64,000 nucleotides of DNA from Subsaxibacter sp. CAU 1640. Its GTDB lineage: Bacteria > Bacteroidota > Bacteroidia > Flavobacteriales > Flavobacteriaceae. A program made the position numbers and the translations under genes. Location of the stretch: the NCBI RefSeq assembly GCF_023156585.1, contig NZ_JALNMI010000001.1:682001-746000 (forward strand). The letters run 5' to 3'. Under the pieces are notes generated by a model. That model did no database searches. It was not told the DNA's origin and saw only the letters and a list, made by a program, of their open reading frames with translations. Of the stretch, positions 1-64,000 are shown one piece after another (the stretch's first letter is position 1; each line of letters begins with the position of its first letter).

Positions 1-1
1 T

Positions 2-238
2 CGAATTTATTTTCAGAACAGCAACAAAAGACACCTACTTAAAACCTTTACTTGGCGTTTTGTTGGTACTATTGATACTATGGTTTTAGCTTGGGTTATA
101 ACAGGAAATCCATTAACCGGATTTAAAATAGGAGCGGCTGAAGTCTTTACGAAAATGCTTTTATATTTCTTGCATGAAAAAGTTTGGCACAAATCAAGCT
201 ATGGATTGGAAAAACATGATACTCAATTAGAAAAATGA
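2..238 (+). CDS. DUF2061 family membrane protein, 3' part (5' end outside window)
   Basis: The reading frame is open from the window edge to a TGA at 236-238. The visible 78 residues carry the TWRFVGTIDTM motif, a hydrophobic segment (VLAWVITG) and FKIGAAEVFTKMLLYFLHEKVW, which I recognise as the DUF2061 family of short membrane proteins of unknown function. Its TGA overlaps the cysC ATG (ATGA), so it is translationally coupled to the sulfate-activation genes. DUF2061 proteins are often found beside cysteine/sulfate assimilation genes, so a role tied to sulfur uptake is an inference from context only. The start codon is outside the window. Confidence 0.8.
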   Translation, partial: RIYFQNSNKRHLLKTFTWRFVGTIDTMVLAWVITGNPLTGFKIGAAEVFTKMLLYFLHEKVWHKSSYGLEKHDTQLEK

Positions 239-834
239 AGAATATTTTTGATCAAGAATATCAAATAACCAAAGAAAAAAGGCAAAAATCCAACGGGCAC
301 AACTCCTTTTTGCTTTGGTTCACAGGCCTTTCTGGTTCAGGAAAATCTACTATTGCAAATAAGGTTGAACAAAAACTTTTTAATCAAGGTATAAAAACCT
401 ATACTTTGGATGGAGACAATATCAGGAAAGGGCTAAACAATGATTTGAGCTTTTCGCCTGAAGATAGGGCCGAAAACATTAGACGAATTGCAGAAACAGC
501 CAGCTTAATGATTGACGGTGGATTGGTGGTTCTTGCGGCTTTTGTTTCACCTTACAAAAAAGATAGAGAGAACATTAAGAATATCGTCAAAGATGTTAAT
601 TTTGTTGAGATTTACGTAAATACGAGTGTGGAAGAATGTGAGAGAAGAGATGTCAAAGGGCTCTACAAAAAGGCTAGAGCAGGAGAGATAAAAAATATGA
701 CAGGAATTTCAGCGCCTTATGAAGCACCAGATAATCCTGATATCGAAATTTTAACAGAACAAGAATCAGTCGATGAGGCTGTGATGAAAATAGTGGATTT
801 TATACAACCCAAATTAAAACTGAAAAATGAGTAA
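235..834 (+). CDS. cysC: Adenylylsulfate kinase CysC
   Basis: A 199-residue APS kinase, the usual size for a stand-alone CysC. It phosphorylates adenosine 5'-phosphosulfate with ATP to make PAPS in the cytoplasm. The Walker A loop GLSGSGKS is at residues 31-38, followed by the family motif LDGDNIRKGLN (about 58-68), SPEDRAENIRRI (about 74-85) and FVSPYKKDRE. It overlaps the upstream DUF2061 gene by 4 nt and cysD by 8 nt, so the genes form one tight operon. PAPS serves sulfate reduction or sulfotransferases; no cysH or sulfotransferase lies in the window, but a polysaccharide locus follows directly. Confidence 0.96.
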   Translation: MKNIFDQEYQITKEKRQKSNGHNSFLLWFTGLSGSGKSTIANKVEQKLFNQGIKTYTLDGDNIRKGLNNDLSFSPEDRAENIRRIAETASLMIDGGLVVLAAFVSPYKKDRENIKNIVKDVNFVEIYVNTSVEECERRDVKGLYKKARAGEIKNMTGISAPYEAPDNPDIEILTEQESVDEAVMKIVDFIQPKLKLKNE

Positions 835-1732
835 ATATTATCTTAATTATTTAGATGAATTAGAGAGCGAAGCAATTTTTGTTTTGAGAGAAGTGTGTGC
901 GCAGTTTCAAAACCCAGTAATACTTTTTTCTGGAGGAAAGGATTCAATTGTTGTGACGCATTTAGCCAGAAAGGCATTTCATCCTGCAAAAATTCCGTTT
1001 TCGCTAATGCATGTAGACACTGGTCACAATTTCCCCGAAACTATAAAATTTAGGGACGATTTAATCAGTGATTTGGGCTTAAATCTTATTGTAGGTTCCG
1101 TACAGGAATCAATTGATAATGGACGCGTAGCTGAAGAAAAAGGTAAAAGTGCCACCCGAAATGCTTTACAGACCACGACTCTTTTAGATGCAATTGAAAA
1201 TCATAAAGTAGATTGTGCAATTGGTGGAGGAAGACGTGATGAAGAAAAAGCGAGAGCCAAAGAACGTTTCTTTTCTCATCGTGATGATTTTGGACAGTGG
1301 GATCCTAAAAACCAGCGTCCAGAGCTTTGGAACCTTTTTAATGGTAAACATTTCGAAGGTGAGCATTTTAGAGTGTTTCCAATTAGTAATTGGACAGAAA
1401 TGGATGTCTGGAACTATATAGAAAAAGAAAATTTAAGAATTCCTTCGTTGTATTTTGCGCATGAGAGAGAAGTGGTTTGGAGAAATGATTCTTGGATACC
1501 ATGCTCCGAATTCTTGACACTTGAAGCCAACGAAAAAACCGAGACCAAGAAGATCAGGTTTAGAACATTGGGAGACATCACAATTACAGGAGGTATCGAA
1601 TCGGATGCAGACACACTTAAAAAGATTGTAGAAGAAGTTTCCACAATGCGTCAAACAGAACGTGGCAATAGAAGCGATGACAAACGTTCGGAGACAGCAA
1701 TGGAAGACCGCAAACGTCAAGGATACTTTTAA
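827..1732 (+). CDS. cysD: Sulfate adenylyltransferase subunit 2 (CysD)
   Basis: A 301-residue ATP sulfurylase small subunit of the PAPS reductase/PP-loop ATPase superfamily. With the GTPase CysN it makes APS from sulfate and ATP. The PP-loop motif SGGKDS is at residues 35-40, and the conserved GGGRRDEEKARAKER and EREVVWR stretches are present. The C-terminal tail (RGNRSDDKRSETAMEDRKRQGYF) is the typical CysD ending. It starts inside the end of cysC (ATGAGTAA overlap) and stops 22 nt before the preferred cysN start. Confidence 0.97.
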   Translation: MSKYYLNYLDELESEAIFVLREVCAQFQNPVILFSGGKDSIVVTHLARKAFHPAKIPFSLMHVDTGHNFPETIKFRDDLISDLGLNLIVGSVQESIDNGRVAEEKGKSATRNALQTTTLLDAIENHKVDCAIGGGRRDEEKARAKERFFSHRDDFGQWDPKNQRPELWNLFNGKHFEGEHFRVFPISNWTEMDVWNYIEKENLRIPSLYFAHEREVVWRNDSWIPCSEFLTLEANEKTETKKIRFRTLGDITITGGIESDADTLKKIVEEVSTMRQTERGNRSDDKRSETAMEDRKRQGYF

Positions 1733-1754
1733 ACCATTTAAATCAAAGAGAGAG

Positions 1755-3008
1755 ATGATAGATAATAATCAATTATTACGTTTTACAACTGCTGGAAGTG
1801 TTGATGATGGTAAAAGTACATTGATAGGAAGACTTTTATACGATTCAAAATCTATATTTGAAGACCAACTTCAAGCTATTGAAAAAACCAGTAAAAAGAA
1901 AGGCCATGAAGGCGTAGATTTAGCTTTATTCACCGATGGTTTAAGAGATGAACGAGAGCAAGGTATTACCATTGACGTCGCTTATCGATATTTCACAACT
2001 CCAAAGAGAAAATTCATTATTGCAGACACACCGGGACATGTTGAATACACTAGAAACATGGTTACTGGAGCCTCTACCGCAAATGCAGCCATAATTTTAG
2101 TGGATGCTCGCCACGGCGTAATTGAGCAAACACGTCGACATGCTTTCATTGCATCGTTGTTGCAGATTCCGCATATTTTGGTTTGCATCAACAAAATGGA
2201 TTTGGTTGATTATTCCGAAGATGCCTATAATAGAGTGATCGATCAGTTTGAAGAATTCTCTTCGAAATTATTGGTAAAAGATGTACGCTTTATCCCTATC
2301 AGTGCTCTAGAAGGTGATAATGTTGTAAATCGCTCTACGAATATGGACTGGTACCAAGGAGCCCCTTTGTTACATACTTTAGAGACAGTTCACATCAGTA
2401 GTGATGTCAATAAAATTGATGCCCGTTTTCCTGTTCAGACAGTTTTAAGGCCGCAGAGCGAATCTCATAGAGATTACAGAGGTTATGCAGGACGAATGGC
2501 GAGTGGTGTTTTAAGGGTAGGAGATGACGTAACTGTACTTCCGTCTGGATTTACATCAAAAATCAAGAGTATTGACACTTTCGATAAGCAGCTGGAAGAA
2601 GCGTTTGCGCCAATGTCAGTATCCATATGTTTGGAAGACGACGTGGATGTGAGCCGAGGAAACATGATTGTTCGCTCAAACAACAAACCAGAAACATCGC
2701 AAGATATTGAAGTGATGTTGTGCTGGTTGAACAAAACCTCTTCAAAACCAAGGGAAAAATACTCCATTTATCATACTTCAAATAGTGAAACAGCAATGAT
2801 TAAAGAGTTGGTTTACAAAATTGACATGAAGACTTTGGACCGAAACACCAACGATGAGGTGTTGAATATGAACGACATCGCAAAAGTGAGAATTAGAACT
2901 ACTAAACCGCTGATGATCGATTCTTATAGAGAAAACAGAACTACAGGCAGCATCATTCTAGTCAATGATTCAACTAATGAAACTGTGGCGGCCGGGATGA
3001 TTGTATAG
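1755..3008 (+). CDS. cysN: Sulfate adenylyltransferase subunit 1 (CysN), GTPase
   Basis: The large GTP-hydrolysing subunit of ATP sulfurylase, an EF-Tu-like GTPase. From the ATG at 1755 it is 417 residues, with the G1 loop GSVDDGKST at about 14-22, DTPGH for G3 and NKMD for G4, then two beta-barrel domains. I chose 1755 because the protein then begins just before the conserved LLRFTTAGS segment and is preceded by a purine-rich AAAGAGAGAG. A longer frame from 1662 would overlap cysD by 71 nt and add residues that the family does not need. There is no C-terminal APS kinase domain (not a NodQ-type fusion), consistent with the separate cysC. Confidence 0.95.
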   Translation: MIDNNQLLRFTTAGSVDDGKSTLIGRLLYDSKSIFEDQLQAIEKTSKKKGHEGVDLALFTDGLRDEREQGITIDVAYRYFTTPKRKFIIADTPGHVEYTRNMVTGASTANAAIILVDARHGVIEQTRRHAFIASLLQIPHILVCINKMDLVDYSEDAYNRVIDQFEEFSSKLLVKDVRFIPISALEGDNVVNRSTNMDWYQGAPLLHTLETVHISSDVNKIDARFPVQTVLRPQSESHRDYRGYAGRMASGVLRVGDDVTVLPSGFTSKIKSIDTFDKQLEEAFAPMSVSICLEDDVDVSRGNMIVRSNNKPETSQDIEVMLCWLNKTSSKPREKYSIYHTSNSETAMIKELVYKIDMKTLDRNTNDEVLNMNDIAKVRIRTTKPLMIDSYRENRTTGSIILVNDSTNETVAAGMIV

Positions 3009-3132
3009 TCTAAAAAAGGATATGAAATATTTTTCAATATAACGAATTCCGATAACGACCACCATAATATTTAATCAAATGTAGTATTTTGAGGCATCCA
3101 TCAAGCTTGTATTAAACTCCCAATCATTGTCT

Positions 3133-4503
3133 ATGAACCTAAAAGATATAATTTTTAAGATATATGCTTTGTTTGGTGTAAAGAGTTTCAGAACAAAGAA
3201 TATCGTGAAGCACATCACGATTTCTTTTTTTTATAAAGCGGGTGCAGTTTTATGCAACTTTTTACTTGTTCCATTAACCATTGACTATTTAGACACCGAC
3301 AACTATGGGGTATGGCTTACATTGAGTTCATTTATCGCTTGGTTCTCATTTTTTGATATTGGACTTGGAAACGGTTTAAGGAATAAACTGACAGAAGCCC
3401 AGGCAAACTCTAATATCGATTTAGCAAAAACATATGTAAGTACAGCTTACTATACCGTCTTGATGGTGAGCACAGCTTTGGTGCTATTGTTTATAATATT
3501 AAATCAATTTTTGGATTGGACTGTCGTTTTTAACACTAAGTCAGAATTGAGATCAGATCTCAATTTACTGATGCCTATTATTGTAGCTTTCTTTAGCCTT
3601 CAATTAGTAGTAAGTTTGATTACCAGTGTTTACCTTGCTCATCAAAATCATTCAATTCAGGTAAAAATTCATTTTCTCACACAGTTATCATCTCTGATAC
3701 TTATTTGGGCAATGACAAAGACATCGGAAGGCTCACTGCTGTTGTTTGGAATAATATTTTCTGGACTTCCAGTATTGATTTTGTTAATGTTGAACATTTT
3801 TTCTTTTACAAAAGAGTATAAAGATTTAAAGCCTTCAATAGCCCATTGGAGTAAGGAACATTTAAAAGACATTATGGGAATTGGACTTAACTTTTTCATA
3901 ATACAAATTGCAGGAGTAATACTGTTCTCAACAGACAACTTCATTATTAGTAAGCTGTTTTCTCCTCAAGAAGTTGTTCCGTACAACATTTCATTCAAGT
4001 ATTTTTCTATAGTTACGATGATTTATTCTTTAGTGGTTGCACCATATTGGTCATCCTTTACCGAAGCATATGTAGGCAAAGAATATGAGTGGATTAGGAA
4101 GTCTATCAGAAATGTAATGAAAATCTGGTTGGCTGTTCCAATTGCGATTTTTATTATGGTTTTAGTTTCCGGAAAATTTTATGAGCTTTGGATAGGTGAT
4201 AAAGTTAGTATTCCAATGACTCTTACTATTTCAATGGCATTTTTTGTTATGATATTTACATTCAATGTTATATTTGTTTATTTTATCAATGGAACGGGGA
4301 AGATTAAAGTACAACTATTTTTAAGCATCGGTATGGCCATTTTAAACATTCCTCTTTCTGTAATTTTTTCGGAAAATCTAAATTTTGGTGTTAAAGGAGT
4401 TATTTTGGCAACTATAGTTTGCTACATCCCCGGAATCGTCATTATGCCATTACAATATTATAAAATCATAAATAGAAGGGCAGTAGGTATATGGAACTGT
4501 TAG
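3133..4503 (+). CDS. Polysaccharide flippase (Wzx/MOP superfamily)
   Basis: A roughly 456-residue integral membrane protein with many hydrophobic helices. The N-terminal pattern FYKAGAVLCNFLLVPLTIDYL and the central D-N-F-I-I motif (STDNFIISKLF) are characteristic of oligosaccharide flippases of the MOP/polysaccharide synthase group. It would move lipid-linked repeat units across the inner membrane. It is the first gene of the polysaccharide locus, 124 nt after cysN, a gap in which I find no clear promoter or terminator. A TTG at 3127 is two codons upstream; I prefer the ATG at 3133. Confidence 0.88.
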   Translation: MNLKDIIFKIYALFGVKSFRTKNIVKHITISFFYKAGAVLCNFLLVPLTIDYLDTDNYGVWLTLSSFIAWFSFFDIGLGNGLRNKLTEAQANSNIDLAKTYVSTAYYTVLMVSTALVLLFIILNQFLDWTVVFNTKSELRSDLNLLMPIIVAFFSLQLVVSLITSVYLAHQNHSIQVKIHFLTQLSSLILIWAMTKTSEGSLLLFGIIFSGLPVLILLMLNIFSFTKEYKDLKPSIAHWSKEHLKDIMGIGLNFFIIQIAGVILFSTDNFIISKLFSPQEVVPYNISFKYFSIVTMIYSLVVAPYWSSFTEAYVGKEYEWIRKSIRNVMKIWLAVPIAIFIMVLVSGKFYELWIGDKVSIPMTLTISMAFFVMIFTFNVIFVYFINGTGKIKVQLFLSIGMAILNIPLSVIFSENLNFGVKGVILATIVCYIPGIVIMPLQYYKIINRRAVGIWNC

Positions 4504-4519
4504 GATTATTTTTTTAAGT

Positions 4520-5302
4520 ATGAACAATATTAGAAAAGCGGTTGAAACTTTGTTAAGCAAGGAACGCAGGGAGTTATTTAAAATCAGTAAAAACCCTAGA
4601 TATAAGACTTTTAAAACAAATATTTTGGGTTTTGATTTTTATGCTGTTGACCCACCATCTTTTATTGCTCAATACAAAGATTTAATAATGAGGAATAGTT
4701 ATCTATTCAAAACTAACTCCCCTTCACCTTTTATTATTGATTGCGGGATAAATATTGGGTTAAGCATAATAAACTTTAAACGTAATTTTCCAAATGCAGA
4801 AATAATTGGTTTTGAACCTGACCCCGATATTTATCGTATTGCTAAAAATAATATTCTAACAGCAGGATATGAAAATGTTGAGCTTATTCAAAAAGCTGTT
4901 TGGACAGAAGAAACAACTTTGCTTTTTTTTCAGGAGGGTTCAGCCGGAGGGCGAATCATAACCGAGACAGGAAAAAAAACGGTCGAAGTTCAAACATGTG
5001 ATTTGAAGAAATTAATAAATCGTGAAGTCGACTTTCTTAAAATAGATATTGAAGGAGCCGAATATGAAGTGTTAGAAAGCATTAGTACCAATCTGAAATG
5101 GGTAAGAAATATATTTGTTGAATATCATTCCAAAATTGGAGAAGAACAACATTTAGAACAGATTTTAGCAATATTAAAAGACTCTGGATTTAGATGTTAT
5201 TTGGAGTCGGGTTATATCCCTTCACAGCACCCATTTCTGAAAAGGGAAGAAATAGACGGATTTGACAACTTAATAAACATCTATGCTTTTAGAAGTGCGT
5301 AA
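4520..5302 (+). CDS. FkbM family methyltransferase
   Basis: A 260-residue SAM-dependent methyltransferase. The AdoMet-binding segment IDCGINIGLSIINF followed by AEIIGFEPDPD (acidic residue after strand 2) and the later VDFLKIDIEGAEYEVLES are the FkbM signature. Such enzymes O-methylate sugars or other hydroxyls; in this locus it probably methylates a sugar of the polymer, which is inference. It begins 16 nt after the flippase and its stop shares a base with the next start (TAATG at 5300-5304). Confidence 0.88.
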   Translation: MNNIRKAVETLLSKERRELFKISKNPRYKTFKTNILGFDFYAVDPPSFIAQYKDLIMRNSYLFKTNSPSPFIIDCGINIGLSIINFKRNFPNAEIIGFEPDPDIYRIAKNNILTAGYENVELIQKAVWTEETTLLFFQEGSAGGRIITETGKKTVEVQTCDLKKLINREVDFLKIDIEGAEYEVLESISTNLKWVRNIFVEYHSKIGEEQHLEQILAILKDSGFRCYLESGYIPSQHPFLKREEIDGFDNLINIYAFRSA

Positions 5303-6534
5303 TGAGAATTGTAATTGTAAACTTCAGTGATTCAGAGGGCGGTGCGGCAAGAGCCGCATATAGACTTCATGAATCGTTATTGTCTCAAGGGTTGGATTCT
5401 ATTATGCTAGTGGCTTCAAAAAGAAAACATGACCCATCAGTCATGGGGCCAAGTTCAATTTTTCAGAAGGCGATTTACAAATTTAAGTCACATTTGAATA
5501 AATTTCCATTAAGAAAATATGTCGTTAAGGTTCCATTTTCACCCTCCTTCTCTCCAAGCCTAGGAGTTGTGGAAAAGATAAACAAGCTTAAGCCAGACAT
5601 TGTCCACATCCACTGGATACATGCGGGGATGCTCAAATTTGAAGACATTTCAAGAATAAAAGCCCCTTTGGTGTGGACATTGCACGACATGTGGTTATTT
5701 ACAGGAGGATGTCATTATGCAGGCGAATGTAAATTTTATTTGACTCATTGTGGAAAATGTCCAGCCTTAACATCATCCAAAAAAAATGATTTAAGTAATT
5801 CAATTTTTTCAAGAAAAAAAGAGATACTTAAGGAAACAAACAATATAACGATTGTAGGTTTGAGTGAATGGATTAAAAATTGTGCCACATCTAGTTTTCT
5901 TTTAAAAGACAAATCAATAGTTAGAATTCCAAATCCTATAGACACAAACAAATTCAAACCGTCTCCGATGCTAGAAGCAAGAGAGTTTTGGCGGTTCCCT
6001 GTAAACAGAAAATTAGTTTTGTTTGGAGCAATGTCATCAACAACGGATGTCCGCAAAGGATATTTGGAATTAAAACAAGCGCTCGAAAAGTTAAAGAATC
6101 CAAATGTAGAATTGGTCGTATTTGGTAACAACACTAATTTGAACCAAGACGTTTTCGGATTTAAAACACATTCCGTCGGCACTATTGAGGATGACTCGAA
6201 ACTGATGTTTTTATATAATGCTGCAGATTTAATGGTGGTGCCCAGTCTAGAAGAAAATTTGTCGAATGCAATCGCTGAAAGCCTAGCTTGTGGAACACCT
6301 GTAGTATGTTTTGACATAGGAGGAAATGGAGATTTGGTTGAGCACATGCACAATGGCTATTTAGCCCAAAGAAATGATGTGGAAGACCTTAAAAATGGTA
6401 TTGATTGGGTTTTAGCACATAAAGATGCCGAAAAATTGTCAAGAAAATCAAGAGACACGATTTTGCAAAAGATGGAACCTAAATTAATTGCAAAAAAGTA
6501 CGAAGAATTATATCATAAAATTTCTCACAATTAG
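5302..6534 (+). CDS. Glycosyltransferase family 4
   Basis: A 410-residue GT-B fold glycosyltransferase. The N-terminal acceptor domain opens with VNFSDSEGGAARAAYRLHES, seen in a subgroup of WcaC-like GT4 enzymes, and contains HIHWIHAG and WTLHDMWLFTGGCHYAGEC. The C-terminal donor domain has the retaining-GT E-x7-E type region SLEENLSNAIAESLACGTP. It would add one sugar to a lipid-linked repeat unit at the cytoplasmic face. The start overlaps the FkbM stop by one base. Donor and acceptor cannot be read from sequence. Confidence 0.9.
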   Translation: MRIVIVNFSDSEGGAARAAYRLHESLLSQGLDSIMLVASKRKHDPSVMGPSSIFQKAIYKFKSHLNKFPLRKYVVKVPFSPSFSPSLGVVEKINKLKPDIVHIHWIHAGMLKFEDISRIKAPLVWTLHDMWLFTGGCHYAGECKFYLTHCGKCPALTSSKKNDLSNSIFSRKKEILKETNNITIVGLSEWIKNCATSSFLLKDKSIVRIPNPIDTNKFKPSPMLEAREFWRFPVNRKLVLFGAMSSTTDVRKGYLELKQALEKLKNPNVELVVFGNNTNLNQDVFGFKTHSVGTIEDDSKLMFLYNAADLMVVPSLEENLSNAIAESLACGTPVVCFDIGGNGDLVEHMHNGYLAQRNDVEDLKNGIDWVLAHKDAEKLSRKSRDTILQKMEPKLIAKKYEELYHKISHN

Positions 6535-6593
6535 GAAGTTTATTTTGAGCATTGGACATTAAAAATGTAATTTAGAAAAATTAACTACTATAA

Positions 6594-7823
6594 ATGTATT
6601 TAAGTGAACGTAGGCTGTTTAAATGGGCTTTATACTCTAACGTCATTTTTATTTTTTTATACTTCTTATTTAAACCAGATGGAATAGGTTTTGAGAAGCT
6701 AATTATTTCTTCCTTTCTGTTTTTATCAGAGATTGGCATTGCTTATTTGTGCATTAGGAATCTGTCATTACTTTCTGGAATCTCAAAAAACATTAGGTTC
6801 TTATTTGTCTTAATCGTGTTATGGGGAGCCTTTGTGGTTGCACGAAGTTTCACTTTTTCAATTCAAGACTGGGTGACCAATTTTGGGAATGTATATATGG
6901 CAATGGCGTGGATGATGCCGACAATGATGATACTTGGCTTGAAAATTGAAAATTGGAAAATAGTATTTAGAGCAATCGCATTCATGTTTGGTTTAATGAT
7001 TCTGGCCTTTGCTTTATTGCCTGTTTTTGAGCTAAATGATGAATGGATTTGGTTATTAAGACCCATTAACTTTGTACTATTAGTTGGGGTTTATAGATAT
7101 TCACCGGTTAATAGGCTGAAAATATATGCAATAATTGCTGTCTATATTATCATTTCAATTTTAGGAGAAAGAAGAGCTGAATTTTTATATTTGGCACTGA
7201 CTTTTGGAATTTTGTTTATTGATAAATTATCAGCCATTGGGTTAAGAAAAGCACTAATACAATATATCATTTTAGTCTTTGTGCTTGTTTTGATCGTTAT
7301 ATTTACATTAGGTTATGAAAGTGTATCAAATTTAGTATCCTCCCTCGTGGAATTTCAAGATTCTAGAACTTTTTTGTTTAAAGAACTTATGGAAGATTTA
7401 AGTTACAAGGAAAAGATAATAGGTAAAGGTTCACTAGGAACTTATTATAGTGAGTTTATGGAGCACACCAAATGGTATACAGAAGAAGTTTTAAAAGAAA
7501 ATTGGTGGGGTGATTCATCAATTAGGATAACTATTGAAGTAGGATATCTTCAAATGATCTTAAAAGGAGGGTTTATTATGTTCATACTAAATGTTATAAT
7601 ATTTATTTATTCAAGTTATTTGGCAATCTTCAACTCTAATAATAAATTCACAAAAGGTCTCGGTTATTTTATTTTGATTTTAACTTTCATGTGTCTGGTT
7701 GAATTCAGGCAAAATTTTACACCAACATTTTTTTTCCTTTGGATGGCAATTGGTACTGTGGCTAAAAAGTCTTACAGAGAAATGGATGATGCGCAAATAG
7801 AAGAGCTAATTCGAATTAGATGA
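6594..7823 (+). CDS. O-antigen polymerase/ligase-like membrane protein (first of two)
   Basis: A 409-residue polytopic membrane protein with about ten hydrophobic segments and one large extracytoplasmic loop at roughly residues 245-320 (after YESVSNLVSS, through GKGSLGTYYSEFMEH), the layout of Wzy polymerases and WaaL ligases. No strong sequence signature is visible, so the call rests on topology and on its place among glycosyltransferases. The next gene overlaps it by 4 nt. A second protein of the same general class is at 11131; one may be the polymerase and the other a ligase. Confidence 0.65.
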   Translation: MYLSERRLFKWALYSNVIFIFLYFLFKPDGIGFEKLIISSFLFLSEIGIAYLCIRNLSLLSGISKNIRFLFVLIVLWGAFVVARSFTFSIQDWVTNFGNVYMAMAWMMPTMMILGLKIENWKIVFRAIAFMFGLMILAFALLPVFELNDEWIWLLRPINFVLLVGVYRYSPVNRLKIYAIIAVYIIISILGERRAEFLYLALTFGILFIDKLSAIGLRKALIQYIILVFVLVLIVIFTLGYESVSNLVSSLVEFQDSRTFLFKELMEDLSYKEKIIGKGSLGTYYSEFMEHTKWYTEEVLKENWWGDSSIRITIEVGYLQMILKGGFIMFILNVIIFIYSSYLAIFNSNNKFTKGLGYFILILTFMCLVEFRQNFTPTFFFLWMAIGTVAKKSYREMDDAQIEELIRIR

Positions 7824-8593
7824 ACCAGGGATTTTTAGTAAGCATAATTACAGTAGTTTTTAATGGAGAAAAGTACCTTCAGCAAACAATTGATAGTGTC
7901 TTCAATCAGACTTATAAAAATATTGAGTATATAATAATTGATGGTGGATCTACGGATAATACGGTATCCATTATTAAGGAGAATAAAGATAAAATTTCGA
8001 AGTGGATAAGTGAACCAGACAATGGTCTTTATGATGCAATGAATAAAGGAATTAAAATGTCCACAGGCGAGTTAATTGGCACAATAAATAGTGATGATTG
8101 GTATGAACCTGATGCCGTGCAGTTGAGTGTAAATGCATATTTGGAAAATCCCAAAACCAGTATAGTACATTCCGACAGATATGATGTACTACCAACCGGA
8201 GAGAAATCAGTTTTCAAATTTAATCCATCTGATTTCAAATTCAAATATTTTAGCATGACCTATTCGCATCCATCTATGTTTATTTCTAAAAAAATATACA
8301 GGGAACATCAATATAACACTAACATGAAGTCTTTTTCTGATTATCAACTAATATTGGAAGTGTTCTTAAGGCACCCGAAAAATTTTACCTACATACCAAA
8401 ACCCTTGGTAAATTTCAGATTAGGGGGTGTGAGTGGAAGTTTATCTTTTTTTGAAGTTCTTAAAGAAGGATATCAAGCAAGAAAATTAGCAGGAATGAAC
8501 ACTATTGAGAATCTATTTTCGTTATGCTTGAAGCTTGCACTGCAGCCTGTAGTTTGGTTAAAAAGAATAGTCGTTAAAAATTTGAAAATCTAG
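7820..8593 (+). CDS. Glycosyltransferase family 2
   Basis: A 257-residue GT-A enzyme. It starts with SIITVVFNGEKYLQQTIDSV and YIIIDGGSTDNT, the nucleotide-binding half of GT2, followed by ISEPDNGLYDAMNKGI and the metal-binding region GTINSDDWYEPDA. This WcaA-like pattern (EPDxGxYDAMNKG) is common in capsule and colanic-acid-type loci. ATGA overlap with the upstream membrane protein indicates coupled translation. The sugar transferred is unknown. Confidence 0.92.
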   Translation: MNQGFLVSIITVVFNGEKYLQQTIDSVFNQTYKNIEYIIIDGGSTDNTVSIIKENKDKISKWISEPDNGLYDAMNKGIKMSTGELIGTINSDDWYEPDAVQLSVNAYLENPKTSIVHSDRYDVLPTGEKSVFKFNPSDFKFKYFSMTYSHPSMFISKKIYREHQYNTNMKSFSDYQLILEVFLRHPKNFTYIPKPLVNFRLGGVSGSLSFFEVLKEGYQARKLAGMNTIENLFSLCLKLALQPVVWLKRIVVKNLKI

Positions 8594-8598
8594 TCCGG

Positions 8599-9117
8599 AT
8601 GAGTTTATTTTCTAGAATAAGACAAGATATAAGAAACAATCCGAATTTTAAAGGAAGGATCATCGTTGTTTGTTTTACCACGGTCAGTTATTTTAGGAAA
8701 AAAGTAAAAAATAAATTTACTCTGGTTCTGTGTGCTCCATTAATCATTCTTTATAAAGTTATCACAGACCTAGTTCTGGGGTGTGAAATACCAGCCTCAA
8801 CTAAAATAGGGAGTGGATTAATAATACATCACGGAAGAGCAATAGTGCTTAATAAAAATACTGTTTTGGGAAATAATGTCACCATTAAGCACAACACCAC
8901 AATTGGAAATAAGGAAGATTTTGAAGGTGCTGATCTAGGCTCGCCTGTAATTGGTGACAATGTTATCATCGGCCCTCATAGTATTATTATAGGGCCAATT
9001 TGTATTGGTGATAATGCAATTATTGGAGCGGGCTCTGTAGTGGTCAAAAATGTAGAGCCAAGTACCATTGTTGCAGGTAATCCAGCAAAATTAATTAAAA
9101 AAACACATCGTAGTTAA
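8599..9117 (+). CDS. Serine acetyltransferase-like hexapeptide acyltransferase
   Basis: A 172-residue left-handed beta-helix acyltransferase. Hexapeptide repeats run from about residue 60 to 160 (KIGSGLIIHHGRAIVLNKN, VTIKHNTTIGN, PVIGDNVIIGPHSIIIG, NAIIGAGSVVVKNV), ending with the typical AGNPAKLI. The segment IHHGRAIVLN resembles CysE, and annotation pipelines often call such proteins serine O-acetyltransferase. Its place among glycosyltransferases makes acetylation of a polymer sugar more likely than cysteine synthesis; that is inference. It starts 5 nt after the GT2 gene. Confidence 0.88.
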   Translation: MSLFSRIRQDIRNNPNFKGRIIVVCFTTVSYFRKKVKNKFTLVLCAPLIILYKVITDLVLGCEIPASTKIGSGLIIHHGRAIVLNKNTVLGNNVTIKHNTTIGNKEDFEGADLGSPVIGDNVIIGPHSIIIGPICIGDNAIIGAGSVVVKNVEPSTIVAGNPAKLIKKTHRS

Positions 9118-9129
9118 TGACGGCTTGAT

Positions 9130-10293
9130 ATGCTAAAAATTCTTATAATTCACTCTAGCTATAGAAATTTCGGAGGAGAAGATGCGGTAGTTCAGCAGGA
9201 AAGTGAATTATTAAAGCAAAAATATCACATCGAAACATTGATTTTTGAAAATCAAAAGGGAGTAGATGGATTATCACAGTTTATATGTTCTATTTGGAAT
9301 CTTAAAGCATATAGGATTGTAGATAAAAAAATAAAATCATTTAAACCAGACTTCGTGCACCTGCACAATTGGCACTATGGGTCAGGTCCTTTGATTATTA
9401 GAGCGGTAAAAAAAAATAAAATACCATTAGTTTCAACTTTACACAATTATAGGTTACTTTGTCCATCAGCGACACTGTTATTCAAAAACAAATTATACTT
9501 AAAGAGTTTGTCGCAAGACTTTCCCTGGAAAGCCGTTAGAGACGGAGTTTACAGAGACTCTAAATTGCAAACTTTCGTTCTCGCAATGGTGATATGGTTT
9601 CATTCAAAAATAGCTACATGGAATAAGGTTGATCTATATATTTGTTTAACAACAACAGTGGCTTCAAAATTTGTAGGATCAAAATTGGGGATATCTAACA
9701 GAAAGTTTTTTATAAAGCCAAATTTTACAAACCCCTACAAGAATTCGAGACATCAAGATCGACAAGGTCATTTTATTTACATTGGAAGGTTAAGCGAAGA
9801 AAAAGGTATTCGAATATTACTTGAAACTTTTAAAGCTTTAGATGAGCAGCTTCACATCGCTGGAGATGGACCATTAAAAGGAGAGGTTGAGCTGGTATCA
9901 AAACAACACCCGAATATTCGTTATTTGGGAATTCTACCGAAAGATGATGTCAGAGATCAAATTGCTCAATCTACGGCACTTATTTTCCCTTCAATTTGGT
10001 TAGAAACATTTGGGTTAACAATAATTGAAGCATTTTCGGCAAAAACCATAGTGCTTGCAAGTAATCTAGGAGGGCCATCTACGATGATTGCTAATGGTGT
10101 CAATGGTTTTTTATTTGAGCCAAATAGCGTAAACGCTTTAAAAGGGGCAATTCAAAAATTTAACGACCTCACCGAAGGGAAAAAAGAGCAAATAAGGGTT
10201 GCATCTTTAAAAGAATATGAAGCCAAATATTCTCCATCAGCCCAATTTGATTATTTTGAAACTATTTCAAAAATGCTAAAATCAAATAATTAG
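9130..10293 (+). CDS. Glycosyltransferase family 4
   Basis: A 387-residue GT-B retaining glycosyltransferase. The N-terminal domain has SSYRNFGGEDAVVQQE and HLHNWHYGSGPLIIRA. The donor-binding domain has FIYIGRLSEEKGIRILLE, the HIAGDGPLKGEVE loop and the EAFSAKTIVLASNLGGPS region after SIWLETFGLTIIE. It acts at the cytoplasmic face on the lipid-linked intermediate. It lies 12 nt after the acetyltransferase and is followed by a 112-nt spacer with a possible promoter for the next gene. Confidence 0.92.
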   Translation: MLKILIIHSSYRNFGGEDAVVQQESELLKQKYHIETLIFENQKGVDGLSQFICSIWNLKAYRIVDKKIKSFKPDFVHLHNWHYGSGPLIIRAVKKNKIPLVSTLHNYRLLCPSATLLFKNKLYLKSLSQDFPWKAVRDGVYRDSKLQTFVLAMVIWFHSKIATWNKVDLYICLTTTVASKFVGSKLGISNRKFFIKPNFTNPYKNSRHQDRQGHFIYIGRLSEEKGIRILLETFKALDEQLHIAGDGPLKGEVELVSKQHPNIRYLGILPKDDVRDQIAQSTALIFPSIWLETFGLTIIEAFSAKTIVLASNLGGPSTMIANGVNGFLFEPNSVNALKGAIQKFNDLTEGKKEQIRVASLKEYEAKYSPSAQFDYFETISKMLKSNN

Positions 10294-10328
10294 AATAATA
10301 AATTACTTATTAGATTAAATAATGATTG

Positions 10329-10336
10329 TATTTTTG
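10329..10336 (+). promoter_or_regulatory. Possible -7 promoter element for the WecG-like gene
   Basis: TATTTTTG matches the Bacteroidota -7 consensus TAnnTTTG and lies in the only sizeable gap of the plus-strand glycosyltransferase run. No convincing TTG -33 box is seen at the right distance, so this is weak. It would give a leader of about 60 nt before the TTG start at 10406. Confidence 0.35.
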
Positions 10337-10405
10337 AAGGCGAAATTACGGTATTATGTGATTTTTGATTATTAAATTTAAGTAAGATCCCAAATAGCAC
10401 ATTTT

Positions 10406-11134
10406 TTGAAAACCATAGACCTTCAAGAATATAAAGTGTTCACAGGTAGTGTTAGCGACATTGTTTTTGATTCGAATAAAAGAGTTATAAATACAATCAA
10501 TGCACATTCCTACATTGTGGCTGAACAAGATGCAGATTTTAAACGCGCTCTTCAGAGTAGTGATATACTTTTGCCTGATGGAGAAGGTATAGTTTTAATG
10601 GCAAAGAAAATAAACGGCGAAAAAATTAAAAAGATTGCAGGTGCAGACTTGCACAAAAAACTACTTCAAGTTGCAAATGACGAAAAATTGAAGTGCTTTT
10701 ATCTGGGATCAGGACCAACTACCTTAAAACTTATCGAGAAAAAGCTAACAGATGTTTATGAGAACATTAAGTTTGGATTCTATTCACCTCCATTTAAAAA
10801 ATCTTTTTCCTCTGAAGATAATGAGATTATGATAGAAACAGTAAACTCGTTCGCTCCGGATATTTTATTTGTTGGGATGACAGCGCCAAAGCAGGAGAAA
10901 TGGGTTTATGAGAATCAACACAAGTTAAAGGTCAGCACTATATGTTCAATTGGGGCGGTTTTTGACTTTATTGCTGAAACAAAAAAAAGAGCGCCGCAAT
11001 GGATTATCAATTTAAAAATGGAGTGGTTTTATAGAAGCCTGACTTCGTGGAGGTTAACAAAAAGGTATATATACTCTACGCCTCTCTTTTTATTTGAAAT
11101 ATACAGGATAAAATACTACAAAAACAAAAGATGA
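10406..11134 (+). CDS. WecG/TagA/CpsF family glycosyltransferase (GT26)
   Basis: A 242-residue protein of the WecG/TagA/CpsF family, which transfers an amino-sugar such as ManNAc or ManNAcA from UDP to an undecaprenyl-linked acceptor. Conserved features are LLPDGEGIVLMAKK, the AGADLHKKLL segment, YLGSGPTTLKLIEKKL and the family signature GMTAPKQEKWVYEN. Only a TTG at 10406 gives a full N-terminus: the frame is closed upstream by a TAA and the next ATG is in the conserved core. The family's usual substrate agrees with the wecB gene at 18031, which would supply UDP-ManNAc. Confidence 0.88.
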   Translation: MKTIDLQEYKVFTGSVSDIVFDSNKRVINTINAHSYIVAEQDADFKRALQSSDILLPDGEGIVLMAKKINGEKIKKIAGADLHKKLLQVANDEKLKCFYLGSGPTTLKLIEKKLTDVYENIKFGFYSPPFKKSFSSEDNEIMIETVNSFAPDILFVGMTAPKQEKWVYENQHKLKVSTICSIGAVFDFIAETKKRAPQWIINLKMEWFYRSLTSWRLTKRYIYSTPLFLFEIYRIKYYKNKR

Positions 11135-12321
11135 ATCGGCTGGACCTTTGTTTTGAACTGATAAAATCCACATTTAAAAAAAAGGATATATCTTTTTTGG
11201 TTTTTTGTTTATGTCTATTCCTGTTGCCATTATCGGTTAATTTAAGTTCTTTTGCTCTCATCTTTTCAATAGCCTTAAAGCTTTTGCAAGTATTTATTCT
11301 AAAGCATAATCTTTTTCATACTAAAGCCGCAAAATATTCCAGCCTAATTGGCTTATGCTTTTTTATATATATTATCTTAAGCTGTTTAATCCAGAAGGGT
11401 TTCGCATACACCCTAGGTTCATTTGAGAAGCAATTTTTTCGCTGGGAACTATTGTTTCTGGTGCCTATTTTGCTGAAAGGAGCAAAAGAAAATCTACTCT
11501 TATTATATTTTTTCTTTTTAGGAATAGTTTGTGCAATAGTATACGTTATCATTATTGTATTAATTTATCAAATGAGTTTTAGTCAAGATAGCTTATTAAA
11601 GATTCTTGATATTCACCATACTTATTTGTCAATTTTCCTGATGTTTTTTGTCAATTATTTAATGACAGAATATCCCAAGCGTAAAAATCAGATGACAGTG
11701 ACATTGTATGGTACATTAATCATACTGTCATTTTTTGTATTCTTTTTTTTGGAGAGCAAAGTGTCAATAATTATATTCTGTCTGCTCTTAATATATCATT
11801 TGGTATCTTCCTTTTCTAAAAAACTTTATTTAGGATATATAAGTTTATTCGCAGTGCTGATTCTTTGTATTTTAATCTTCAACAAAAGAATCAAGGTAAG
11901 TTATGAACACGCAATGGATTTTCGGTTAGCTATTTGGGAAGAGTCCTTTGAGTTAATAAAAGAAAATCCCATTTTCGGGTCTATGAAATATGCCGAAAAG
12001 GACTTACTCAACTACAAGCATTATTTAAAGGGTAAATACTACTTTATGGATAGTGATTTAAATAGCCACAACCAATATTTATCAATTTTTATTAAATACG
12101 GTGTTTTTGGTGCGTTCATTTTATCCATGTACGGGATTTTGTTTTTTAATTGCATAAGTAAGTTGACAACCAAAGCCGCCCTTAAAGAGTTTTTGGGTTT
12201 TGCTATTATTATCTCAATAGCACTTTATATAGAAAATTTATTTGATAGACATCACGGTATTGTTTTTTGCACAGTTTTTTTTAATTATTATTTGATAAAA
12301 GTAGAAAATGAAAAAATTTAG
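11131..12321 (+). CDS. O-antigen ligase/polymerase family membrane protein (second of two)
   Basis: A 396-residue polytopic membrane protein. The region around RLAIWEESFELIKENPIFG, followed by SHNQYLSIFIKYGVFGAF, is the conserved end of the large periplasmic loop of the Wzy_C/O-antigen ligase family, with the HNQYL histidine that ligases use. It would polymerise repeat units or attach finished chains to a carrier in the periplasm. It overlaps the WecG-like gene by 4 nt and the next gene by 14 nt, so it sits in the middle of a coupled block. Confidence 0.82.
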   Translation: MNRLDLCFELIKSTFKKKDISFLVFCLCLFLLPLSVNLSSFALIFSIALKLLQVFILKHNLFHTKAAKYSSLIGLCFFIYIILSCLIQKGFAYTLGSFEKQFFRWELLFLVPILLKGAKENLLLLYFFFLGIVCAIVYVIIIVLIYQMSFSQDSLLKILDIHHTYLSIFLMFFVNYLMTEYPKRKNQMTVTLYGTLIILSFFVFFFLESKVSIIIFCLLLIYHLVSSFSKKLYLGYISLFAVLILCILIFNKRIKVSYEHAMDFRLAIWEESFELIKENPIFGSMKYAEKDLLNYKHYLKGKYYFMDSDLNSHNQYLSIFIKYGVFGAFILSMYGILFFNCISKLTTKAALKEFLGFAIIISIALYIENLFDRHHGIVFCTVFFNYYLIKVENEKI

Positions 12322-13204
12322 TGCCTATCTTGTAATTTTGTTTTCTTGTTCAATTTTTTCGCAAGAAGTTCATCTCCACGGTAATTTCACAATCAGAGAT
12401 TTCTTCATAAACAAGGATACTACTTATTATATTGAGAAAAGGCACGTGCGAATAAGCCCTGAAAGTGGTAAGTATGGCTATTTTATGGGGGGGTACGGCC
12501 TCAAGATTTTTGATAACCCAAAAAAGAACGAGGTGATTACTGTTTCAAATGAACTGATAAACACAGTATGTTCTGTTAGGTTTTTTAACAAGTCATCAAA
12601 TAAGGAGCAAGAAGTTTTCTACTATACTGAAGGAAGAGCTGTTGATGCCTTGCACATAGAGCAATTGGGACTAATAGTATTAAGCTTATCCGATAAAAAA
12701 ATAATTGCTATAGACTATAAAAACAAACCCATATTTGATGTTGTTTTAGATGTCGAGCTTAAAAGAATTGCAAGACGTATCGCATACCGAGGTGACTTTT
12801 TGTATTATGCTGTTGACTCTGGAGAAATATACAAACATGATTTAAAGTCAAAGCATGGAAAAATATTGTTCAATACTAAAAGTACCGTTTCTGATTTTCA
12901 TATTTTTGAAAAATTTTTGATTTACTCTACAACAGATGGAAATATCGTGAAACAAAGTTTAACAACAGAAAAGCAAGAGAGAATTAAACTTACAGATAAT
13001 TTTGTTTTGAACGGTCTTTTTATTGAAAGCAAGTTAATACTCGGCACATTTGATGGTTCAATATTAGTGTTGAATTTAGAAACTTTAAAAATTGAAAAGG
13101 AGCTTAAGATTCATAAGCGAAGCGTACTTTCTCTTAAAAATGTAGATGGAGAGTTTTACTCCAGTGGTATAGATAAGACAATAAGAAAATGGAAATTTAA
13201 TTAA
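12308..13204 (+). CDS. Secreted WD40-like beta-propeller protein, function unknown
   Basis: A 298-residue protein with a signal peptide (MKKFSAYLVILFSCSIFSQ, cleavage near residue 19) and no later membrane segment. The remainder is built from short beta repeats; the last one (about residues 269-298, HKRSVLSLKN... SSGIDKTIRKW) is a clear WD40 repeat. It is translated from inside the end of the ligase/polymerase gene and stops 8 nt before ugd, so it belongs to the polysaccharide operon. A periplasmic or surface protein of this fold could scaffold Wzy/export proteins or bind the polymer; nothing in the sequence decides this. I do not recognise a named family. Confidence 0.7.
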   Translation: MKKFSAYLVILFSCSIFSQEVHLHGNFTIRDFFINKDTTYYIEKRHVRISPESGKYGYFMGGYGLKIFDNPKKNEVITVSNELINTVCSVRFFNKSSNKEQEVFYYTEGRAVDALHIEQLGLIVLSLSDKKIIAIDYKNKPIFDVVLDVELKRIARRIAYRGDFLYYAVDSGEIYKHDLKSKHGKILFNTKSTVSDFHIFEKFLIYSTTDGNIVKQSLTTEKQERIKLTDNFVLNGLFIESKLILGTFDGSILVLNLETLKIEKELKIHKRSVLSLKNVDGEFYSSGIDKTIRKWKFN

Positions 13205-13212
13205 ATAATATA

Positions 13213-14529
13213 ATGAAAATATCAGTAATAGGAACAGGTTATGTAGGGTTGGTTACAGGAACTTGTTTGGCAGAAACAGGAAACGATGTACTTTGCATAG
13301 ACATTGACGAGAAGAAGGTGAAAAAAATGCAAGGTGGAGAAGTGCCAATTTATGAACCACATCTTGATGTTCTTTTTGAAAGAAATATTAAAGCCAACAG
13401 ATTGCGATTTTCAACGTCTCTAGAAGAAGGTTTGGAACATGGCCAAATTATTTTCCTTGCATTGCCAACTCCCGAAGACGAGGATGGTTCTGCTGATTTA
13501 TCCTATGTTTTAGGTGCAGCCAAAGATATAGGTAAATTGATGAAAGAATACAAAGTCATTGTCGATAAAAGTACCGTACCTGTAGGGACTGCAGAACGTG
13601 TGGCTGAAACTATTTCTAAAGAAACCAATGTTGAATTTGATGTCGTTTCAAACCCAGAATTTTTGAGAGAAGGCTTTGCTGTGGATGATTTCCTAAAACC
13701 AGAGCGTATCGTAATTGGGGCAAGTTCAGACAGGGCTTTGCAACTTATGGAGAAGCTATACAAGCCTTTTGTAAGATCTGGGAATCCAATTCTATTTATG
13801 GATGAAAAATCTGCCGAGTTGACCAAATATGCGGCAAACTCTTTCTTGGCTGCAAAGATTACTTTCATGAATGAAATTGCAAATTTTTGTGAGTTGGTAG
13901 GTGCTGATGTTGATAAAGTGAGAGTAGGAATGGGAACAGATTCAAGAATAGGTAAGCGATTTTTGTTCCCAGGAATCGGTTATGGTGGCTCCTGTTTCCC
14001 TAAAGATGTCAAAGCATTGCATAAGTCAGGCAAAGACAATGGTTATAATTTTGGAATTTTAGACTCTGTCATTAAAATAAATGATGTTCAAAAAACCATT
14101 TTGATGCCTCGAATAAAGTCTTACTTCAACAATAATTTAAACGGTAAAACATTTGCAATTTGGGGTTTGGCTTTCAAGCCTGAAACAGATGATATCAGAG
14201 AGGCACCAGCATTATATATGATAGATGAACTTTTATCTCAAGGCGCTTCCTTAAAAGTTTTCGATCCTGAAGCAATGCCAAATGTAGAGCGAAAGTATGG
14301 AAATAAACTTCATTTTGCTTCCAGTATGTATGAGGTGACTGATTCGGTAGATGCGTTGATCATATGTACTGAATGGAGTATATTTAGGACACCAAATTTT
14401 TCAAAATTAAAAGGTTTGATGAAGTCCAAAGTTATTTTTGACGGAAGAAACCTTTATGATATTGAAGATATGAAGAATGAAGATTTTTATTACAGTTCCA
14501 TTGGAAGAAAAACGGTAAATAATGACTAA
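13213..14529 (+). CDS. ugd: UDP-glucose 6-dehydrogenase
   Basis: A 438-residue NAD-dependent dehydrogenase that oxidises UDP-glucose twice to UDP-glucuronic acid. The N-terminal NAD fold has [10 protein letters not shown] (residues 7-16); the central domain holds NPEFLREG, and the catalytic cysteine is C261 in [10 protein letters not shown]. The C-terminal UDP-binding domain includes [16 protein letters not shown]. The GYGGSC and [15 protein letters not shown] regions fit bacterial Ugd rather than UDP-ManNAc dehydrogenase. It overlaps uxs by 8 nt, which links it to UDP-xylose production. Confidence 0.95.
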
Positions 14530-15511
14530 AAGAGTACTAATTACAGGGGCGGCCGGTTTTTTGGGCTCGCATTTGAGTGATCGTTTTATAAAAGAAGGTT
14601 TTGAAGTAATAGGAATGGACAATTTTATTACTGGTGACGAAAAAAACATCAGTCATTTGGCTTCCAATCCTAATTTTCAGTTTATAGAGCATGATGTCAC
14701 TGAATTTGTCAAAATCGATGGCAATCTCGATTATATTTTGCACTTTGCCTCACCAGCAAGTCCTATAGATTATTTAAAGATCCCCATTCAAACCTTAAAA
14801 GTGGGGTCATTGGGAACACATAACTTGTTAGGTCTTGCAAAAGCAAAAAATGCTAGACTTCTCATAGCCTCAACATCTGAAGTTTATGGAGACCCATTGG
14901 TCCATCCCCAATCAGAAGACTATTACGGGAATGTCAATGCAATAGGTCCCAGAGGCGTTTATGATGAGGCAAAACGTTTTCAAGAGTCCATAACTATGGC
15001 ATACCATCGTTTTCACGGTTTAGATACTAGAATTGTGCGTATTTTTAATACCTATGGACCGAGAATGAGGCTCAATGATGGACGCGTTATTCCTGCGTTT
15101 ATGGGGCAAGCTTTGAGAGGTGAAGATATAACTGTTTTTGGTGATGGTTCGCAAACCCGTTCTTTTTGTTATGTTGATGACCAAGTGGATGGGATTTACA
15201 GATTGTTGATGAGTGATTATGCCTATCCTGTGAACATTGGTAACCCACATGAAATATCTATAAAAGATTTTGCAGAAGAAATCATAAAGTTAACAGGGAC
15301 ATCTCAAAAAATCATTTATAAACCCTTGCCTGTTGACGACCCTATGCAAAGACAACCAAACATTGATTTAGCAAAGAAGTTGCTTGGATGGGAACCAAAA
15401 GTAGATAGGGCTGAAGGAATGAAAATTACATTTGACTATTTTAAAAGTCTTTCCCAGGATGAACTTTTCAAAAGCGAACATAAAGATTTTGAAAAACATA
15501 TAAAAAGATAA
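14522..15511 (+). CDS. uxs: UDP-glucuronic acid decarboxylase (UDP-xylose synthase)
   Basis: A 329-residue extended short-chain dehydrogenase/reductase. The NAD-binding GAAGFLG is at residues 9-15 and the catalytic Y-x3-K is Y147/K151 in GVYDEAKRF. The sequence [17 protein letters not shown] and [19 protein letters not shown] are diagnostic of UXS, which decarboxylates UDP-glucuronate to UDP-xylose. With ugd just upstream (8-nt overlap) this gives a two-step route from UDP-glucose to UDP-xylose, so a pentose is a likely part of the polymer. Confidence 0.94.
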
Positions 15512-15512
15512 A

Positions 15513-16871
15513 TTGAGTTTATTCAAACAGGGTCGATATTCAGGATATTTAAGGCCAATATCATACTTAATCGATTTAAGTATTGTAAATGGTCTAGCCG
15601 TTCTATACTTCTTTAAAAACATTGACCCTATTGTTTTTATTTTCCTAGTTTCGCTAGCGTGGATAATTTTATCAATTTTCTCGAAATTTTATGAGGTTTA
15701 TAGGTTTACCAGAGAGGTGACTATTTTCGCATTGATATTCAGGCAAATGGCCTTGTTTATTCTGGTAATGTTCGCCTTTTCAGGATACAATTATAATTTC
15801 AATATTTATCCAAAAACTATTTTAAAGTATGTTCTTCTTTCTTTTATAGGGATTGCAATATTCAAATTTGCATTGTATTATTTACTTCAAAAGTATAGAA
15901 CTTCGTTTGGAGGGAATTATAGAAAAACAGTGATTTTCGGTGCTAATAAAAAAACCTTTGCCCTACAGGATTTTTTCAATAAAAATCCCGAATATGGTTA
16001 TATTCATAAAAAAACATTCAATTTTAGAGAGAAAAGAGAAATGAGCCTAGCCGAATGTTTCGAATATATTCTCAAAGAAAATGTTGATGAGATTTACTGT
16101 TCTATATCCGAATTAACCAACAATCAAATAAATGATATTGCTGACTTTGCTGATAATAATTTGAAAATTCTTAAGTTTTTGCCAGATAATAAAGAAATTT
16201 ATTCAAGAAAGCTCAAATATGAGTATTATGACTACATTCCTATTCTCTCTTTGAGAAATATCCCTTTAGAGGATTCAATAAATACCGTGATTAAAAGATC
16301 ATTTGACATTATTTTCTCAAGTATGATTATCATATTTATATTGTCTTGGCTAACACCAATAATTGCAATTTTGATCAAATTGGAATCTAAAGGACCGGTT
16401 TTTTTCAAACAATCCAGAAACGGTTTTAATTACAAGGAGTTCGATTGTTATAAATTTAGGTCAATGATGCCCAATAAAGACGCACACCTTTATCAAGCAA
16501 CAAGAGGAGATCAACGTGTTACTAAAATAGGAAGGTTCATAAGAAAAACCAGTATAGACGAATTACCGCAATTTTTTAATGTACTTTTTGGAGATATGTC
16601 TGTCGTAGGCCCTAGGCCTCATATGGTTAGCCATACTAGTGTTTATGCTAAACGAATAGATAAATTCATGGTTCGTCATTTTGTAAAGCCAGGAATAACA
16701 GGGCTTGCTCAAATTAGCGGTTTTAGAGGTGAGATTGAATCTGATAAGGATATTATTGGGAGAGTAAAGTATGATATTTTTTACATCGAAAACTGGTCGC
16801 TTTTATTAGATTTGAAAATAATCATTCGAACTTTCATAAACGCTGTTAAAGGCGAAGACAAAGCCTATTAA
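15513..16871 (+). CDS. Undecaprenyl-phosphate glycosylphosphotransferase (WcaJ-like)
   Basis: A 452-residue initiating transferase that moves a sugar-1-phosphate from a nucleotide sugar onto undecaprenyl phosphate. The N-terminal half has about four membrane helices and a CoA-binding-like domain; the catalytic C-terminal part starts with KRSFDIIFSSMIIIF and contains GPVFFKQSRNG, FDCYKFRSM, RFIRKTSIDELPQF, GDMSVVGPRPH and KPGITGLAQISG. The start is a TTG at 15513, two bases after the uxs stop; it gives the usual beginning SLFKQGRYSGYLRPISYLID. It ends tail-to-tail with the minus-strand GT4, sharing bases of the stop codons. Confidence 0.93.
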   Translation: MSLFKQGRYSGYLRPISYLIDLSIVNGLAVLYFFKNIDPIVFIFLVSLAWIILSIFSKFYEVYRFTREVTIFALIFRQMALFILVMFAFSGYNYNFNIYPKTILKYVLLSFIGIAIFKFALYYLLQKYRTSFGGNYRKTVIFGANKKTFALQDFFNKNPEYGYIHKKTFNFREKREMSLAECFEYILKENVDEIYCSISELTNNQINDIADFADNNLKILKFLPDNKEIYSRKLKYEYYDYIPILSLRNIPLEDSINTVIKRSFDIIFSSMIIIFILSWLTPIIAILIKLESKGPVFFKQSRNGFNYKEFDCYKFRSMMPNKDAHLYQATRGDQRVTKIGRFIRKTSIDELPQFFNVLFGDMSVVGPRPHMVSHTSVYAKRIDKFMVRHFVKPGITGLAQISGFRGEIESDKDIIGRVKYDIFYIENWSLLLDLKIIIRTFINAVKGEDKAY

Positions 16872-18034
16872 AGTTCACTGACCAGTTGATCAAACTGATT
16901 TCCAAAATCGAAATGTGCTTCTGCCGTTTTTTGAATGACTTTTCTGTTCATTAAAGTAATATCAGATTTATTTATGCCATTTATAATCGCATTGAGATGA
17001 TTGTAATCTCCAGAATTTGCAATCCATCCCAATTGATATTTTCTGATGACGTCCTCGCCTTCACCACCACCAAAATAAATCATCGGAAGACCCAATCTGG
17101 CATATTCAAATATTTTTGAAGGTACCGAGCCATAAATGCGATTAAGCAGCGGAATGATGGTCAAATCGTAGTTTAAAAGCACTTTATGCAGCTCTTCTCT
17201 AGACATCTCTCCATAATAACAAATGGGCAAATTTGGATTTGAGGCTATAAATTCCTCTATTTTCTGCTGCTCTGCTCCTTTACCATAAACATGAAATTCA
17301 ATGTTACTGTAGTCCAAAGATTGACAAAGTTTCAAGATACCTTGGGCAATTCCCAATAATCCAGCATATACGATTTTGATTTTATTCGAATCATTCTTTT
17401 GAATACCATTAACTGTTGGAATCTCAAAATCAGGATAATTTCGATACAAAAACACTCTTTTTTCAGGGAATAAACCTTTAACGTGCTCTAAAATTTCATT
17501 GCTTTGGCCAAGCACCAAATCAGCATTTTTGTAATTATAGTGTTCAATTCTTTCGAGCATTCGATAGCTGAAATTTTTTTTGAAGGCTCCAAGTTCCAAC
17601 CCTGCAATTGGCCATAAATCACTAACGTTCAGAACCAGTTTTCTGTTTTTTGAATTTAAGAAAAACATACAAGTAAAAGCTACCAATAAAGGAGGTGACT
17701 GAACAATAACCAATTTGGGAATCTTATTCCAAAGAAAAAACCAAATCAAACTAAAACTGTAAGACAGCATTGCAATAAGCCTCAACAGCTTGTTCTTTGA
17801 GTTACTGGCATAGATCCATAATCTTTGGATGTTAATACCGTTTTCTGTTGATTTAGATTTGAATTTTCCTTTATAACCATCGAAAATTTTCCCAGAAGGA
17901 TAGTTGGGGAGCGGCGTGACAACAGTGAGGTTAAATTGCCTTTGTTTTAAACCGTTTGCCAAATGATATATACGATTGGAAGCTGCTCCAGTTTCCGGTG
18001 GAAAATAGCTGGTTATGATTAAGACATCTTTCAA
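16868..18034 (-). CDS. Glycosyltransferase family 4 (WbuB-like)
   Basis: A 388-residue GT-B enzyme whose N-terminus (ITSYFPPETGAASNRIYHLAN) and LTVVTPLPNYPSGKIF are typical of the WbuB/FucNAc-transferase-like subgroup. The donor domain carries KIVYAGLLGIAQG and VPSKIFEYARLGLPMIYFG. It follows wecB with a 4-nt overlap, so the two are co-translated; a transferase using an N-acetylated sugar made from UDP-ManNAc would fit but is inference. The gene is last in a three-gene minus-strand unit. Confidence 0.9.
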   Translation of the reverse strand: MKDVLIITSYFPPETGAASNRIYHLANGLKQRQFNLTVVTPLPNYPSGKIFDGYKGKFKSKSTENGINIQRLWIYASNSKNKLLRLIAMLSYSFSLIWFFLWNKIPKLVIVQSPPLLVAFTCMFFLNSKNRKLVLNVSDLWPIAGLELGAFKKNFSYRMLERIEHYNYKNADLVLGQSNEILEHVKGLFPEKRVFLYRNYPDFEIPTVNGIQKNDSNKIKIVYAGLLGIAQGILKLCQSLDYSNIEFHVYGKGAEQQKIEEFIASNPNLPICYYGEMSREELHKVLLNYDLTIIPLLNRIYGSVPSKIFEYARLGLPMIYFGGGEGEDVIRKYQLGWIANSGDYNHLNAIINGINKSDITLMNRKVIQKTAEAHFDFGNQFDQLVSEL

Positions 18035-19128
18035 TTCAACTTGTAAATTTTAATCAAATGTTCAACAATGCGCTTTGCTGCATTACCATCCCAAAGTTCG
18101 GGAATTTGACCTTTCTTCCAATTGCCAGAAAGCAATTGGGCAAAAGCTTGCTCAATTTTATTCTTGTCATTACCAACCAAAACATTCGTGCCAATTTCAC
18201 AAGTTTCAGGACGTTCTGTATTTTCTCTCAAAGTGATGCAAGGAACGTTCATCACAGACGTTTCTTCAGTAATTCCACCAGAATCAGTTAGCATCCCAAA
18301 TGCATTCTTTACGAGATAATTAAACTCAAGATATCCTAAAGGCTCCACGTAGTGAAGGTTTTCAAAATTTAAATCCAAATCTTGCAGGAGTTTTTTTGTT
18401 CTGGGATGTACGGGAAAAATTATTGGATAGTCCTTAGCAAGTTCAACTATTTGCGATATCAAGGCTTTAAGCTGGTTCTCCTCATCGACATTACTTGGTC
18501 TGTGAAGCGTCATTACCATATAAGCTTTTGATTTTAAACCCAATTCTTTCCAAAGTTGAGGTTCTGTCAGACGTTCTTCGTTTTTCCGAAGGGTATCGAT
18601 CATTACATTTCCAACAAAGAAGATTTGGTCATCGTCAAATCCAAGTTTTTTTAAGTTTGAATTGGCATATTTGGAAGTAGTGAAAAAATAATCGGTCAAA
18701 CTATCGGTTACCATTCGATTGATTTCTTCTGGCATTCTTAAATCTCCAGAGCGAATACCAGCTTCTACGTGCGCAACTTTGACTCCTTCCTTTTTTGCCA
18801 CGATGGTACAGGCCATCGTTGAGGTAACGTCGCCTACTACCATCACTAAATCAGTAGGGTTTTGCTTTAAATCTTTTTCAAAACCAAGCATTATGGCAGC
18901 TGTTTGCTCGGCTTGTGTGCCACTTTTCACCTCAAGATTCACATCTGGAAACGGGATATTCAGCTCTTCAAAAAAAGTATCGCTCAAGTTTTTATCATAG
19001 TGCTGACCTGTATGTACCAACCTAAAATTGATGTCAATTCCTTTAGACTGTTGTTCTTTTATAGCATCAATGATTGGTGCTATTTTCATAAAGTTGGGTC
19101 GTGCTCCAGCTACAATGGTTATAATCAT
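18031..19128 (-). CDS. wecB: UDP-N-acetylglucosamine 2-epimerase
   Basis: A 365-residue non-hydrolysing epimerase that interconverts UDP-GlcNAc and UDP-ManNAc. Key segments are GARPNFMKIAPI near the N-terminus, GDVTSTMACTIVAKK, AHVEAGIRSGDLRMPEE and the C-terminal TDSGGITEE and PCITLRENTERPET. It overlaps the GT4 downstream and the CapK-like gene upstream by 4 nt each. UDP-ManNAc would feed the WecG-like transferase at 10406; no UDP-ManNAc dehydrogenase is visible here. Confidence 0.95.
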   Translation of the reverse strand: MIITIVAGARPNFMKIAPIIDAIKEQQSKGIDINFRLVHTGQHYDKNLSDTFFEELNIPFPDVNLEVKSGTQAEQTAAIMLGFEKDLKQNPTDLVMVVGDVTSTMACTIVAKKEGVKVAHVEAGIRSGDLRMPEEINRMVTDSLTDYFFTTSKYANSNLKKLGFDDDQIFFVGNVMIDTLRKNEERLTEPQLWKELGLKSKAYMVMTLHRPSNVDEENQLKALISQIVELAKDYPIIFPVHPRTKKLLQDLDLNFENLHYVEPLGYLEFNYLVKNAFGMLTDSGGITEETSVMNVPCITLRENTERPETCEIGTNVLVGNDKNKIEQAFAQLLSGNWKKGQIPELWDGNAAKRIVEHLIKIYKLN

Positions 19129-20444
19129 GTGTTTTGGTTTAATAAAGATGAAAACTGTTTTAGCTTACCACTTTTCGAACGTTTCAATTGATCTTGTCGC
19201 TCAAAATCAATAGTCAATCCTTTTTCAAGATAGCGTTCCATTTCGTCAGTGATAATTTTTATTTTGGACTCATTAAGCGGCTCGCTGCTTACGTATTTAA
19301 TTTTGAATGTGTCTGTTTTAGTTTGTTCAATAACAAATTCCTTCACGTTGCCATCATCTTCCACAATACTTTTAGTAATGTAGTAAAACGTCAAGCCAGC
19401 TGCTTTTTTTCCGCTTGGCAAAATAGCAAAATCGTTGGTTCTACCAATGAGATTTTTGAGAATTGGCTTCCGAACAGTACTTTTTTCCGATAGAACTCCA
19501 ATATCTCCAATATCATATCGAATAAAGGGATGCGCTTTATTGTAAAGTGAGGTGATAACCACTCGGCCTTCTTCGCCATTTGGTAAAGGTTGATTATCAT
19601 CATCCAAAATCTCTACAAAAAGTGTTTCACTATTGACAATCCAATCATCATTTGTATCCTGGAATGCAATCAAATCCAATTCCGATGCACCATATTCATT
19701 AATCACTGGCAAACCAAACTGCTTTTCCATCAACTGTTTATCGTTTTCAAATAACATTTCGGAAGTGACAACACAAGCTTTGAGACTGGGACAAATAGTG
19801 TTAAGAACGATACTTTTTCTGTCAAGAAATTTTGCAAACTGAACGATCGAACTCGTATAACCATTCAAATAGTCAAAATCGGTTTTTTTGAATTTTTCTA
19901 AATGACGTTCCAATGTGGCATCGCTCATATCAAAAACCGAAAACCGATAACGTTTGCTCAAGACATCCTTGAATCGTTCTTTATAATATCCTTTCAAATC
20001 TAATGGAATACCATAAAAACGAGCCTGTTTTGAGCTGTTGAAATCCAACCCAAACCAACCAAATCGATCCTGAATGACAGCCCAAGTCAATGCGTGGCAG
20101 AATTTATCTTTTGCAAAAATAAATGGGTCGCCAGATGAGCCAGAAGTCTTATTGATGTAAACATTTTTTTCAGAAAAACCATCTGACAAACGCTCAACAA
20201 GTGGTTGTTGCAAATTGCGTTTGGTCATTACAGGAATTTGACACCAATCGACCACATCATTGGATTTGACGAGTGATTTATAAAAAGCGTTGTGCTTTAA
20301 ATGATAATCTACAATCGCTTTTTTTTGCTTCTCTACGTAATCTTCAAAATCCGATTCATTTTTCTTTTGAATTTGTCGCAAAGTGGACTTCGCCTCCTTG
20401 ATAGGAAACCCATTGAATTTTAGTGACAAATCAAATAGCTCCAA
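19125..20444 (-). CDS. CapK-like adenylate-forming enzyme (phenylacetate-CoA ligase family)
   Basis: A 439-residue member of the ANL adenylating family in the PaaK/CapK branch. The phosphate-binding motif SGSSGDP is at residues 101-107; NEYGASELD and VVITSLYNKAHPFIRYDIGD are the later core motifs. CapK-type proteins recur in capsule loci; their substrate is generally unknown, an activated carboxylic acid or amino acid being the usual guess. It is the first gene of the minus-strand unit and is divergent from purD, 138 nt away. Confidence 0.85.
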   Translation of the reverse strand: MELFDLSLKFNGFPIKEAKSTLRQIQKKNESDFEDYVEKQKKAIVDYHLKHNAFYKSLVKSNDVVDWCQIPVMTKRNLQQPLVERLSDGFSEKNVYINKTSGSSGDPFIFAKDKFCHALTWAVIQDRFGWFGLDFNSSKQARFYGIPLDLKGYYKERFKDVLSKRYRFSVFDMSDATLERHLEKFKKTDFDYLNGYTSSIVQFAKFLDRKSIVLNTICPSLKACVVTSEMLFENDKQLMEKQFGLPVINEYGASELDLIAFQDTNDDWIVNSETLFVEILDDDNQPLPNGEEGRVVITSLYNKAHPFIRYDIGDIGVLSEKSTVRKPILKNLIGRTNDFAILPSGKKAAGLTFYYITKSIVEDDGNVKEFVIEQTKTDTFKIKYVSSEPLNESKIKIITDEMERYLEKGLTIDFERQDQLKRSKSGKLKQFSSLLNQNT

Positions 20445-20532
20445 CTCTAAAACATAAAGATTTTGAAGATGTAAAGTAAAGAAATTTATTAAACTCTGAA
20501 GGTTATTTGTGGCTGAACATTTCTAAAAAACA

Positions 20533-20564
20533 TTCGGCTTTTAGTTGGTTAAAGTCTATTTTTG
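20533..20564 (+). promoter_or_regulatory. Putative purD promoter
   Basis: The -7 box TATTTTTG at 20557-20564 fits TAnnTTTG exactly, with a TTCG at 20533-20536 standing 20 nt upstream in the -33 place. The purD ATG at 20582 lies 18 nt downstream of the -7 box. Confidence 0.55.
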
Positions 20565-20581
20565 CAAGAAATATCACAACT

Positions 20582-21853
20582 ATGAATATTCTTATTTTGG
20601 GTTCTGGCGGAAGAGAACACACATTCGCTTGGAAAATTAGCCAAAGTCCATTATGTAAAAAGCTTTTTGTAGCACCAGGAAACTCTGGCACAGCTGAAAT
20701 TGCCCAAAATGTAAATATCAGTGTTACCGATTTTGAAGCTGTAAAAGAATTGGTGGTTTCAAAAGCGATTGATATGGTTGTCGTGGGTCCAGAAGACCCT
20801 CTCGTGGAAGGTATTCACGATTTTTTCCTTGATGACGAAGTATTGAAAAAGGTACCTGTCATCGGGCCTCAAAAAGCGGCTGCACAATTGGAAGGCAGTA
20901 AAGAATTTGCAAAAGAATTTTTGTTTCGACATAATATTCCAACTGCAGCCTATCAAAGTTTCAATGCACAAAATGTTGAAGAAGGCTATCATTTTTTGGA
21001 AACCTTGAATGCTCCTTATGTATTGAAGGCAGATGGACTTGCGGCAGGTAAAGGTGTTGTGATTTTGAATGATTTGAACGAAGCAAAAGCCGAGTTGAAA
21101 CGAATGTTGGTGGATGCTAAATTCGGAAAGGCGAGCACAAAAGTTGTCATTGAGGAATTTTTGAATGGGATTGAATTAAGTTGTTTTGTTTTGACAGATG
21201 GTAAACATTATAAAATCCTTCCAACGGCAAAAGATTACAAACGCATTGGAGAAGGAGATACTGGTTTAAATACTGGTGGAATGGGAGCCGTTTCTCCTGT
21301 GCCGTTTGCAGATGATGATTTTATGCAAAAAATTGAAGAACGCATCGTAAAACCTACGGTTCTAGGTCTTCAAAAAGATAGCTTGCCTTACAAAGGCTTT
21401 ATTTTTATCGGATTGATCAAGGTTGGCAATGACCCAAAAGTCATCGAGTATAACGTGAGAATGGGTGATCCCGAAACGGAAGTGGTGCTGCCAAGATTAA
21501 AAAATGATTTGGTAGAATTGTTTATTGCTTTGGAAAAACAAAGCTTGAACGAAAAAGAAATCAGTATTGATGAGCGAGCAGCGACGACAGTAATGTTGGT
21601 GTCTGGAGGTTATCCTGGAGCATATGAAAAAGGAAAAGTGATTTCAGGATTGGAAACTATTGAAGGTTCCATTCCCTTTCACGCAGGGGCAATTGTGAAA
21701 GATGGACAGGTTGTAACTTCAGGCGGTCGTGTAATGGCCATCACATCTTATGGCGACACATACCAAGAAGCCATAAAAAAATCTTATGAAAACATAGAAA
21801 AACTACATTTTGATAAGATGAATTATCGTAAGGATATTGGTTTTGATTTATAG
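20582..21853 (+). CDS. purD: Phosphoribosylamine-glycine ligase
   Basis: A 423-residue GAR synthetase, the second step of purine synthesis, joining phosphoribosylamine and glycine with ATP. It opens with NILILGSGGREHTFAWKI and has an ATP-grasp core (PYVLKADGLAAGKGVVI, EEFLNGIELSCFVLTDG, NTGGMGAVSP, EYNVRMGDPETEVVLP). The start at 20582 matches the family N-terminus and sits just after the predicted promoter; the frame continues to 20507 but those 25 residues overlap the promoter and are unlike PurD. Its 3' end overlaps the convergent DUF6341 gene by 6 nt. Confidence 0.96.
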   Translation: MNILILGSGGREHTFAWKISQSPLCKKLFVAPGNSGTAEIAQNVNISVTDFEAVKELVVSKAIDMVVVGPEDPLVEGIHDFFLDDEVLKKVPVIGPQKAAAQLEGSKEFAKEFLFRHNIPTAAYQSFNAQNVEEGYHFLETLNAPYVLKADGLAAGKGVVILNDLNEAKAELKRMLVDAKFGKASTKVVIEEFLNGIELSCFVLTDGKHYKILPTAKDYKRIGEGDTGLNTGGMGAVSPVPFADDDFMQKIEERIVKPTVLGLQKDSLPYKGFIFIGLIKVGNDPKVIEYNVRMGDPETEVVLPRLKNDLVELFIALEKQSLNEKEISIDERAATTVMLVSGGYPGAYEKGKVISGLETIEGSIPFHAGAIVKDGQVVTSGGRVMAITSYGDTYQEAIKKSYENIEKLHFDKMNYRKDIGFDL

Positions 21854-22075
21854 GTAAGAGTGAGAAGTAATACTTTTATCCTCTTCATTGTTATCATTGT
21901 ATTTTTTCAATTCTAGCATCCAATAAACAAATGCTACCATTCCAATAATGATAAAAACCCAAGACATAAAGTTTGCTGTCCACCAATTTTCCAACTGCAT
22001 TTCTCTCAATGCATCAAAAGGTAAGAACAAATAGTTCACAAATAAATCTTCGATACCGTAAAACAAGTCACTCAT
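21848..22075 (-). CDS. DUF6341 family small membrane protein
   Basis: A 75-residue protein with one clear membrane helix (about residues 36-56, MSWVFIIIGMVAFVYWMLEL) after a conserved amphipathic start (LFYGIEDLFVNYLFLPFDALREMQLENWW) and followed by an acidic tail. I recognise it as the flavobacterial DUF6341 family, function unknown. It is divergent from the DUF6427 membrane gene, with a good promoter in the gap, and the two families usually occur together near upp and purD. Confidence 0.75.
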   Translation of the reverse strand: MSDLFYGIEDLFVNYLFLPFDALREMQLENWWTANFMSWVFIIIGMVAFVYWMLELKKYNDNNEEDKSITSHSYL

Positions 22076-22100
22076 TACAATAAATATTATATTTACACAG

Positions 22101-22131
22101 CAAAATTAAGCTTTATTCTGATTTTTTACAA
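22101..22131 (-). promoter_or_regulatory. Promoter for the DUF6341 gene
   Basis: On the minus strand TTG (22129-22131), a 20-nt spacer and TAATTTTG (22101-22108) match the Bacteroidota TTG-N19/20-TAnnTTTG consensus closely. The start codon at 22075 is about 25 nt downstream. Confidence 0.65.
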
Positions 22132-22148
22132 TTAGCTAATCAAAATAA

Positions 22149-23072
22149 ATGATTACAAGTTTCTTTAAGCAAGCAAAACCCATACACTTTGTGCTGATTG
22201 GCACGTTCTTGCTAATGGTGTTTATCGCTTCGAAAATGTACGTCATAAACGAACCACTGACGTTCACATTGGTGTTGAAACAAGGATTCTACTTCGGAAT
22301 TGTATTGTCTTCATTGTTTTTACTCGATTTTTTCGCAAGCAGAAACAGTCTTACAAAGAAAAACAGTTATAAGCTGTTGATGTTTGGCCTTTTTATGGCA
22401 ATGCTGCCCGAAACTTTATTGAACTCAAATACACTTTTGGCCAATTTTTTCATTCTTTTGGCGCTTCGTCGTATCATCAGCTTAAGGACTCAAAAGGACA
22501 CTCAAAAAAAATTGTTTGACGCCGCATTCTGGATTAGCATCGCTACGCTTCTTTATTTTTGGGCCATTTTGTTTTTTGTACTGATTTTTGCTGCGATGAT
22601 ATTATACTCGATTGTCAATGTAAAAAATTGGATTATTCCGTTAACAGGCGTTTTGGCTGTGATTATCATTTGGGTCTCTTGGATGCTATTGACCAATAAT
22701 GATTTTACGGATTTTTTCGATCAGCTCTTTGTCTATAACTTTGATTTTACGGGTCTGAATTCTGCGAGAATTATCATATCAACCACAATCCTTATTTCCT
22801 ACGGAACTTGGGGCTCCTTTTACTTTATCAAACATCTTAAGGACAAATCAAAAAACCTTCGTCCATCGTTTATGCTGATTGTGATTTCTTCAATCATTTC
22901 ATTGCTAATCATTCTCATTTCTCCTTACAAAGATGGTAGTGAGTTCATCTTTTTATTCGCGCCATTGGCAATTATTATGACCAATTATCTTGAAGTCACC
23001 AAGGAAAAATGGTTTCAGGAAGTTCTTGTTTGGGTATTGGTATTGATTCCAGCTGTGTTTTTAATTTTGTAG
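22149..23072 (+). CDS. DUF6427 family integral membrane protein
   Basis: A 307-residue polytopic membrane protein with about nine hydrophobic segments and few charged loops (starts MITSFFKQAKPIHFVLIGTF). I recognise it as the DUF6427 family of Flavobacteriia; no function is known to me. It is divergent from DUF6341 and its last 12 nt overlap the convergent upp gene. Conserved pairing of the two small families suggests a shared membrane role, which is inference. Confidence 0.75.
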   Translation: MITSFFKQAKPIHFVLIGTFLLMVFIASKMYVINEPLTFTLVLKQGFYFGIVLSSLFLLDFFASRNSLTKKNSYKLLMFGLFMAMLPETLLNSNTLLANFFILLALRRIISLRTQKDTQKKLFDAAFWISIATLLYFWAILFFVLIFAAMILYSIVNVKNWIIPLTGVLAVIIIWVSWMLLTNNDFTDFFDQLFVYNFDFTGLNSARIIISTTILISYGTWGSFYFIKHLKDKSKNLRPSFMLIVISSIISLLIILISPYKDGSEFIFLFAPLAIIMTNYLEVTKEKWFQEVLVWVLVLIPAVFLIL

Positions 23073-23720
23073 CTTTTCGCCAAACGCTAAATCGCCAGCA
23101 TCTCCAAGACCAGGAATGATATAGCCTTTGTCATTCAATTTGTCATCAATAGTCGCAATCCATAAATGGGTTTCTACATCAAAATGTTTTTGCACATAAT
23201 CCACTCCGGCTTTAGCGCCAATGACACTCACCAAATGCACTTCCTTCGGTGTGCCGAAAGGTTTTAAAGCTTCAAATGTAGCAACCATCGATTGACCAGT
23301 TGCCAACATTGGGTCGGCTAGAATAAGTGTTTTCCCTTCAAGAGACGGACAGGCCAAATACTCAACAATGATTTCAAAACTCTCTGGATTTTTTTGATGT
23401 TGTCTGTAAGCGGAAATGAAAGCATTTTGTGCATCATCAAAATAATTGAGCAAGCCGTGATGCAATGGTACGCCAGCTCTCAAAATGGAACACAATACGA
23501 TATCGTTTTTAGGCAAGTTAATATCACAACTCCCCAAAGGTGTGGTAATAGTGGTTGATTGATAACTCAAGGTCTTGCTCAACTCATATCCCAAGAGTTC
23601 TCCAATACGTTCGATATTCCGTCTAAAACGCATTCGGTCTTTTTGGATTTTGACATCGCGCATTTCAGAAATAAACGTGTTTAAAATGGAGTTTTCTTCA
23701 GATAAATTATGGACTTGCAT
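23061..23720 (-). CDS. upp: Uracil phosphoribosyltransferase
   Basis: A 219-residue phosphoribosyltransferase that salvages uracil to UMP with PRPP. The PRPP-binding loop DPMLATGQS is at residues 136-144; CSILRAGVPLHHGLL and the C-terminal GYIIPGLGDAGDLAFG (uracil binding) are intact. Length is normal. The gene is convergent with DUF6427 and divergent from the DUF4254 gene. Confidence 0.95.
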   Translation of the reverse strand: MQVHNLSEENSILNTFISEMRDVKIQKDRMRFRRNIERIGELLGYELSKTLSYQSTTITTPLGSCDINLPKNDIVLCSILRAGVPLHHGLLNYFDDAQNAFISAYRQHQKNPESFEIIVEYLACPSLEGKTLILADPMLATGQSMVATFEALKPFGTPKEVHLVSVIGAKAGVDYVQKHFDVETHLWIATIDDKLNDKGYIIPGLGDAGDLAFGEKLQN

Positions 23721-23767
23721 AAGGTTCTCGTTGAGGTTTCGGGTGGTAAAGTTAATTAAAATAGGCG

Positions 23768-23775
23768 TATATTTG
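23768..23775 (+). promoter_or_regulatory. Probable -7 promoter element for the DUF4254 gene
   Basis: TATATTTG matches TAnnTTTG exactly and lies 20 nt before the ATG at 23796. No clear TTG is seen 17-21 nt upstream. Confidence 0.5.
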
Positions 23776-23795
23776 CAGTCTTAAAGTTATAGCAT

Positions 23796-24404
23796 ATGTT
23801 TTCTAAAAAAGCCAATGATATTTTTCAGGACGTGATAAAAACGTACCATATAGTGAATACTGTAGAGCAGCCATTCGCAAATATTTATGATGAAAAAACA
23901 AACCTTTTAGAGCACCTGTTATATCGAAAATGTTGGATTGACACCGTTCAATGGCATTATGAAGACATCATCCGCGACCCAAATATCGATCCTGTTGCAG
24001 CATTAAAATTGAAACGTCAAATTGATGCTTCCAACCAAGATAGAACTGATATGGTTGAGTATATCGACAGCTATTTTCTTCAAAAATACAGCGATGTTCA
24101 GCCAAAGAGTGATGCAAAGATAAATTCTGAAAGTCCAGCTTGGGCAATCGATAGGTTGTCTATTTTGGCGCTGAAGATTTATCATATGAATGAAGAGGTG
24201 GAAAGACCAGATGCTTCTGACGCTCACAAACACAATTGCCAAACAAAGCTTAACGTCCTTCTTGAACAACGAAAAGATTTAAGCAAAGCAATTGATGATT
24301 TGTTGAATGACATTGAAAACGGAGACAAGTATATGAAAGTCTATAAGCAGATGAAGATGTACAATGACGATGAGTTGAATCCTGTTCTTCGGAGTCAAAA
24401 ATAA
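23796..24404 (+). CDS. DUF4254 domain-containing protein
   Basis: A 202-residue soluble, mostly helical protein that I recognise as DUF4254 (MFSKKANDIFQDVIKTYH... LYRKCWIDTVQWHYEDIIRDP... ASNQDRTDMVEYID). No catalytic motif is visible. It lies 30 nt upstream of a GT9 heptosyltransferase-type gene and the two probably form an operon; DUF4254 genes are usually seen next to lipopolysaccharide glycosyltransferases, which hints at a lipopolysaccharide-related job. Confidence 0.82.
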   Translation: MFSKKANDIFQDVIKTYHIVNTVEQPFANIYDEKTNLLEHLLYRKCWIDTVQWHYEDIIRDPNIDPVAALKLKRQIDASNQDRTDMVEYIDSYFLQKYSDVQPKSDAKINSESPAWAIDRLSILALKIYHMNEEVERPDASDAHKHNCQTKLNVLLEQRKDLSKAIDDLLNDIENGDKYMKVYKQMKMYNDDELNPVLRSQK

Positions 24405-24434
24405 ACTTCCTTAAAAGAGGGTTTTCTACTTTAA

Positions 24435-25454
24435 ATGCCAAGACCAAAGCACATCCTTGTCATTAGACTTTCGGCAATGGGAGACGTTGCAATGGCAGAG
24501 CCTGTTTTAAGGTCCTTTTCAAAGCAATATCCAGATGTGAAGGTTACAGTTTTGTCTAGAGAAGCTTTCAAGCCTTTTTTTCGCAACCTTAAAAATGTTT
24601 CTTTTTTTTCTGCTGATTTAAAAGGAAAGCACAAAGGCATTATCGGACTCTTCAAATTGTCTAGAGAATTAAAAAAACTCGAAATTGATGCTGTTGCTGA
24701 TTTACACAATGTACTTCGAACCAAAATTTTAAAATCCTTTTTCTTCGGATTGAATGTTGTTCAAATTGATAAAGGACGACAAGAGAAAAAAGATTTGGTT
24801 AATGGCAAAATCTTCCAACAACTCAAATCAACCCATCAACGTTATGCAGATGTTTTTGCCGCGCTTGGATATCCTTTGGATTTGACCAATCCTGATTTTC
24901 CAAATCGAGCCACTCTCAATTCAAAAATCGAAGCAGTTGTTGGTGAAAACAGAGCTTATAAATGGATTGGAATAGCACCTTTTGCAGCTCACGAAGGGAA
25001 AATGTATCCTTTGGAATTAATGAAAAACGTTATTGAAGCACTTTCACAAACAAATAAGGTCATTCTGTTTGGAGGAGGCGAAGAAGAAATCAGGCAATTG
25101 AACCTTTTGGAATCCGAGTTTGAAAACGTTATTAATGTAGCAGGAATGTTGAGCCTTGACGAAGAGTTGGATTTAATCTCAAATCTAGATGTGATGGTGT
25201 CTATGGACTCTTCAAATGCGCATATTGCTGCAATGCTTGGCATAAAAGTCTTCACACTTTGGGGAGTCACACATCCTTACGCTGGGTTTTATCCATTCAA
25301 CCAATCAAAAGACAATTCACTTTTGGCAAACAGAAACATTTATCCGTTGATTCCGACGTCAATTTATGGCAATAAATGTCCAGAAAGCTACACAGATTGT
25401 ATGAAGTCTATTGCGCCACAGAACGTCGTCAACAAGGTGGAATCGATGCTGTAA
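24435..25454 (+). CDS. Glycosyltransferase family 9 (heptosyltransferase-like)
   Basis: A 339-residue GT9 protein. Typical features are HILVIRLSAMGDVAMAEPVLR at the N-terminus, WIGIAPFAAHEGKMYP in the linker to the second domain, and SMDSSNAHIAAMLGIKVFTLWGVTHP in the nucleotide-sugar site. GT9 enzymes add heptose or related sugars to the lipopolysaccharide core; the true donor in Bacteroidota is often unknown. It ends exactly where the convergent reductase gene ends (25454/25455), leaving no room for a terminator. Confidence 0.9.
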   Translation: MPRPKHILVIRLSAMGDVAMAEPVLRSFSKQYPDVKVTVLSREAFKPFFRNLKNVSFFSADLKGKHKGIIGLFKLSRELKKLEIDAVADLHNVLRTKILKSFFFGLNVVQIDKGRQEKKDLVNGKIFQQLKSTHQRYADVFAALGYPLDLTNPDFPNRATLNSKIEAVVGENRAYKWIGIAPFAAHEGKMYPLELMKNVIEALSQTNKVILFGGGEEEIRQLNLLESEFENVINVAGMLSLDEELDLISNLDVMVSMDSSNAHIAAMLGIKVFTLWGVTHPYAGFYPFNQSKDNSLLANRNIYPLIPTSIYGNKCPESYTDCMKSIAPQNVVNKVESML

Positions 25455-26510
25455 TTAGATGTCGTCATAATCCACACGGATTGTTGGTGTGGTAGGATGC
25501 GCTTGGCAGGTTAAAATCAATCCTTCTTCAAGTTCGCCATCCGTAAGAATATTATTCTGGCGCATTGTCACTTCGCCTTCCGTCAATCGTGCTAAACAAC
25601 TACTGCAAATTCCACCTTGGCAAGAATAAGGAGCATCCAAATTCTCGGCCAACGCCGCATCCAAAACCGATTTCTTTTGATCCATCACAAAGGTAGTTTC
25701 TTCATCATCGAGAAGTATGGTGACCTTGGTTTTTCCATCAATCAAATCGTTATCAATGGGCGCAGTTGGAGTAGCAACTGTAAACAATTCAAATAAAATT
25801 TGAGATTCTTCGATGCCATAGTCCAATAACACATCTTTAACCAAATGAATCATAGGTTCTGGTCCGCAGAGATAAAATCTATCAAATTTTGTGTCTCTGT
25901 AATCGTTTTTCAAAATGAAATTGACAGTACTTTTCTCAATTCGACCAAACAATGCCTTGTCTTCCTGCGACTGACTGTACACAAAATGAATTTTTAATCG
26001 CCCTTGATATTGTGATTGCAGTTGTAACAATTCACTCAAAAAAATCGTGTCTTTTGGAGATTTATTGCCATACACCAATACAAAATTGCTATTCGGCTCT
26101 TGTTCCAAAACGGTTTTTAGAATGCTCATCACAGGCGTAATACCGCTTCCTGCCGCAAAAGCCGCAACAGTTCTTGAGATTGTGCTATTTGGTTCAAACA
26201 CGAAACGACCATTTGGAGCAGAGACCTCCATAACATCACCAATTTGCAATTGACTATTGGCAAATTGCGAAAAAGTACCATCCACCACAGCTTTCACAGC
26301 CACTTTCAGAATACCACTTTTCGGTGAGGAACAAATCGAATAATCGCGTCGCAATTCCTTGCCATTTACAGTGGATTTAAGAGTGATGTATTGACCTGCT
26401 TTAAATTCAAAAGTAGTCTTCAAATCAGACGGCACCTGAAAACTTATGGTAACACAAGCATCGGTTTCTTTGGTGATGTCGTTAATGGTGAGTTTATGAA
26501 ATTGAGACAT
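25455..26510 (-). CDS. Flavin/2Fe-2S oxidoreductase (ferredoxin-NADP reductase type, PaaE-like)
   Basis: A 351-residue reductase with an N-terminal FAD-binding barrel (RRDYSICSSP), an NAD(P)-binding domain (AAGSGITPVMSILKTVL, FYLCGPEPMI) and a C-terminal plant-type ferredoxin domain whose cluster ligands are C297, C302, C305 and C335. This order is that of PaaE/HmpX-like reductases, which pass electrons from NAD(P)H to an oxygenase or desaturase. No partner oxygenase lies beside it, so the acceptor is unknown. Confidence 0.9.
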   Translation of the reverse strand: MSQFHKLTINDITKETDACVTISFQVPSDLKTTFEFKAGQYITLKSTVNGKELRRDYSICSSPKSGILKVAVKAVVDGTFSQFANSQLQIGDVMEVSAPNGRFVFEPNSTISRTVAAFAAGSGITPVMSILKTVLEQEPNSNFVLVYGNKSPKDTIFLSELLQLQSQYQGRLKIHFVYSQSQEDKALFGRIEKSTVNFILKNDYRDTKFDRFYLCGPEPMIHLVKDVLLDYGIEESQILFELFTVATPTAPIDNDLIDGKTKVTILLDDEETTFVMDQKKSVLDAALAENLDAPYSCQGGICSSCLARLTEGEVTMRQNNILTDGELEEGLILTCQAHPTTPTIRVDYDDI

Positions 26511-26522
26511 TTATTTTTTTTG

Positions 26523-26530
26523 CAAAAGTA
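26523..26530 (-). promoter_or_regulatory. Probable -7 promoter element for the reductase gene
   Basis: Read on the minus strand this is TACTTTTG, an exact TAnnTTTG match, 12 nt upstream of the ATG at 26510. The -33 position has no good TTG. Confidence 0.45.
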
Positions 26531-26614
26531 AGAAACATATAGAGGAATTGCGTTTTGATTGTAACAAAAAGTGTTATAATATTACTAATGAATTGAACAC
26601 AACCAAAAATTGAA

Positions 26615-28093
26615 ATGATAAAACATTTTCTAAATCTCGAATGGAAACAGTTTTTTAGGTCGGCCACAATGGGCAAAAGCCTTGCTCTAAAAATCCTGAT
26701 GGGCTTCTTTGCAATTTACTTTATGGCTAGCTTTTTGATTTTGGGCGTGGCACTTTACCCAGGTTTAAAAAAGGCCTTTCCGGAAAAGGATCCTTTTATC
26801 ATTGTCAACGGATTTGTGTTTTTCTGGATTCTGGGCGATTTAATGATTCGTTTTTTCTTTCAGAAATTGCCCGTAATGAGCGTCAAACCATTGTTGACCT
26901 TGCCTATTAAGCGAAGTAGTGTGGTCAACTTCGTTTTGGGCAAATCGATGCTGTCGTTTTTTAATTTTCTACCCTTGTTTGCGGTCATTCCTTTTGGAGT
27001 TACGTTGATTTACAAAAGCTATGATCCAATGGCTGTCGTCACTTGGATGTTTTTGATATTGATCATTGCACTTATCAATAACTTTCTGAATTTTATCATT
27101 GAAAGCCTTTCTTCGGAAACGGAATTATCATTTCTTCCTGTCATTGTTTTAATTTCGGCTTTATATGGTTTGAATCATTTCAACATCATCAATATTTCTT
27201 CACTCTTATCCGATGGAATTATCGCCATAGCGAATAATCCTCTTTTATTGTTAGTTCCTATAGGATTGTTGGCGGGTCTTTACTTCATCAATTTCAAAAT
27301 ATTGAGAAAGAAACTGTTTCTCGACAGTTCGCTAAAAACAAAAGTTCAGGAGGTTAAAGCTTCAAATCTTGAGTGGACCCAAAAATTTGGTGACATTGCG
27401 CCATTTATGCAACTCGATTTAAAATTGCTTTGGCGTAACAAACGCCCGAAATCTACTGTGTGGATGCTTGGCCTGGGTTTAATGTACGGTTTGTTTTTCT
27501 ATCCGCAGCCGATGTATCAAAATATGGTTTGGTTTTATGCCTTCATCGGAATATTCGTAACGGGAATTTTTCTCATCAACTTTGGGCAATTTATTCCAGC
27601 TTGGGATAGTGGCTATTACAAGTTATTGATGAGCCAAAACATTAAGTATGAACAATATCTCAAATCAAAATATACGTTGATGACCTTGAGTGTGATTATT
27701 TTGTTTGTGTTGAGTATTCCTTATGTGTACTTCGGATGGAAAATTCTCGTGGCACATTTTGCGGCAGCGATTTACAATATTGGTGTCAACACCTATGTCA
27801 TTCTTTTGGGAGGTTCTTTCAATCGAAAGAAAATCGATTTGAATCAAAGAGCTGCTTTCAATTTTCAAGGTACAGGAGCTGTTCAATGGTTGATAGGCTT
27901 GCCTTTAATGCTGTTGCCGATGGCACTTTTTGCTGCGGCTTATTACATTTTTAATTTTGAAGTGGGAGTGGCTGTTTTGATAGTTTTGGGATTGTTGGGA
28001 ATTGTGTTCCATCAGAAAATAATGGCATTCATCACAAAGAAATATTTAGATTCAAAATATCAAATGATCAACGCTTTTAGTCAAGACGAATAA
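26615..28093 (+). CDS. DUF5687 family ABC transporter permease-like protein
   Basis: A 492-residue membrane protein with about twelve hydrophobic segments, recognised as DUF5687. It begins MIKHFLNLEWKQFFRSATMGKSLALKILMG and includes QLDLKLLWRNKRPKSTVWML, both typical of this Bacteroidota exporter family. It lies 11 nt upstream of an ABC ATPase and should form the transporter with it. The substrate is unknown. Confidence 0.85.
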   Translation: MIKHFLNLEWKQFFRSATMGKSLALKILMGFFAIYFMASFLILGVALYPGLKKAFPEKDPFIIVNGFVFFWILGDLMIRFFFQKLPVMSVKPLLTLPIKRSSVVNFVLGKSMLSFFNFLPLFAVIPFGVTLIYKSYDPMAVVTWMFLILIIALINNFLNFIIESLSSETELSFLPVIVLISALYGLNHFNIINISSLLSDGIIAIANNPLLLLVPIGLLAGLYFINFKILRKKLFLDSSLKTKVQEVKASNLEWTQKFGDIAPFMQLDLKLLWRNKRPKSTVWMLGLGLMYGLFFYPQPMYQNMVWFYAFIGIFVTGIFLINFGQFIPAWDSGYYKLLMSQNIKYEQYLKSKYTLMTLSVIILFVLSIPYVYFGWKILVAHFAAAIYNIGVNTYVILLGGSFNRKKIDLNQRAAFNFQGTGAVQWLIGLPLMLLPMALFAAAYYIFNFEVGVAVLIVLGLLGIVFHQKIMAFITKKYLDSKYQMINAFSQDE

Positions 28094-28104
28094 ATCCAAA
28101 AATT

Positions 28105-28800
28105 ATGATAGTTACTTCAAACCTTTCAAAAAAATATAACGACACCACAGTTCTTAATATCGAAAAACTTGATATTCCAAAAGGGCAAAGTTTTGGACTT
28201 GTTGGTAATAATGGCGCTGGAAAAACCACTTTTTTCAGTTTGCTTTTGGATTTGATTCAACCGACATCAGGCCACATTAAGAACAATAATATTTTGGTTC
28301 ACGAAAGTGAAGACTGGAAGCCTTTTACATCCTCCTTTATCGATGAAAGTTTTTTGATAGGCTATTTAACAGCTGAAGAATACTTTTACTTCATCGGCGA
28401 ATTAAGAGGTCAAAACAGAGCAGATGTTGATAAGCTGGTTTCACAATTTTCTGATTTTTTCCACGGAGAAATTTTAAATCAGAAGAAATATCTGCGCGAT
28501 TTGAGTAAAGGAAATCAAAAAAAGGCAGGCATCGTTGCTGCTTTGATAGGAAATCCGGAAGTAATCATACTGGATGAACCCTTTGCAAACCTTGACCCGA
28601 CTACGCAAATTAGGCTCAAAAATATAATCAAAGATTTAGCTGAAAAAAGAGGTGTTACAGTTTTAATATCGAGTCACGATTTGATGCACGTTACAGACGT
28701 TTGCGAGCGCATCGTTGTCCTCGAAAAAGGTCAGGTTGTCAAGGATTTGGCAACAAGCGAAGCCACTTTGCGCGAGCTTGAAGCACATTTTGCAGGATAA
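28105..28800 (+). CDS. ABC transporter ATP-binding protein
   Basis: A 231-residue ABC ATPase. Walker A GNNGAGKTT is at residues 34-42, the signature region is LSKGNQKKAG, Walker B is VIILDEPFANLDP and the switch histidine is in VLISSHDLMHV. The signature LSKGN replaces the common LSGGQ, as in many exporters of the CcmA/NatA type. It pairs with the DUF5687 permease just upstream; a terminator-like hairpin follows. Confidence 0.93.
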   Translation: MIVTSNLSKKYNDTTVLNIEKLDIPKGQSFGLVGNNGAGKTTFFSLLLDLIQPTSGHIKNNNILVHESEDWKPFTSSFIDESFLIGYLTAEEYFYFIGELRGQNRADVDKLVSQFSDFFHGEILNQKKYLRDLSKGNQKKAGIVAALIGNPEVIILDEPFANLDPTTQIRLKNIIKDLAEKRGVTVLISSHDLMHVTDVCERIVVLEKGQVVKDLATSEATLRELEAHFAG

Positions 28801-28819
28801 AGGCTATTAAGTTATATAA

Positions 28820-28860
28820 GAAAACCCTCTAAATCCTTGAGTTTTTGAGGGTCTTCTTTT
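28820..28860 (+). terminator. Rho-independent terminator after the ABC exporter pair
   Basis: GAAAACCCTC and GAGGGTCTTC form a ten-position stem with one mismatch around a 16-nt loop, followed by TTTTG. It is 20 nt after the ABC ATPase stop. Confidence 0.6.
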
Positions 28861-28982
28861 GTTCTCACTATTCAGCGAAAAGTACCTCATTTTTCCTCGA
28901 TTATTCAAAAAGATGCTTATTTTTACGGCATTGCATACTATTTGCAAGCGTTTTTAGTTATCTATAAACCAAACATCACACG

Positions 28983-31544
28983 TTGAATACATCTTTAAAA
29001 GCCATATTTCTTCTAATTGTAACGGTTTTGATTATCACGAGCTGTTCCAGAAAAAATGATACATTCATCAACAGAAATTTCCACGCTTTAGGAACGAAAT
29101 ATAATATTCTTTATAATGGCAATTTGGCGCTTGAAAATGGTAGAGATGCCATCGATAATGCGTTCACCGACAATTATTGGGAATTGCTTCCAGTAGAACG
29201 TATGCAGGTTGAAGAAGACGTTTTGCTTCCTGGGCAATCTAAAAATGCCGATTTTGAGCGTGCCGAAGAGAAAGCCATCAAGGCGGTTCAAAAACACGGA
29301 ATGAACATCAACGGAAAGGAACATAATCCGCAAATTGACGAGGCATATCTTCTTTTGGGAAAGGCACGTTATTTTGATCAACGTTTTGTTCCGGCTTTGG
29401 AAGCTTTCAACTACATTCTTTACAAATATCCTGCAAGTGATAAAATAAATACGTCTAAAGTTTGGCGCGAAAAAACAAATATTCGTTTGGAAAACAACGA
29501 ATTGGCCATCAAAAATCTAAAAAGACTGATTGATCAGGAAGTTTTGGACGACCAAGACTTGGCCGATGCCACTTCGAGTATGGCGCAAGCGTATATCAAT
29601 CTAAAAGCTAAAGATAGCGCGTTGACGCAATTGGCAATTGCGGCCGAAGTCACTAAAAAGAACAAGGAAAAAGCTCGTTACAATTTTATAAGAGGCCAAC
29701 TGTACAATGAGTTCGGTTATAAAGACAGCGCCAACCTGGCTTTTGACAAAGTCATTGATTTGCATCGCAAAGTGCCGAGAGCTTATTACATCAATGCGCA
29801 TTTGGCAAAAGCGGCCAATTTTGATTATGAAACAGGTGATCAAGTGGCCTTCTTGGAATATTTGACAGATTTAGAAGAAGATAGAGAAAACAGACCTTTT
29901 TTAGGAAAAATCTATTACCGAATTGCAGAATTTCACAAACAAAACAAATCAGATTCACTTGCCGTTGCTTACTACAACAAATCATTACGGTCACAAAGTA
30001 CGGACAAGCCTTTGAGAGCAGAAGATTATGTGACGCTTGGAGATATGAATTTTGACAAAGCAGAATATAAAATCGCAGGCGCTTATTATGACAGCACGAT
30101 GAACAATATGGTTTTGAACAGCAAGCCATACAGAACCATCAAGCGTAAACGGGAGAATTTGGATGATGTTATTTATTATGAAGACATTGCGCGAGTGAAC
30201 GATAGTATTTTGAATCTTGCAAGTCTTTCAAAAGAAGATCAATTGGCTTTGTTTACTGAATTTACAAATGATTTGAAGGCAAAAGCAGAAGCTGCCAAAG
30301 AAAAGGAAGAAGCCGCAAAACGACTCAATACTACAGGCTTGGTATCAGCAAATGATGTGAACAAAGGAATTCAACGTAGTGATGCTGCCAATAATAAAGC
30401 AGGAGGAGGAAGGCAACAGTTTTACTTTTACAATCAAACGACAGTCGCTTTTGGTAAAAATGAATTCATTAAAATCTGGGGAGATCGATCTTTAAAAGAC
30501 AATTGGAGACTTTCAGATTCCAGAAGTAATTCAGGAGGTTTAGGTTTGCAAGAGAATGCTTTAACTGCTGATGCCTCTGAAGAAGAAATGTTCGACCCTG
30601 AATTTTATGTAGCAAAGATTCCGACGGACCAAAAAGTATTGGACAGTTTGGCTAAAGAGCGAAATTTCGCTTATTATCAATTGGGTTCGATTTATAAGGA
30701 AAAATTTAAAGAATATAATTTGGCGAAAGATAAATTGGAAAAACTTTTGGACAACGAGCCAGAAGAACGATTGATTCTGCCATCAAAGTACAATTTGTAT
30801 AAAATTTATCAGGAGCTGAATCTCGATTCAAAAGCAGAGTTGGTCAAAACCGATATTATTTCGAATTATCCTGAATCGCGTTATGCTGAAATATTAAGAA
30901 ACCCTAATTCAGGTTTGGCAAAGGATGAAAACAGTCCGGAAAGTCTTTATGAGAATTTGTTTGAAGATTATACTAACCAAAAATATCAGGAAGTCATCGA
31001 CAAGGCTTCAGACTATGTCACCCAGTTTGAAGGCGATCCAATTGTTCCAAAATTTGAAATCTTAAAAGCTTCCGCAAGGGCAAGACTTTATGGTTTTGAA
31101 GCGTACAAGGAAAGTGTCAATTTCATTTCTTTGACTTATCCAAATTCGCCAGAAGGAAAACAAGCACAAGAAATTATGCAGACTGTGATTCCAACTCTGG
31201 AGAAAAAGGATTTTGTAGGAGAAGAGGTTTCTAAAAATTTCAACGTGATTTATCAGTTTGATAACGCTTCCAACGAAAACATTGATGAATTCATCAAAAA
31301 GCTTGATGAAGAAATAAAGCAAATCAGGTATTATGATATGTCTGTTTCTAAAGACATATATGATAAAAACACAACTTTTGTTGTCGTTCACGGCTTGAAA
31401 AGCATTCAAGGAGCACGAGGCTTTGCCGATTTGCTGCAAGAGAGAAAGTCAAAAATTACCAGACCTTATATTGCAATTTCATCCGAGAACTATGGAATTG
31501 TTCAAATGCACAAAAATTTAAATGATTATTTAGCAATTCAGTAA
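28983..31544 (+). CDS. sprE: T9SS/gliding motility lipoprotein SprE (PorW)
   Basis: An 853-residue lipoprotein with many TPR-like helices, matching SprE/PorW in length and layout. The signal peptide ends in a lipobox (IITSC, lipidated C21). The first mature segment (RNFHALGTKYNILYNG) and HNPQIDEAYLLLGKARYFDQRFVPALEAFNYIL are typical of the family. SprE is needed for type IX secretion and gliding in Flavobacterium. The only workable start is the TTG at 28983; the next ATG is at residue 75. The bactofilin and ATP synthase genes downstream run in the same direction. Confidence 0.88.
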   Translation: MNTSLKAIFLLIVTVLIITSCSRKNDTFINRNFHALGTKYNILYNGNLALENGRDAIDNAFTDNYWELLPVERMQVEEDVLLPGQSKNADFERAEEKAIKAVQKHGMNINGKEHNPQIDEAYLLLGKARYFDQRFVPALEAFNYILYKYPASDKINTSKVWREKTNIRLENNELAIKNLKRLIDQEVLDDQDLADATSSMAQAYINLKAKDSALTQLAIAAEVTKKNKEKARYNFIRGQLYNEFGYKDSANLAFDKVIDLHRKVPRAYYINAHLAKAANFDYETGDQVAFLEYLTDLEEDRENRPFLGKIYYRIAEFHKQNKSDSLAVAYYNKSLRSQSTDKPLRAEDYVTLGDMNFDKAEYKIAGAYYDSTMNNMVLNSKPYRTIKRKRENLDDVIYYEDIARVNDSILNLASLSKEDQLALFTEFTNDLKAKAEAAKEKEEAAKRLNTTGLVSANDVNKGIQRSDAANNKAGGGRQQFYFYNQTTVAFGKNEFIKIWGDRSLKDNWRLSDSRSNSGGLGLQENALTADASEEEMFDPEFYVAKIPTDQKVLDSLAKERNFAYYQLGSIYKEKFKEYNLAKDKLEKLLDNEPEERLILPSKYNLYKIYQELNLDSKAELVKTDIISNYPESRYAEILRNPNSGLAKDENSPESLYENLFEDYTNQKYQEVIDKASDYVTQFEGDPIVPKFEILKASARARLYGFEAYKESVNFISLTYPNSPEGKQAQEIMQTVIPTLEKKDFVGEEVSKNFNVIYQFDNASNENIDEFIKKLDEEIKQIRYYDMSVSKDIYDKNTTFVVVHGLKSIQGARGFADLLQERKSKITRPYIAISSENYGIVQMHKNLNDYLAIQ

Positions 31545-31557
31545 ACTAACAGAAACC

Positions 31558-31986
31558 ATGTTTTCAGGAATAAAAAAAGAACATATGGCTACAGAAACAG
31601 GAACACAGCAAAACACAATCGCTAAAGGTTCAACCATAACGGGAGATATTGTAAGCGATGGCGATTTTAGAATTGAAGGAACCATACAAGGGAACGTAAA
31701 AACGCCAGGCAAAGTAGTCTTGGGAAGAACAGGCATTATTAAAGGCACGCTTACAAGTGCCAATGCAGACATCGAAGGGAAATTTTCTGGAAAATTGATT
31801 CTTTCTGATACCTTATCATTGAAATCAACAGCTTATGTTGAAGGGGAGGTTGAGGTTGGAAAGCTTGCCGTAGAGCCAGGAGCCACCTTTAATGCCACTT
31901 GTGTAATGAAAGGCACTGTTAAAGAAATGGGCAATGGAGGACAAAGACCGCAACAGCAAGAGCGAAAAGAAGGTCAAACAGCTTAA
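31558..31986 (+). CDS. Bactofilin (polymer-forming cytoskeletal protein)
   Basis: A 142-residue bactofilin. The central beta-helix repeats (TIAKGSTITGDIVSDGDFRIEG, GKVVLGRTGIIKGTL, ADIEGKFSGKLILS, STAYVEGEVEVGKLAVEPGA) are flanked by short disordered ends, as in the family. Bactofilins polymerise without nucleotide under the inner membrane and organise envelope processes. It follows sprE by 13 nt and contains the start of atpZ in its last 53 nt. Confidence 0.93.
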   Translation: MFSGIKKEHMATETGTQQNTIAKGSTITGDIVSDGDFRIEGTIQGNVKTPGKVVLGRTGIIKGTLTSANADIEGKFSGKLILSDTLSLKSTAYVEGEVEVGKLAVEPGATFNATCVMKGTVKEMGNGGQRPQQQERKEGQTA

Positions 31987-32185
31987 TTCTTACGCCAGAT
32001 ATTCAAGTATTGCTTTACAAATGTTTGCCGTAATCGGCATAGGAACATTTGTGGGCGTAAAACTTGATGAAAGATATCCAAATAAAAACAATCTTTTCAC
32101 ATTAATATTATCTTTGACCTCTGTAATAGGCTCCATTGTCTTAGTGATAAGACAAATCATAGCCAACTCAAAAGAGGATCAATAA
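31934..32185 (+). CDS. atpZ: AtpZ/AtpI family protein
   Basis: An 83-residue protein with a charged N-terminus and two membrane helices (SSIALQMFAVIGIGTFVGVKL and the LTSVIGSIVLVIRQI region), as in AtpZ/AtpI small proteins that precede F-type ATP synthase genes and help c-ring assembly or cation supply. The motif GVKLDERYPN between helices is typical. The ATG at 31934 lies in another frame within the bactofilin gene (53-nt overlap); no later start would leave the first helix intact. Confidence 0.85.
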   Translation: MEDKDRNSKSEKKVKQLNSYARYSSIALQMFAVIGIGTFVGVKLDERYPNKNNLFTLILSLTSVIGSIVLVIRQIIANSKEDQ

Positions 32186-32186
32186 G

Positions 32187-32588
32187 ATGAACGAACAATT
32201 TAGAAAACGACAGATTTCTTTCTTACTTCAAATTACGGCTTTTTCACTGCTGTTATTTGGAATCCATTGGTACCTGCTGTCCTATTTTGCGACTGATATA
32301 TTGTTCTTTTTCCCATTATGGCAAATTTATATGTTCCATTTCGGGGTGACGACCATTCTTTATTCAGTAATAAATTATCAATATTCTATAGGTAAGACTG
32401 AAATCTTCAACATATTTATGGTGGTGACGTTTCTTAAAATGATACTTTCTATTTTGTTTTTGTTGCCTTTGTTATTATCAGATTTTGAGAAGAAGCAACC
32501 CGATGTGTTCAATTTTTTCATTCCTTACTTTCTTTATCTGTTTTTTGAGGTCTATTCAGTCACACAATTCCTTCAAAAAAAGCCCTAG
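32187..32588 (+). CDS. Small membrane protein (DUF6168-like) in the AtpI position
   Basis: A 133-residue protein with four hydrophobic segments. It starts one base after atpZ and lies in the place where AtpI is found in other bacteria. I believe it is the flavobacterial DUF6168 family, which recurs between atpZ and atpB; that name is from memory. A role in ATP synthase assembly is inferred from position only. Confidence 0.65.
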   Translation: MNEQFRKRQISFLLQITAFSLLLFGIHWYLLSYFATDILFFFPLWQIYMFHFGVTTILYSVINYQYSIGKTEIFNIFMVVTFLKMILSILFLLPLLLSDFEKKQPDVFNFFIPYFLYLFFEVYSVTQFLQKKP

Positions 32589-32620
32589 AAATCATTCTTT
32601 TAATATTGATAAAAAAAGTG

Positions 32621-32651
32621 TTTGCCAATTAACTTATTGTGCGTACATTTG
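32621..32651 (+). promoter_or_regulatory. Promoter for atpB and the F-ATPase operon
   Basis: TTTG (32621-32624), a 19-nt spacer and TACATTTG (32644-32651) match the Bacteroidota consensus at both boxes. The atpB ATG is 39 nt downstream. This is one of the clearest promoters in the window and means that atpB-G can be made independently of sprE-atpZ. Confidence 0.75.
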
Positions 32652-32689
32652 CACGGAATTTAAAGCAAGGTATTTTTAAGCCATAAGGA

Positions 32690-33775
32690 ATGACAGTAAA
32701 CACCTTTAAAAACGTATTATTTTCAGTTCTTTTTTTATCAATTTCGATAGTCGGATTTGCTAAAGAAGAAAAAGAAAACCCTGAAAAAGAAAAGTTTGAC
32801 GCAAAGGAAATGATTATGCATCACGTTAAGGATGCTCACGAATTTCACGTCATTGACATTAATGGCGAGCCTGTCTCGATTCCGCTTCCAATTATATTAT
32901 ATTCTGACAATGGATTGGTGACTTTTATGTCGAGTGAGTTTCATCATGATGACTCGGGGCATCATGTGGTTGAGAAAAACGGCATGAAATTCGTAAAACT
33001 TCACGAAAAAATATACCAATTAGATGGTAATGCAAATTCCGTTGAGTTTGATGATGAGCATCACCCAGTAAATGCTACTACACCTTGGAACTTATCTATT
33101 ACTAGAAACGTTTTTATGATGTGGGTTTCCGCTATTGTACTCATATTAATATTTGTTGCAGCAGCTAGAACTTATAAAAAATCAGAAGGGAATGTGCCAA
33201 CCGGTATAGCAGGATTTGTTGAGCCGTTGATTGTGTTTGTTAGAGACGATATCGCTAGACCAATGATTGGTGAGCATAAATACAAAAAGTATATGCCATA
33301 TCTATTGACAATATTTTTCTTTATTTGGATCAACAACATTTTCGGGTTGATTCCAATTTTGAATGGAGCTAATTTAAGTGGGAATATTGCCTTTACAATG
33401 GTGTTGGCGCTTTTCACATTTATCATTACAACTGTGAGCGGAAATGCAAATTATTGGAAGCATATCTTCTGGATGCCAGGTGTTCCTGTGCCTATGAAAT
33501 TGTTCTTGATGCCTATTGAGTTGATTGGAATTTTTACTAAACCAATTTCTTTGATGATTCGATTGTTTGCAAACATTACCGCGGGACATATCATCATCTT
33601 GGCATTGATGTCATTGATTTTCATTTTTGAAACAGTGTTAATTGCACCTGTTTCGGTGGCATTCTCATTATTTATTACGGTTATAGAAATTGTGGTTACC
33701 GCAATTCAAGCATACATATTTACAATATTGTCAGCCCTTTATTTTGGAATGGCAACAGAAGAAGCGCATCATTAA
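32690..33775 (+). CDS. atpB: F-type ATP synthase subunit a
   Basis: A 361-residue subunit a, forming the proton half-channels against the c-ring. The C-terminal membrane part has the essential arginine R291 in RLFANITAGH. The protein has a signal-like hydrophobic N-terminus (about residues 8-24) and a His/Asp/Glu-rich extension up to about residue 135, making it some 90 residues longer than the Escherichia coli protein; such extensions are usual in Bacteroidota. It is the first gene after a strong promoter. Confidence 0.95.
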   Translation: MTVNTFKNVLFSVLFLSISIVGFAKEEKENPEKEKFDAKEMIMHHVKDAHEFHVIDINGEPVSIPLPIILYSDNGLVTFMSSEFHHDDSGHHVVEKNGMKFVKLHEKIYQLDGNANSVEFDDEHHPVNATTPWNLSITRNVFMMWVSAIVLILIFVAAARTYKKSEGNVPTGIAGFVEPLIVFVRDDIARPMIGEHKYKKYMPYLLTIFFFIWINNIFGLIPILNGANLSGNIAFTMVLALFTFIITTVSGNANYWKHIFWMPGVPVPMKLFLMPIELIGIFTKPISLMIRLFANITAGHIIILALMSLIFIFETVLIAPVSVAFSLFITVIEIVVTAIQAYIFTILSALYFGMATEEAHH

Positions 33776-33779
33776 TTAA

Positions 33780-34004
<225 letters not shown>

Positions 34005-34092
34005 TCCAAAAACAAAGTAAATTATATACAGAAGTAACGGTTGGTTGCTTCTGTATATAAAATTTAGAATTAATTAGAAAACACAATAAGAA

Positions 34093-34587
34093 ATGGATTT
34101 AGTAACCCCTGGATTTGGACTCGTCATTTGGACAATCATTACATTTTTATGTTTGTTGTTCATTTTGAGAAAATTTGCTTGGAAGCCTATTCTTGGAGCA
34201 GTTGAAGATCGTGAGACTGGTATCAAAGACGCTTTGGCCTCTGCAGAGAATGCTCGTAAGGAAATGGAAAACCTTAAGGCAGATAACGAGCGTATTCTTA
34301 ATGAGGCTCGTGCTGAACGTGAAGCTATGTTGAAAGAAGCTCGCGAAATCAAAAATAAAATGATTGCCGACGCCAAAAATGAGGCACAATCTCAAGCAAA
34401 CAAAATGATTGAGCAAGCCCAAACGGCTATCGAGAGTGAGAAAAAAGCAGCTATGGCTGAATTGAGAAATCAGGTTGCGACACTTTCTGTTGATATTGCT
34501 GAAAAAGTGGTGCGTGAAGAATTATCCAACAAAGACAAACAATTGAAATTGGTAGAGTCTATGTTGAGTGATGCTAAATTAAACTAA
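34093..34587 (+). CDS. atpF: F-type ATP synthase subunit b
   Basis: A 164-residue peripheral stalk subunit: one N-terminal membrane helix (FGLVIWTIITFLCLLFIL), the conserved FAWKPILGAVEDRE segment, then a long charged coiled-coil helix rich in Ala, Glu and Lys to the C-terminus. Length is normal for the family. It is 6 nt upstream of atpH. Confidence 0.95.
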   Translation: MDLVTPGFGLVIWTIITFLCLLFILRKFAWKPILGAVEDRETGIKDALASAENARKEMENLKADNERILNEARAEREAMLKEAREIKNKMIADAKNEAQSQANKMIEQAQTAIESEKKAAMAELRNQVATLSVDIAEKVVREELSNKDKQLKLVESMLSDAKLN

Positions 34588-34593
34588 TAAGTA

Positions 34594-35130
34594 ATGGCAC
34601 AAACAAGAGCAGCAATACGTTACGCAAAAGCGGTTTTAGATTTGGCAAAGGACCAAAATGTGGTTTCTGTTGTCAATGATGATATGAAATCAATTGCAAC
34701 TGCAATTGCTGAAACCAAGGAGTTGAACGAAATGCTTCAAAGCCCTGTTGTTCCATCTGCAACAAAAAAATCAGCTTTATTGGCTGTATTCAGTAACTTG
34801 AACAAATTGAGCACTAATTTAATTGATGTGCTTATTTCAAATAAAAGGATTGATATTTTAGGTGATGTTGCTCAAAAGTACAACCAACTTTTTGATGAAA
34901 ATCAAGGAACTCAAGTAGCAAAAGTAACCTCTGCTGTCCCCTTAACCGATGACTTGAAAAAAATGGCGCTTGATAAAGTTAGAGAATTGACAGGCAAAGA
35001 TGCTGAAATAAAAAATGTGATTGATGAAAGCATTTTGGGAGGATTTATTCTGCGAGTTGGAGATCTTCAGTATGATGCAAGTATCGCAAACAAATTAAGT
35101 AAACTAAAAAGAGAATTTACATTAAACTAA
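34594..35130 (+). CDS. atpH: F-type ATP synthase subunit delta
   Basis: A 178-residue OSCP/delta subunit joining the peripheral stalk to F1. It starts with the typical RAAIRYAKAVLDLAKDQ and ends with the conserved ESILGGFILRVGDLQYDASIANKLSKLK. Position between atpF and atpA is as expected. Confidence 0.95.
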   Translation: MAQTRAAIRYAKAVLDLAKDQNVVSVVNDDMKSIATAIAETKELNEMLQSPVVPSATKKSALLAVFSNLNKLSTNLIDVLISNKRIDILGDVAQKYNQLFDENQGTQVAKVTSAVPLTDDLKKMALDKVRELTGKDAEIKNVIDESILGGFILRVGDLQYDASIANKLSKLKREFTLN

Positions 35131-35172
35131 AACAATTCGGAATTCTGAATTCTGAATTCAAAATTAATAATA

Positions 35173-36753
35173 ATGGCAGAAGTAAAACCAGCTGAAATTT
35201 CAGCAATCTTAAAACAACAATTGTCAGGATTTGAAGCAAGTGCTTCTTTGGACGAAGTAGGAACAGTGCTAACTGTTGGAGATGGTATTGCACGTGTTTA
35301 CGGTTTATCTAACGTACAATATGGTGAGTTAGTTGAATTTGAAGGCGGTCTCGAAGGAATTGTCTTGAATCTTGAAGAAGATAACGTTGGAGCTGTATTA
35401 TTGGGGCCTTCGAAAGAAATCAAAGAAGGCTCTACCGTAAAAAGAACTAACCGTATTGCTTCCTTAAAAGTAGGTGAAGAGATTGTTGGACGTGTGGTTG
35501 ATACATTAGGGAACCCAATCGATGGTAAAGGTCCAATAGGTGGAAAACTTTATGAAATGCCATTGGAGCGTAAAGCGCCAGGTGTTATATATCGTCAGCC
35601 GGTTACAGAGCCGTTACAAACAGGTATCAAATCGATTGATGCGATGATTCCAGTTGGTCGTGGTCAGCGTGAGTTGGTTATTGGTGACCGTCAAACTGGT
35701 AAAACAACTGTTTGTATTGATACCATTTTAAATCAAAAAGAATTTTATGATGCAGGTGAACCTGTATTCTGTATATATGTAGCTGTAGGACAAAAAGCTT
35801 CTACAGTGGCAAACATCGCACAAACGTTGGAAGACAAAGGTGCAATGGCTTACACTGTCATTGTAGCTGCAAATGCATCTGACCCAGCTCCTATGCAGGT
35901 TTATGCTCCATTTGCTGGCGCTGCAATTGGTGAGTATTTTAGAGATACTGGTCGTCCTGCCTTGATTATTTTTGACGATTTGTCAAAGCAGGCTGTTGCT
36001 TACCGTGAGGTGTCTTTGTTGTTACGTCGTCCACCAGGACGTGAGGCGTATCCTGGAGACGTTTTCTACCTTCACTCTCGTTTGTTAGAGCGTTCTGCAA
36101 AAATCATTGCGAATGATGACATTGCAAAAGAAATGAACGATTTGCCAGAAGTATTGAAACCTATGGTAAAAGGAGGAGGTTCATTGACAGCACTTCCAAT
36201 TATTGAAACACAAGCTGGTGACGTATCTGCATATATTCCAACTAACGTAATTTCCATTACTGACGGACAGATTTTCTTGGATGGTGACTTGTTCAACTCT
36301 GGTGTTCGTCCTGCAATTAACGTTGGTATCTCGGTATCTCGTGTGGGCGGTAATGCACAGATTAAATCAATGAAAAAGGTTGCTGGTACTTTGAAATTAG
36401 ACCAGGCACAATATCGTGAGTTAGAAGCTTTTGCTAAATTTGGTTCTGACCTTGATGCTTCAACTTTGAATGTCATTGAAAAAGGTAAACGTAACGTGGA
36501 AATTTTGAAACAAGCTCAAAATGACCCTTACACTGTTGAAGATCAAATCGCGATCATCTATGCAGGTTCGAAAAATCTATTAAGAGATGTTCCTGTTGAA
36601 AAAGTAAAGGAATTCGAAAGAGATTATTTAGAGTTCTTGAAAGCTAAACATAGCGATACTTTGGCGACCTTGAAAGCTGGTAAATTGACAGACGAAGTTA
36701 CAGACACTTTAATGACTGTAGCTAAAGAACTATCAGCAAAATATAGAAAATAA
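35173..36753 (+). CDS. atpA: F-type ATP synthase subunit alpha
   Basis: A 526-residue F1 alpha subunit. The P-loop GDRQTGKT is at residues 171-178; [39 protein letters not shown] and [21 protein letters not shown] are typical. Alpha subunits bind nucleotide at the non-catalytic sites. The 42-nt gap before it holds a short direct repeat of GAATTCT. The catalytic beta subunit gene is not in this window. Confidence 0.97.
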
Positions 36754-36815
36754 GTGTAAAGTTGTGGGATGTTGGTCTAACTTCTAATGTCTTCATACTT
36801 AATTCTAATTAAAGA

Positions 36816-37676
36816 ATGGCGAACTTAAAAGAAATACGTAACAGAATATCATCAGTATCTTCAACGATGCAGATTACTAGCGCTATGAAAATGGTGTCTG
36901 CTGCAAAATTGAAGAAGGCACAAGACGCCATCACTGCAATGAGACCTTATTCTGATAAGTTGACTGAACTTTTACAAGGGTTGAGCGCAACATTAGATGC
37001 TGATTCTGGTAGTAAATTTGCAGACCAGCGCATTGTTAACAAAGTGCTTATTGTTGCCATTACATCAAACAGAGGTTTGGCAGGAGCATTCAATTCAAAC
37101 ATCATCAAGCAGGTTAACTTTTTGGTCAATAATACTTATGCTAATCAGGAAGTATCTTATTTAGCTATAGGAAAGAAGGCAAATGACGCTTTTAAGAAAA
37201 GTAACAAAGTGCTTTCGAACAAAAGTGCTGTTTATGACGATTTAACTTTTGAGAATGTCGCTGATATTGCCGAAATGTTGATGGAACAATTCTTGACACA
37301 TAAAGCGGATAAAATTGTGCTTGTTTACAATAAGTTTAAGAATGCTGCGACGCAAGAAATTATGAACGAACAATTCTTGCCAATTGTTCCGATTGAAAAG
37401 GATGCAAACGTGAATTTAGATTACATTTTCGAGCCTTCTAAAGCTGAAATTGTTGAGCAGTTGATTCCAAAATCTTTAAAAACACAATTGTATAAAGCGA
37501 TTAGAGATTCTTTCGCTAGTGAACACGGAGCGCGTATGACTGCAATGCACAAAGCGACAGATAATGCGACAGAATTGCGCGATCAGTTGAAATTGACTTA
37601 TAACAAAGCCCGTCAAGCGGCAATTACCAATGAAATCCTTGAAATTGTTGGTGGTGCAGAAGCATTGAACAATTGA
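36816..37676 (+). CDS. atpG: F-type ATP synthase subunit gamma
   Basis: A 286-residue central rotor subunit with the terminal coiled-coil helices: N-terminal LKEIRNRISSVSSTMQITSAMKMVSAAKLKKA and C-terminal ARMTAMHKATDNATELRDQLKLTYNKARQAAITNEI. It ends the operon and is followed by a strong terminator, so atpD and atpC are encoded elsewhere, as is common in Bacteroidota. Confidence 0.96.
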   Translation: MANLKEIRNRISSVSSTMQITSAMKMVSAAKLKKAQDAITAMRPYSDKLTELLQGLSATLDADSGSKFADQRIVNKVLIVAITSNRGLAGAFNSNIIKQVNFLVNNTYANQEVSYLAIGKKANDAFKKSNKVLSNKSAVYDDLTFENVADIAEMLMEQFLTHKADKIVLVYNKFKNAATQEIMNEQFLPIVPIEKDANVNLDYIFEPSKAEIVEQLIPKSLKTQLYKAIRDSFASEHGARMTAMHKATDNATELRDQLKLTYNKARQAAITNEILEIVGGAEALNN

Positions 37677-37721
37677 TAGACTTATATATAAGAAGCAACT
37701 TTGCTTTGTGACTTATCAACT

Positions 37722-37757
37722 AAAACCTCACTAATTATTAGTGAGGTTTTTTTCTTT
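37722..37757 (+). terminator. Rho-independent terminator of the atp operon
   Basis: A perfect stem AAAACCTCACTAA/TTAGTGAGGTTTT with a very short TTA-type loop, followed by a T-rich run. It lies 46 nt after the atpG stop. Confidence 0.9.
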
Positions 37758-37928
37758 TCAGATTATGACTTTTCCCCTTAAAAACTAGCTCCAAAATGGC
37801 TTAAATTTCGGATGAAACGTCATATAAGTCGGATAAAATACGTGTATTTTGTCGAAAAAACTGTTTTTTTCCATTGTCAGGTTGTTTTATTATCTATATT
37901 AGCAGTCCAAATCTTAATTAAATATCCT

Positions 37929-38462
37929 ATGAACCTACTTAAAACGGCTTTTAGAGCCACCGCTATGTTTTTAATGTTGTTGGGTTGTTTCACTTCAAAC
38001 GCCCAATCCAAAGCCATTTCCAACACTGTTACTTCTTTTCAGGAACACCCAACTTTTAAGTTGAATGAAGTCAATTTCCAAGAATGGTATGCAGGCATCA
38101 ATGTTGGAGGAACAGGATTTAATGTTTTTCTTCCAAATATTACAAATGACGAAAATGTTGTTCTAGAAAATGTTTATTTCAGAAATCTTACAGGCAAATT
38201 AGTTAAAGGTAAAGGGATGTATTCTGCCACCTTGAAAAACAAATCAACTGATTACACTTGGAAATATCCAGAGAAGCCTGCTGACTACCCTTTTGATTTA
38301 GGAGCAGACGAATGTGTAATTAGCTACAAAGAAAATGGCGTTACGAAATATATCAAAATTGCAAGCTTGAGTGAAAAGGCTGGGACATATTATGAAAATG
38401 GTCCTCCGTCTATTTACGAGAACACTTCCAATAGCGCTGTCGCTACTGTCGATCAAGATTGA
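37929..38462 (+). CDS. Secreted protein of unknown function (first of two paralogs)
   Basis: A 177-residue exported protein, counted from the ATG at 37929. The signal peptide is MNLLKTAFRATAMFLMLLGC with a possible cut after SNAQ; the LLGC could also be a lipobox. The mature part has NFQEWYAGINVGGTG, LENVYFRNLTGKL and ECVISYKENGVTKYIKI, all shared with the product of the next gene. I recognise no named domain. The frame extends 39 codons upstream but the residues before 37929 are not a plausible N-terminus. Terminators on both sides suggest a single-gene transcript. Confidence 0.75.
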   Translation: MNLLKTAFRATAMFLMLLGCFTSNAQSKAISNTVTSFQEHPTFKLNEVNFQEWYAGINVGGTGFNVFLPNITNDENVVLENVYFRNLTGKLVKGKGMYSATLKNKSTDYTWKYPEKPADYPFDLGADECVISYKENGVTKYIKIASLSEKAGTYYENGPPSIYENTSNSAVATVDQD

Positions 38463-38486
38463 TAACATTCGATACCATAAAATTAT

Positions 38487-38517
38487 AAAGCCTTGCACTA
38501 ACGCAGGGCTTTTTTTA
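38487..38517 (+). terminator. Rho-independent terminator between the paralogous secreted proteins
   Basis: AAAGCCTTGC and GCAGGGCTTT pair over ten positions (one G-T wobble) around ACTAAC, followed by TTTTTT. It lies 25 nt after the first paralog's stop. Confidence 0.8.
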
Positions 38518-38562
38518 TGGAATGATGTTTGATTTAGTATCTTTAATGAAAATGTACGCATT

Positions 38563-39066
38563 ATGATTTCGATAAAAGCCGCATCAATTTTTGCAATAAT
38601 GATTGTGGTGGTTGGATGTTCGTCTGCTCAAAAGTTGCAGTCCTCATCTCCCATTGACGTGGAGGAAGTTTATTTTCAAAAATGGGTAGCTGGCGTCAAA
38701 GGAGGCGGTTCCGGAATTGATCTGTTTATTCATTCAAAGAATAAAGCTACCGCTATAGAATTAGATTCAGTCTATTTTAGAGGCAAGGCCGTAAAACTAG
38801 AAACCATTAAAGATGAAAACCTAATTTACGTTGGACGTTTTAAAACTGAATTCAATAAAAAACAAGATATTGTGATGAGCAGCGACCCTAACGAAGAATA
38901 TGGAAATTCTGTTCCAAATATTCCAAAAAAAATTCCCTTCGAACTTAAGGATTCAGAGTGTGTCATTAGCTACAAACAAAATGGTGACATAAGGTATTTC
39001 AAATTGGAGAACATTACTGAAAAACCGTCACAAAATTATCCGAGCGCTCCAGTTAAGAAGGATTAA
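38563..39066 (+). CDS. Lipoprotein of unknown function (second of two paralogs)
   Basis: A 167-residue lipoprotein: hydrophobic signal peptide with lipobox VVVGC and lipidated C19. The mature part repeats the pattern of the preceding gene (VYFQKWVAGVKGGGSG, LDSVYFRGKAVKL, SECVISYKQNGDIRYFKLENI). The shared single cysteine in ECVISYK and the aromatic FQ-W-AG motif are the main marks. No named domain is recognised. A terminator separates it from its paralog, so the two can be expressed separately. Confidence 0.75.
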   Translation: MISIKAASIFAIMIVVVGCSSAQKLQSSSPIDVEEVYFQKWVAGVKGGGSGIDLFIHSKNKATAIELDSVYFRGKAVKLETIKDENLIYVGRFKTEFNKKQDIVMSSDPNEEYGNSVPNIPKKIPFELKDSECVISYKQNGDIRYFKLENITEKPSQNYPSAPVKKD

Positions 39067-39123
39067 GAGACACCTTGCAATTGGCTGCATAAAACTGTAT
39101 TTTAGCAGCTCAAATTCGCATTC

Positions 39124-40560
39124 TTGGGCACATTAAAAACCTTTTTCAAGGACACTATCATTTATGGTCTGGCGACCGTTCTTCCCAGGCTTATGAATTT
39201 TATTCTTGTGCCACTTCACGTCGACAAATTGGCAACATCCAATTATTCTGACAATACCACATTTTATATCTATGCGGCGTTTTTCAATGTGTTACTAACT
39301 TACGGAATGGAAACTGCTTTTTTCAGGTTTTTCAATTTGAACAAAGAAAAAGAAAAGGAAAAAGTATTTTCAACTGTTCTAATTAGCTTAACGGGTTCGA
39401 CGCTGATCTTTTTTGTACTTGTTTTTTTATTCAACGAGCAACTTGCAAGTTTCGTCAACCTGAACATTACCTATTTCAATTTACTTATTGGTGTTTTGGC
39501 TTTGGATGCCCTTGTAGTCGCACCTTTTGCCTATTTAAGAGCAACAGGAAGACCAATAAAATTTACTGCTATAAAGCTTTCAAATATCGCCATTTATGTC
39601 ATTTTAAACTTCTTTTTCCTTTGGGCAATTCCTTATTTCAACATTGAGTTTCCAGGTTATAATGCCGACGATTTGGTACAGTATATCTTCATTGCCAACC
39701 TTGCTGCCAGTATTTCAACCTTATTGTTGTTGTCGCCTTATTTTTTCAAATCAAAATTTGAATTTAGCACAGCAATTTTTAAACAATTGCTCAACTATGG
39801 TTGGCCAATAATGATTGCAGGTCTCGCTTATGTCATCAATGAGAATTTTGACAAATGGCTCTTGCCTGTTATGGAAGGAAAGGACATCAATGGAGCTTAT
39901 AGTGGTTGTTACAAGATTGCAGTTTTTATGACCATTTTCATCCAAGCATTTCGTCTTGGTGCTGAACCTTTCTTTTTCAGCCACGCAAAAGAATTGAACG
40001 CAAAGGAAACATACGCCAGAATTATGAAATACTTCGTCATACTCGGAAGCTTGATGTTTGTGTTTACGGTGGCATTTTTGAATATTTTCAAACAATTGAT
40101 TGTTCCAAATGAATCTTATTGGAAAGCCATAGATATTGTTCCGATTGTGTTGCTGGCAAATTTATGTTTGGGAATCTATTTCAATTTAGCAATTTGGTAT
40201 AAATTAACGGACAAAACACGCTTTGGAATGTATATTTCCATAATTGGCGCCATCATTACCATTGCGCTTAATTATTGGTGGATTCCGAAAATCGGGTTTA
40301 TGGCTTCTGCATACACGACCTTGATTGCCTATGGTAGTATGATGCTCATTTCATATCAAATGGGCAAAAAGCATTATCCGGTACCTTATGACCTCACTAG
40401 GATTTTGAGTTATATGCTTTTCGCAATCCTGATTTCTGGGATTTCTTATTACAGATTTAATGATAATTACTACGTCAGTACCATTTTAGTTTTAGTATTT
40501 TTGGGAATTATTTATCTATTGGAACAAAAGGAAATTAAACAAATTCTGAAAAGAAAATAA
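39124..40560 (+). CDS. Lipopolysaccharide/polysaccharide flippase (MOP superfamily)
   Basis: A 478-residue membrane protein with about fourteen hydrophobic helices. It begins LKTFFKDTIIYGLATVLPRLMNFILVPL, typical of flavobacterial flippases of the polysaccharide biosynthesis family. The start is a TTG at 39124; the expected N-terminal residues begin right there. It is followed by dut, a nucleotidyltransferase and envelope genes in an arrangement common in Flavobacteriia, apart from the polysaccharide locus at 3-20 kb, so it may serve a conserved glycan rather than the strain-specific polymer. Confidence 0.87.
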   Translation: MGTLKTFFKDTIIYGLATVLPRLMNFILVPLHVDKLATSNYSDNTTFYIYAAFFNVLLTYGMETAFFRFFNLNKEKEKEKVFSTVLISLTGSTLIFFVLVFLFNEQLASFVNLNITYFNLLIGVLALDALVVAPFAYLRATGRPIKFTAIKLSNIAIYVILNFFFLWAIPYFNIEFPGYNADDLVQYIFIANLAASISTLLLLSPYFFKSKFEFSTAIFKQLLNYGWPIMIAGLAYVINENFDKWLLPVMEGKDINGAYSGCYKIAVFMTIFIQAFRLGAEPFFFSHAKELNAKETYARIMKYFVILGSLMFVFTVAFLNIFKQLIVPNESYWKAIDIVPIVLLANLCLGIYFNLAIWYKLTDKTRFGMYISIIGAIITIALNYWWIPKIGFMASAYTTLIAYGSMMLISYQMGKKHYPVPYDLTRILSYMLFAILISGISYYRFNDNYYVSTILVLVFLGIIYLLEQKEIKQILKRK

Positions 40561-40593
40561 TACAATCAAACTTCATTATTTGAAACACAAGAT

Positions 40594-41028
40594 ATGAACA
40601 TCAAAATCATCAATAAATCAAATCACGAATTACCATCTTATGAAACAGAAGCTTCCGCAGGAATGGATTTGCGCGCAAATTTATCAGAAGCAAGAGTTTT
40701 AAAACCTTTGGAACGCAGTATTGTGGGCACAGGCCTTTTTCTGGAGCTTCCAGTCGGTTATGAGGCACAAGTGCGCCCAAGAAGTGGATTGGCTGCAAAA
40801 AAGGGAATAACCGTATTGAATGCGCCAGGAACGATTGATGCAGATTATAGAGGTGAAATTGGAGTCATTTTAGTCAATTTATCAAATGAAGAGTTTACGA
40901 TAAGCAATGGTGAGCGCATCGCACAATTGGTGATTGCTAAACACGAGCGTGCCGAATGGATTAAGGTAGAAGAATTGACCGAAACATCCAGAGGAGAAGG
41001 AGGTTTTGGTAGTACAGGTACGAAATAG
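40594..41028 (+). CDS. dut: dUTP diphosphatase
   Basis: A 144-residue trimeric dUTPase that hydrolyses dUTP to dUMP and pyrophosphate. All five motifs are visible: [41 protein letters not shown] and the C-terminal P-loop-like [10 protein letters not shown]. Length and order are normal. Confidence 0.97.
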
Positions 41029-41035
41029 CAAATTC

Positions 41036-41062
41036 TGTCTGGTCGAGCAAAGTCGATATCTT
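41036..41062. repeat. Decayed palindromic intergenic repeat (GGTCGAGC...GTCGA type)
   Basis: The segment GGTCGAGCAAAGTCGATATC has paired TCGA blocks and resembles the GGTCGAGCGCAGTCGAGACC palindrome that I recall from intergenic regions of many Flavobacteriaceae. Several positions depart from a perfect palindrome, so it looks like an old copy. Confidence 0.4.
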
Positions 41063-41089
41063 TATGAAATTATAGTATTATTTAACAAG

Positions 41090-41109
41090 ATTCCTTCCTT
41101 CGAGGGAAT
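41090..41109. repeat. Palindromic intergenic repeat (ATTCCTTC..GGGAAT)
   Basis: ATTCCTTCCTTCGAGGGAAT can fold on CCTTCGAGG with outer ATTCC/GGAAT. It lies next to another decayed palindrome in the 96-nt gap between dut and the nucleotidyltransferase, suggesting a REP-like insertion site. Confidence 0.4.
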
Positions 41110-41124
41110 GAAATAAAATTTTAA

Positions 41125-42144
41125 ATGAAAATAATAGTTCCAATGGCAGGTCGAGGTTCAAGACTTCGTCCTCATACACTCACAGTTCCAAAACCATTAA
41201 TTCCAGTTGCTGGCCAACCGATAGTGCATCGTTTGGTTAAAGATATCGTAAAGGTATTGAATCAGCCGATTGATGAGATTGCCTTTATTTTAGGCGACCC
41301 AGCTTTTTTTGGAGACGATGTAGTTAAGAGTTTGGAAGAATTGGCAATTGGATTGGGAGCAAATGCCTCCATCTATCGCCAAGACCAGCCTTTGGGCACG
41401 GGACATGCCATTATGTGTGCAAAGGACTCACTTTCTGGCCCAGCGGTCATTGCCTATGCAGATACACTTATCAGGGCAGATTTTAAGTTGGATCCTGAAG
41501 CAGATTCTGTAATTTGGGTTAAGAAAGTAGAGCAGCCCGAAGCCTATGGAGTCGTAAAGTTGAATGAGTGTGACGAAATTATTGAGCTGGTAGAAAAACC
41601 AAAAGAGTTTGTAAGCGATTTGGCAGTTATTGGTATCTACTATTTTAAGGATGTGGCGGTCCTAAAGAATGAATTGCAACACGTGTTGGACAACAATATT
41701 GTGAACGGTGGAGAATATCAAATAAATGATGGTATCAAACGAATGATGCAAAGCGGAAAGGTCTTTAAGGCAGGAGAAGTAGATGAATGGATGGACTGTG
41801 GTAATAAAACTGTGACGGTAGAAACAAATACACGTATGCTCGGCTTTCTACAACAAGATGGTGAGGAACAAATGATTGCTGCAACAGTTACTTTGAATAA
41901 TTCCAAAATCGTAGAACCTTGCCATATAGGTGAAAATGTCATTTTGAACAACACAACCGTAGGTCCAAATGTTTCCATCGGCAATGATTGTTTATTAGAT
42001 AACGTGACCGTTAAAAATAGCCTAATTCAGAGCCATAATGTCATTAAAAATGCTAATTTGGATGGAGCTATGATTGGCAATCACGTAAAATACGATGGCC
42101 ATTTTAAAAGCATTAGTATTGGTGATTATTCAGTCTTGGAATAG
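41125..42144 (+). CDS. Sugar-phosphate nucleotidyltransferase
   Basis: A 339-residue nucleotidyltransferase. The N-terminal domain carries the activating motif GRGSRLRPHTLTVPKPLIPV (residues 9-28); the last 90 residues form left-handed beta-helix repeats (NNSKIVEPCHIGENVILNN, TTVGPNVSIGNDCLLDN). This plan is that of glucose-1-phosphate thymidylyl/uridylyl-transferase-like enzymes of the GlmU/RmlA-long type. The exact sugar and nucleotide cannot be read. It is followed at 33 nt by the TPR gene. Confidence 0.88.
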   Translation: MKIIVPMAGRGSRLRPHTLTVPKPLIPVAGQPIVHRLVKDIVKVLNQPIDEIAFILGDPAFFGDDVVKSLEELAIGLGANASIYRQDQPLGTGHAIMCAKDSLSGPAVIAYADTLIRADFKLDPEADSVIWVKKVEQPEAYGVVKLNECDEIIELVEKPKEFVSDLAVIGIYYFKDVAVLKNELQHVLDNNIVNGGEYQINDGIKRMMQSGKVFKAGEVDEWMDCGNKTVTVETNTRMLGFLQQDGEEQMIAATVTLNNSKIVEPCHIGENVILNNTTVGPNVSIGNDCLLDNVTVKNSLIQSHNVIKNANLDGAMIGNHVKYDGHFKSISIGDYSVLE

Positions 42145-42177
42145 TTTTTGAATTTAACCATCGCAGCACATAACTAA

Positions 42178-43542
42178 ATGAAGTTGAAACACTACATAGT
42201 ATTGATTTTGATTGGAATAGTTTTCATTCCACAGATGAGCTATGCACAAGTAGATTTCAACAAAAGACCAACTGATGACCTTGGTGATGTCGAAGATATG
42301 TTTCAGGAAAGTTTTTTCGAGGCATTGAAACAAAACGGGATTGAAAACTACCAAAGAGCTGTCGATGCTTTGTTAAAATGCGAAAAACTTGACAACTCAA
42401 AAACGGTCATCTATTATGAATTGGGCAAAAATTACATAGCCTTAAAAAATTATGGCGCCGCCGAAGATGCTCTTAAAAAGGCTGTTTCAAAAGAACCGGA
42501 AAATGAGTGGTATCTAGACCAGCTTTACGAAGTCTACAATCTTCAGGGAGATACAGACAAAGCCATCAAAACTGTCAAACAATTGGTAAAGTACCATCCT
42601 GATTATCGTCAGGATTTAGCTGAATTGTACATCAAATCCAAGGAATATAAAGACGCGCTAAAGCTTTTGGACCAGTTGGACAAAGAATTTGGAATCAATC
42701 CAGACCGAGATGCGCTTCGGAATGAAATCTATAACATAACAGGAAAGGATGATGACCGAATTGAAAATCTTGAACAGCGCGTCAAAGCTGACCCACAAAA
42801 CGAAGATGCTTATTTGAGATTGATTTATCGCTATAGTGAAACGGGAAATACCAAAAAGGCGTTCGAAGCTTCAAAAGACTTGTTAAAGGCAAAACCAGAA
42901 TCGAAATTGGTTCATTTGGCACTTTATAAGTTTTATTTGGATGCAAATGAAACTGAAAAGGCTATTCAATCTATGAAAACAGTGCTTTCCACGCCTGAAA
43001 TCACTCCAGAAGCAAAAGCCAAAGTATTCAATGATTTTGTCAATTACGTGTCTAAACATCCAGAGTATGAAAAAGACCTTGTCGAGTTGACGGCGATGGT
43101 AGGTACAGAAAAAAGCACCAAAACACTTACTGAATTGGGACAATATCATCTAAAATTGGATGATAAACCAAAAGCACTCCAATATTTTGAAGAAGCGTTG
43201 CAGCAAGACCCAAACAATTTTATGATAATTAAAGACGTTTTACTGCTTCAACTCGATTTGAATATGGATGAAAAAGCTGCGAAGAAAAGTCAGGAAGCAC
43301 TCGATTTGTTCCCAGCACAACCAGTTTTGTATCTTATCAATGGCGTTGCCAATAATAAATTGAATCAGCCTAAAAAAGCCATTCAAAAACTGGAAGCAGG
43401 ATTGGATTATATCATTGATGACGCTAAAATGGAAAGCGATTTCTACACACAGTTGAGCTTGGCGTATAAGCTGGACAATAATATTCCCAAATCTCAAGCG
43501 TTTGCTAAAAAGGCAGAAACTTTAACCAAACAACAGCAATGA
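42178..43542 (+). CDS. Exported TPR repeat protein
   Basis: A 454-residue protein with a signal peptide (MKLKHYIVLILIGIVFIPQMSYA, cut before QVDF) followed by TPR repeats through to the C-terminus (for example VIYYELGKNYIALKNYGAAEDALKKAV, GQYHLKLDDKPKALQYFEEALQQDP). It is probably periplasmic and a protein-protein scaffold. It overlaps the DUF4292 gene by 4 nt, which overlaps the EnvC-like gene by 4 nt, so the three act as one unit, plausibly in cell-wall or outer-membrane upkeep. Confidence 0.88.
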   Translation: MKLKHYIVLILIGIVFIPQMSYAQVDFNKRPTDDLGDVEDMFQESFFEALKQNGIENYQRAVDALLKCEKLDNSKTVIYYELGKNYIALKNYGAAEDALKKAVSKEPENEWYLDQLYEVYNLQGDTDKAIKTVKQLVKYHPDYRQDLAELYIKSKEYKDALKLLDQLDKEFGINPDRDALRNEIYNITGKDDDRIENLEQRVKADPQNEDAYLRLIYRYSETGNTKKAFEASKDLLKAKPESKLVHLALYKFYLDANETEKAIQSMKTVLSTPEITPEAKAKVFNDFVNYVSKHPEYEKDLVELTAMVGTEKSTKTLTELGQYHLKLDDKPKALQYFEEALQQDPNNFMIIKDVLLLQLDLNMDEKAAKKSQEALDLFPAQPVLYLINGVANNKLNQPKKAIQKLEAGLDYIIDDAKMESDFYTQLSLAYKLDNNIPKSQAFAKKAETLTKQQQ

Positions 43543-44312
43543 GTAATATCAAATATGCGTTTTTGATTCTAATTTTTGGAATCTTCATTGGTTGTAAATC
43601 CACAAAAAATCTCACTTCGGAAGGCGTCATCAAGGAAAATATGACTGCCAAACAAATCATTAGAGAAAATCAAAAGCAAACAGCTGATTTCAAGACGTTT
43701 CAGGCGAAAGTAAAAATTGATTATTCTGACGGAAAATCATCAAATGGTGTCACTGTAAACTTGAGAATGGAAAAGGACAAAACCATTTGGTTGAGTGCGC
43801 CATTGGGAGTTGCAAGAGCAATGATTACACCAGATAAAGTGAGCTATTACAACAAATGGGAAAACGAATATTTTGATGGTGATTATTCGTTGTTATCAGA
43901 ATTATTAGGTGTGGACTTGGATTTTCAAAAGGTTCAAAATCTATTGATGGGAGAAACACTTTACAATTTGAAAGATGAAACTTATGTGGCTTCTTCAAAT
44001 GAGAACTCGTACATCTTACAACCTGAAAGTCAAAAATCTATCTTCGAGATATTTTATCTTTTCAATCCTGGTCATTTCAAATTGGATTCACAACAATTGT
44101 CTCAACCACTCACAAAGCGATTTTTAGAAATTGATTATAAAAGCTATCAATTGGTGGACAAGCAAATTTTTCCGGAAAATGTGAATATATTAGCCTTGGA
44201 AAACAATGATCAAGTGAAGATTGATTTAGAATTTAAATCGATAAGCATCAATGAAGATCTGCGTTTTCCGTTTGAAATTCCAGAAGGATATAAAGAAATT
44301 CAATTGAAATGA
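43539..44312 (+). CDS. DUF4292 lipoprotein
   Basis: A 257-residue lipoprotein with lipobox IFIGC (C19). The body (TFQAKVKIDYSDG, KTIWLSAPLGVARAMITPDKVSYYNKW, EYFDGDYSLLSELLGVDLDF) is the DUF4292 family, with a LolB/LolA-like pattern of strands. It may handle lipids or lipoproteins at the outer membrane; this is a family-level guess. Start and stop overlap its neighbours by 4 nt each. Confidence 0.88.
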   Translation: MSNIKYAFLILIFGIFIGCKSTKNLTSEGVIKENMTAKQIIRENQKQTADFKTFQAKVKIDYSDGKSSNGVTVNLRMEKDKTIWLSAPLGVARAMITPDKVSYYNKWENEYFDGDYSLLSELLGVDLDFQKVQNLLMGETLYNLKDETYVASSNENSYILQPESQKSIFEIFYLFNPGHFKLDSQQLSQPLTKRFLEIDYKSYQLVDKQIFPENVNILALENNDQVKIDLEFKSISINEDLRFPFEIPEGYKEIQLK

Positions 44313-45565
44313 AACTAAACCGACCAACATATTTAGTGTTTAGTCTATTGATGCTTTTTTGTGTGGGCAATATGACTGCACAAAGCAAAAAGCAACAGGA
44401 ACTCGAGGCGAGACGTCAGCAATTACAAAAGGAGATTGAGCAGATTAACAGCTTACTTTTTACCAATAGGAAAAAGGAAAAATCTATGGTTACCATTGTT
44501 GAAGACTTGAATAATAAAGTTCGTGTACGTCAAAACTTGATTAAGGTTACAAATGATCAGGCAAACTTGCTCACGAGAGAAATCAACAACAATCAAAAGG
44601 AAATCACAAGTTTAAGAGACCAATTAAAGGAATTAAAGGAAGATTACGCCGCTATGGTGGTGAAGTCTTACAAAAGCAAATCAGAACAAAGCAGAGTGAT
44701 GTTTTTATTGTCCTCGGATAATTTCAAGCAAGCCTACAAACGTTTGCAATACATTAAACAATACACAAGATACCAAGAGCAGCAAGGTGAAGAAATCAAG
44801 TCTAAAACACAGAAGCTTCAAGACTTAAATACATCATTATTGCAACAGAAAAAAGATAAGGAAAAGCTAATTGAGGAGAATAGAATTGCCAAAAAACAAT
44901 TGGAGGAAGACATCAAAGAACAGCAAGAGATGGTTGCTTTGATCCGTAAGGATTTAACCAAATATTCTTCTCAAATTAAATCAAAACAGCAGGAAGCCGA
45001 TAGAATCGATCGTGAAATTGAACGTTTGATTAAGGAAGCGATAGCTGAAGCCAATAGAAAAGCAAACAAATCTAACAAAGCAAGCGAAACCAAATCTTCG
45101 TCTGGTTTTGCCCTAACACCAGAAGCCAAGGCCACAGGAGCCAATTTTGAAGCCAACAAAGGAAAACTGTCGTGGCCAGTCGAAAAAGGCGTTGTCAAAA
45201 CGCGTTATGGTACACAACCGTCTCCTATAGATCCTTCCATCAGCATTCAAAGCAATGGTGTTAGAATTGCCACGGAAGAAGGTTCAAAAGTGAGAGCGGT
45301 TTTTCAAGGAACTGTGACTGCTGTAATTGCCAGCAAAACTGGAAATCCTACCGTTTTGATTCAACACGGAAATTACTTTACAGCCTACAAAAACTTATCA
45401 AAAGTCTACGTCAAAAAAGGTGATAAGGTAGATACCAAACAGTTTATTGGAGAAGTTTTCACAACGACAGGAGACCACGAAACTATCTTGAGTTTCAGCA
45501 TTTTCAAGGTTGTTTCAGGCGAATCCAAAACGCAGGATCCTTCTGGCTGGATTTATAGAATGTAG
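44309..45565 (+). CDS. EnvC-like murein hydrolase activator (degenerate LytM/M23)
   Basis: A 418-residue exported protein: signal peptide to about residue 25, a long coiled coil (about 26-255) and a C-terminal LytM fold (about 285-418). The fold's zinc ligands are missing: the usual H-x3-D site reads SNGVRIAT and the terminal HLHFE-like motif reads ILSFSIF. This is the EnvC/NlpD pattern, where the domain activates amidases instead of cutting peptidoglycan. It ends the TPR-DUF4292 unit and abuts the convergent thioesterase gene with no spacer. Confidence 0.88.
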   Translation: MKLNRPTYLVFSLLMLFCVGNMTAQSKKQQELEARRQQLQKEIEQINSLLFTNRKKEKSMVTIVEDLNNKVRVRQNLIKVTNDQANLLTREINNNQKEITSLRDQLKELKEDYAAMVVKSYKSKSEQSRVMFLLSSDNFKQAYKRLQYIKQYTRYQEQQGEEIKSKTQKLQDLNTSLLQQKKDKEKLIEENRIAKKQLEEDIKEQQEMVALIRKDLTKYSSQIKSKQQEADRIDREIERLIKEAIAEANRKANKSNKASETKSSSGFALTPEAKATGANFEANKGKLSWPVEKGVVKTRYGTQPSPIDPSISIQSNGVRIATEEGSKVRAVFQGTVTAVIASKTGNPTVLIQHGNYFTAYKNLSKVYVKKGDKVDTKQFIGEVFTTTGDHETILSFSIFKVVSGESKTQDPSGWIYRM

Positions 45566-46075
45566 TTATTCAAAAAGAGCCTTCAATTCAGTGGCTTCAT
45601 TTGGCTTCATTTTTCCCGCAAGCACCAAACTCAATTGCTTACGGCGCAAAGCAGCTTCAAAACGCGCTTTTTCCAAGTCGGTTTCTGGAACTAATTCTGG
45701 CACTTCCACAGGTCGTCCAGTCTCATCAACCGCGACAAACGTGTAAATGGCTTCATTCGCTTTAGTTCTTAACCCAGATTCACGGTCTTCAATCCAAACA
45801 TCCATAAACACTTCCATCGAAGATTTAAAAGACCTTGAAACCTTTGCTTCAATGGTCACTACACTTCCTAAAGGCACAGAACGATTAAAAGCCACATGGT
45901 TTACAGAAGCAGTGACCACAATTCTACGGGAATGACGTCGGGCAGCTATACTGGCAGCTCTGTCCATTCGAGCCAATAATTCACCTCCAAAAAGATTGTT
46001 GATAGGATTGGTTTCACTTGGCAATACCAAGTCGGTCATGATGGTTTTCGATTGTTCAGGCGTTTTTGCTTGCAT
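45566..46075 (-). CDS. Acyl-CoA thioesterase (YciA-like hotdog)
   Basis: A 169-residue hotdog-fold thioesterase that hydrolyses acyl-CoA to free acid and CoA. NLFGGELLARMDRAASIAARR contains the catalytic Asp of the YciA/BACH group, followed by VVTASVNHVAFNRSVPLGSVV. Length is usual. A -7 promoter box lies 20 nt upstream. Confidence 0.9.
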   Translation of the reverse strand: MQAKTPEQSKTIMTDLVLPSETNPINNLFGGELLARMDRAASIAARRHSRRIVVTASVNHVAFNRSVPLGSVVTIEAKVSRSFKSSMEVFMDVWIEDRESGLRTKANEAIYTFVAVDETGRPVEVPELVPETDLEKARFEAALRRKQLSLVLAGKMKPNEATELKALFE

Positions 46076-46094
46076 AGTTTATTTTTTTGCAATG

Positions 46095-46102
46095 CAAAGA
46101 TA
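46095..46102 (-). promoter_or_regulatory. Probable -7 promoter element for the thioesterase gene
   Basis: On the minus strand the sequence is TATCTTTG, an exact TAnnTTTG match about 20 nt before the ATG at 46075. No clear -33 TTG. Confidence 0.45.
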
Positions 46103-46160
46103 CTCGGGATTTATGATTTACGAGTTACGATTGAAAAGATTGTGGACGAAAACTTGAAAG

Positions 46161-47102
46161 TTATTGAATCTCTTTTACCATCAACCAAGCTTGAGGATTA
46201 TGGTTGCGACGAATCTCGCGTAAAGCGGCAACAGCTTCTTCAGAAGTTTGATAACTATCATAAACCACCTCGTGAAGACCATATTTGTTGACACCGATCA
46301 TACGAGCTTTGTAACCAAGCGCTTGTAATTGTTCGACCTTGGTGTGTGAGTTTTCCTCAATACGATAAGCCCCAGCAACAATATGGTAATTGCCAGATTG
46401 TTTTTCAACAGTAAGTGTGGCAGCTGGTAGAGGGTTTTCAATCACAAAAGTCGCTTCCTGGACTTTGGCGTCTAGTTGCTCATTTGCTTCTTCTTGTGCA
46501 ATTTGATTGTGCTCTTCAATTTTATTAATGTAGTAATTGGATGCCACAAAACCTCCAGCTGTTAAAGCAATCAATGCCACTGCAGCATATTTAAGTAAAG
46601 GTCGAGCCGTGTTGCGTTTTTCAGGAGTGATTGAAATAGGAACAACTTTCTCAATCGTTTCAACCTCTTCTTTATAAACTTCACGAGTGATGCTAGAGGA
46701 TGTGAACTGCGACAATCCAAAAGAATCAGTCAGGTAATTCACGTGATATGAAGGTTCAAAAACAATTTTTCCTTCAGAATTGAGCATTAAATCTCCAATA
46801 TTTTGAAAATTCAATGTTTCACCTTCAACCAAATAAGACTTGATGGATTTAACGTGTTTTCCAATTTTTTGGATGGCAGCTTCATAAGGAATCTTTTCAA
46901 TTTCTGTGATATAGCTTGCCAGCAAACCATCATTGTGCTGCAACTGCTCGTTAAAAGATAAAACTTTCTTCGGAGGATAAAAAGCATTGGTAGATTCGTG
47001 TACTTTGGCAGGCACTCGATTGGTTAAAAATGCTCCAAATTCTGGAATTGTTACGCAGTCGTAGCGGTATAATAAATCGCTTATGTAGTTTTCTAAATGC
47101 AT
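46161..47102 (-). CDS. HU-CCDC81/SPOR domain protein, membrane-anchored
   Basis: A 313-residue three-part protein. Residues 1-135 look like the Bacteroidota HU-CCDC81 (HU-like) domains (YDCVTIPEFGAFLTN, LNFQNIGDLMLNSEGKIVFEP). A single membrane helix is at about 170-190 (LKYAAVALIALTAGGFVA). The C-terminal 237-313 is a SPOR domain (YHIVAGAYRIEENSHTKVEQ... KYGLHEVVYDSYQTSEEAVA), which binds denuded peptidoglycan at the division site. The HU-like part would be cytoplasmic and the SPOR part periplasmic. A TAACTTTG box lies just 6 nt before the ATG. The upstream end faces dprA divergently. Confidence 0.87.
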   Translation of the reverse strand: MHLENYISDLLYRYDCVTIPEFGAFLTNRVPAKVHESTNAFYPPKKVLSFNEQLQHNDGLLASYITEIEKIPYEAAIQKIGKHVKSIKSYLVEGETLNFQNIGDLMLNSEGKIVFEPSYHVNYLTDSFGLSQFTSSSITREVYKEEVETIEKVVPISITPEKRNTARPLLKYAAVALIALTAGGFVASNYYINKIEEHNQIAQEEANEQLDAKVQEATFVIENPLPAATLTVEKQSGNYHIVAGAYRIEENSHTKVEQLQALGYKARMIGVNKYGLHEVVYDSYQTSEEAVAALREIRRNHNPQAWLMVKEIQ

Positions 47103-47205
47103 CGAAACAAAGTTAAAAATTTTTGATGCTGAATGAAATTTGAGACTTACAATTTATTAACATTGCATTTGATTTACTGTTGATATTCATAATCAGCGCC
47201 ATACA

Positions 47206-48309
47206 ATGACAGAAACCGATTTACTGCATCTTTTAGCCCTTCAGAATGTTGCCAAAATAGGTGATATTACAGCAAAAAAACTCATTGGTCATTGTGGTTC
47301 TGCAGAAGCAATCTTTAAAGAGAAAAGGAAAAACCTTACCAGAATTGATGGCATTGGTGATTTAACGATTAAGGACTTGTTTGAGGTGTCGCATTTCAAA
47401 GCTGCTGAAAAGGAATTAAAATTCATAAAAGAGAATGACATCGAATGCTTGTATTTTATGGATGCAAAGTATCCGGACAAATTGAAGCATTGTATTGATG
47501 GTCCGATTCTTTTATTTCAAGCTGGTAATGTAGATTTATATAAGAAGCGCATTATAAGTATTGTAGGCACTCGAAAAATCACGACTTACGGAATAGCTTT
47601 TTGCGAACAGTTGGTTGAGCAATTGGCCGTTTTCAATCCAGTGATTGTGTCTGGTTTTGCCTATGGAGCAGACATTACAGCCCAAAAAGCTGCGATAAAA
47701 CATAATTTACAGACAGTTGGTTGTTTGGCGCACGGTTTGAATCAAATTTATCCAGCCACACATAAAAAATATATGGTTGATGTCGAAAAGAATGGTGGCT
47801 TTTTGACAGAGTTTTGGAGTAGTTCCAATCCTGACAGGGAAAATTTCCTAAAGCGCAATAGAGTTATTGCAGGTTTGAGTGAAGCAACCATTGTTATAGA
47901 ATCTGCGGAAAGAGGTGGTAGCCTTGTAACGGCAGATATTGCTAGATCTTACGATAGAGATGTTTTTGCTGTGCCCGGAAGGATAAATGATTTGCAAAGC
48001 ATTGGGTGCAACAACCTTATCAAATATCAAAAAGCACATTTGCTATCTAACCCAATGGATGTGCCATATGTCTTGAATTGGGAACTCGAAGAGAAGAAAA
48101 AGCCTGCTATCCAAAAACAGCTATTTGTTGAATTGGATGAACAAGAGAAGGTGATTTACAACTATCTGAAAAACAAAGAAAAAGAATCACTTGATATTAT
48201 TGCCATTGAATGTCAAATTCCAATCTTCAAAGTAGCAGGAATTCTATTAAATATGGAACTAAAAGGAGTAATGAGACCTTTGCCCGGAAAAATGTTTGAA
48301 CTGGTTTAA
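47206..48309 (+). CDS. dprA: DNA-processing protein DprA
   Basis: A 367-residue DprA/Smf that loads RecA on incoming single-stranded DNA during transformation. It has an N-terminal helix-hairpin-helix-like region (LLALQNVAKIGDITAKKLI), the Rossmann-like core (ISIVGTRKITTYGIAFCEQL, VSGFAYGADITAQKAA, GSLVTADIARSYDRDVFAVPGRI) and a C-terminal winged-helix domain. It overlaps the convergent trpS by 4 nt. Confidence 0.95.
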   Translation: MTETDLLHLLALQNVAKIGDITAKKLIGHCGSAEAIFKEKRKNLTRIDGIGDLTIKDLFEVSHFKAAEKELKFIKENDIECLYFMDAKYPDKLKHCIDGPILLFQAGNVDLYKKRIISIVGTRKITTYGIAFCEQLVEQLAVFNPVIVSGFAYGADITAQKAAIKHNLQTVGCLAHGLNQIYPATHKKYMVDVEKNGGFLTEFWSSSNPDRENFLKRNRVIAGLSEATIVIESAERGGSLVTADIARSYDRDVFAVPGRINDLQSIGCNNLIKYQKAHLLSNPMDVPYVLNWELEEKKKPAIQKQLFVELDEQEKVIYNYLKNKEKESLDIIAIECQIPIFKVAGILLNMELKGVMRPLPGKMFELV

Positions 48310-49274
48310 TAACCGACTTTCGCTCTAACTCTGGACAAAACGTCATCTGCAACCATCCTTGCCTTTTCAACACCGATAAACAAAGCGGCATCAATTTCGT
48401 TGAGGTTATTCATATAATGATGGTAACGTTCACGCTGTGTGGCGAATTTTTCAACAATCAACTCAAATAAAGCTTGTTTTGCAGTACCGTAGCCATAACC
48501 TCCTTTTTCGTAGTTGGCTTTCATCGTTTCAACAGCTTCTTTAGAAGCCAGTAAACTGTATATAGCAAAACAGTTGCACGTTTTCCAGTCTTTTGGATCT
48601 TCTAGTGGAGTGCTATCCGTCTGGATAGACATAATTTGCTTTCGGAGTTGCTTGTCCGGAAGAAAAATATCAATAATATTACCCTTACTCTTGCTCATTT
48701 TTTCACCATCGGTTCCAGGTATCAGTTTGGTTTCCTCCTGAACTTTAGCTTCAGGAATCACGAAGGTTTCACCCATTTTTGCGTGAAAGCGAGTAGCAAC
48801 GTCTCTGGTCATCTCAATGTGTTGCAACTGATCTTTCCCAACAGGAATTATTTCTGCATCATACAATAAAATATCAGCAGCCATCAACATAGGATAGGTA
48901 AACAATCCTGAATTGACGTCCTCTAAACGATCAGCCTTGTCCTTAAAACTATGAGCAAGAGTTAAACGTTGATAGGGGAAGAAACAACTTAAATACCACG
49001 ATAGTTCGGTTACTTGAGGGATATCACTTTGCCTGTAAAATACAGTTTGGTCAACATCCAATCCAAAGGCAAGCCATACTGCAGCTGTTGAGTAAGTATT
49101 CTGCCGTAAAGTATCGGCGTCTTTTATCTGCGTTAGGGAGTGCATATCAGCAATGAACAGATACGACTCGTTGCAGTCGTCATTTGCCATATTAATTGCA
49201 GGTATGATAGCTCCTAAAATATTCCCCAAATGTGGAGTTCCTGTACTTTGTATGCCTGTGAGAATTCTTGCCAT
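48306..49274 (-). CDS. trpS: Tryptophan-tRNA ligase
   Basis: A 322-residue class I aminoacyl-tRNA synthetase. The HIGH-type motif is TPHLGN near residue 15 and the KMSKS motif is intact in GEKMSKSKGN; AGIQ-type start ARILTGIQSTGTPH is typical. I start it at 49274 because upstream codons to 49352 run through a palindromic repeat and are unlike TrpS. The REP-like palindrome at 49279-49298 lies in its leader. Confidence 0.95.
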   Translation of the reverse strand: MARILTGIQSTGTPHLGNILGAIIPAINMANDDCNESYLFIADMHSLTQIKDADTLRQNTYSTAAVWLAFGLDVDQTVFYRQSDIPQVTELSWYLSCFFPYQRLTLAHSFKDKADRLEDVNSGLFTYPMLMAADILLYDAEIIPVGKDQLQHIEMTRDVATRFHAKMGETFVIPEAKVQEETKLIPGTDGEKMSKSKGNIIDIFLPDKQLRKQIMSIQTDSTPLEDPKDWKTCNCFAIYSLLASKEAVETMKANYEKGGYGYGTAKQALFELIVEKFATQRERYHHYMNNLNEIDAALFIGVEKARMVADDVLSRVRAKVGY

Positions 49275-49278
49275 AATC

Positions 49279-49298
49279 ATTCCTGCGAAGGCAGGAAT
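49279..49298. repeat. REP-like palindrome ATTCCTGC-GAAG-GCAGGAAT
   Basis: A perfect 8-bp inverted repeat with a GAAG loop, 5 nt upstream of the trpS start. I recall this sequence as a frequent intergenic palindrome of flavobacterial genomes. As RNA it would form a hairpin next to the trpS start codon. Confidence 0.6.
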
Positions 49299-49361
49299 CT
49301 TTTTAATTGTTAAACGAATTACAAAGGTAATTTTTTTAGTACAATAGCTCAATTTATTTAG

Positions 49362-49369
49362 TAGTTTTG
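49362..49369 (+). promoter_or_regulatory. Possible -7 element for plsC, very near the start codon
   Basis: TAGTTTTG matches TAnnTTTG and ends 6 nt before the ATG at 49376, which would put the transcript start at or next to the A of the ATG. No TTG -33 box is evident. Confidence 0.4.
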
Positions 49370-49375
49370 ACTTTT

Positions 49376-50116
49376 ATGAAACTAATCAAATATCCATTTT
49401 GGATTCTATACCGCCTTTGGTTCTATATTTTGGTAACAGTGCCAATCATCGTATTGTTCCCATTACTGGTAATATCTATTTTGAAAGAATCTTGGTATCC
49501 CTATTTTTTTAGATTAGCACGCTTTTGGGCAGCTTTTATTTTGGTGGGGATGGGTTTTCGATGGAAGATTGAACGAGAGGAAACTCCTGAAAAAAGCAAG
49601 AGCTATATGTTTATAGCCAATCACACATCTATGACTGATATTATGTTGATGCTTGTTTGCGTGAAAAATCCGTTTGTGTTTGTTGGAAAAAAAGAATTGG
49701 CCAAAATTCCACTTTTTGGTTTTTTTTATAAGCGCACGTGTATTTTGGTAGATAGAAGCTCTGAAAAAAGCAGAAAGGCCGTTTTTTTACGAGCGCAAAA
49801 AAGACTAAGACAGGGTGTGAGCATTTGCATTTTTCCTGAAGGAGGCGTGCCAGATGAAGATATTATGCTCGATGAATTTAAAGATGGAGCCTTCCGATTA
49901 GCCATCAATCATCAAATTCCAGTAGTTCCGATGACCTTTGCAGATAACAAGAAGCGTTTTTCTTATATTTTTTTTAGTGGTGGTCCTGGCAGAATGCGCG
50001 CTAAAATCCACAAGTTTCTTTTGACAAAAGATTTGAAAATAACTGACACCAAAACTTTAAATGAAAAGGCAAGACAGATTATTTTAAATCAATTGATCGT
50101 ATTCAATAAAAATTAA
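49376..50116 (+). CDS. 1-acyl-sn-glycerol-3-phosphate acyltransferase (PlsC family)
   Basis: A 246-residue membrane-associated acyltransferase. The catalytic H-x4-D is H83/D88 (IANHTSMTDIM) and the FPEGGVPDE motif follows; there are N-terminal hydrophobic helices at about 8-35. It would form phosphatidic acid from lysophosphatidic acid in phospholipid synthesis. The frame runs back to a TTG at 49367, but the ATG at 49376 is preferred. A hairpin starts at its stop codon. Confidence 0.9.
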   Translation: MKLIKYPFWILYRLWFYILVTVPIIVLFPLLVISILKESWYPYFFRLARFWAAFILVGMGFRWKIEREETPEKSKSYMFIANHTSMTDIMLMLVCVKNPFVFVGKKELAKIPLFGFFYKRTCILVDRSSEKSRKAVFLRAQKRLRQGVSICIFPEGGVPDEDIMLDEFKDGAFRLAINHQIPVVPMTFADNKKRFSYIFFSGGPGRMRAKIHKFLLTKDLKITDTKTLNEKARQIILNQLIVFNKN

Positions 50117-50145
50117 AAAGTCGCTCTTGGCACGGAGCGACTTTT
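50116..50145. terminator. Bidirectional terminator between plsC and the anti-sigma/barrel gene
   Basis: A perfect 11-bp stem AAAAGTCGCTC/GAGCGACTTTT with loop TTGGCACG. The T-run is short on the plus strand and longer on the minus strand, so it can serve both convergent genes. Confidence 0.75.
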
Positions 50146-50191
50146 CGTCATCATTGCGAGTTTGCAATAATTATCTAACCAACTAAAAAAC

Positions 50192-51733
50192 CTAAAACTT
50201 ATAACTTAATCCTGTATAAATACCTATAAAGTATGGTTGAAAATCACCCGAACTATTATTGAAGGTATTTATTTGATATTTAAATGTTGGTTCAACATTC
50301 ACCTTAATTTTTTCTGAAACATTATAATTGATCCCCAACCCAAAATTGGCACTATAGCTCATCGAATTGATGTTGTTTGCCTCTCCAATTCGGGTTCTGG
50401 CACCGTCTACGACAGAATAAATTTCGTTTTCATCAACAAACAAAGTACTAAAACCGCCTATCACGTTTATCCCAAACCTTTTATTGACCAATGCATATTC
50501 AACTTCCAATGGCACTTCGATAAAACCAAATTGTTGATCAATGGAACCTTTAGACTTTGAATTGACGACTTCGGGAGTAATGTTACTGTCCAAAGTCTCT
50601 GTGCTCATATACGTCATATCACTCGCATTGGGGTCCATATTTACATTCGCAATTCTTGTACGAGCCCTGCTAGTTGAATCTATGCTTCTGAAAGCAATCA
50701 CATTATTGGTTTTGTAACCCATGCCAACTTTATTAATTCCCGCTCTAACCTTAAGGCGATCGTTAATGGCATAACTTCCCCCCAAACCATAGCTCATGCT
50801 AATTTCAGATGTTTTGGTATTGTCTACAAATTGCTCGTCGATAGTAGAACCTTTTCCAAGAGAATTGAAATAAACAGGCGCCACATTCGGAGAAATGTTC
50901 CACCTGTTTAGTTTCTTTTCTTTTTCATCTTCATTATTGGCTTCAGCAATAGCATCTTCAATGCTTTGCGTAGTTTTATTTTCCTTTTTGCCTTCTTTTG
51001 ATGAAGATTCAACACTTATTTCAGAAGAGTTATTGGTAACTGCTGAATCAGAGTTGTTTTTTAAATCTTTTATCAGCTTATCGGCCTCGTCCTTGTCTAT
51101 TTTCTGGTTTTCAGAGTTGTTGAGTTTTTGATCATCCTTTGTACTAAACGTTACAGCGTCTGCTGTAGAATTGAATCTGTCATTTTGAGATGAAACATTC
51201 AATCTATCAGACGTTTCAGAATTTTTCTTCAAATTTGAATTCTTGACTGAATTATCAGCAACGTTAGTGTAACTCGATTTAGAAGTATTTTTATGATTTG
51301 AATACTTCGTATTTCTATTAAAATCATTGGAATTCAATCCGTCTTCGCCAGTATTTGATTCACTATTGAAATCAATTTCTTCATTCGCTATTTTGGATGA
51401 ATTGTTTTTGTCTTGAGGATTAGTTTCTAATTCGGTCGCGTTGTCCTCTATAGTCGTTTTGGAGTTTTCAGATGATGGATTCTCTGTGTCTACAATGATA
51501 TTTTTATTATCAATCGCTGAATCGTTAGAGAAAAAGTTAATTCCAACGGTCAATAACAAAGCTATAAGCGCAGCAACACCGGCCAATTTCCACCATAACG
51601 GTATAACTTTTCGATTACGCTTGTCATTATGCAAACGATCGTGTATGTTATCCCAAACAGAATCATCCGGTGAAACTTCAAAATCTTTGAGTTTCTCCTG
51701 AAACAGTCGGTCTATATGTTTTTTATCACTCAT
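50192..51733 (-). CDS. Anti-sigma-like protein fused to an outer-membrane beta-barrel
   Basis: A 513-residue protein with an unusual plan. Residues 1-45 are charged and start like sigma-interacting N-termini (DRLFQEKLKDFEVSPDDSVWDNIHDRL). A single membrane helix follows at about 47-68, then some 200 residues rich in Ser, Asn, Asp, Glu and Lys with no fold signs. The last 220 residues read as an outer-membrane beta-barrel (AVLTHS-free alternating strands, YGLGGSYAINDRLKVRAGINKVGMG, PYFIGIYTGLSYKF with terminal Phe). It shares one base with the stop of the ECF sigma gene upstream. One chain could thus span both membranes and pass signals to the sigma factor, as described for Dma proteins of Bacteroides. 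Confidence 0.8.
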   Translation of the reverse strand: MSDKKHIDRLFQEKLKDFEVSPDDSVWDNIHDRLHNDKRNRKVIPLWWKLAGVAALIALLLTVGINFFSNDSAIDNKNIIVDTENPSSENSKTTIEDNATELETNPQDKNNSSKIANEEIDFNSESNTGEDGLNSNDFNRNTKYSNHKNTSKSSYTNVADNSVKNSNLKKNSETSDRLNVSSQNDRFNSTADAVTFSTKDDQKLNNSENQKIDKDEADKLIKDLKNNSDSAVTNNSSEISVESSSKEGKKENKTTQSIEDAIAEANNEDEKEKKLNRWNISPNVAPVYFNSLGKGSTIDEQFVDNTKTSEISMSYGLGGSYAINDRLKVRAGINKVGMGYKTNNVIAFRSIDSTSRARTRIANVNMDPNASDMTYMSTETLDSNITPEVVNSKSKGSIDQQFGFIEVPLEVEYALVNKRFGINVIGGFSTLFVDENEIYSVVDGARTRIGEANNINSMSYSANFGLGINYNVSEKIKVNVEPTFKYQINTFNNSSGDFQPYFIGIYTGLSYKF

Positions 51734-52275
51734 TATAATGATTGCGAGTTTGAACTCGCTTTGTAATGTTCTATTTTTTCTTTTAAAATCAAACGAGCTC
51801 GAGCCAGGTTTGATTTTGAGGTTCCAATTGAAATTTCCAGCATATCTGCAATTTCTTGATGTGAATAGTCATCCAATGCATAGAGATTGAAGACCAAACG
51901 GTATCGATCTGGTAATTCTTGAATGATTTTAAGCAAATAATCCACGCCAATATTATCATTATCAATTTCAACACTGACGTCTTCTATCTGCTCTTCACCA
52001 ATGATGTCAAAAACACCAACACTTCTATATTGTTGTAAAGCCGTGTTGATGGTAATTCGTTTCATCCATCCCTCCAATGAACCTTTACTTTTATACTGTT
52101 CTATTTTCTTAAAAATAGTCACAAACGCATCTTGCAGATTATCTTGAGCTTCTGCATAGTTTCTCGAGTACTTTAGGCTGAGCGAAAACAACTTACTTGC
52201 GTAGAGTTTATATATTTGGCTTTGAGCTTTAGCATCGTTTTTTTTACATTGTTCTATGAGTTGTTCTAAACTCAA
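51733..52275 (-). CDS. ECF sigma factor
   Basis: A 180-residue sigma-70 family ECF factor. Region 2 is at about 10-85 (YKLYASKLFSLSLKYSRNYAEAQDNLQDAFVTIF) and region 4 at about 115-175 (LPDRYRLVFNLYALDDYSHQEIADMLEISIGTSKSNLARAR, a helix-turn-helix). It directs polymerase to a specific envelope regulon. The TAATG overlap with the anti-sigma/barrel gene marks them as a coupled pair. Confidence 0.93.
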   Translation of the reverse strand: MSLEQLIEQCKKNDAKAQSQIYKLYASKLFSLSLKYSRNYAEAQDNLQDAFVTIFKKIEQYKSKGSLEGWMKRITINTALQQYRSVGVFDIIGEEQIEDVSVEIDNDNIGVDYLLKIIQELPDRYRLVFNLYALDDYSHQEIADMLEISIGTSKSNLARARLILKEKIEHYKASSNSQSL

Positions 52276-52306
52276 ATGTGTTTTCTGTTTTAATTTTTCT
52301 ACTTTC

Positions 52307-52720
52307 TTATTCCACCACCGGCACTTCCACTATATAGTAGGTGTCGTCACCATTGTCATCTTCGCCTTGCCAAAACCTAAAAACATACGTGCCATTGCTA
52401 GTGACTTTAAAATTAAAGGACACTTCTTCGAGCTCGTTTTCAAATGTTTGGCAATCTTGATTTGGATAAACAGTGTTAATGACAGCAACTGTTCTTTGAT
52501 TAAGTTCGCTGGTGTAATAAAAGTTGTTGAACACGTGGCAGCCTGAAGGGCGCAAATAGGATACAGTAATCTCATAAGTTTCACCCAGAGTAAATTCATC
52601 AGGAATATCTACAGTTTCAATTGGCAAAATTTCATAATAAAATTCACCATCGCCATCATCGCCAAGACTGCAAGAGGCCAATGATAACGCAAGAACGCAT
52701 AATAACAAAAATTGTTTCAT
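52307..52720 (-). CDS. Surface-type lipoprotein of unknown function
   Basis: A 137-residue lipoprotein with lipobox LASC (C17). The residues just after it, SLGDDGDGE, are acidic, which resembles the Bacteroidota lipoprotein export signal for the cell surface. The rest is beta-rich with a pair of cysteines (SGCHVFNN and NQDCQTF). It is 31 nt upstream of the ECF sigma gene on the same strand, so it is probably co-transcribed. I recognise no family. Confidence 0.8.
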   Translation of the reverse strand: MKQFLLLCVLALSLASCSLGDDGDGEFYYEILPIETVDIPDEFTLGETYEITVSYLRPSGCHVFNNFYYTSELNQRTVAVINTVYPNQDCQTFENELEEVSFNFKVTSNGTYVFRFWQGEDDNGDDTYYIVEVPVVE

Positions 52721-52802
52721 ATTAAATAATTCGATTTAGGAACCTTCCATTTTCAATCTGTAGATACATAAAGAGTGAAAAGGTTGCGTAGAAAAATAAA
52801 AA

Positions 52803-52825
52803 AAATCCCGATTTTTTCGGGATTT
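52803..52825 (-). terminator. Rho-independent terminator of recA
   Basis: A perfect stem AAATCCCGA/TCGGGATTT with a T5-type loop and a run of T on the minus strand, starting 6 nt after the recA stop. Confidence 0.9.
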
Positions 52826-52831
52826 CTAAAT

Positions 52832-53845
52832 TTAATCGTCTGATGAAGCTGCTTTGGCAATTTTTCTAACCTTTTGTTCAAGCTCTTCCATCAGTTCGGG
52901 ATTATCTTTTATCAAAGCTTTAACTGCATCTCGACCTTGACCTAGTTTCGTGTCTTCATAACTAAACCAAGAACCACTTTTCTTAATGATTTCATTTTCA
53001 ACGGCGATGTCTAAAATCTCTCCAACTTTTGAAACCCCTTCGCCATACATAATGTCAAATTCTGCAGTTTTAAATGGTGGAGCCACTTTGTTCTTCACAA
53101 CTTTTACACGCGTTTTGTTGCCAGCAACACTGCCATCAGTTTCTTTAATTTGTGTTGAACGTCTAATATCCAATCGTACTGAAGCATAAAATTTAAGTGC
53201 ATTTCCACCGGTTGTAGTTTCAGGGTTTCCAAACATCACACCGATTTTTTCTCTTAATTGGTTAATGAAAATAACCGTACAATTGGTTTTACTGATAGAG
53301 CCTGTCAATTTTCTCAAGGCTTGTGACATTAAACGTGCATGTAATCCCATTTTTGAGTCACCCATTTCTCCTTCGATTTCGCTTTTAGGAGTCAAAGCTG
53401 CAACGGAATCAATCACTACAATATCAATAGCACCCGAACGAATTAAATTATCTGCAATCTCTAAAGCTTGCTCACCATTGTCGGGTTGAGAAATTATAAG
53501 GTTTTCTATATCTACGTTTAGCTTTTCCGCATAAGTCCTATCAAATGCATGTTCCGCATCGATAAAAGCAGCAATTCCTCCAGCCTTTTGAGCTTCTGCA
53601 ATGGCATGCAGAGTAAGGGTGGTTTTACCAGAAGACTCTGGGCCATATATTTCAATTATTCTTCCTCTTGGGTATCCGCCCACTCCTAGTGCAATGTCCA
53701 ATCCCAAGGAACCTGATGAAATGGCATCTACATCTACTACCGCTTGATCGCTCATTTTCATCACAGTTCCTTTACCATAAGCCTTGTCCAGCTTATCTAG
53801 AGTTAACTGCAATGCCTTTAATTTTGCGTCTTTTTCACTACTCAT
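52832..53845 (-). CDS. recA: Recombinase RecA
   Basis: A 337-residue RecA. Walker [10 protein letters not shown] is at residues 68-76; [59 protein letters not shown] and the C-terminal acidic tail (AASSDD) are typical. It forms the nucleoprotein filament for recombination and SOS signalling. The gene is single, with its own promoter and terminator. Confidence 0.98.
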
Positions 53846-53876
53846 TTTTATCGTAAATTTTCTTAATTAATTCAGG

Positions 53877-53906
53877 CTAAAGTACGACAACTTTTAATTT
53901 TTTCAA
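53877..53906 (-). promoter_or_regulatory. Putative recA promoter
   Basis: On the minus strand TTG (53904-53906), a 19-nt spacer and TACTTTAG (53877-53884) fit the Bacteroidota promoter with one mismatch in the -7 box. The ATG at 53845 is 31 nt downstream. Confidence 0.6.
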
Positions 53907-53976
53907 TGCGATGACGCAACCTTTTTACACTTTTTGCATCTACCTAATGAGATTGGGAAATCTTGCTATGAAATCT

Positions 53977-53993
53977 GTCGTTTGAGAAGCGAC
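53977..53993 (+). other. Short hairpin upstream of the 30-codon gene
   Basis: GTCGTTT and AAGCGAC pair over seven positions (one wobble) around GAG. It lies 40 nt upstream of the small ORF in the otherwise gene-free 456-nt stretch between recA and trhO. Confidence 0.4.
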
Positions 53994-54032
53994 GCGTTTT
54001 ATCTGAATCATTAATATTAACCTTTTTGACAG

Positions 54033-54125
54033 ATGAAATTTTTTAAAAAAATTGTTTTCAACAACGCATTAGGTGTTTCAATTGCTATCACTTTAAATGG
54101 CAATTGTAGAGCCGATGGTGGTTAG
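54033..54125 (+). CDS. Putative 30-residue peptide gene
   Basis: ATG to TAG, 30 codons, in the gap between recA and trhO. The peptide starts with a basic-aromatic MKFFKKIVF, has a mildly hydrophobic centre (ALGVSIAITLNG) and ends in NCRADGG, with one cysteine and a terminal di-glycine. The stop codon lies in the 5' arm of a long hairpin (54120-54182) and a strong terminator follows at 54188. This arrangement of start, stop, hairpin and terminator supports a real short transcript. No database family is known to me. It could be a signalling or modified peptide, a small membrane peptide, a type I toxin or a leader peptide. Confidence 0.5.
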   Translation: MKFFKKIVFNNALGVSIAITLNGNCRADGG

Positions 54126-54182
54126 CTCGTAAAATATTTTTTGAATATTTAAAATTGAAAAAATATAAATAACGAGTTAGCC
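54120..54182 (+). other. Long RNA hairpin over the stop codon of the 30-codon gene
   Basis: GGTTAGCTCGT (54120-54130) pairs fully with ACGAGTTAGCC (54172-54182), with two G-U wobbles, and the A/T-rich inner part can extend the stem (TTTTTT with AAAAAA). The TAG stop of the small gene is part of the 5' arm, so a ribosome finishing the peptide would hold the hairpin open. Confidence 0.7.
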
Positions 54183-54187
54183 TAATT

Positions 54188-54220
54188 AAAGCACTTTAGA
54201 AAACCTAAAGTGCTTTTTTT
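54188..54220 (+). terminator. Rho-independent terminator after the 30-codon gene
   Basis: A perfect stem AAAGCACTTTAG/CTAAAGTGCTTT with loop AAAAC and a run of seven or more T. No other gene upstream on the plus strand needs it, so it marks a transcript that includes the small ORF. Confidence 0.88.
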
Positions 54221-54262
54221 GTGAATACTGCTTATTGCTACTGCAAACTGAACACTTTTTAA

Positions 54263-54270
54263 TATCTTTG
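54263..54270 (+). promoter_or_regulatory. Probable -7 promoter element of trhO
   Basis: TATCTTTG matches TAnnTTTG exactly and lies 31 nt before the ATG at 54302; no TTG is seen at the standard -33 distance. Confidence 0.5.
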
Positions 54271-54301
54271 CCCAACTTTAACCTTAAAAAATTAGTATAG
54301 C

Positions 54302-55366
54302 ATGCAACTGTACAATACTTTAAGCGCTAAAGAAAGAGCCGAACTTATTGAACAAGCAGGCAAAGACCGCTTGACGATCTCTTTCTATGCCTATGCCAAG
54401 ATTGGCAATCCTGAAATTTTAAGAAATCACTTGTTTTTAGTCTGGAACGAATTAGATGTTCTGGGTCGTATTTATGTGGCTCATGAAGGTATCAATGCGC
54501 AACTATCCATACCTGCGGATAATTTTAACAAGTTCAAAGAACATTTGGATACTATTAGTTTTCTAGAAGATGTCCGATTGAACATTGCCGTTGAACAAAA
54601 TAATTTTGCTTTTTTAAAATTGAAAGTAAAAGTTCGTGACAAAATTGTAGCTGACGGATTGAATGACGATACCTTTGATGTGACCAACAAAGGAATTCAT
54701 GTAGATGCTCAAAAATTCAATGAACTGATTGAAGATGAGAACACCATTCTGGTAGATATGCGCAACCATTATGAGAGTGAAATAGGCCATTTCAAAAATG
54801 CCATTACACCTGATGTAGATACCTTTAGGGAATCCTTGGATATTATTGAAGAAGATTTAAAAGACCACAAGGAAGATAAAAATCTTGTTATGTATTGTAC
54901 CGGAGGTATACGTTGTGAAAAAGCAAGTGCTTACTACAAACATAAAGGGTTTAAAAACGTTTACCAACTCGAAGGTGGAATCATAAACTATGTGCGCCAA
55001 ATTAACGAAAAAGGTTTAGACAATAAGTTCATAGGAAAGAACTTTGTGTTTGACGAGCGGCGTTCCGAGAGAATCTCTGATGATGTCATTGCGCATTGCC
55101 ATCAGTGTGGTAAACCTGCAGACTTACATACTAATTGTGCGAATGAGGCATGTCATTTGTTGTTCATACAATGTGAGGAGTGTAAGGAAAAAATGGAAAA
55201 TTGTTGTTCAACCAACTGCATGGAAATAAATCGTATGCCTTATGAAGAACAAAAGGCATTGCGAAAAGGACAAGGTAATAGCAACGACATTTTCAAAAAA
55301 GGTAGAGCAGACCATCTGCCTTTTAAAAAAGACTTAAGGAACATTTTTGAAGTTCTAAAAAAATAG
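54302..55366 (+). CDS. trhO: tRNA uridine(34) hydroxylase TrhO (rhodanese-like)
   Basis: A 354-residue TrhO/YceA protein, which hydroxylates U34 of certain tRNAs with oxygen. It has the N-terminal acylphosphatase-like domain, a central rhodanese domain with the active-site C199 in YCTGGIRCEKAS, and a C-terminal cysteine-rich tail (CHQCGKP... CEECKEKMENCC) typical of the longer members. It has its own promoter and a terminator. Confidence 0.93.
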   Translation: MQLYNTLSAKERAELIEQAGKDRLTISFYAYAKIGNPEILRNHLFLVWNELDVLGRIYVAHEGINAQLSIPADNFNKFKEHLDTISFLEDVRLNIAVEQNNFAFLKLKVKVRDKIVADGLNDDTFDVTNKGIHVDAQKFNELIEDENTILVDMRNHYESEIGHFKNAITPDVDTFRESLDIIEEDLKDHKEDKNLVMYCTGGIRCEKASAYYKHKGFKNVYQLEGGIINYVRQINEKGLDNKFIGKNFVFDERRSERISDDVIAHCHQCGKPADLHTNCANEACHLLFIQCEECKEKMENCCSTNCMEINRMPYEEQKALRKGQGNSNDIFKKGRADHLPFKKDLRNIFEVLKK

Positions 55367-55394
55367 AAAAGGCTTCCATTTGGAAGCCTTTTTT
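55367..55394. terminator. Bidirectional terminator between trhO and the M23 peptidase gene
   Basis: A perfect stem AAAAGGCTTCC/GGAAGCCTTTT with a four-base ATTT loop, A-rich on one side and T-rich on the other, so it can end both convergent transcripts. Confidence 0.88.
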
Positions 55395-55401
55395 GTAATT
55401 G

Positions 55402-56826
55402 TTATTCTTTAATAATTTTAATGGTTTTCCTTTGACCAGAATCGCTTTCTAAATTCAAAAAGTAGATGCCATTTGAAAGGGTTTCTAGATTAATTTCTTT
55501 AATACCTTCTGAATTATTCGAGATAACTTTTATCTGCTTACCTAACATATCGACCACAATTGCCTTTTCAATCTTTAAGGGTGATGATATTGAAACGACG
55601 TTATTAAAAGGGTTTGGATAGATTGATGTATTGTTGAACTCTTCCTCTCCTATTCCCAAAGCTCCAGTTATATTAAAAGAATGAGTAACCGTTTGGCCTT
55701 GATAGGTAGCTTGCCATTTCCACTCACCATTCATATCATAAATTCCAGAAAAATACCAATACCACCATGATGCGTAATAATTATCAGTAAAATTAAAATC
55801 CCAATTATAAAGAACTGAATTGTCAGGTTTAATAATTTTTAAATTTATTGATGTGCCACTAGCTTGGTCTCTCATATAAAGTCCAAAGTAAACGGTCGCA
55901 GAAGCATCAAAGTTAGTGCTTTCGTTTGTAGTTTCTTGCGTTGGACAAGTTGGAAATACCGGAGGAGAAGAATGGGTTAAAACTGCATTGATGTTAGGAT
56001 TATTGTAAGGTTTTTGGTTTTGCCACCATGTATCCACATTCATTGAATTGCATGTTCCGGAATATGGGTCAATTAATACATCTTGCCCCACACCATTTAA
56101 CTCAACTTCAGAGTAAGCTTCAAAATGAAGGTGTGGACCCGTTGAATTGCCTGAACTCCCTACAATCCCCAAAAATTCGCCTGCGGCAACCATTTCTCCA
56201 ACATTTTTCGTGGTAAGGGAATTCTGTTTCATATGTCCGTACAAAGCAACACTACCATCAGCATGTTGTACGTACACTGCGTTCCAATTCCCGCCACTTA
56301 ACGAGCAGCTTCTGTCAAAGTTGGAGCTTGCCTTGTAAAGAATTTGGCCTGGAGCGGCAGCAATGATTTCCACCTCATCATAATCCATCATCTTCCATGA
56401 AAAAGGCCAATTGAAGATATCCATCCCAGCATGATTATAACCTCCTGTGGTGTCATAAGTACGCGAACCACAATTGTAATCTAGCACTTGATTTGGATAG
56501 GACGGATTTTGATCAACATAGTTAGAAATACCCCAAACATCGTTATATTCTAAACCATCTTTCTTTTTTATAGGCCAGATAAACAATGGATGGCTGCCTC
56601 TATTGGCTTGGTTGTATGATAACCTGTTTTGAGTTTTTAACTCTTGAATACTAGTTTTCAATTCGTTGAGAACTGCTGTGCGCTGTTCGTCAGTTAGGCA
56701 AGGTATTTTGTTTTCATTGAAAACAAATTGCCCTCCTCCGTCAGGAGTAAAATGAGTTTGAGCTTGAAACGAATAAGCGGTCAACAAAAAAATAACCGCA
56801 AAAAATGGAGTAGAGTTTAATTTCAT
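55402..56826 (-). CDS. Secreted M23 metallopeptidase with T9SS sorting domain
   Basis: A 474-residue exported protein: signal peptide (about 1-22), M23/LytM peptidase domain with zinc ligands H132 and D136 (YNHAGMDI), H198 (YGHMK) and H232/H234 (GPHLHFE), a beta-rich middle, and a C-terminal type A sorting domain (about 400-474: SIYPNPFNNVVSI, GIYFLNLES, KTIKIIKE). It should cross the outer membrane by the type IX system and cut peptidoglycan or other peptides outside the cell, for example of other bacteria. The catalytic residues are intact. Confidence 0.92.
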   Translation of the reverse strand: MKLNSTPFFAVIFLLTAYSFQAQTHFTPDGGGQFVFNENKIPCLTDEQRTAVLNELKTSIQELKTQNRLSYNQANRGSHPLFIWPIKKKDGLEYNDVWGISNYVDQNPSYPNQVLDYNCGSRTYDTTGGYNHAGMDIFNWPFSWKMMDYDEVEIIAAAPGQILYKASSNFDRSCSLSGGNWNAVYVQHADGSVALYGHMKQNSLTTKNVGEMVAAGEFLGIVGSSGNSTGPHLHFEAYSEVELNGVGQDVLIDPYSGTCNSMNVDTWWQNQKPYNNPNINAVLTHSSPPVFPTCPTQETTNESTNFDASATVYFGLYMRDQASGTSINLKIIKPDNSVLYNWDFNFTDNYYASWWYWYFSGIYDMNGEWKWQATYQGQTVTHSFNITGALGIGEEEFNNTSIYPNPFNNVVSISSPLKIEKAIVVDMLGKQIKVISNNSEGIKEINLETLSNGIYFLNLESDSGQRKTIKIIKE

Positions 56827-56922
56827 AATAAATGAATTATTGATTATATGGTTTCATCGTTGAATTATTCAAATGTGAGCAGAAGAAAAGGATAAACTTT
56901 AACCTAGAAGGTTATAAGGGTA

Positions 56923-56953
56923 TAAAAGTAGAAGTTAAACACCTAAAAAACAA
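56923..56953 (-). promoter_or_regulatory. Putative promoter of the M23 peptidase gene
   Basis: On the minus strand TTG (56951-56953), a 20-nt spacer and TACTTTTA (56923-56930) fit the Bacteroidota pattern except for the last -7 base. The leader to the ATG at 56826 would be about 90 nt. Confidence 0.4.
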
Positions 56954-57057
56954 TTGTTTGCAGAATTTTTTTTGTTGTGGATACATATAAATATTCCAAT
57001 CTTTAACTTAATAAATAATCTTATCTTTACATTTTAAAACAAATTATTAATCGTCGT

Positions 57058-57075
57058 TCGTTACGCGCGTAACGA
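57058..57075. promoter_or_regulatory. Perfect 18-bp palindrome before ricT
   Basis: TCGTTACGCGCGTAACGA is its own reverse complement and lies 16 nt before the ricT ATG at 57092. A weak -7-like TATCTTTA is at 57022-57029, so the palindrome would be in the leader. It is GC-rich in an AT-rich region. It could be an operator or an RNA hairpin near the ribosome site. Confidence 0.6.
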
Positions 57076-57091
57076 GTTATATATAATCAAT

Positions 57092-58342
57092 ATGAGTTGC
57101 AAAAGTTGCTCAACCGAGAAGGATGGACAACCAAGGGGATGCAAAAACAACGGTACTTGTGGCACAGATAGTTGCAATAAGTTGACAGTTTTTGATTGGT
57201 TGGCCAATATGTCGCTTCCTCAAGGACAAGAAATGTTTCAAGGAGTTGAAGTTCGTTTTAAAAATGGAAGGAAGCAATACTATAAGAATACAGAAAATCT
57301 TACATTAAGCATAGGCGATGTTGTAGCTACACAAGCACAATCGGGTCATGACATAGGCATGGTAACGTTGACAGGAGAATTGGTTAAAATTCAAATGAAG
57401 CGTAAAAAGGTTGACATCAACAATGAAGAAGAGGTGATGAAAATCTATCGGAAAGCATCTCAAAGAGATATCGATGTTTGGTCTGAAGCTCGTGATCGAG
57501 AAGAACCTATGAAGGTGAAGGCACGTCAATTTGCCATTGATCTTAAACTTCAAATGAAGATCTCGGATATAGAGTTTCAGGGAGATGCCAGTAAGGCCAC
57601 ATTTTACTATACAGCAGAAGAGCGCGTAGATTTCAGAGAACTTATCAAACTATTCGCTAAAGAATTTAGGACCAGGATAGAAATGAAACAAGTCGGTTTT
57701 CGTCAAGAAGCATCAAGGCTTGGAGGTATTGGTTCTTGTGGACGAGAGCTTTGTTGCTCTACTTGGCTTACTGACTTTAGGAGTGTGAGCACATCAGCAG
57801 CAAGGTATCAACAACTGTCATTGAATCCTTTAAAATTGGCAGGCCAATGTGGCAAATTGAAATGCTGCTTAAATTATGAGCTTGATGCTTACTTGGATGC
57901 CTTAAAAGATTTTCCAAAAACAGACACTAAACTTTACACAGAAAAGGGAACGGCCATTTGTCAAAAGACGGATATTTTTAAAGGCTTTATGTGGTTTGCC
58001 TATGAAGGAGAATGGATGAATTGGCATAAGCTCACGACCGAGCAAGCAAAGGAAATCATTGAACTCAACAAGAACAAGCAAAAAGTCGCAAGCCTGGAAG
58101 AGTATGCTGCAGACCTTGTTGAAGAAGTAAAGGCGGATTATGAAAACGTCGTCGGTCAAGACAGTTTAACAAGATTTGATAGTCCAAAACGAAAAAATAA
58201 ACGTAGAAATAAGAGAGGAAGGCAAAAGAGCAAGGGGAATCCCAATCAAGCAGGTCAACAGACATCTCAACAACAACCAAATAAGTCGAAAAAGCGCCCA
58301 AAAAATAGACCTTCAAAACCAAAGAACAACAATGCCAAATAA
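57092..58342 (+). CDS. ricT: PSP1 domain protein RicT
   Basis: A 416-residue RicT/YaaT homolog. A cysteine-rich N-terminus (MSCKSCSTEKDG, CKNNGTCGTDSC) precedes the PSP1 domain (about 50-290), which carries SCGRELCCSTWL and GQCGKLKCCLNYE, the likely Fe-S ligands. The last 50 residues are Lys/Arg/Gln/Asn-rich and disordered. In Bacillus the Ric complex assists RNase Y-dependent mRNA processing; its job in Bacteroidota is not clear. The end overlaps gldH by 11 nt. Confidence 0.92.
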   Translation: MSCKSCSTEKDGQPRGCKNNGTCGTDSCNKLTVFDWLANMSLPQGQEMFQGVEVRFKNGRKQYYKNTENLTLSIGDVVATQAQSGHDIGMVTLTGELVKIQMKRKKVDINNEEEVMKIYRKASQRDIDVWSEARDREEPMKVKARQFAIDLKLQMKISDIEFQGDASKATFYYTAEERVDFRELIKLFAKEFRTRIEMKQVGFRQEASRLGGIGSCGRELCCSTWLTDFRSVSTSAARYQQLSLNPLKLAGQCGKLKCCLNYELDAYLDALKDFPKTDTKLYTEKGTAICQKTDIFKGFMWFAYEGEWMNWHKLTTEQAKEIIELNKNKQKVASLEEYAADLVEEVKADYENVVGQDSLTRFDSPKRKNKRRNKRGRQKSKGNPNQAGQQTSQQQPNKSKKRPKNRPSKPKNNNAK

Positions 58343-58826
58343 AACACCTTGGGTCATCCTATTGTTTGTATTTTTTTTGAGTTCGTGCGATTCCAAACAA
58401 GTATTTGACGAATATCGATCTGTGCCAAATTCTTGGAATAAAGACTCTGTTATGTCATTCAAAGTGAACCCTCCCGATTCCATCAAACCGTATAATTTGT
58501 TTGTAAATGTGCGGAACACAAACTCCTATAAGTTCAGTAATCTCTTTCTGATCGTAGAAATGGTTTATCCCCATGGAAAGACAACCACTGATACTCTTGA
58601 ATATCAAATGGCAAAGCCTAATGGGGAATTGTTAGGAGAGGGTTTTACAGACATCAAGGAGAACAAACTTTGGTATAAAGGATATGAAAAACCGTTTGTT
58701 TTTGAGGAAAAAGGAGAGTATAATATCAATATTCAACATGCTATGCGAAATAATGGAGCTGTAAATGGCGTTGATAATCTAGAAGGTATTACAGATGTTG
58801 GATTTCGTATAGAAAGCATCAACTAA
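58332..58826 (+). CDS. gldH: Gliding motility lipoprotein GldH
   Basis: A 164-residue lipoprotein with lipobox LSSC (C19), counted from the ATG at 58332, which puts the signal peptide at the N-terminus. The body (FDEYRSVPNSWNKDSVMSFKV, YNLFVNVRNTNSYKFSNLFLIVEM, GYEKPFVFEEKGEYNINIQHAMR) is GldH, one of the lipoproteins needed for gliding in Flavobacterium. The frame extends to 58176 but that part is inside ricT. The order ricT-gldH-PBP1A is familiar in Flavobacteriia. Confidence 0.93.
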   Translation: MPNKTPWVILLFVFFLSSCDSKQVFDEYRSVPNSWNKDSVMSFKVNPPDSIKPYNLFVNVRNTNSYKFSNLFLIVEMVYPHGKTTTDTLEYQMAKPNGELLGEGFTDIKENKLWYKGYEKPFVFEEKGEYNINIQHAMRNNGAVNGVDNLEGITDVGFRIESIN

Positions 58827-58838
58827 ATAATTTTTGTC

Positions 58839-61151
58839 ATGGCTAAAAAGAAAGCAATTTCACAGGATTTTTCAAAATATATCAAATGGTTTTGGATGAC
58901 TTTTTGTGGAGGGGTCTTGCTAATCGTTTTTCTGTTTTTATTGGCTTCTTGGGGAGCGTTTGGTGAAATGCCAGATCATACGGTTTTAGAGAATCCAAAC
59001 ACGAATTTGGCAACAGAAATTATTTCTTCTGATGGTAAAACACTGGGCAAATTTTATTTGAATGACAATAGGACACCTGTCGATTACAGTGAACTTCCAA
59101 AACATCTTGTAGATGCTTTGATTGCAACTGAAGATGCTCGTTTTCACGAACACTCCGGAATTGATGGGCGAGGCACTTTAAGGGCAATTGTAAAACTTGG
59201 GTCTGGTGGAGGAGCTAGTACTATTTCCCAGCAACTTGCTAAACAGCTTTTTCATGGTGAAGGATCAAAGAACATCGTAGAAAGAGCATTGCAAAAAATC
59301 AAGGAATGGATCATTGCAACCCGTTTGGAACGCCAGTATACAAAAGAAGAAATCATTGCCATGTATTTCAATATCTATGATTTTGGAAACAATGCAGACG
59401 GCATAAGAAGTGCCGCTAGTATTTATTTTGGTAAAGAACCACATGAGCTCGATTTGAGAGAGTCGGCCATGCTTGTCGGAATGTTCAAAAACTCATCACT
59501 ATATAATCCAAGACCACATCGAAATCCTGAAGGTACAAAAAACAGGAGGGACGTTGTATTGAGCCAAATGGAGAAATATGATTATATTGATGAGGCTACC
59601 AAAGATTCTATTCAGAAATTGGATTTAGGTTTACACTACTCACCTCAATCACATAAAGAAGGAACGGCAACTTATTTTAGGGCCTATCTTCAGGACTTTA
59701 TGAAAAAATGGATCAATGAAAATCCAAAATCTGATGGGTCAAAATACAATCTTTACAATAGTGGTTTGAAAATCTACACCACTATCGATTCGAGAATGCA
59801 AAAGTATGCAGAAGATGCTGTTGAGAAACATATGGCAAAGTTACAAGCCGAATTTTTTCATCAGAATACACCAGATAGAAACAAGACAGCTCCTTTTGTG
59901 GGATTGACCAATGAAGAAATTGACAAGCTACTCAACCAAAGTATTCGTCAATCAGAGCGTTGGAGAGTTTTAAGATTGCAAGGAAAATCTGAAAAGGAAA
60001 TTGTGGCTTCTTTTGATAAACCAACTCCTATGACTATTTTTTCATGGAAAGGAGAGATAGATACCATCATGAAACCTATGGATTCCATGCGTTATTACAA
60101 AACGTTCTTGCATACAGGAATGATGTCCATGGAGCCGCAAACAGGTCATGTGAAGGCTTGGGTAGGAGGCATCAACATGAAACATTTTCAATATGATCAT
60201 GTAAAGCAAGGAAAACGACAAGTTGGTTCAACGTTTAAACCCTTTGTGTATGCCACAGCAATAGATCAATTGCATTTATCGCCATGTGATACGTTCCCAA
60301 ATACACCTATTACTATTGAAGCAATGAAGTTTGGCAATCCATTACCTTGGACAGCTAAAAATTCTGATGGTAAATATGGAGGCTTCAGAACCTTGAAAAA
60401 TGCTTTGGCAAATTCAATCAATACCATTACAGCACGTTTAATGGACAAAGTGGGACCAGAACCTGTAATCGATATGGCCAAAAACCTCGGTATTGAGTCG
60501 GAAATTCCGGCCGTTCCGGCTATTGCTTTAGGAACACCTGATTTGAGTGTTTATGAAATGGTAGCCGCATATGGTACATTTGCAAATAAGGGAGTTTATA
60601 ATAAACCAGTAATGATTACCCGTATCGAAGATAAAAATGGCACAACCCTTTTCCAGTTTACTCCCGAAAGTAGAGATGTGTTAAGCGAAGAGGTTGCATA
60701 CGTTACCACAAATCTGATGGAAGGGGTTACCGAAGGAGGTTCAGGAACTCGTTTAAGAACCACCTGGGCGACCAACAACCAAGTTTATAAAGAAATCATA
60801 ACGGGCTATCCTTATGGTTTTACGAACCCGATAGCTGGTAAAACTGGGACAACGCAAAATCAAAGTGACGGATGGTTTATGGGAATGGTGCCAAATTTGG
60901 TTACAGGCGTTTGGGTTGGAGCCGAAGATAGAGCTGCACATTTTAAATCCATTACTTATGGACAAGGAGCATCTATGGCACTGCCAATTTGGGGAATTTA
61001 TATGAAGAGTTGTTATGCTGATAAAAGCCTAGATGTTTCCACGGCTGAATTTGAACGTCCAAAAGAACTTTCAATAAATGTCGACTGCAGTAGATCGAGA
61101 AGCGATACTTCGTCAGACACGGAAGGATTTATTGATGAATTGGATTTTTAA
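58839..61151 (+). CDS. Penicillin-binding protein 1A (bifunctional peptidoglycan synthase)
   Basis: A 770-residue class A PBP. One membrane anchor at about 18-38; glycosyltransferase (GT51) domain at about 60-240 with the catalytic Glu in TEDARFHEHSG (E98) and STISQQLAKQL; transpeptidase domain with active serine S464 (GSTFKPF) and KTGTT near residue 670. It polymerises and cross-links peptidoglycan outside the inner membrane. It follows gldH by 12 nt and is followed by a terminator. Confidence 0.95.
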   Translation: MAKKKAISQDFSKYIKWFWMTFCGGVLLIVFLFLLASWGAFGEMPDHTVLENPNTNLATEIISSDGKTLGKFYLNDNRTPVDYSELPKHLVDALIATEDARFHEHSGIDGRGTLRAIVKLGSGGGASTISQQLAKQLFHGEGSKNIVERALQKIKEWIIATRLERQYTKEEIIAMYFNIYDFGNNADGIRSAASIYFGKEPHELDLRESAMLVGMFKNSSLYNPRPHRNPEGTKNRRDVVLSQMEKYDYIDEATKDSIQKLDLGLHYSPQSHKEGTATYFRAYLQDFMKKWINENPKSDGSKYNLYNSGLKIYTTIDSRMQKYAEDAVEKHMAKLQAEFFHQNTPDRNKTAPFVGLTNEEIDKLLNQSIRQSERWRVLRLQGKSEKEIVASFDKPTPMTIFSWKGEIDTIMKPMDSMRYYKTFLHTGMMSMEPQTGHVKAWVGGINMKHFQYDHVKQGKRQVGSTFKPFVYATAIDQLHLSPCDTFPNTPITIEAMKFGNPLPWTAKNSDGKYGGFRTLKNALANSINTITARLMDKVGPEPVIDMAKNLGIESEIPAVPAIALGTPDLSVYEMVAAYGTFANKGVYNKPVMITRIEDKNGTTLFQFTPESRDVLSEEVAYVTTNLMEGVTEGGSGTRLRTTWATNNQVYKEIITGYPYGFTNPIAGKTGTTQNQSDGWFMGMVPNLVTGVWVGAEDRAAHFKSITYGQGASMALPIWGIYMKSCYADKSLDVSTAEFERPKELSINVDCSRSRSDTSSDTEGFIDELDF

Positions 61152-61171
61152 CTTCTTTTAATGTCAGAAAG

Positions 61172-61212
61172 AGCCAATCTAAATTAAGTTTGAATTTTAG
61201 ATTGGCTTTTTT
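61172..61212 (+). terminator. Rho-independent terminator after the PBP1A gene
   Basis: AGCCAATCTAAA pairs with TTTAGATTGGCT over twelve positions around a 12-nt loop, followed by TTTTT. It is 20 nt after the stop. Confidence 0.88.
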
Positions 61213-61245
61213 ATTTTGTATTTTTCGGAATCAAAAAAGTGAAAG

Positions 61246-61947
61246 ATGATCAATAAAAAAGTAGCCAATGTTACTGAAGCAATGAAGGGTGTTAAGGATG
61301 AGATGACACTTATGTTGGGTGGCTTTGGACTGTGTGGAATTCCCGAAAACGCTATCAATGAATTGGTAAAAATGAATGTTAAAGGTCTTACCTGTATCTC
61401 AAATAATGCTGGTGTAGATGATTTTGGACTTGGATTGTTACTTCAAAAGCATCAAATAAAGAAAATGATTTCCTCCTACGTAGGGGAGAACGATGAATTC
61501 GAACGACAAATGTTAAGTGGCGAGTTGGACGTGGAATTGGTGCCACAAGGAACTTTGGTGGAGCGTTGTAGAGCTGCCCAGTCTGGGTTTCCTGCGTTTT
61601 ATACACCTGCAGGATTTGGCACTGAAGTAGCGGAAGGGAAGGAGACCAGAGAATTTAACGGTAAAATGTATGTGCTGGAAATGGCATTTGAAGCTGATTT
61701 TTCGTTCGTGAAGGCTTGGAAAGGCGATGAGGCAGGTAACTTGATTTTCAAGGGGACGGCAAGAAATTTTAATCCTGCGATGTGTGGCGCTGCTAAAATT
61801 ACTGTTGCTGAAGTTGAAGAATTGGTGCCTGTTGGGACACTGGATCCAAACCAAATTCACATTCCAGGAATTTTTATCCAGCGTATTTTTCAAGGAGAAA
61901 AGTATGAAAAACGTATAGAGCAAAGAACAGTCAGAAAAAGAAATTAA
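61246..61947 (+). CDS. scoA: Succinyl-CoA:3-ketoacid CoA transferase subunit A
   Basis: A 233-residue CoA transferase alpha subunit. It begins [35 protein letters not shown] and has [21 protein letters not shown], both typical of ScoA. With ScoB it transfers CoA from succinyl-CoA to acetoacetate, linking ketone-body type acids to the TCA cycle. Three bases separate it from scoB, so both are one operon. Confidence 0.93.
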
Positions 61948-61949
61948 TT

Positions 61950-62603
61950 ATGCTAGATAAAACAGGAATTGCCAAACGCATTGCAAAGGAAGTCAAAGAT
62001 GGTTACTATGTAAATCTTGGAATTGGAATCCCAACGTTGGTAGCCAATTATGTAAGAGATGACATTGAAGTGGAGTTTCAAAGCGAGAATGGTGTTTTGG
62101 GCATGGGACCTTTTCCTTTTGAAGGAGAAGAAGATGCAGATATCATCAACGCGGGAAAACAGACGATTACAACGTTGCCAGGTGCTAGTTTTTTTGATTC
62201 TTCATTGAGTTTTTCAATGATTCGAGGGCAACACGTTCATTTGACAATATTGGGAGCAATGGAAGTTTCAGAAAATGGTGACATTGCCAACTGGAAAATT
62301 CCCGGTAAAATGGTCAAAGGAATGGGTGGCGCTATGGATTTAGTTGCCAGTGCAGAAAATATCATCGTAGCTATGATGCATACCAATCGAGAAGGCGATT
62401 CAAAGCTCTTGAAAAAATGTACCTTGCCATTAACTGGTGTAGGTTGTGTGAAAAAAATAGTAACAGACTTGGCTGTTTTGGAAGTTACCGATAATGGATT
62501 TAAACTGTTGGAGCGCGCTCCAGGAGTTTCTGTCGAAGAAATTCAGAAAGCTACAGAAGGTAAATTGGTTGTTGAAGGAGATGTTCCCGAAATGATACTA
62601 TAG
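61950..62603 (+). CDS. scoB: Succinyl-CoA:3-ketoacid CoA transferase subunit B
   Basis: A 217-residue beta subunit. The catalytic glutamate is E46 in QSENGVLGMGPFP, and NLGIGIPTLVANYV and PGKMVKGMGGAMDLV are typical. Length is usual. A terminator follows 23 nt after the stop. Confidence 0.95.
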   Translation: MLDKTGIAKRIAKEVKDGYYVNLGIGIPTLVANYVRDDIEVEFQSENGVLGMGPFPFEGEEDADIINAGKQTITTLPGASFFDSSLSFSMIRGQHVHLTILGAMEVSENGDIANWKIPGKMVKGMGGAMDLVASAENIIVAMMHTNREGDSKLLKKCTLPLTGVGCVKKIVTDLAVLEVTDNGFKLLERAPGVSVEEIQKATEGKLVVEGDVPEMIL

Positions 62604-62625
62604 ATATAAAATAAAAGTACTGACA

Positions 62626-62664
62626 ATCCCCTCAAACTAAAATCTAGTTTGAGAGGATTTTTTT
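62626..62664 (+). terminator. Rho-independent terminator after scoAB
   Basis: ATCCCCTCAAACTA pairs with TAGTTTGAGAGGAT (one mismatch) around AAATC, followed by a T-run. Confidence 0.85.
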
Positions 62665-62849
62665 ATGTCAAATTATAATTAACTGGTAAGAATACATTGG
62701 ATGAAGCAACCAAATTATGTAAGAAAAAACTTCATAATGATTGCTAAATGTTAAATTATTATGTATTTCATCGATTTATAATGTATTTTGACTGATTTAT
62801 TCAAAATTAATTTCATCTTTACAAAACCAAATCGAAACAACCGGATTTA

Positions 62850-62990
62850 CCATAACCTAAATTTGTGATAAGCCCCAAATCTATCCTAAATTTAATCAAA
62901 GTAAAACTGAATCAACCAAAAACCTAATTTATGATTTGCCCCAAATCTATCGTAAATTTTGACTTATGAATGCAGCCCCAAATCTACCAA
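62850..62990. repeat. Imperfect repeats around GCCCCAAATCTAYC in a 482-nt gene-free stretch
   Basis: The spacer 62604-63085 has no convincing gene. It holds three copies of GCCCCAAATCTAYC at 62872, 62938 and 62975. The first two are embedded in a longer repeat beginning CCTAAATTTGTGAT / CCTAATTTATGAT and continuing into TAAATTT. Read on the minus strand each copy contains TAGATTTG, which fits the TAnnTTTG promoter box. The nature of the repeats is unknown. Confidence 0.55.
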
Positions 62991-63085
62991 AACCTACTTC
63001 TTTTGAAAGCAAATTGTTCACAACCTTTCAAAATACTTTAAAATTGATGAAAGGCATTCTAATGCTCACCAAAAAAATATTCATG

Positions 63086-64000
63086 CTATAATCCTTTGGG
63101 AATAGCATGAATTAATTTTTTGGTATAATCGGTTTTTGGATTGCTATAAATCTCATCGGCATCAGCCATTTCTTCGATTTTTCCCTTGTTCATCACCACT
63201 AATTGATCTGACATGTATTTAACGACTGATAAATCGTGTGAGATAAATATGTAGGTAAAACCAAAATTCTCTTTCAAATCGTTCAGAAGATTCAACACTT
63301 GTGCCTGAACCGAAATATCCAATGCCGAAACCGATTCGTCACAGACTATCAATTTTGGTTGTAGGGCAATCGCTCTGGCAATACCGATGCGTTGACGCTG
63401 CCCGCCAGAAAATTCGTGAGGATATCTGTTAAAAGCGCTTTCATCCAAACCAACTTTTTGAAGTAAATCCAAGACCATCTGCTTTCTTTCATCATTAGAA
63501 ACACCAATGTTATGCACTTCCATAGGCTCCATAATTGCCTTACCAACAGAAATTCTCGGATTTAACGAAGCATAAGGGTCCTGAAAAATGATCTGAATTT
63601 CTTTCCGAAGCTTCCGAATTTCAGATGAATTTAAATTAGTGATGTCCATTCCACGATATAAAATGGTGCCAGCCGTTGCTTTGTCAAGTTGAAGAATTGC
63701 ATTGGAAAGTGTCGACTTTCCACAACCAGATTCACCTACCAATCCCAAGGTCTCGCCTTCGTAAAGTCTGAAACTTATATCATCAACAGCTTTAAAGGAT
63801 GTGGATTTTCCGAACCAACCATAATTTGAAAGATATTCTTTTTCCAGATTGATGATTTCCAGCAAAGGAGATTTTGAATATAATTTTTGGTGAACTGCAG
63901 CGCGCTGCTGGTGTGAAATGATTTCAGAACGAGGTTTGTCTTCCATAAAATCTTTAATGGTTGGAAGACGATTGAGCCTTATGTCCAATGACGGTTTTGA
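63086..64000 (-). CDS. Oligopeptide-type ABC transporter ATPase, C-terminal part (5' end outside window)
   Basis: At least 304 residues, open to the window edge; residues before the first TTG (63988) stay in frame, so the gene is cut. The visible domain is a DppF/OppF-like ABC ATPase: Walker A GESGCGKST, FQDPYASLNPRISVG, signature FSGGQRQR, Walker B LIVCDESVSALD and the C-terminal YTKKLIHAIP. The N-terminal part (IKDFMEDKPRSEIISHQQR) reads like the linker of a fused DppD-DppF protein, so the whole gene probably has two ABC domains. It powers import of peptides or similar substrates. Confidence 0.85.
   Translation of the reverse strand, partial: SKPSLDIRLNRLPTIKDFMEDKPRSEIISHQQRAAVHQKLYSKSPLLEIINLEKEYLSNYGWFGKSTSFKAVDDISFRLYEGETLGLVGESGCGKSTLSNAILQLDKATAGTILYRGMDITNLNSSEIRKLRKEIQIIFQDPYASLNPRISVGKAIMEPMEVHNIGVSNDERKQMVLDLLQKVGLDESAFNRYPHEFSGGQRQRIGIARAIALQPKLIVCDESVSALDISVQAQVLNLLNDLKENFGFTYIFISHDLSVVKYMSDQLVVMNKGKIEEMADADEIYSNPKTDYTKKLIHAIPKGL

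Follow-up and report, generated by a model that had tools for sequence, protein, structure and literature searches.

RybB, MicA, and MicL are sigma-E-dependent sRNAs, that is, small terminated RNAs under the control of an envelope-stress ECF sigma factor, and in enterobacteria the sigma-E sRNAs pair with the mRNAs of outer-membrane proteins. SgrS/SgrT is a dual-function RNA; its regulator and lineage, and those of VcdRP, differ from those of the locus described here. VcdRP is a dual-function RNA that encodes the 29-aa VcdP (PMC8672173). The FopS and GibS sRNAs and RbpB belong to Bacteroides, and the FopS sRNAs, 14 paralogues that have a single-stranded 5' seed and a terminator and are transcribed with the housekeeping sigma factor, act on a SusC mRNA (PMC11697453). 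Rfp18 and Rfp11 are structured sRNAs of Flavobacterium psychrophilum (PMC9723704). The paper on the Dma/Das dual membrane-spanning anti-sigma systems of Bacteroides covers Dma, Das, and NigD1, and the phrase "small RNA" is absent from its main text (PMC13088901).

How does the present locus compare? It lies in the window, the whole 64,000-nucleotide stretch of the Subsaxibacter sp. CAU 1640 genome analyzed here, between recA (52832..53845, minus strand) and trhO (54302..55366, plus strand), which are 456 nt apart. An earlier note, made from the letters alone, had claimed that this gap holds an unannotated 30-codon ATG-TAG frame, and it does: the ORF (54033..54125, plus strand, with the stop TAG at 54123-54125) encodes MKFFKKIVFNNALGVSIAITLNGNCRADGG and, by the codon statistics given below, is under selection as a protein. 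Its stop codon sits, again as claimed, in the 5' arm of a hairpin that is conserved among relatives. This arm, GGTTAGCTCGT (54120..54130, plus strand), consists of the last Gly codon, the stop, and CTCGT, and it pairs over 11 bp with the 3' arm ACGAGTTAGCC (54172..54182, plus strand); two of the pairs are G-U, and a weaker A/T inner stem extends the helix. Farther 3' is a separate intrinsic terminator with a 12-bp stem and a T-run (54188..54219, plus strand). The ORF, the stop-containing hairpin, and the terminator are all present, beyond what chance would give.

Two statements of the note stood only in part. The feature starts farther upstream than it had supposed, with an ECF-type promoter-like motif, CGCAACCTTTTTACACTTTTTGCATCTAC (53915..53943, plus strand), followed by a small 5' hairpin, AGATTGGGAAATCT (53950..53963, plus strand), in the leader of a transcript whose start is inferred. 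The note had also held that no other plus-strand gene needs the terminator. trhO does follow on the same strand, although it has a sigma-A-like box of its own, TATCTTTG (54263..54270, plus strand), past the terminator; the box is TAnnTTTG-like, after the sigma-A-like consensus in the cited part of PMC9723704. The ECF-type promoter, an adjoining sigma/anti-sigma operon with the same motif, and versions of the RNA that have no ORF had escaped the note.

Set beside RybB, MicA, and MicL, the locus likewise predicts a small terminated RNA that is linked to an ECF sigma factor, here by its promoter motif. It differs in that target pairing is unsupported and in that the predicted RNA carries an ORF under selection, the stop codon of which lies in a hairpin. 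SgrS/SgrT and VcdRP likewise combine a small ORF and conserved RNA parts in one short RNA, a comparison made by description only. The FopS sRNAs and the candidate RNA are both sRNAs of Bacteroidota; FopS, in the part of PMC11697453 that is cited, is described without an ORF. Rfp11 occurs, in the cited part of PMC9723704, in a promoter list taken as that of the ECF-type motif SM6, and it is likened to the present RNA by description rather than by sequence comparison; the motif found here is absent in all 10 surveyed recA regions of g127, the largest genus, taken as Flavobacterium. The candidate RNA would work like known kinds, namely, ECF-dependent sRNAs and dual-function RNAs, and is not placed in any named family. 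The earlier note knew of no family with this pattern, and the databases agree: the peptide has no match above cut-off in Pfam or NCBIfam, and the feature is overlapped by no Rfam 15 match up to an E value of 5. Twelve distant loci gave two Rfam matches, both below the gathering threshold (STnc540 in L338, E 0.14; rimP in L346, E 0.32). No account of the RNA or the peptide was found among the literature titles and abstract openings searched, a depth of search that does not prove absence.

The feature is present in all four genomes of the genus, that of the window included, where the ORF is single copy. Of 299 sampled genomes of the family, 94 have a match at E<=1e-3 and 46 have one at E<1e-10, the weaker matches being mostly short pieces. 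A peptide profile run on the GTDB genome collection, combined with the pattern N[SG][NS]CK[AT]DGG, gave 107 stretches, 98 of them confirmed; the best 80 of these 98 were fetched and, together with the window, make up the 81-locus set used throughout. Genera named in the record titles include Gelidibacter, Psychroserpens, Olleya, Lacinutrix, Mangrovimonas, Xanthomarina, Bizionia, Flavivirga, and Algibacter. Each of the 81 loci contains a frame that opens with ATG and runs for 28 or 30 codons. In 80 of them recA is the divergent upstream neighbor, and in 75 trhO follows within 2.5 kb in the same direction; of the other six, one is cut off by a contig end, and the five that do have 2.5 kb of sequence lack trhO by tblastn. 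By these counts, the small gene is more strongly linked to recA (80/81) than to trhO (75/81). The earlier note had offered loss of the frame or of synteny among relatives as grounds for giving up its reading, and both are retained.

Is the frame kept as a protein? Codon statistics were taken from 72 of the 81 ORFs, the nine 28-codon ORFs being left out. In the 30-codon set, pN/pS is 0.41 for the ORF frame, compared with 0.94 and 0.75 for the other two, and entropy is 0.95 at the third codon position against 0.56 and 0.47 at the others. The ratio for codons 2-21 alone is 0.61. That for the last nine codons is 0.07, a value that is biased because codons 22-30 served as the search pattern for the loci. 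The basic residue of the [KR]xDGG tail is written AAA, AAG, AGA, AGG, CGC, or CGG. Judged by its codons, the frame is under purifying selection as a protein. A chance origin of the ORF was considered and rejected on the codon statistics and on a survey, with controls, of ORFs that end in [KR]xDGG-stop.

This survey was based on recA, which was located in 145 of 149 sampled Flavobacteriaceae genomes and, at the level of the order, in 141 of 148. Regions were chosen by recA rather than by the ORF in order to avoid selection on the ORF. The 119 Flavobacteriaceae regions surveyed (100 + 10 + 9) omit 30 strong-match genomes and ten others, and the counts are not a frequency estimate because the best ORF carriers were left out. 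A loose pattern of the promoter motif matches 55 of the 119 regions, compared with 1 of the 119 reverse strands and a mean of 0.55 in shuffled sets; 64 regions have no motif, and by eye none was seen in 31 recA-upstream regions from other families of the order. ORFs ending in [KR]xDGG-stop occur in 12 of the 55 regions with the motif and in 1 of the 64 without it; neither the 119 reverse strands nor ten rounds of dinucleotide shuffling gave any. Among the 12, L255 was known from the earlier profile search, and L263 and L301 had already matched weakly at the DNA level in the family sample. L329, L345, L320, and L330 were counted among the diverged ORFs by eye.

What the diverged peptides retain is a basic residue at position 2, a size of 28 to 31 residues (L272, as read, has 33), in most cases Gly14, and the tail; otherwise they have little in common. 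The [KR]xDGG-stop ending is widely kept, and Gly14 is mostly found at a constant distance from it; exceptions are L278, L289, L352, and L345, where Gly14 is not at that position, and L329, L345, and L320, where the tail is a variant (E or DDG). When 18 peptides are aligned, the C terminus is the most conserved part, and the final two Gly residues are invariant. A peptide-profile search across the order matched 16 of 395 genomes at E<=0.01: four strong matches, two diverged true relatives (L054 and L055), and ten judged by eye to be non-relatives, six of which are near-identical stretches in genus g127. At L054 and L055, the diverged copy lies beside recA, has a TTG start and a TGA stop, and is followed by a different gene. 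As sequence comparison shows, the gene stays beside recA even in loci with a very diverged ORF or none at all.

What do the motif-bearing regions that have no ORF contain? At least 30 of the 55 carry short RNAs without it, as far as terminators were recognized by eye, and classes B and C and ten other regions were likewise assigned by eye. Class B comprises 13 motif-bearing regions with a short terminated RNA and no ORF, and CTARCTC is found in 11 of the 13. Class C comprises 17 with a different terminated RNA, in which a CTATGAA-like stretch lies between pairing segments. The ten others are mixed, unclear, or decayed. L295 and L357 resemble decayed ORFs, although what remains of them matches weakly (E values of 0.17 and 0.98 from a small search). 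Since the predicted RNAs of classes B and C keep the motif and the terminator without the ORF, the ORF cannot be essential to the role of the RNA in these classes, and such a role appears to be independent of it. A tree of trhO N termini was built from 95 usable rows of 143 loci; its bootstrap has not settled, and its root and many forks are uncertain. It contains a supported group of 77 that unites ORF-bearing, class B, and mixed rows and includes none of the 15 class C rows, and within it class B rows are interspersed among ORF-bearing ones. The simplest reading, we infer, is that the ORF was lost repeatedly in class B.

Some details of these RNAs may be recorded here. The ORF-less terminated RNAs of L287, L297, L305, L308, L309, L323, L325, L327, L328, L335, L339, and L344 mostly have a GACUARCUCRAA-like sequence, which in several of them lies, by eye, between short complementary arms. 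A second ORF-less type in the same position, with a GCUAUGAAAAAG-like sequence, is seen at L241, L242, L246, L285, L290, L292, L304, L314, and L316 and also at L319, L321, L324, L337, L342, L343, L346, and L350. In this type, UGGUCA...UGGCCA-like pairing segments precede the terminator (by eye).

The motif itself, CGCAACCTTTT-N9-TGCATCTAC, has eight sites with up to three mismatches in the genome of the window and none in the reversed control. It was found upstream of the ORF in 78 of the 80 fetched loci, and the window site comes from the own-genome search. A second copy (52760..52788, minus strand) precedes an operon on the other side of recA (50192-52720, minus strand), and the same motif stands directly ahead of the lipoprotein-like ORF of this operon in 66 of the 81 loci. 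The operon encodes, in order and all on the minus strand, a small lipoprotein, MKQFLLLCVLALSLASC... (52307..52720), which has no match above cut-off in Pfam or NCBIfam; an ECF sigma factor of clear identity (51733..52275); and an anti-sigma-like protein (50192..51733). The last begins with a short N-terminal part and has a single hydrophobic segment, from which a long linker leads to a barrel-like part at the C terminus. Its matches to OMP_b-brl and OmpA_membrane are below cut-off, the barrel models scoring 24 bits against a cut-off of 28.7 bits and 20.4 bits against a cut-off of 21 bits. This layout of hydrophobic segment, linker, and barrel-like part resembles that of Dma/Das, and the protein is called Dma-like here. 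In the Dma/Das systems, too, as described in the cited part of PMC13088901, an ECF sigma factor sits beside an anti-sigma-like protein; the operon here contains a lipoprotein gene.

The other motif sites in the genome precede the operon next door, further lipoprotein-like genes, a gene whose product is another exported protein, and a long-leader SusC gene; the weakest sites include at least one that is inside a gene. The SusC gene, at locus L046 (G000:C1:8437-8465, minus strand), has a leader of roughly 200 nt. All 20 distant loci chosen for inspection (5 with a diverged ORF, 6 of class B, and 9 of class C) have the motif, by the loose pattern, and an anti-sigma ORF beyond recA, and 19 of them also have the lipoprotein ORF there. 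The small gene appears to belong to the regulon of the neighboring ECF sigma factor, to which it is assigned because its promoter motif is common to the gene and the sigma operon; the shared motif is the sole tie between the two.

The stop-codon hairpin has evidence on both sides. The region folds at -61.1 kcal/mol, compared with -35.0 kcal/mol for shuffles (z -6.8, 0 of 200 shuffles being as low), and single-sequence folding places the hairpin in the minimum-energy fold of 78 of the 81 loci. In an alignment of 55 of the 81, 92.4% of the hairpin cells are paired, against 89.2% in shuffles and 13-53% when the partner is slid. Covariation in the stem, the want of which the earlier note would have counted against itself, is seen as changes on both sides of 4 of the 11 pairs, though the RNAalifold consensus of the same 55 sequences does not recover the hairpin and gives a 4-bp stem, AGCC/GGYU, over the last codons instead. 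At five of the 11 pairs, between 6 and 16 of the 55 sequences mispair, and the Gly and stop codons constrain part of the outer pairing for reasons of their own. In most diverged forms of the ORF, the stop again lies within a hairpin, with a 3' arm like AACGAATTAGCC; the L271 fold is an exception. For Ala27 (codon 27, 54111-54113), 65 of 72 close relatives use GCC, a preference that suggests an added RNA constraint, perhaps arising from the RNAalifold stem.

What kind of gene is this? That it is an ECF-linked RNA gene carrying a translated small ORF is highly probable, given the in-frame selection, the hairpin in nearly all single-sequence folds, and the motif common to it and the sigma operon. 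The evidence tilts toward a fuller account as the best overall: an ECF-sigma-linked small RNA gene that codes for a peptide in part of its range and is gated by translation. The neighboring ECF sigma factor, with the Dma-like anti-sigma protein as its partner, would set transcription of the gene, which would respond to the state of the envelope. The transcript would carry an ORF of 28-31 codons with the basic second residue, usually Gly14, and [KR]xDGG before the stop. With the usual footprint, a ribosome terminating at KxDGG-stop would cover the whole 11-nt 5' arm of the hairpin. Termination and the hairpin would be mutually exclusive because of this coverage: the terminating ribosome would hold the hairpin open, and the hairpin would form only where no ribosome is finishing. 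Termination would be slowed by the conserved tail, whose spacing from Gly14 is mostly constant, and whether the hairpin is open or closed would decide the stability of the RNA or its pairing. The assignment to the sigma factor, the response to the envelope, and the mechanism are predictions from sequence. Gating of the RNA by translation, as opposed to a peptide that acts in trans, is put forward tentatively, and the two are about equally likely. Against the account as a whole stand the failure of RNAalifold to recover the hairpin, the codon-fixed outer pairs, the mispairing noted above, the ORF-less RNAs of classes B and C, the 64 surveyed regions without the motif, and the loci where Gly14 is not kept; the GG end would fit a C-terminal motif read by a partner protein equally well. 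In its most specific form, in which the nascent [KR]xDGG peptide slows release at the hairpin-buried stop, the ribosome toggles an envelope-stress sRNA between open and closed, and ORF-less relatives have swapped this gate for other hairpins, the proposal is doubtful.

If the ECF-linked account is true, flavobacteria would possess an ECF system for envelope stress that has its own dedicated small RNA in a constant place next to recA, a layout comparable to that of the enterobacterial sigma-E sRNAs in a phylum with few sRNAs of known role. The stop codon within the hairpin would offer a clean test case for the gating of an sRNA by a terminating ribosome, and the shared promoter motif would make the regulon readable from sequence. 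In many flavobacteria an overlooked small gene lies next to recA, apparently under the control of an envelope-stress regulator, and its predicted product is a conserved peptide some 30 residues long.

The strongest rival makes the peptide the product that matters: a 30-residue envelope-stress small protein would act in trans, its free [KR]xDGG C terminus being read by a partner (the sigma/anti-sigma pair or a protease, for example), with the hairpin doing no more than protect the end of the mRNA. This is a real contender, though short of probable. Selection at the protein level favors it, as do the C terminus, the best-conserved part of the 18 aligned peptides with its invariant last two Gly residues, and the stand-alone character of the gene, with its own promoter motif and terminator; several other motif genes in the genome also encode lipoproteins or exported proteins. 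It accounts less well for lineages that keep the motif and terminator while the ORF is missing or looks decayed. Nor would a protective hairpin need to contain the stop codon, a placement found in most diverged forms too (the L271 fold excepted).

Does the RNA instead pair with SusC mRNAs? In this improbable alternative, a trans-acting sRNA would target the mRNAs of outer-membrane receptors (SusC), with the 3' arm GAGUUAGUC as the seed for CUAACUC in SusC leaders. ACTAAC does lie up to 70 nt upstream of 7 of 27 TIGR04056-matched genes compared with 1 of 55 other ORFs of the window (Fisher p 0.0014), in a test chosen after one example had been seen, the choice of seed being post hoc. The CTARCTC of 11 of the 13 class B RNAs recurs as a same-sense element in two SusC leaders, and RACTARCTCRAA occurs 78 times against 24 for the control in seven class B genomes; in five ORF genomes the figures are 25 and 20, hardly above the control. 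Against pairing, the class B element has the sense of the SusC leader and not its complement, many of the RACTARCTCRAA sites that can be inspected fall inside genes, and ACTAACTC-N6-28-ATGAA gives 169 matches against 154 in the control, no clear enrichment, in the 46 genomes where the ORF match is strong. With so little excess in the family-wide pattern count, the seed is unsupported for the ORF-bearing form and is kept as a rival only. The element GACTAACTCAAA, with 78 matches against 24 for the control in the seven class B genomes and many of the inspected sites inside genes, was noticed about 20 nt before two SusC starts (L385 and L405). The same element lies past the terminator of a purE-like gene (L402 and L407) and may there be part of a separate small RNA, and its complement is found just 3' of the stop of a leuB-like gene (L386 and L401), both genes being identified by eye.

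Three further readings, two of which go back to candidates named in the earlier note, fare poorly. A type I toxin or small membrane peptide silenced by RNA structure is quite unlikely. The peptide is short, has a basic N terminus, and is fairly hydrophobic in the window, and the leader has an upstream start in 70 of 79 loci; on the other side stand the single copy in the genome, the linkage to recA across many genera, and relatives that are hardly hydrophobic. The best 15-residue hydropathy, 1.8 in the window, is 0.07 in L258 and 0.49 in L278, values that do not support a membrane peptide as a general reading. A tiny lipoprotein, made of a signal peptide and a mature CKADGG, is a shade less credible still. 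Its basic N terminus and hydrophobic middle are as required, the window value lying within the 1.73-2.51 of three lipoproteins of the regulon and on a par with one of them, and Cys25 is invariant in the 80 close relatives, where, however, it is part of the search pattern. An invariant Asn at -3 with Asn or Ser at -1 makes no usual lipobox. Distant relatives have F, S, A, or Y for the Cys and less hydrophobic middles, and the lipoprotein reading, which stood as long as the close relatives alone were known, was dropped because the distant ones lack the Cys. The same replacements speak against the Cys-based peptide that the note had entertained, and the modification-enzyme neighbor expected beside a RiPP precursor was not found to be conserved, the conserved neighbors being recA, mostly trhO, and the sigma operon. 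Least probable of all is a leader peptide attenuator of trhO, the note's cis leader: trhO does lie downstream on the same strand in 75 of the 81 loci, and a YceA/rhodanese gene of F. psychrophilum is in the promoter list taken as motif SM6 (PMC9723704, cited part), but trhO has its own sigma-A-like box past the terminator, is absent within 2.5 kb in 5 of the 81 loci, and is replaced by a different gene in L054 and L055.

The upstream start just mentioned is an ATG or GTG, counted in the leaders with a recognized promoter, and its position differs in some of them. In the window it opens the frame MKSVV* (53968..53985, plus strand), and the corresponding peptide is variable in relatives. A conserved upstream ORF was considered and rejected: a GCTRTGAAA-like stretch, in the leader or at the ORF start, is found in 72 of the 81 loci, yet the peptide is not kept. 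Class C RNAs, which have no ORF, likewise contain CTATGAA-like stretches (16 or 17 of 17, according to the pattern used), and for this reason the GCTRTGAAA/CTATGAA-like stretch may be an RNA element.
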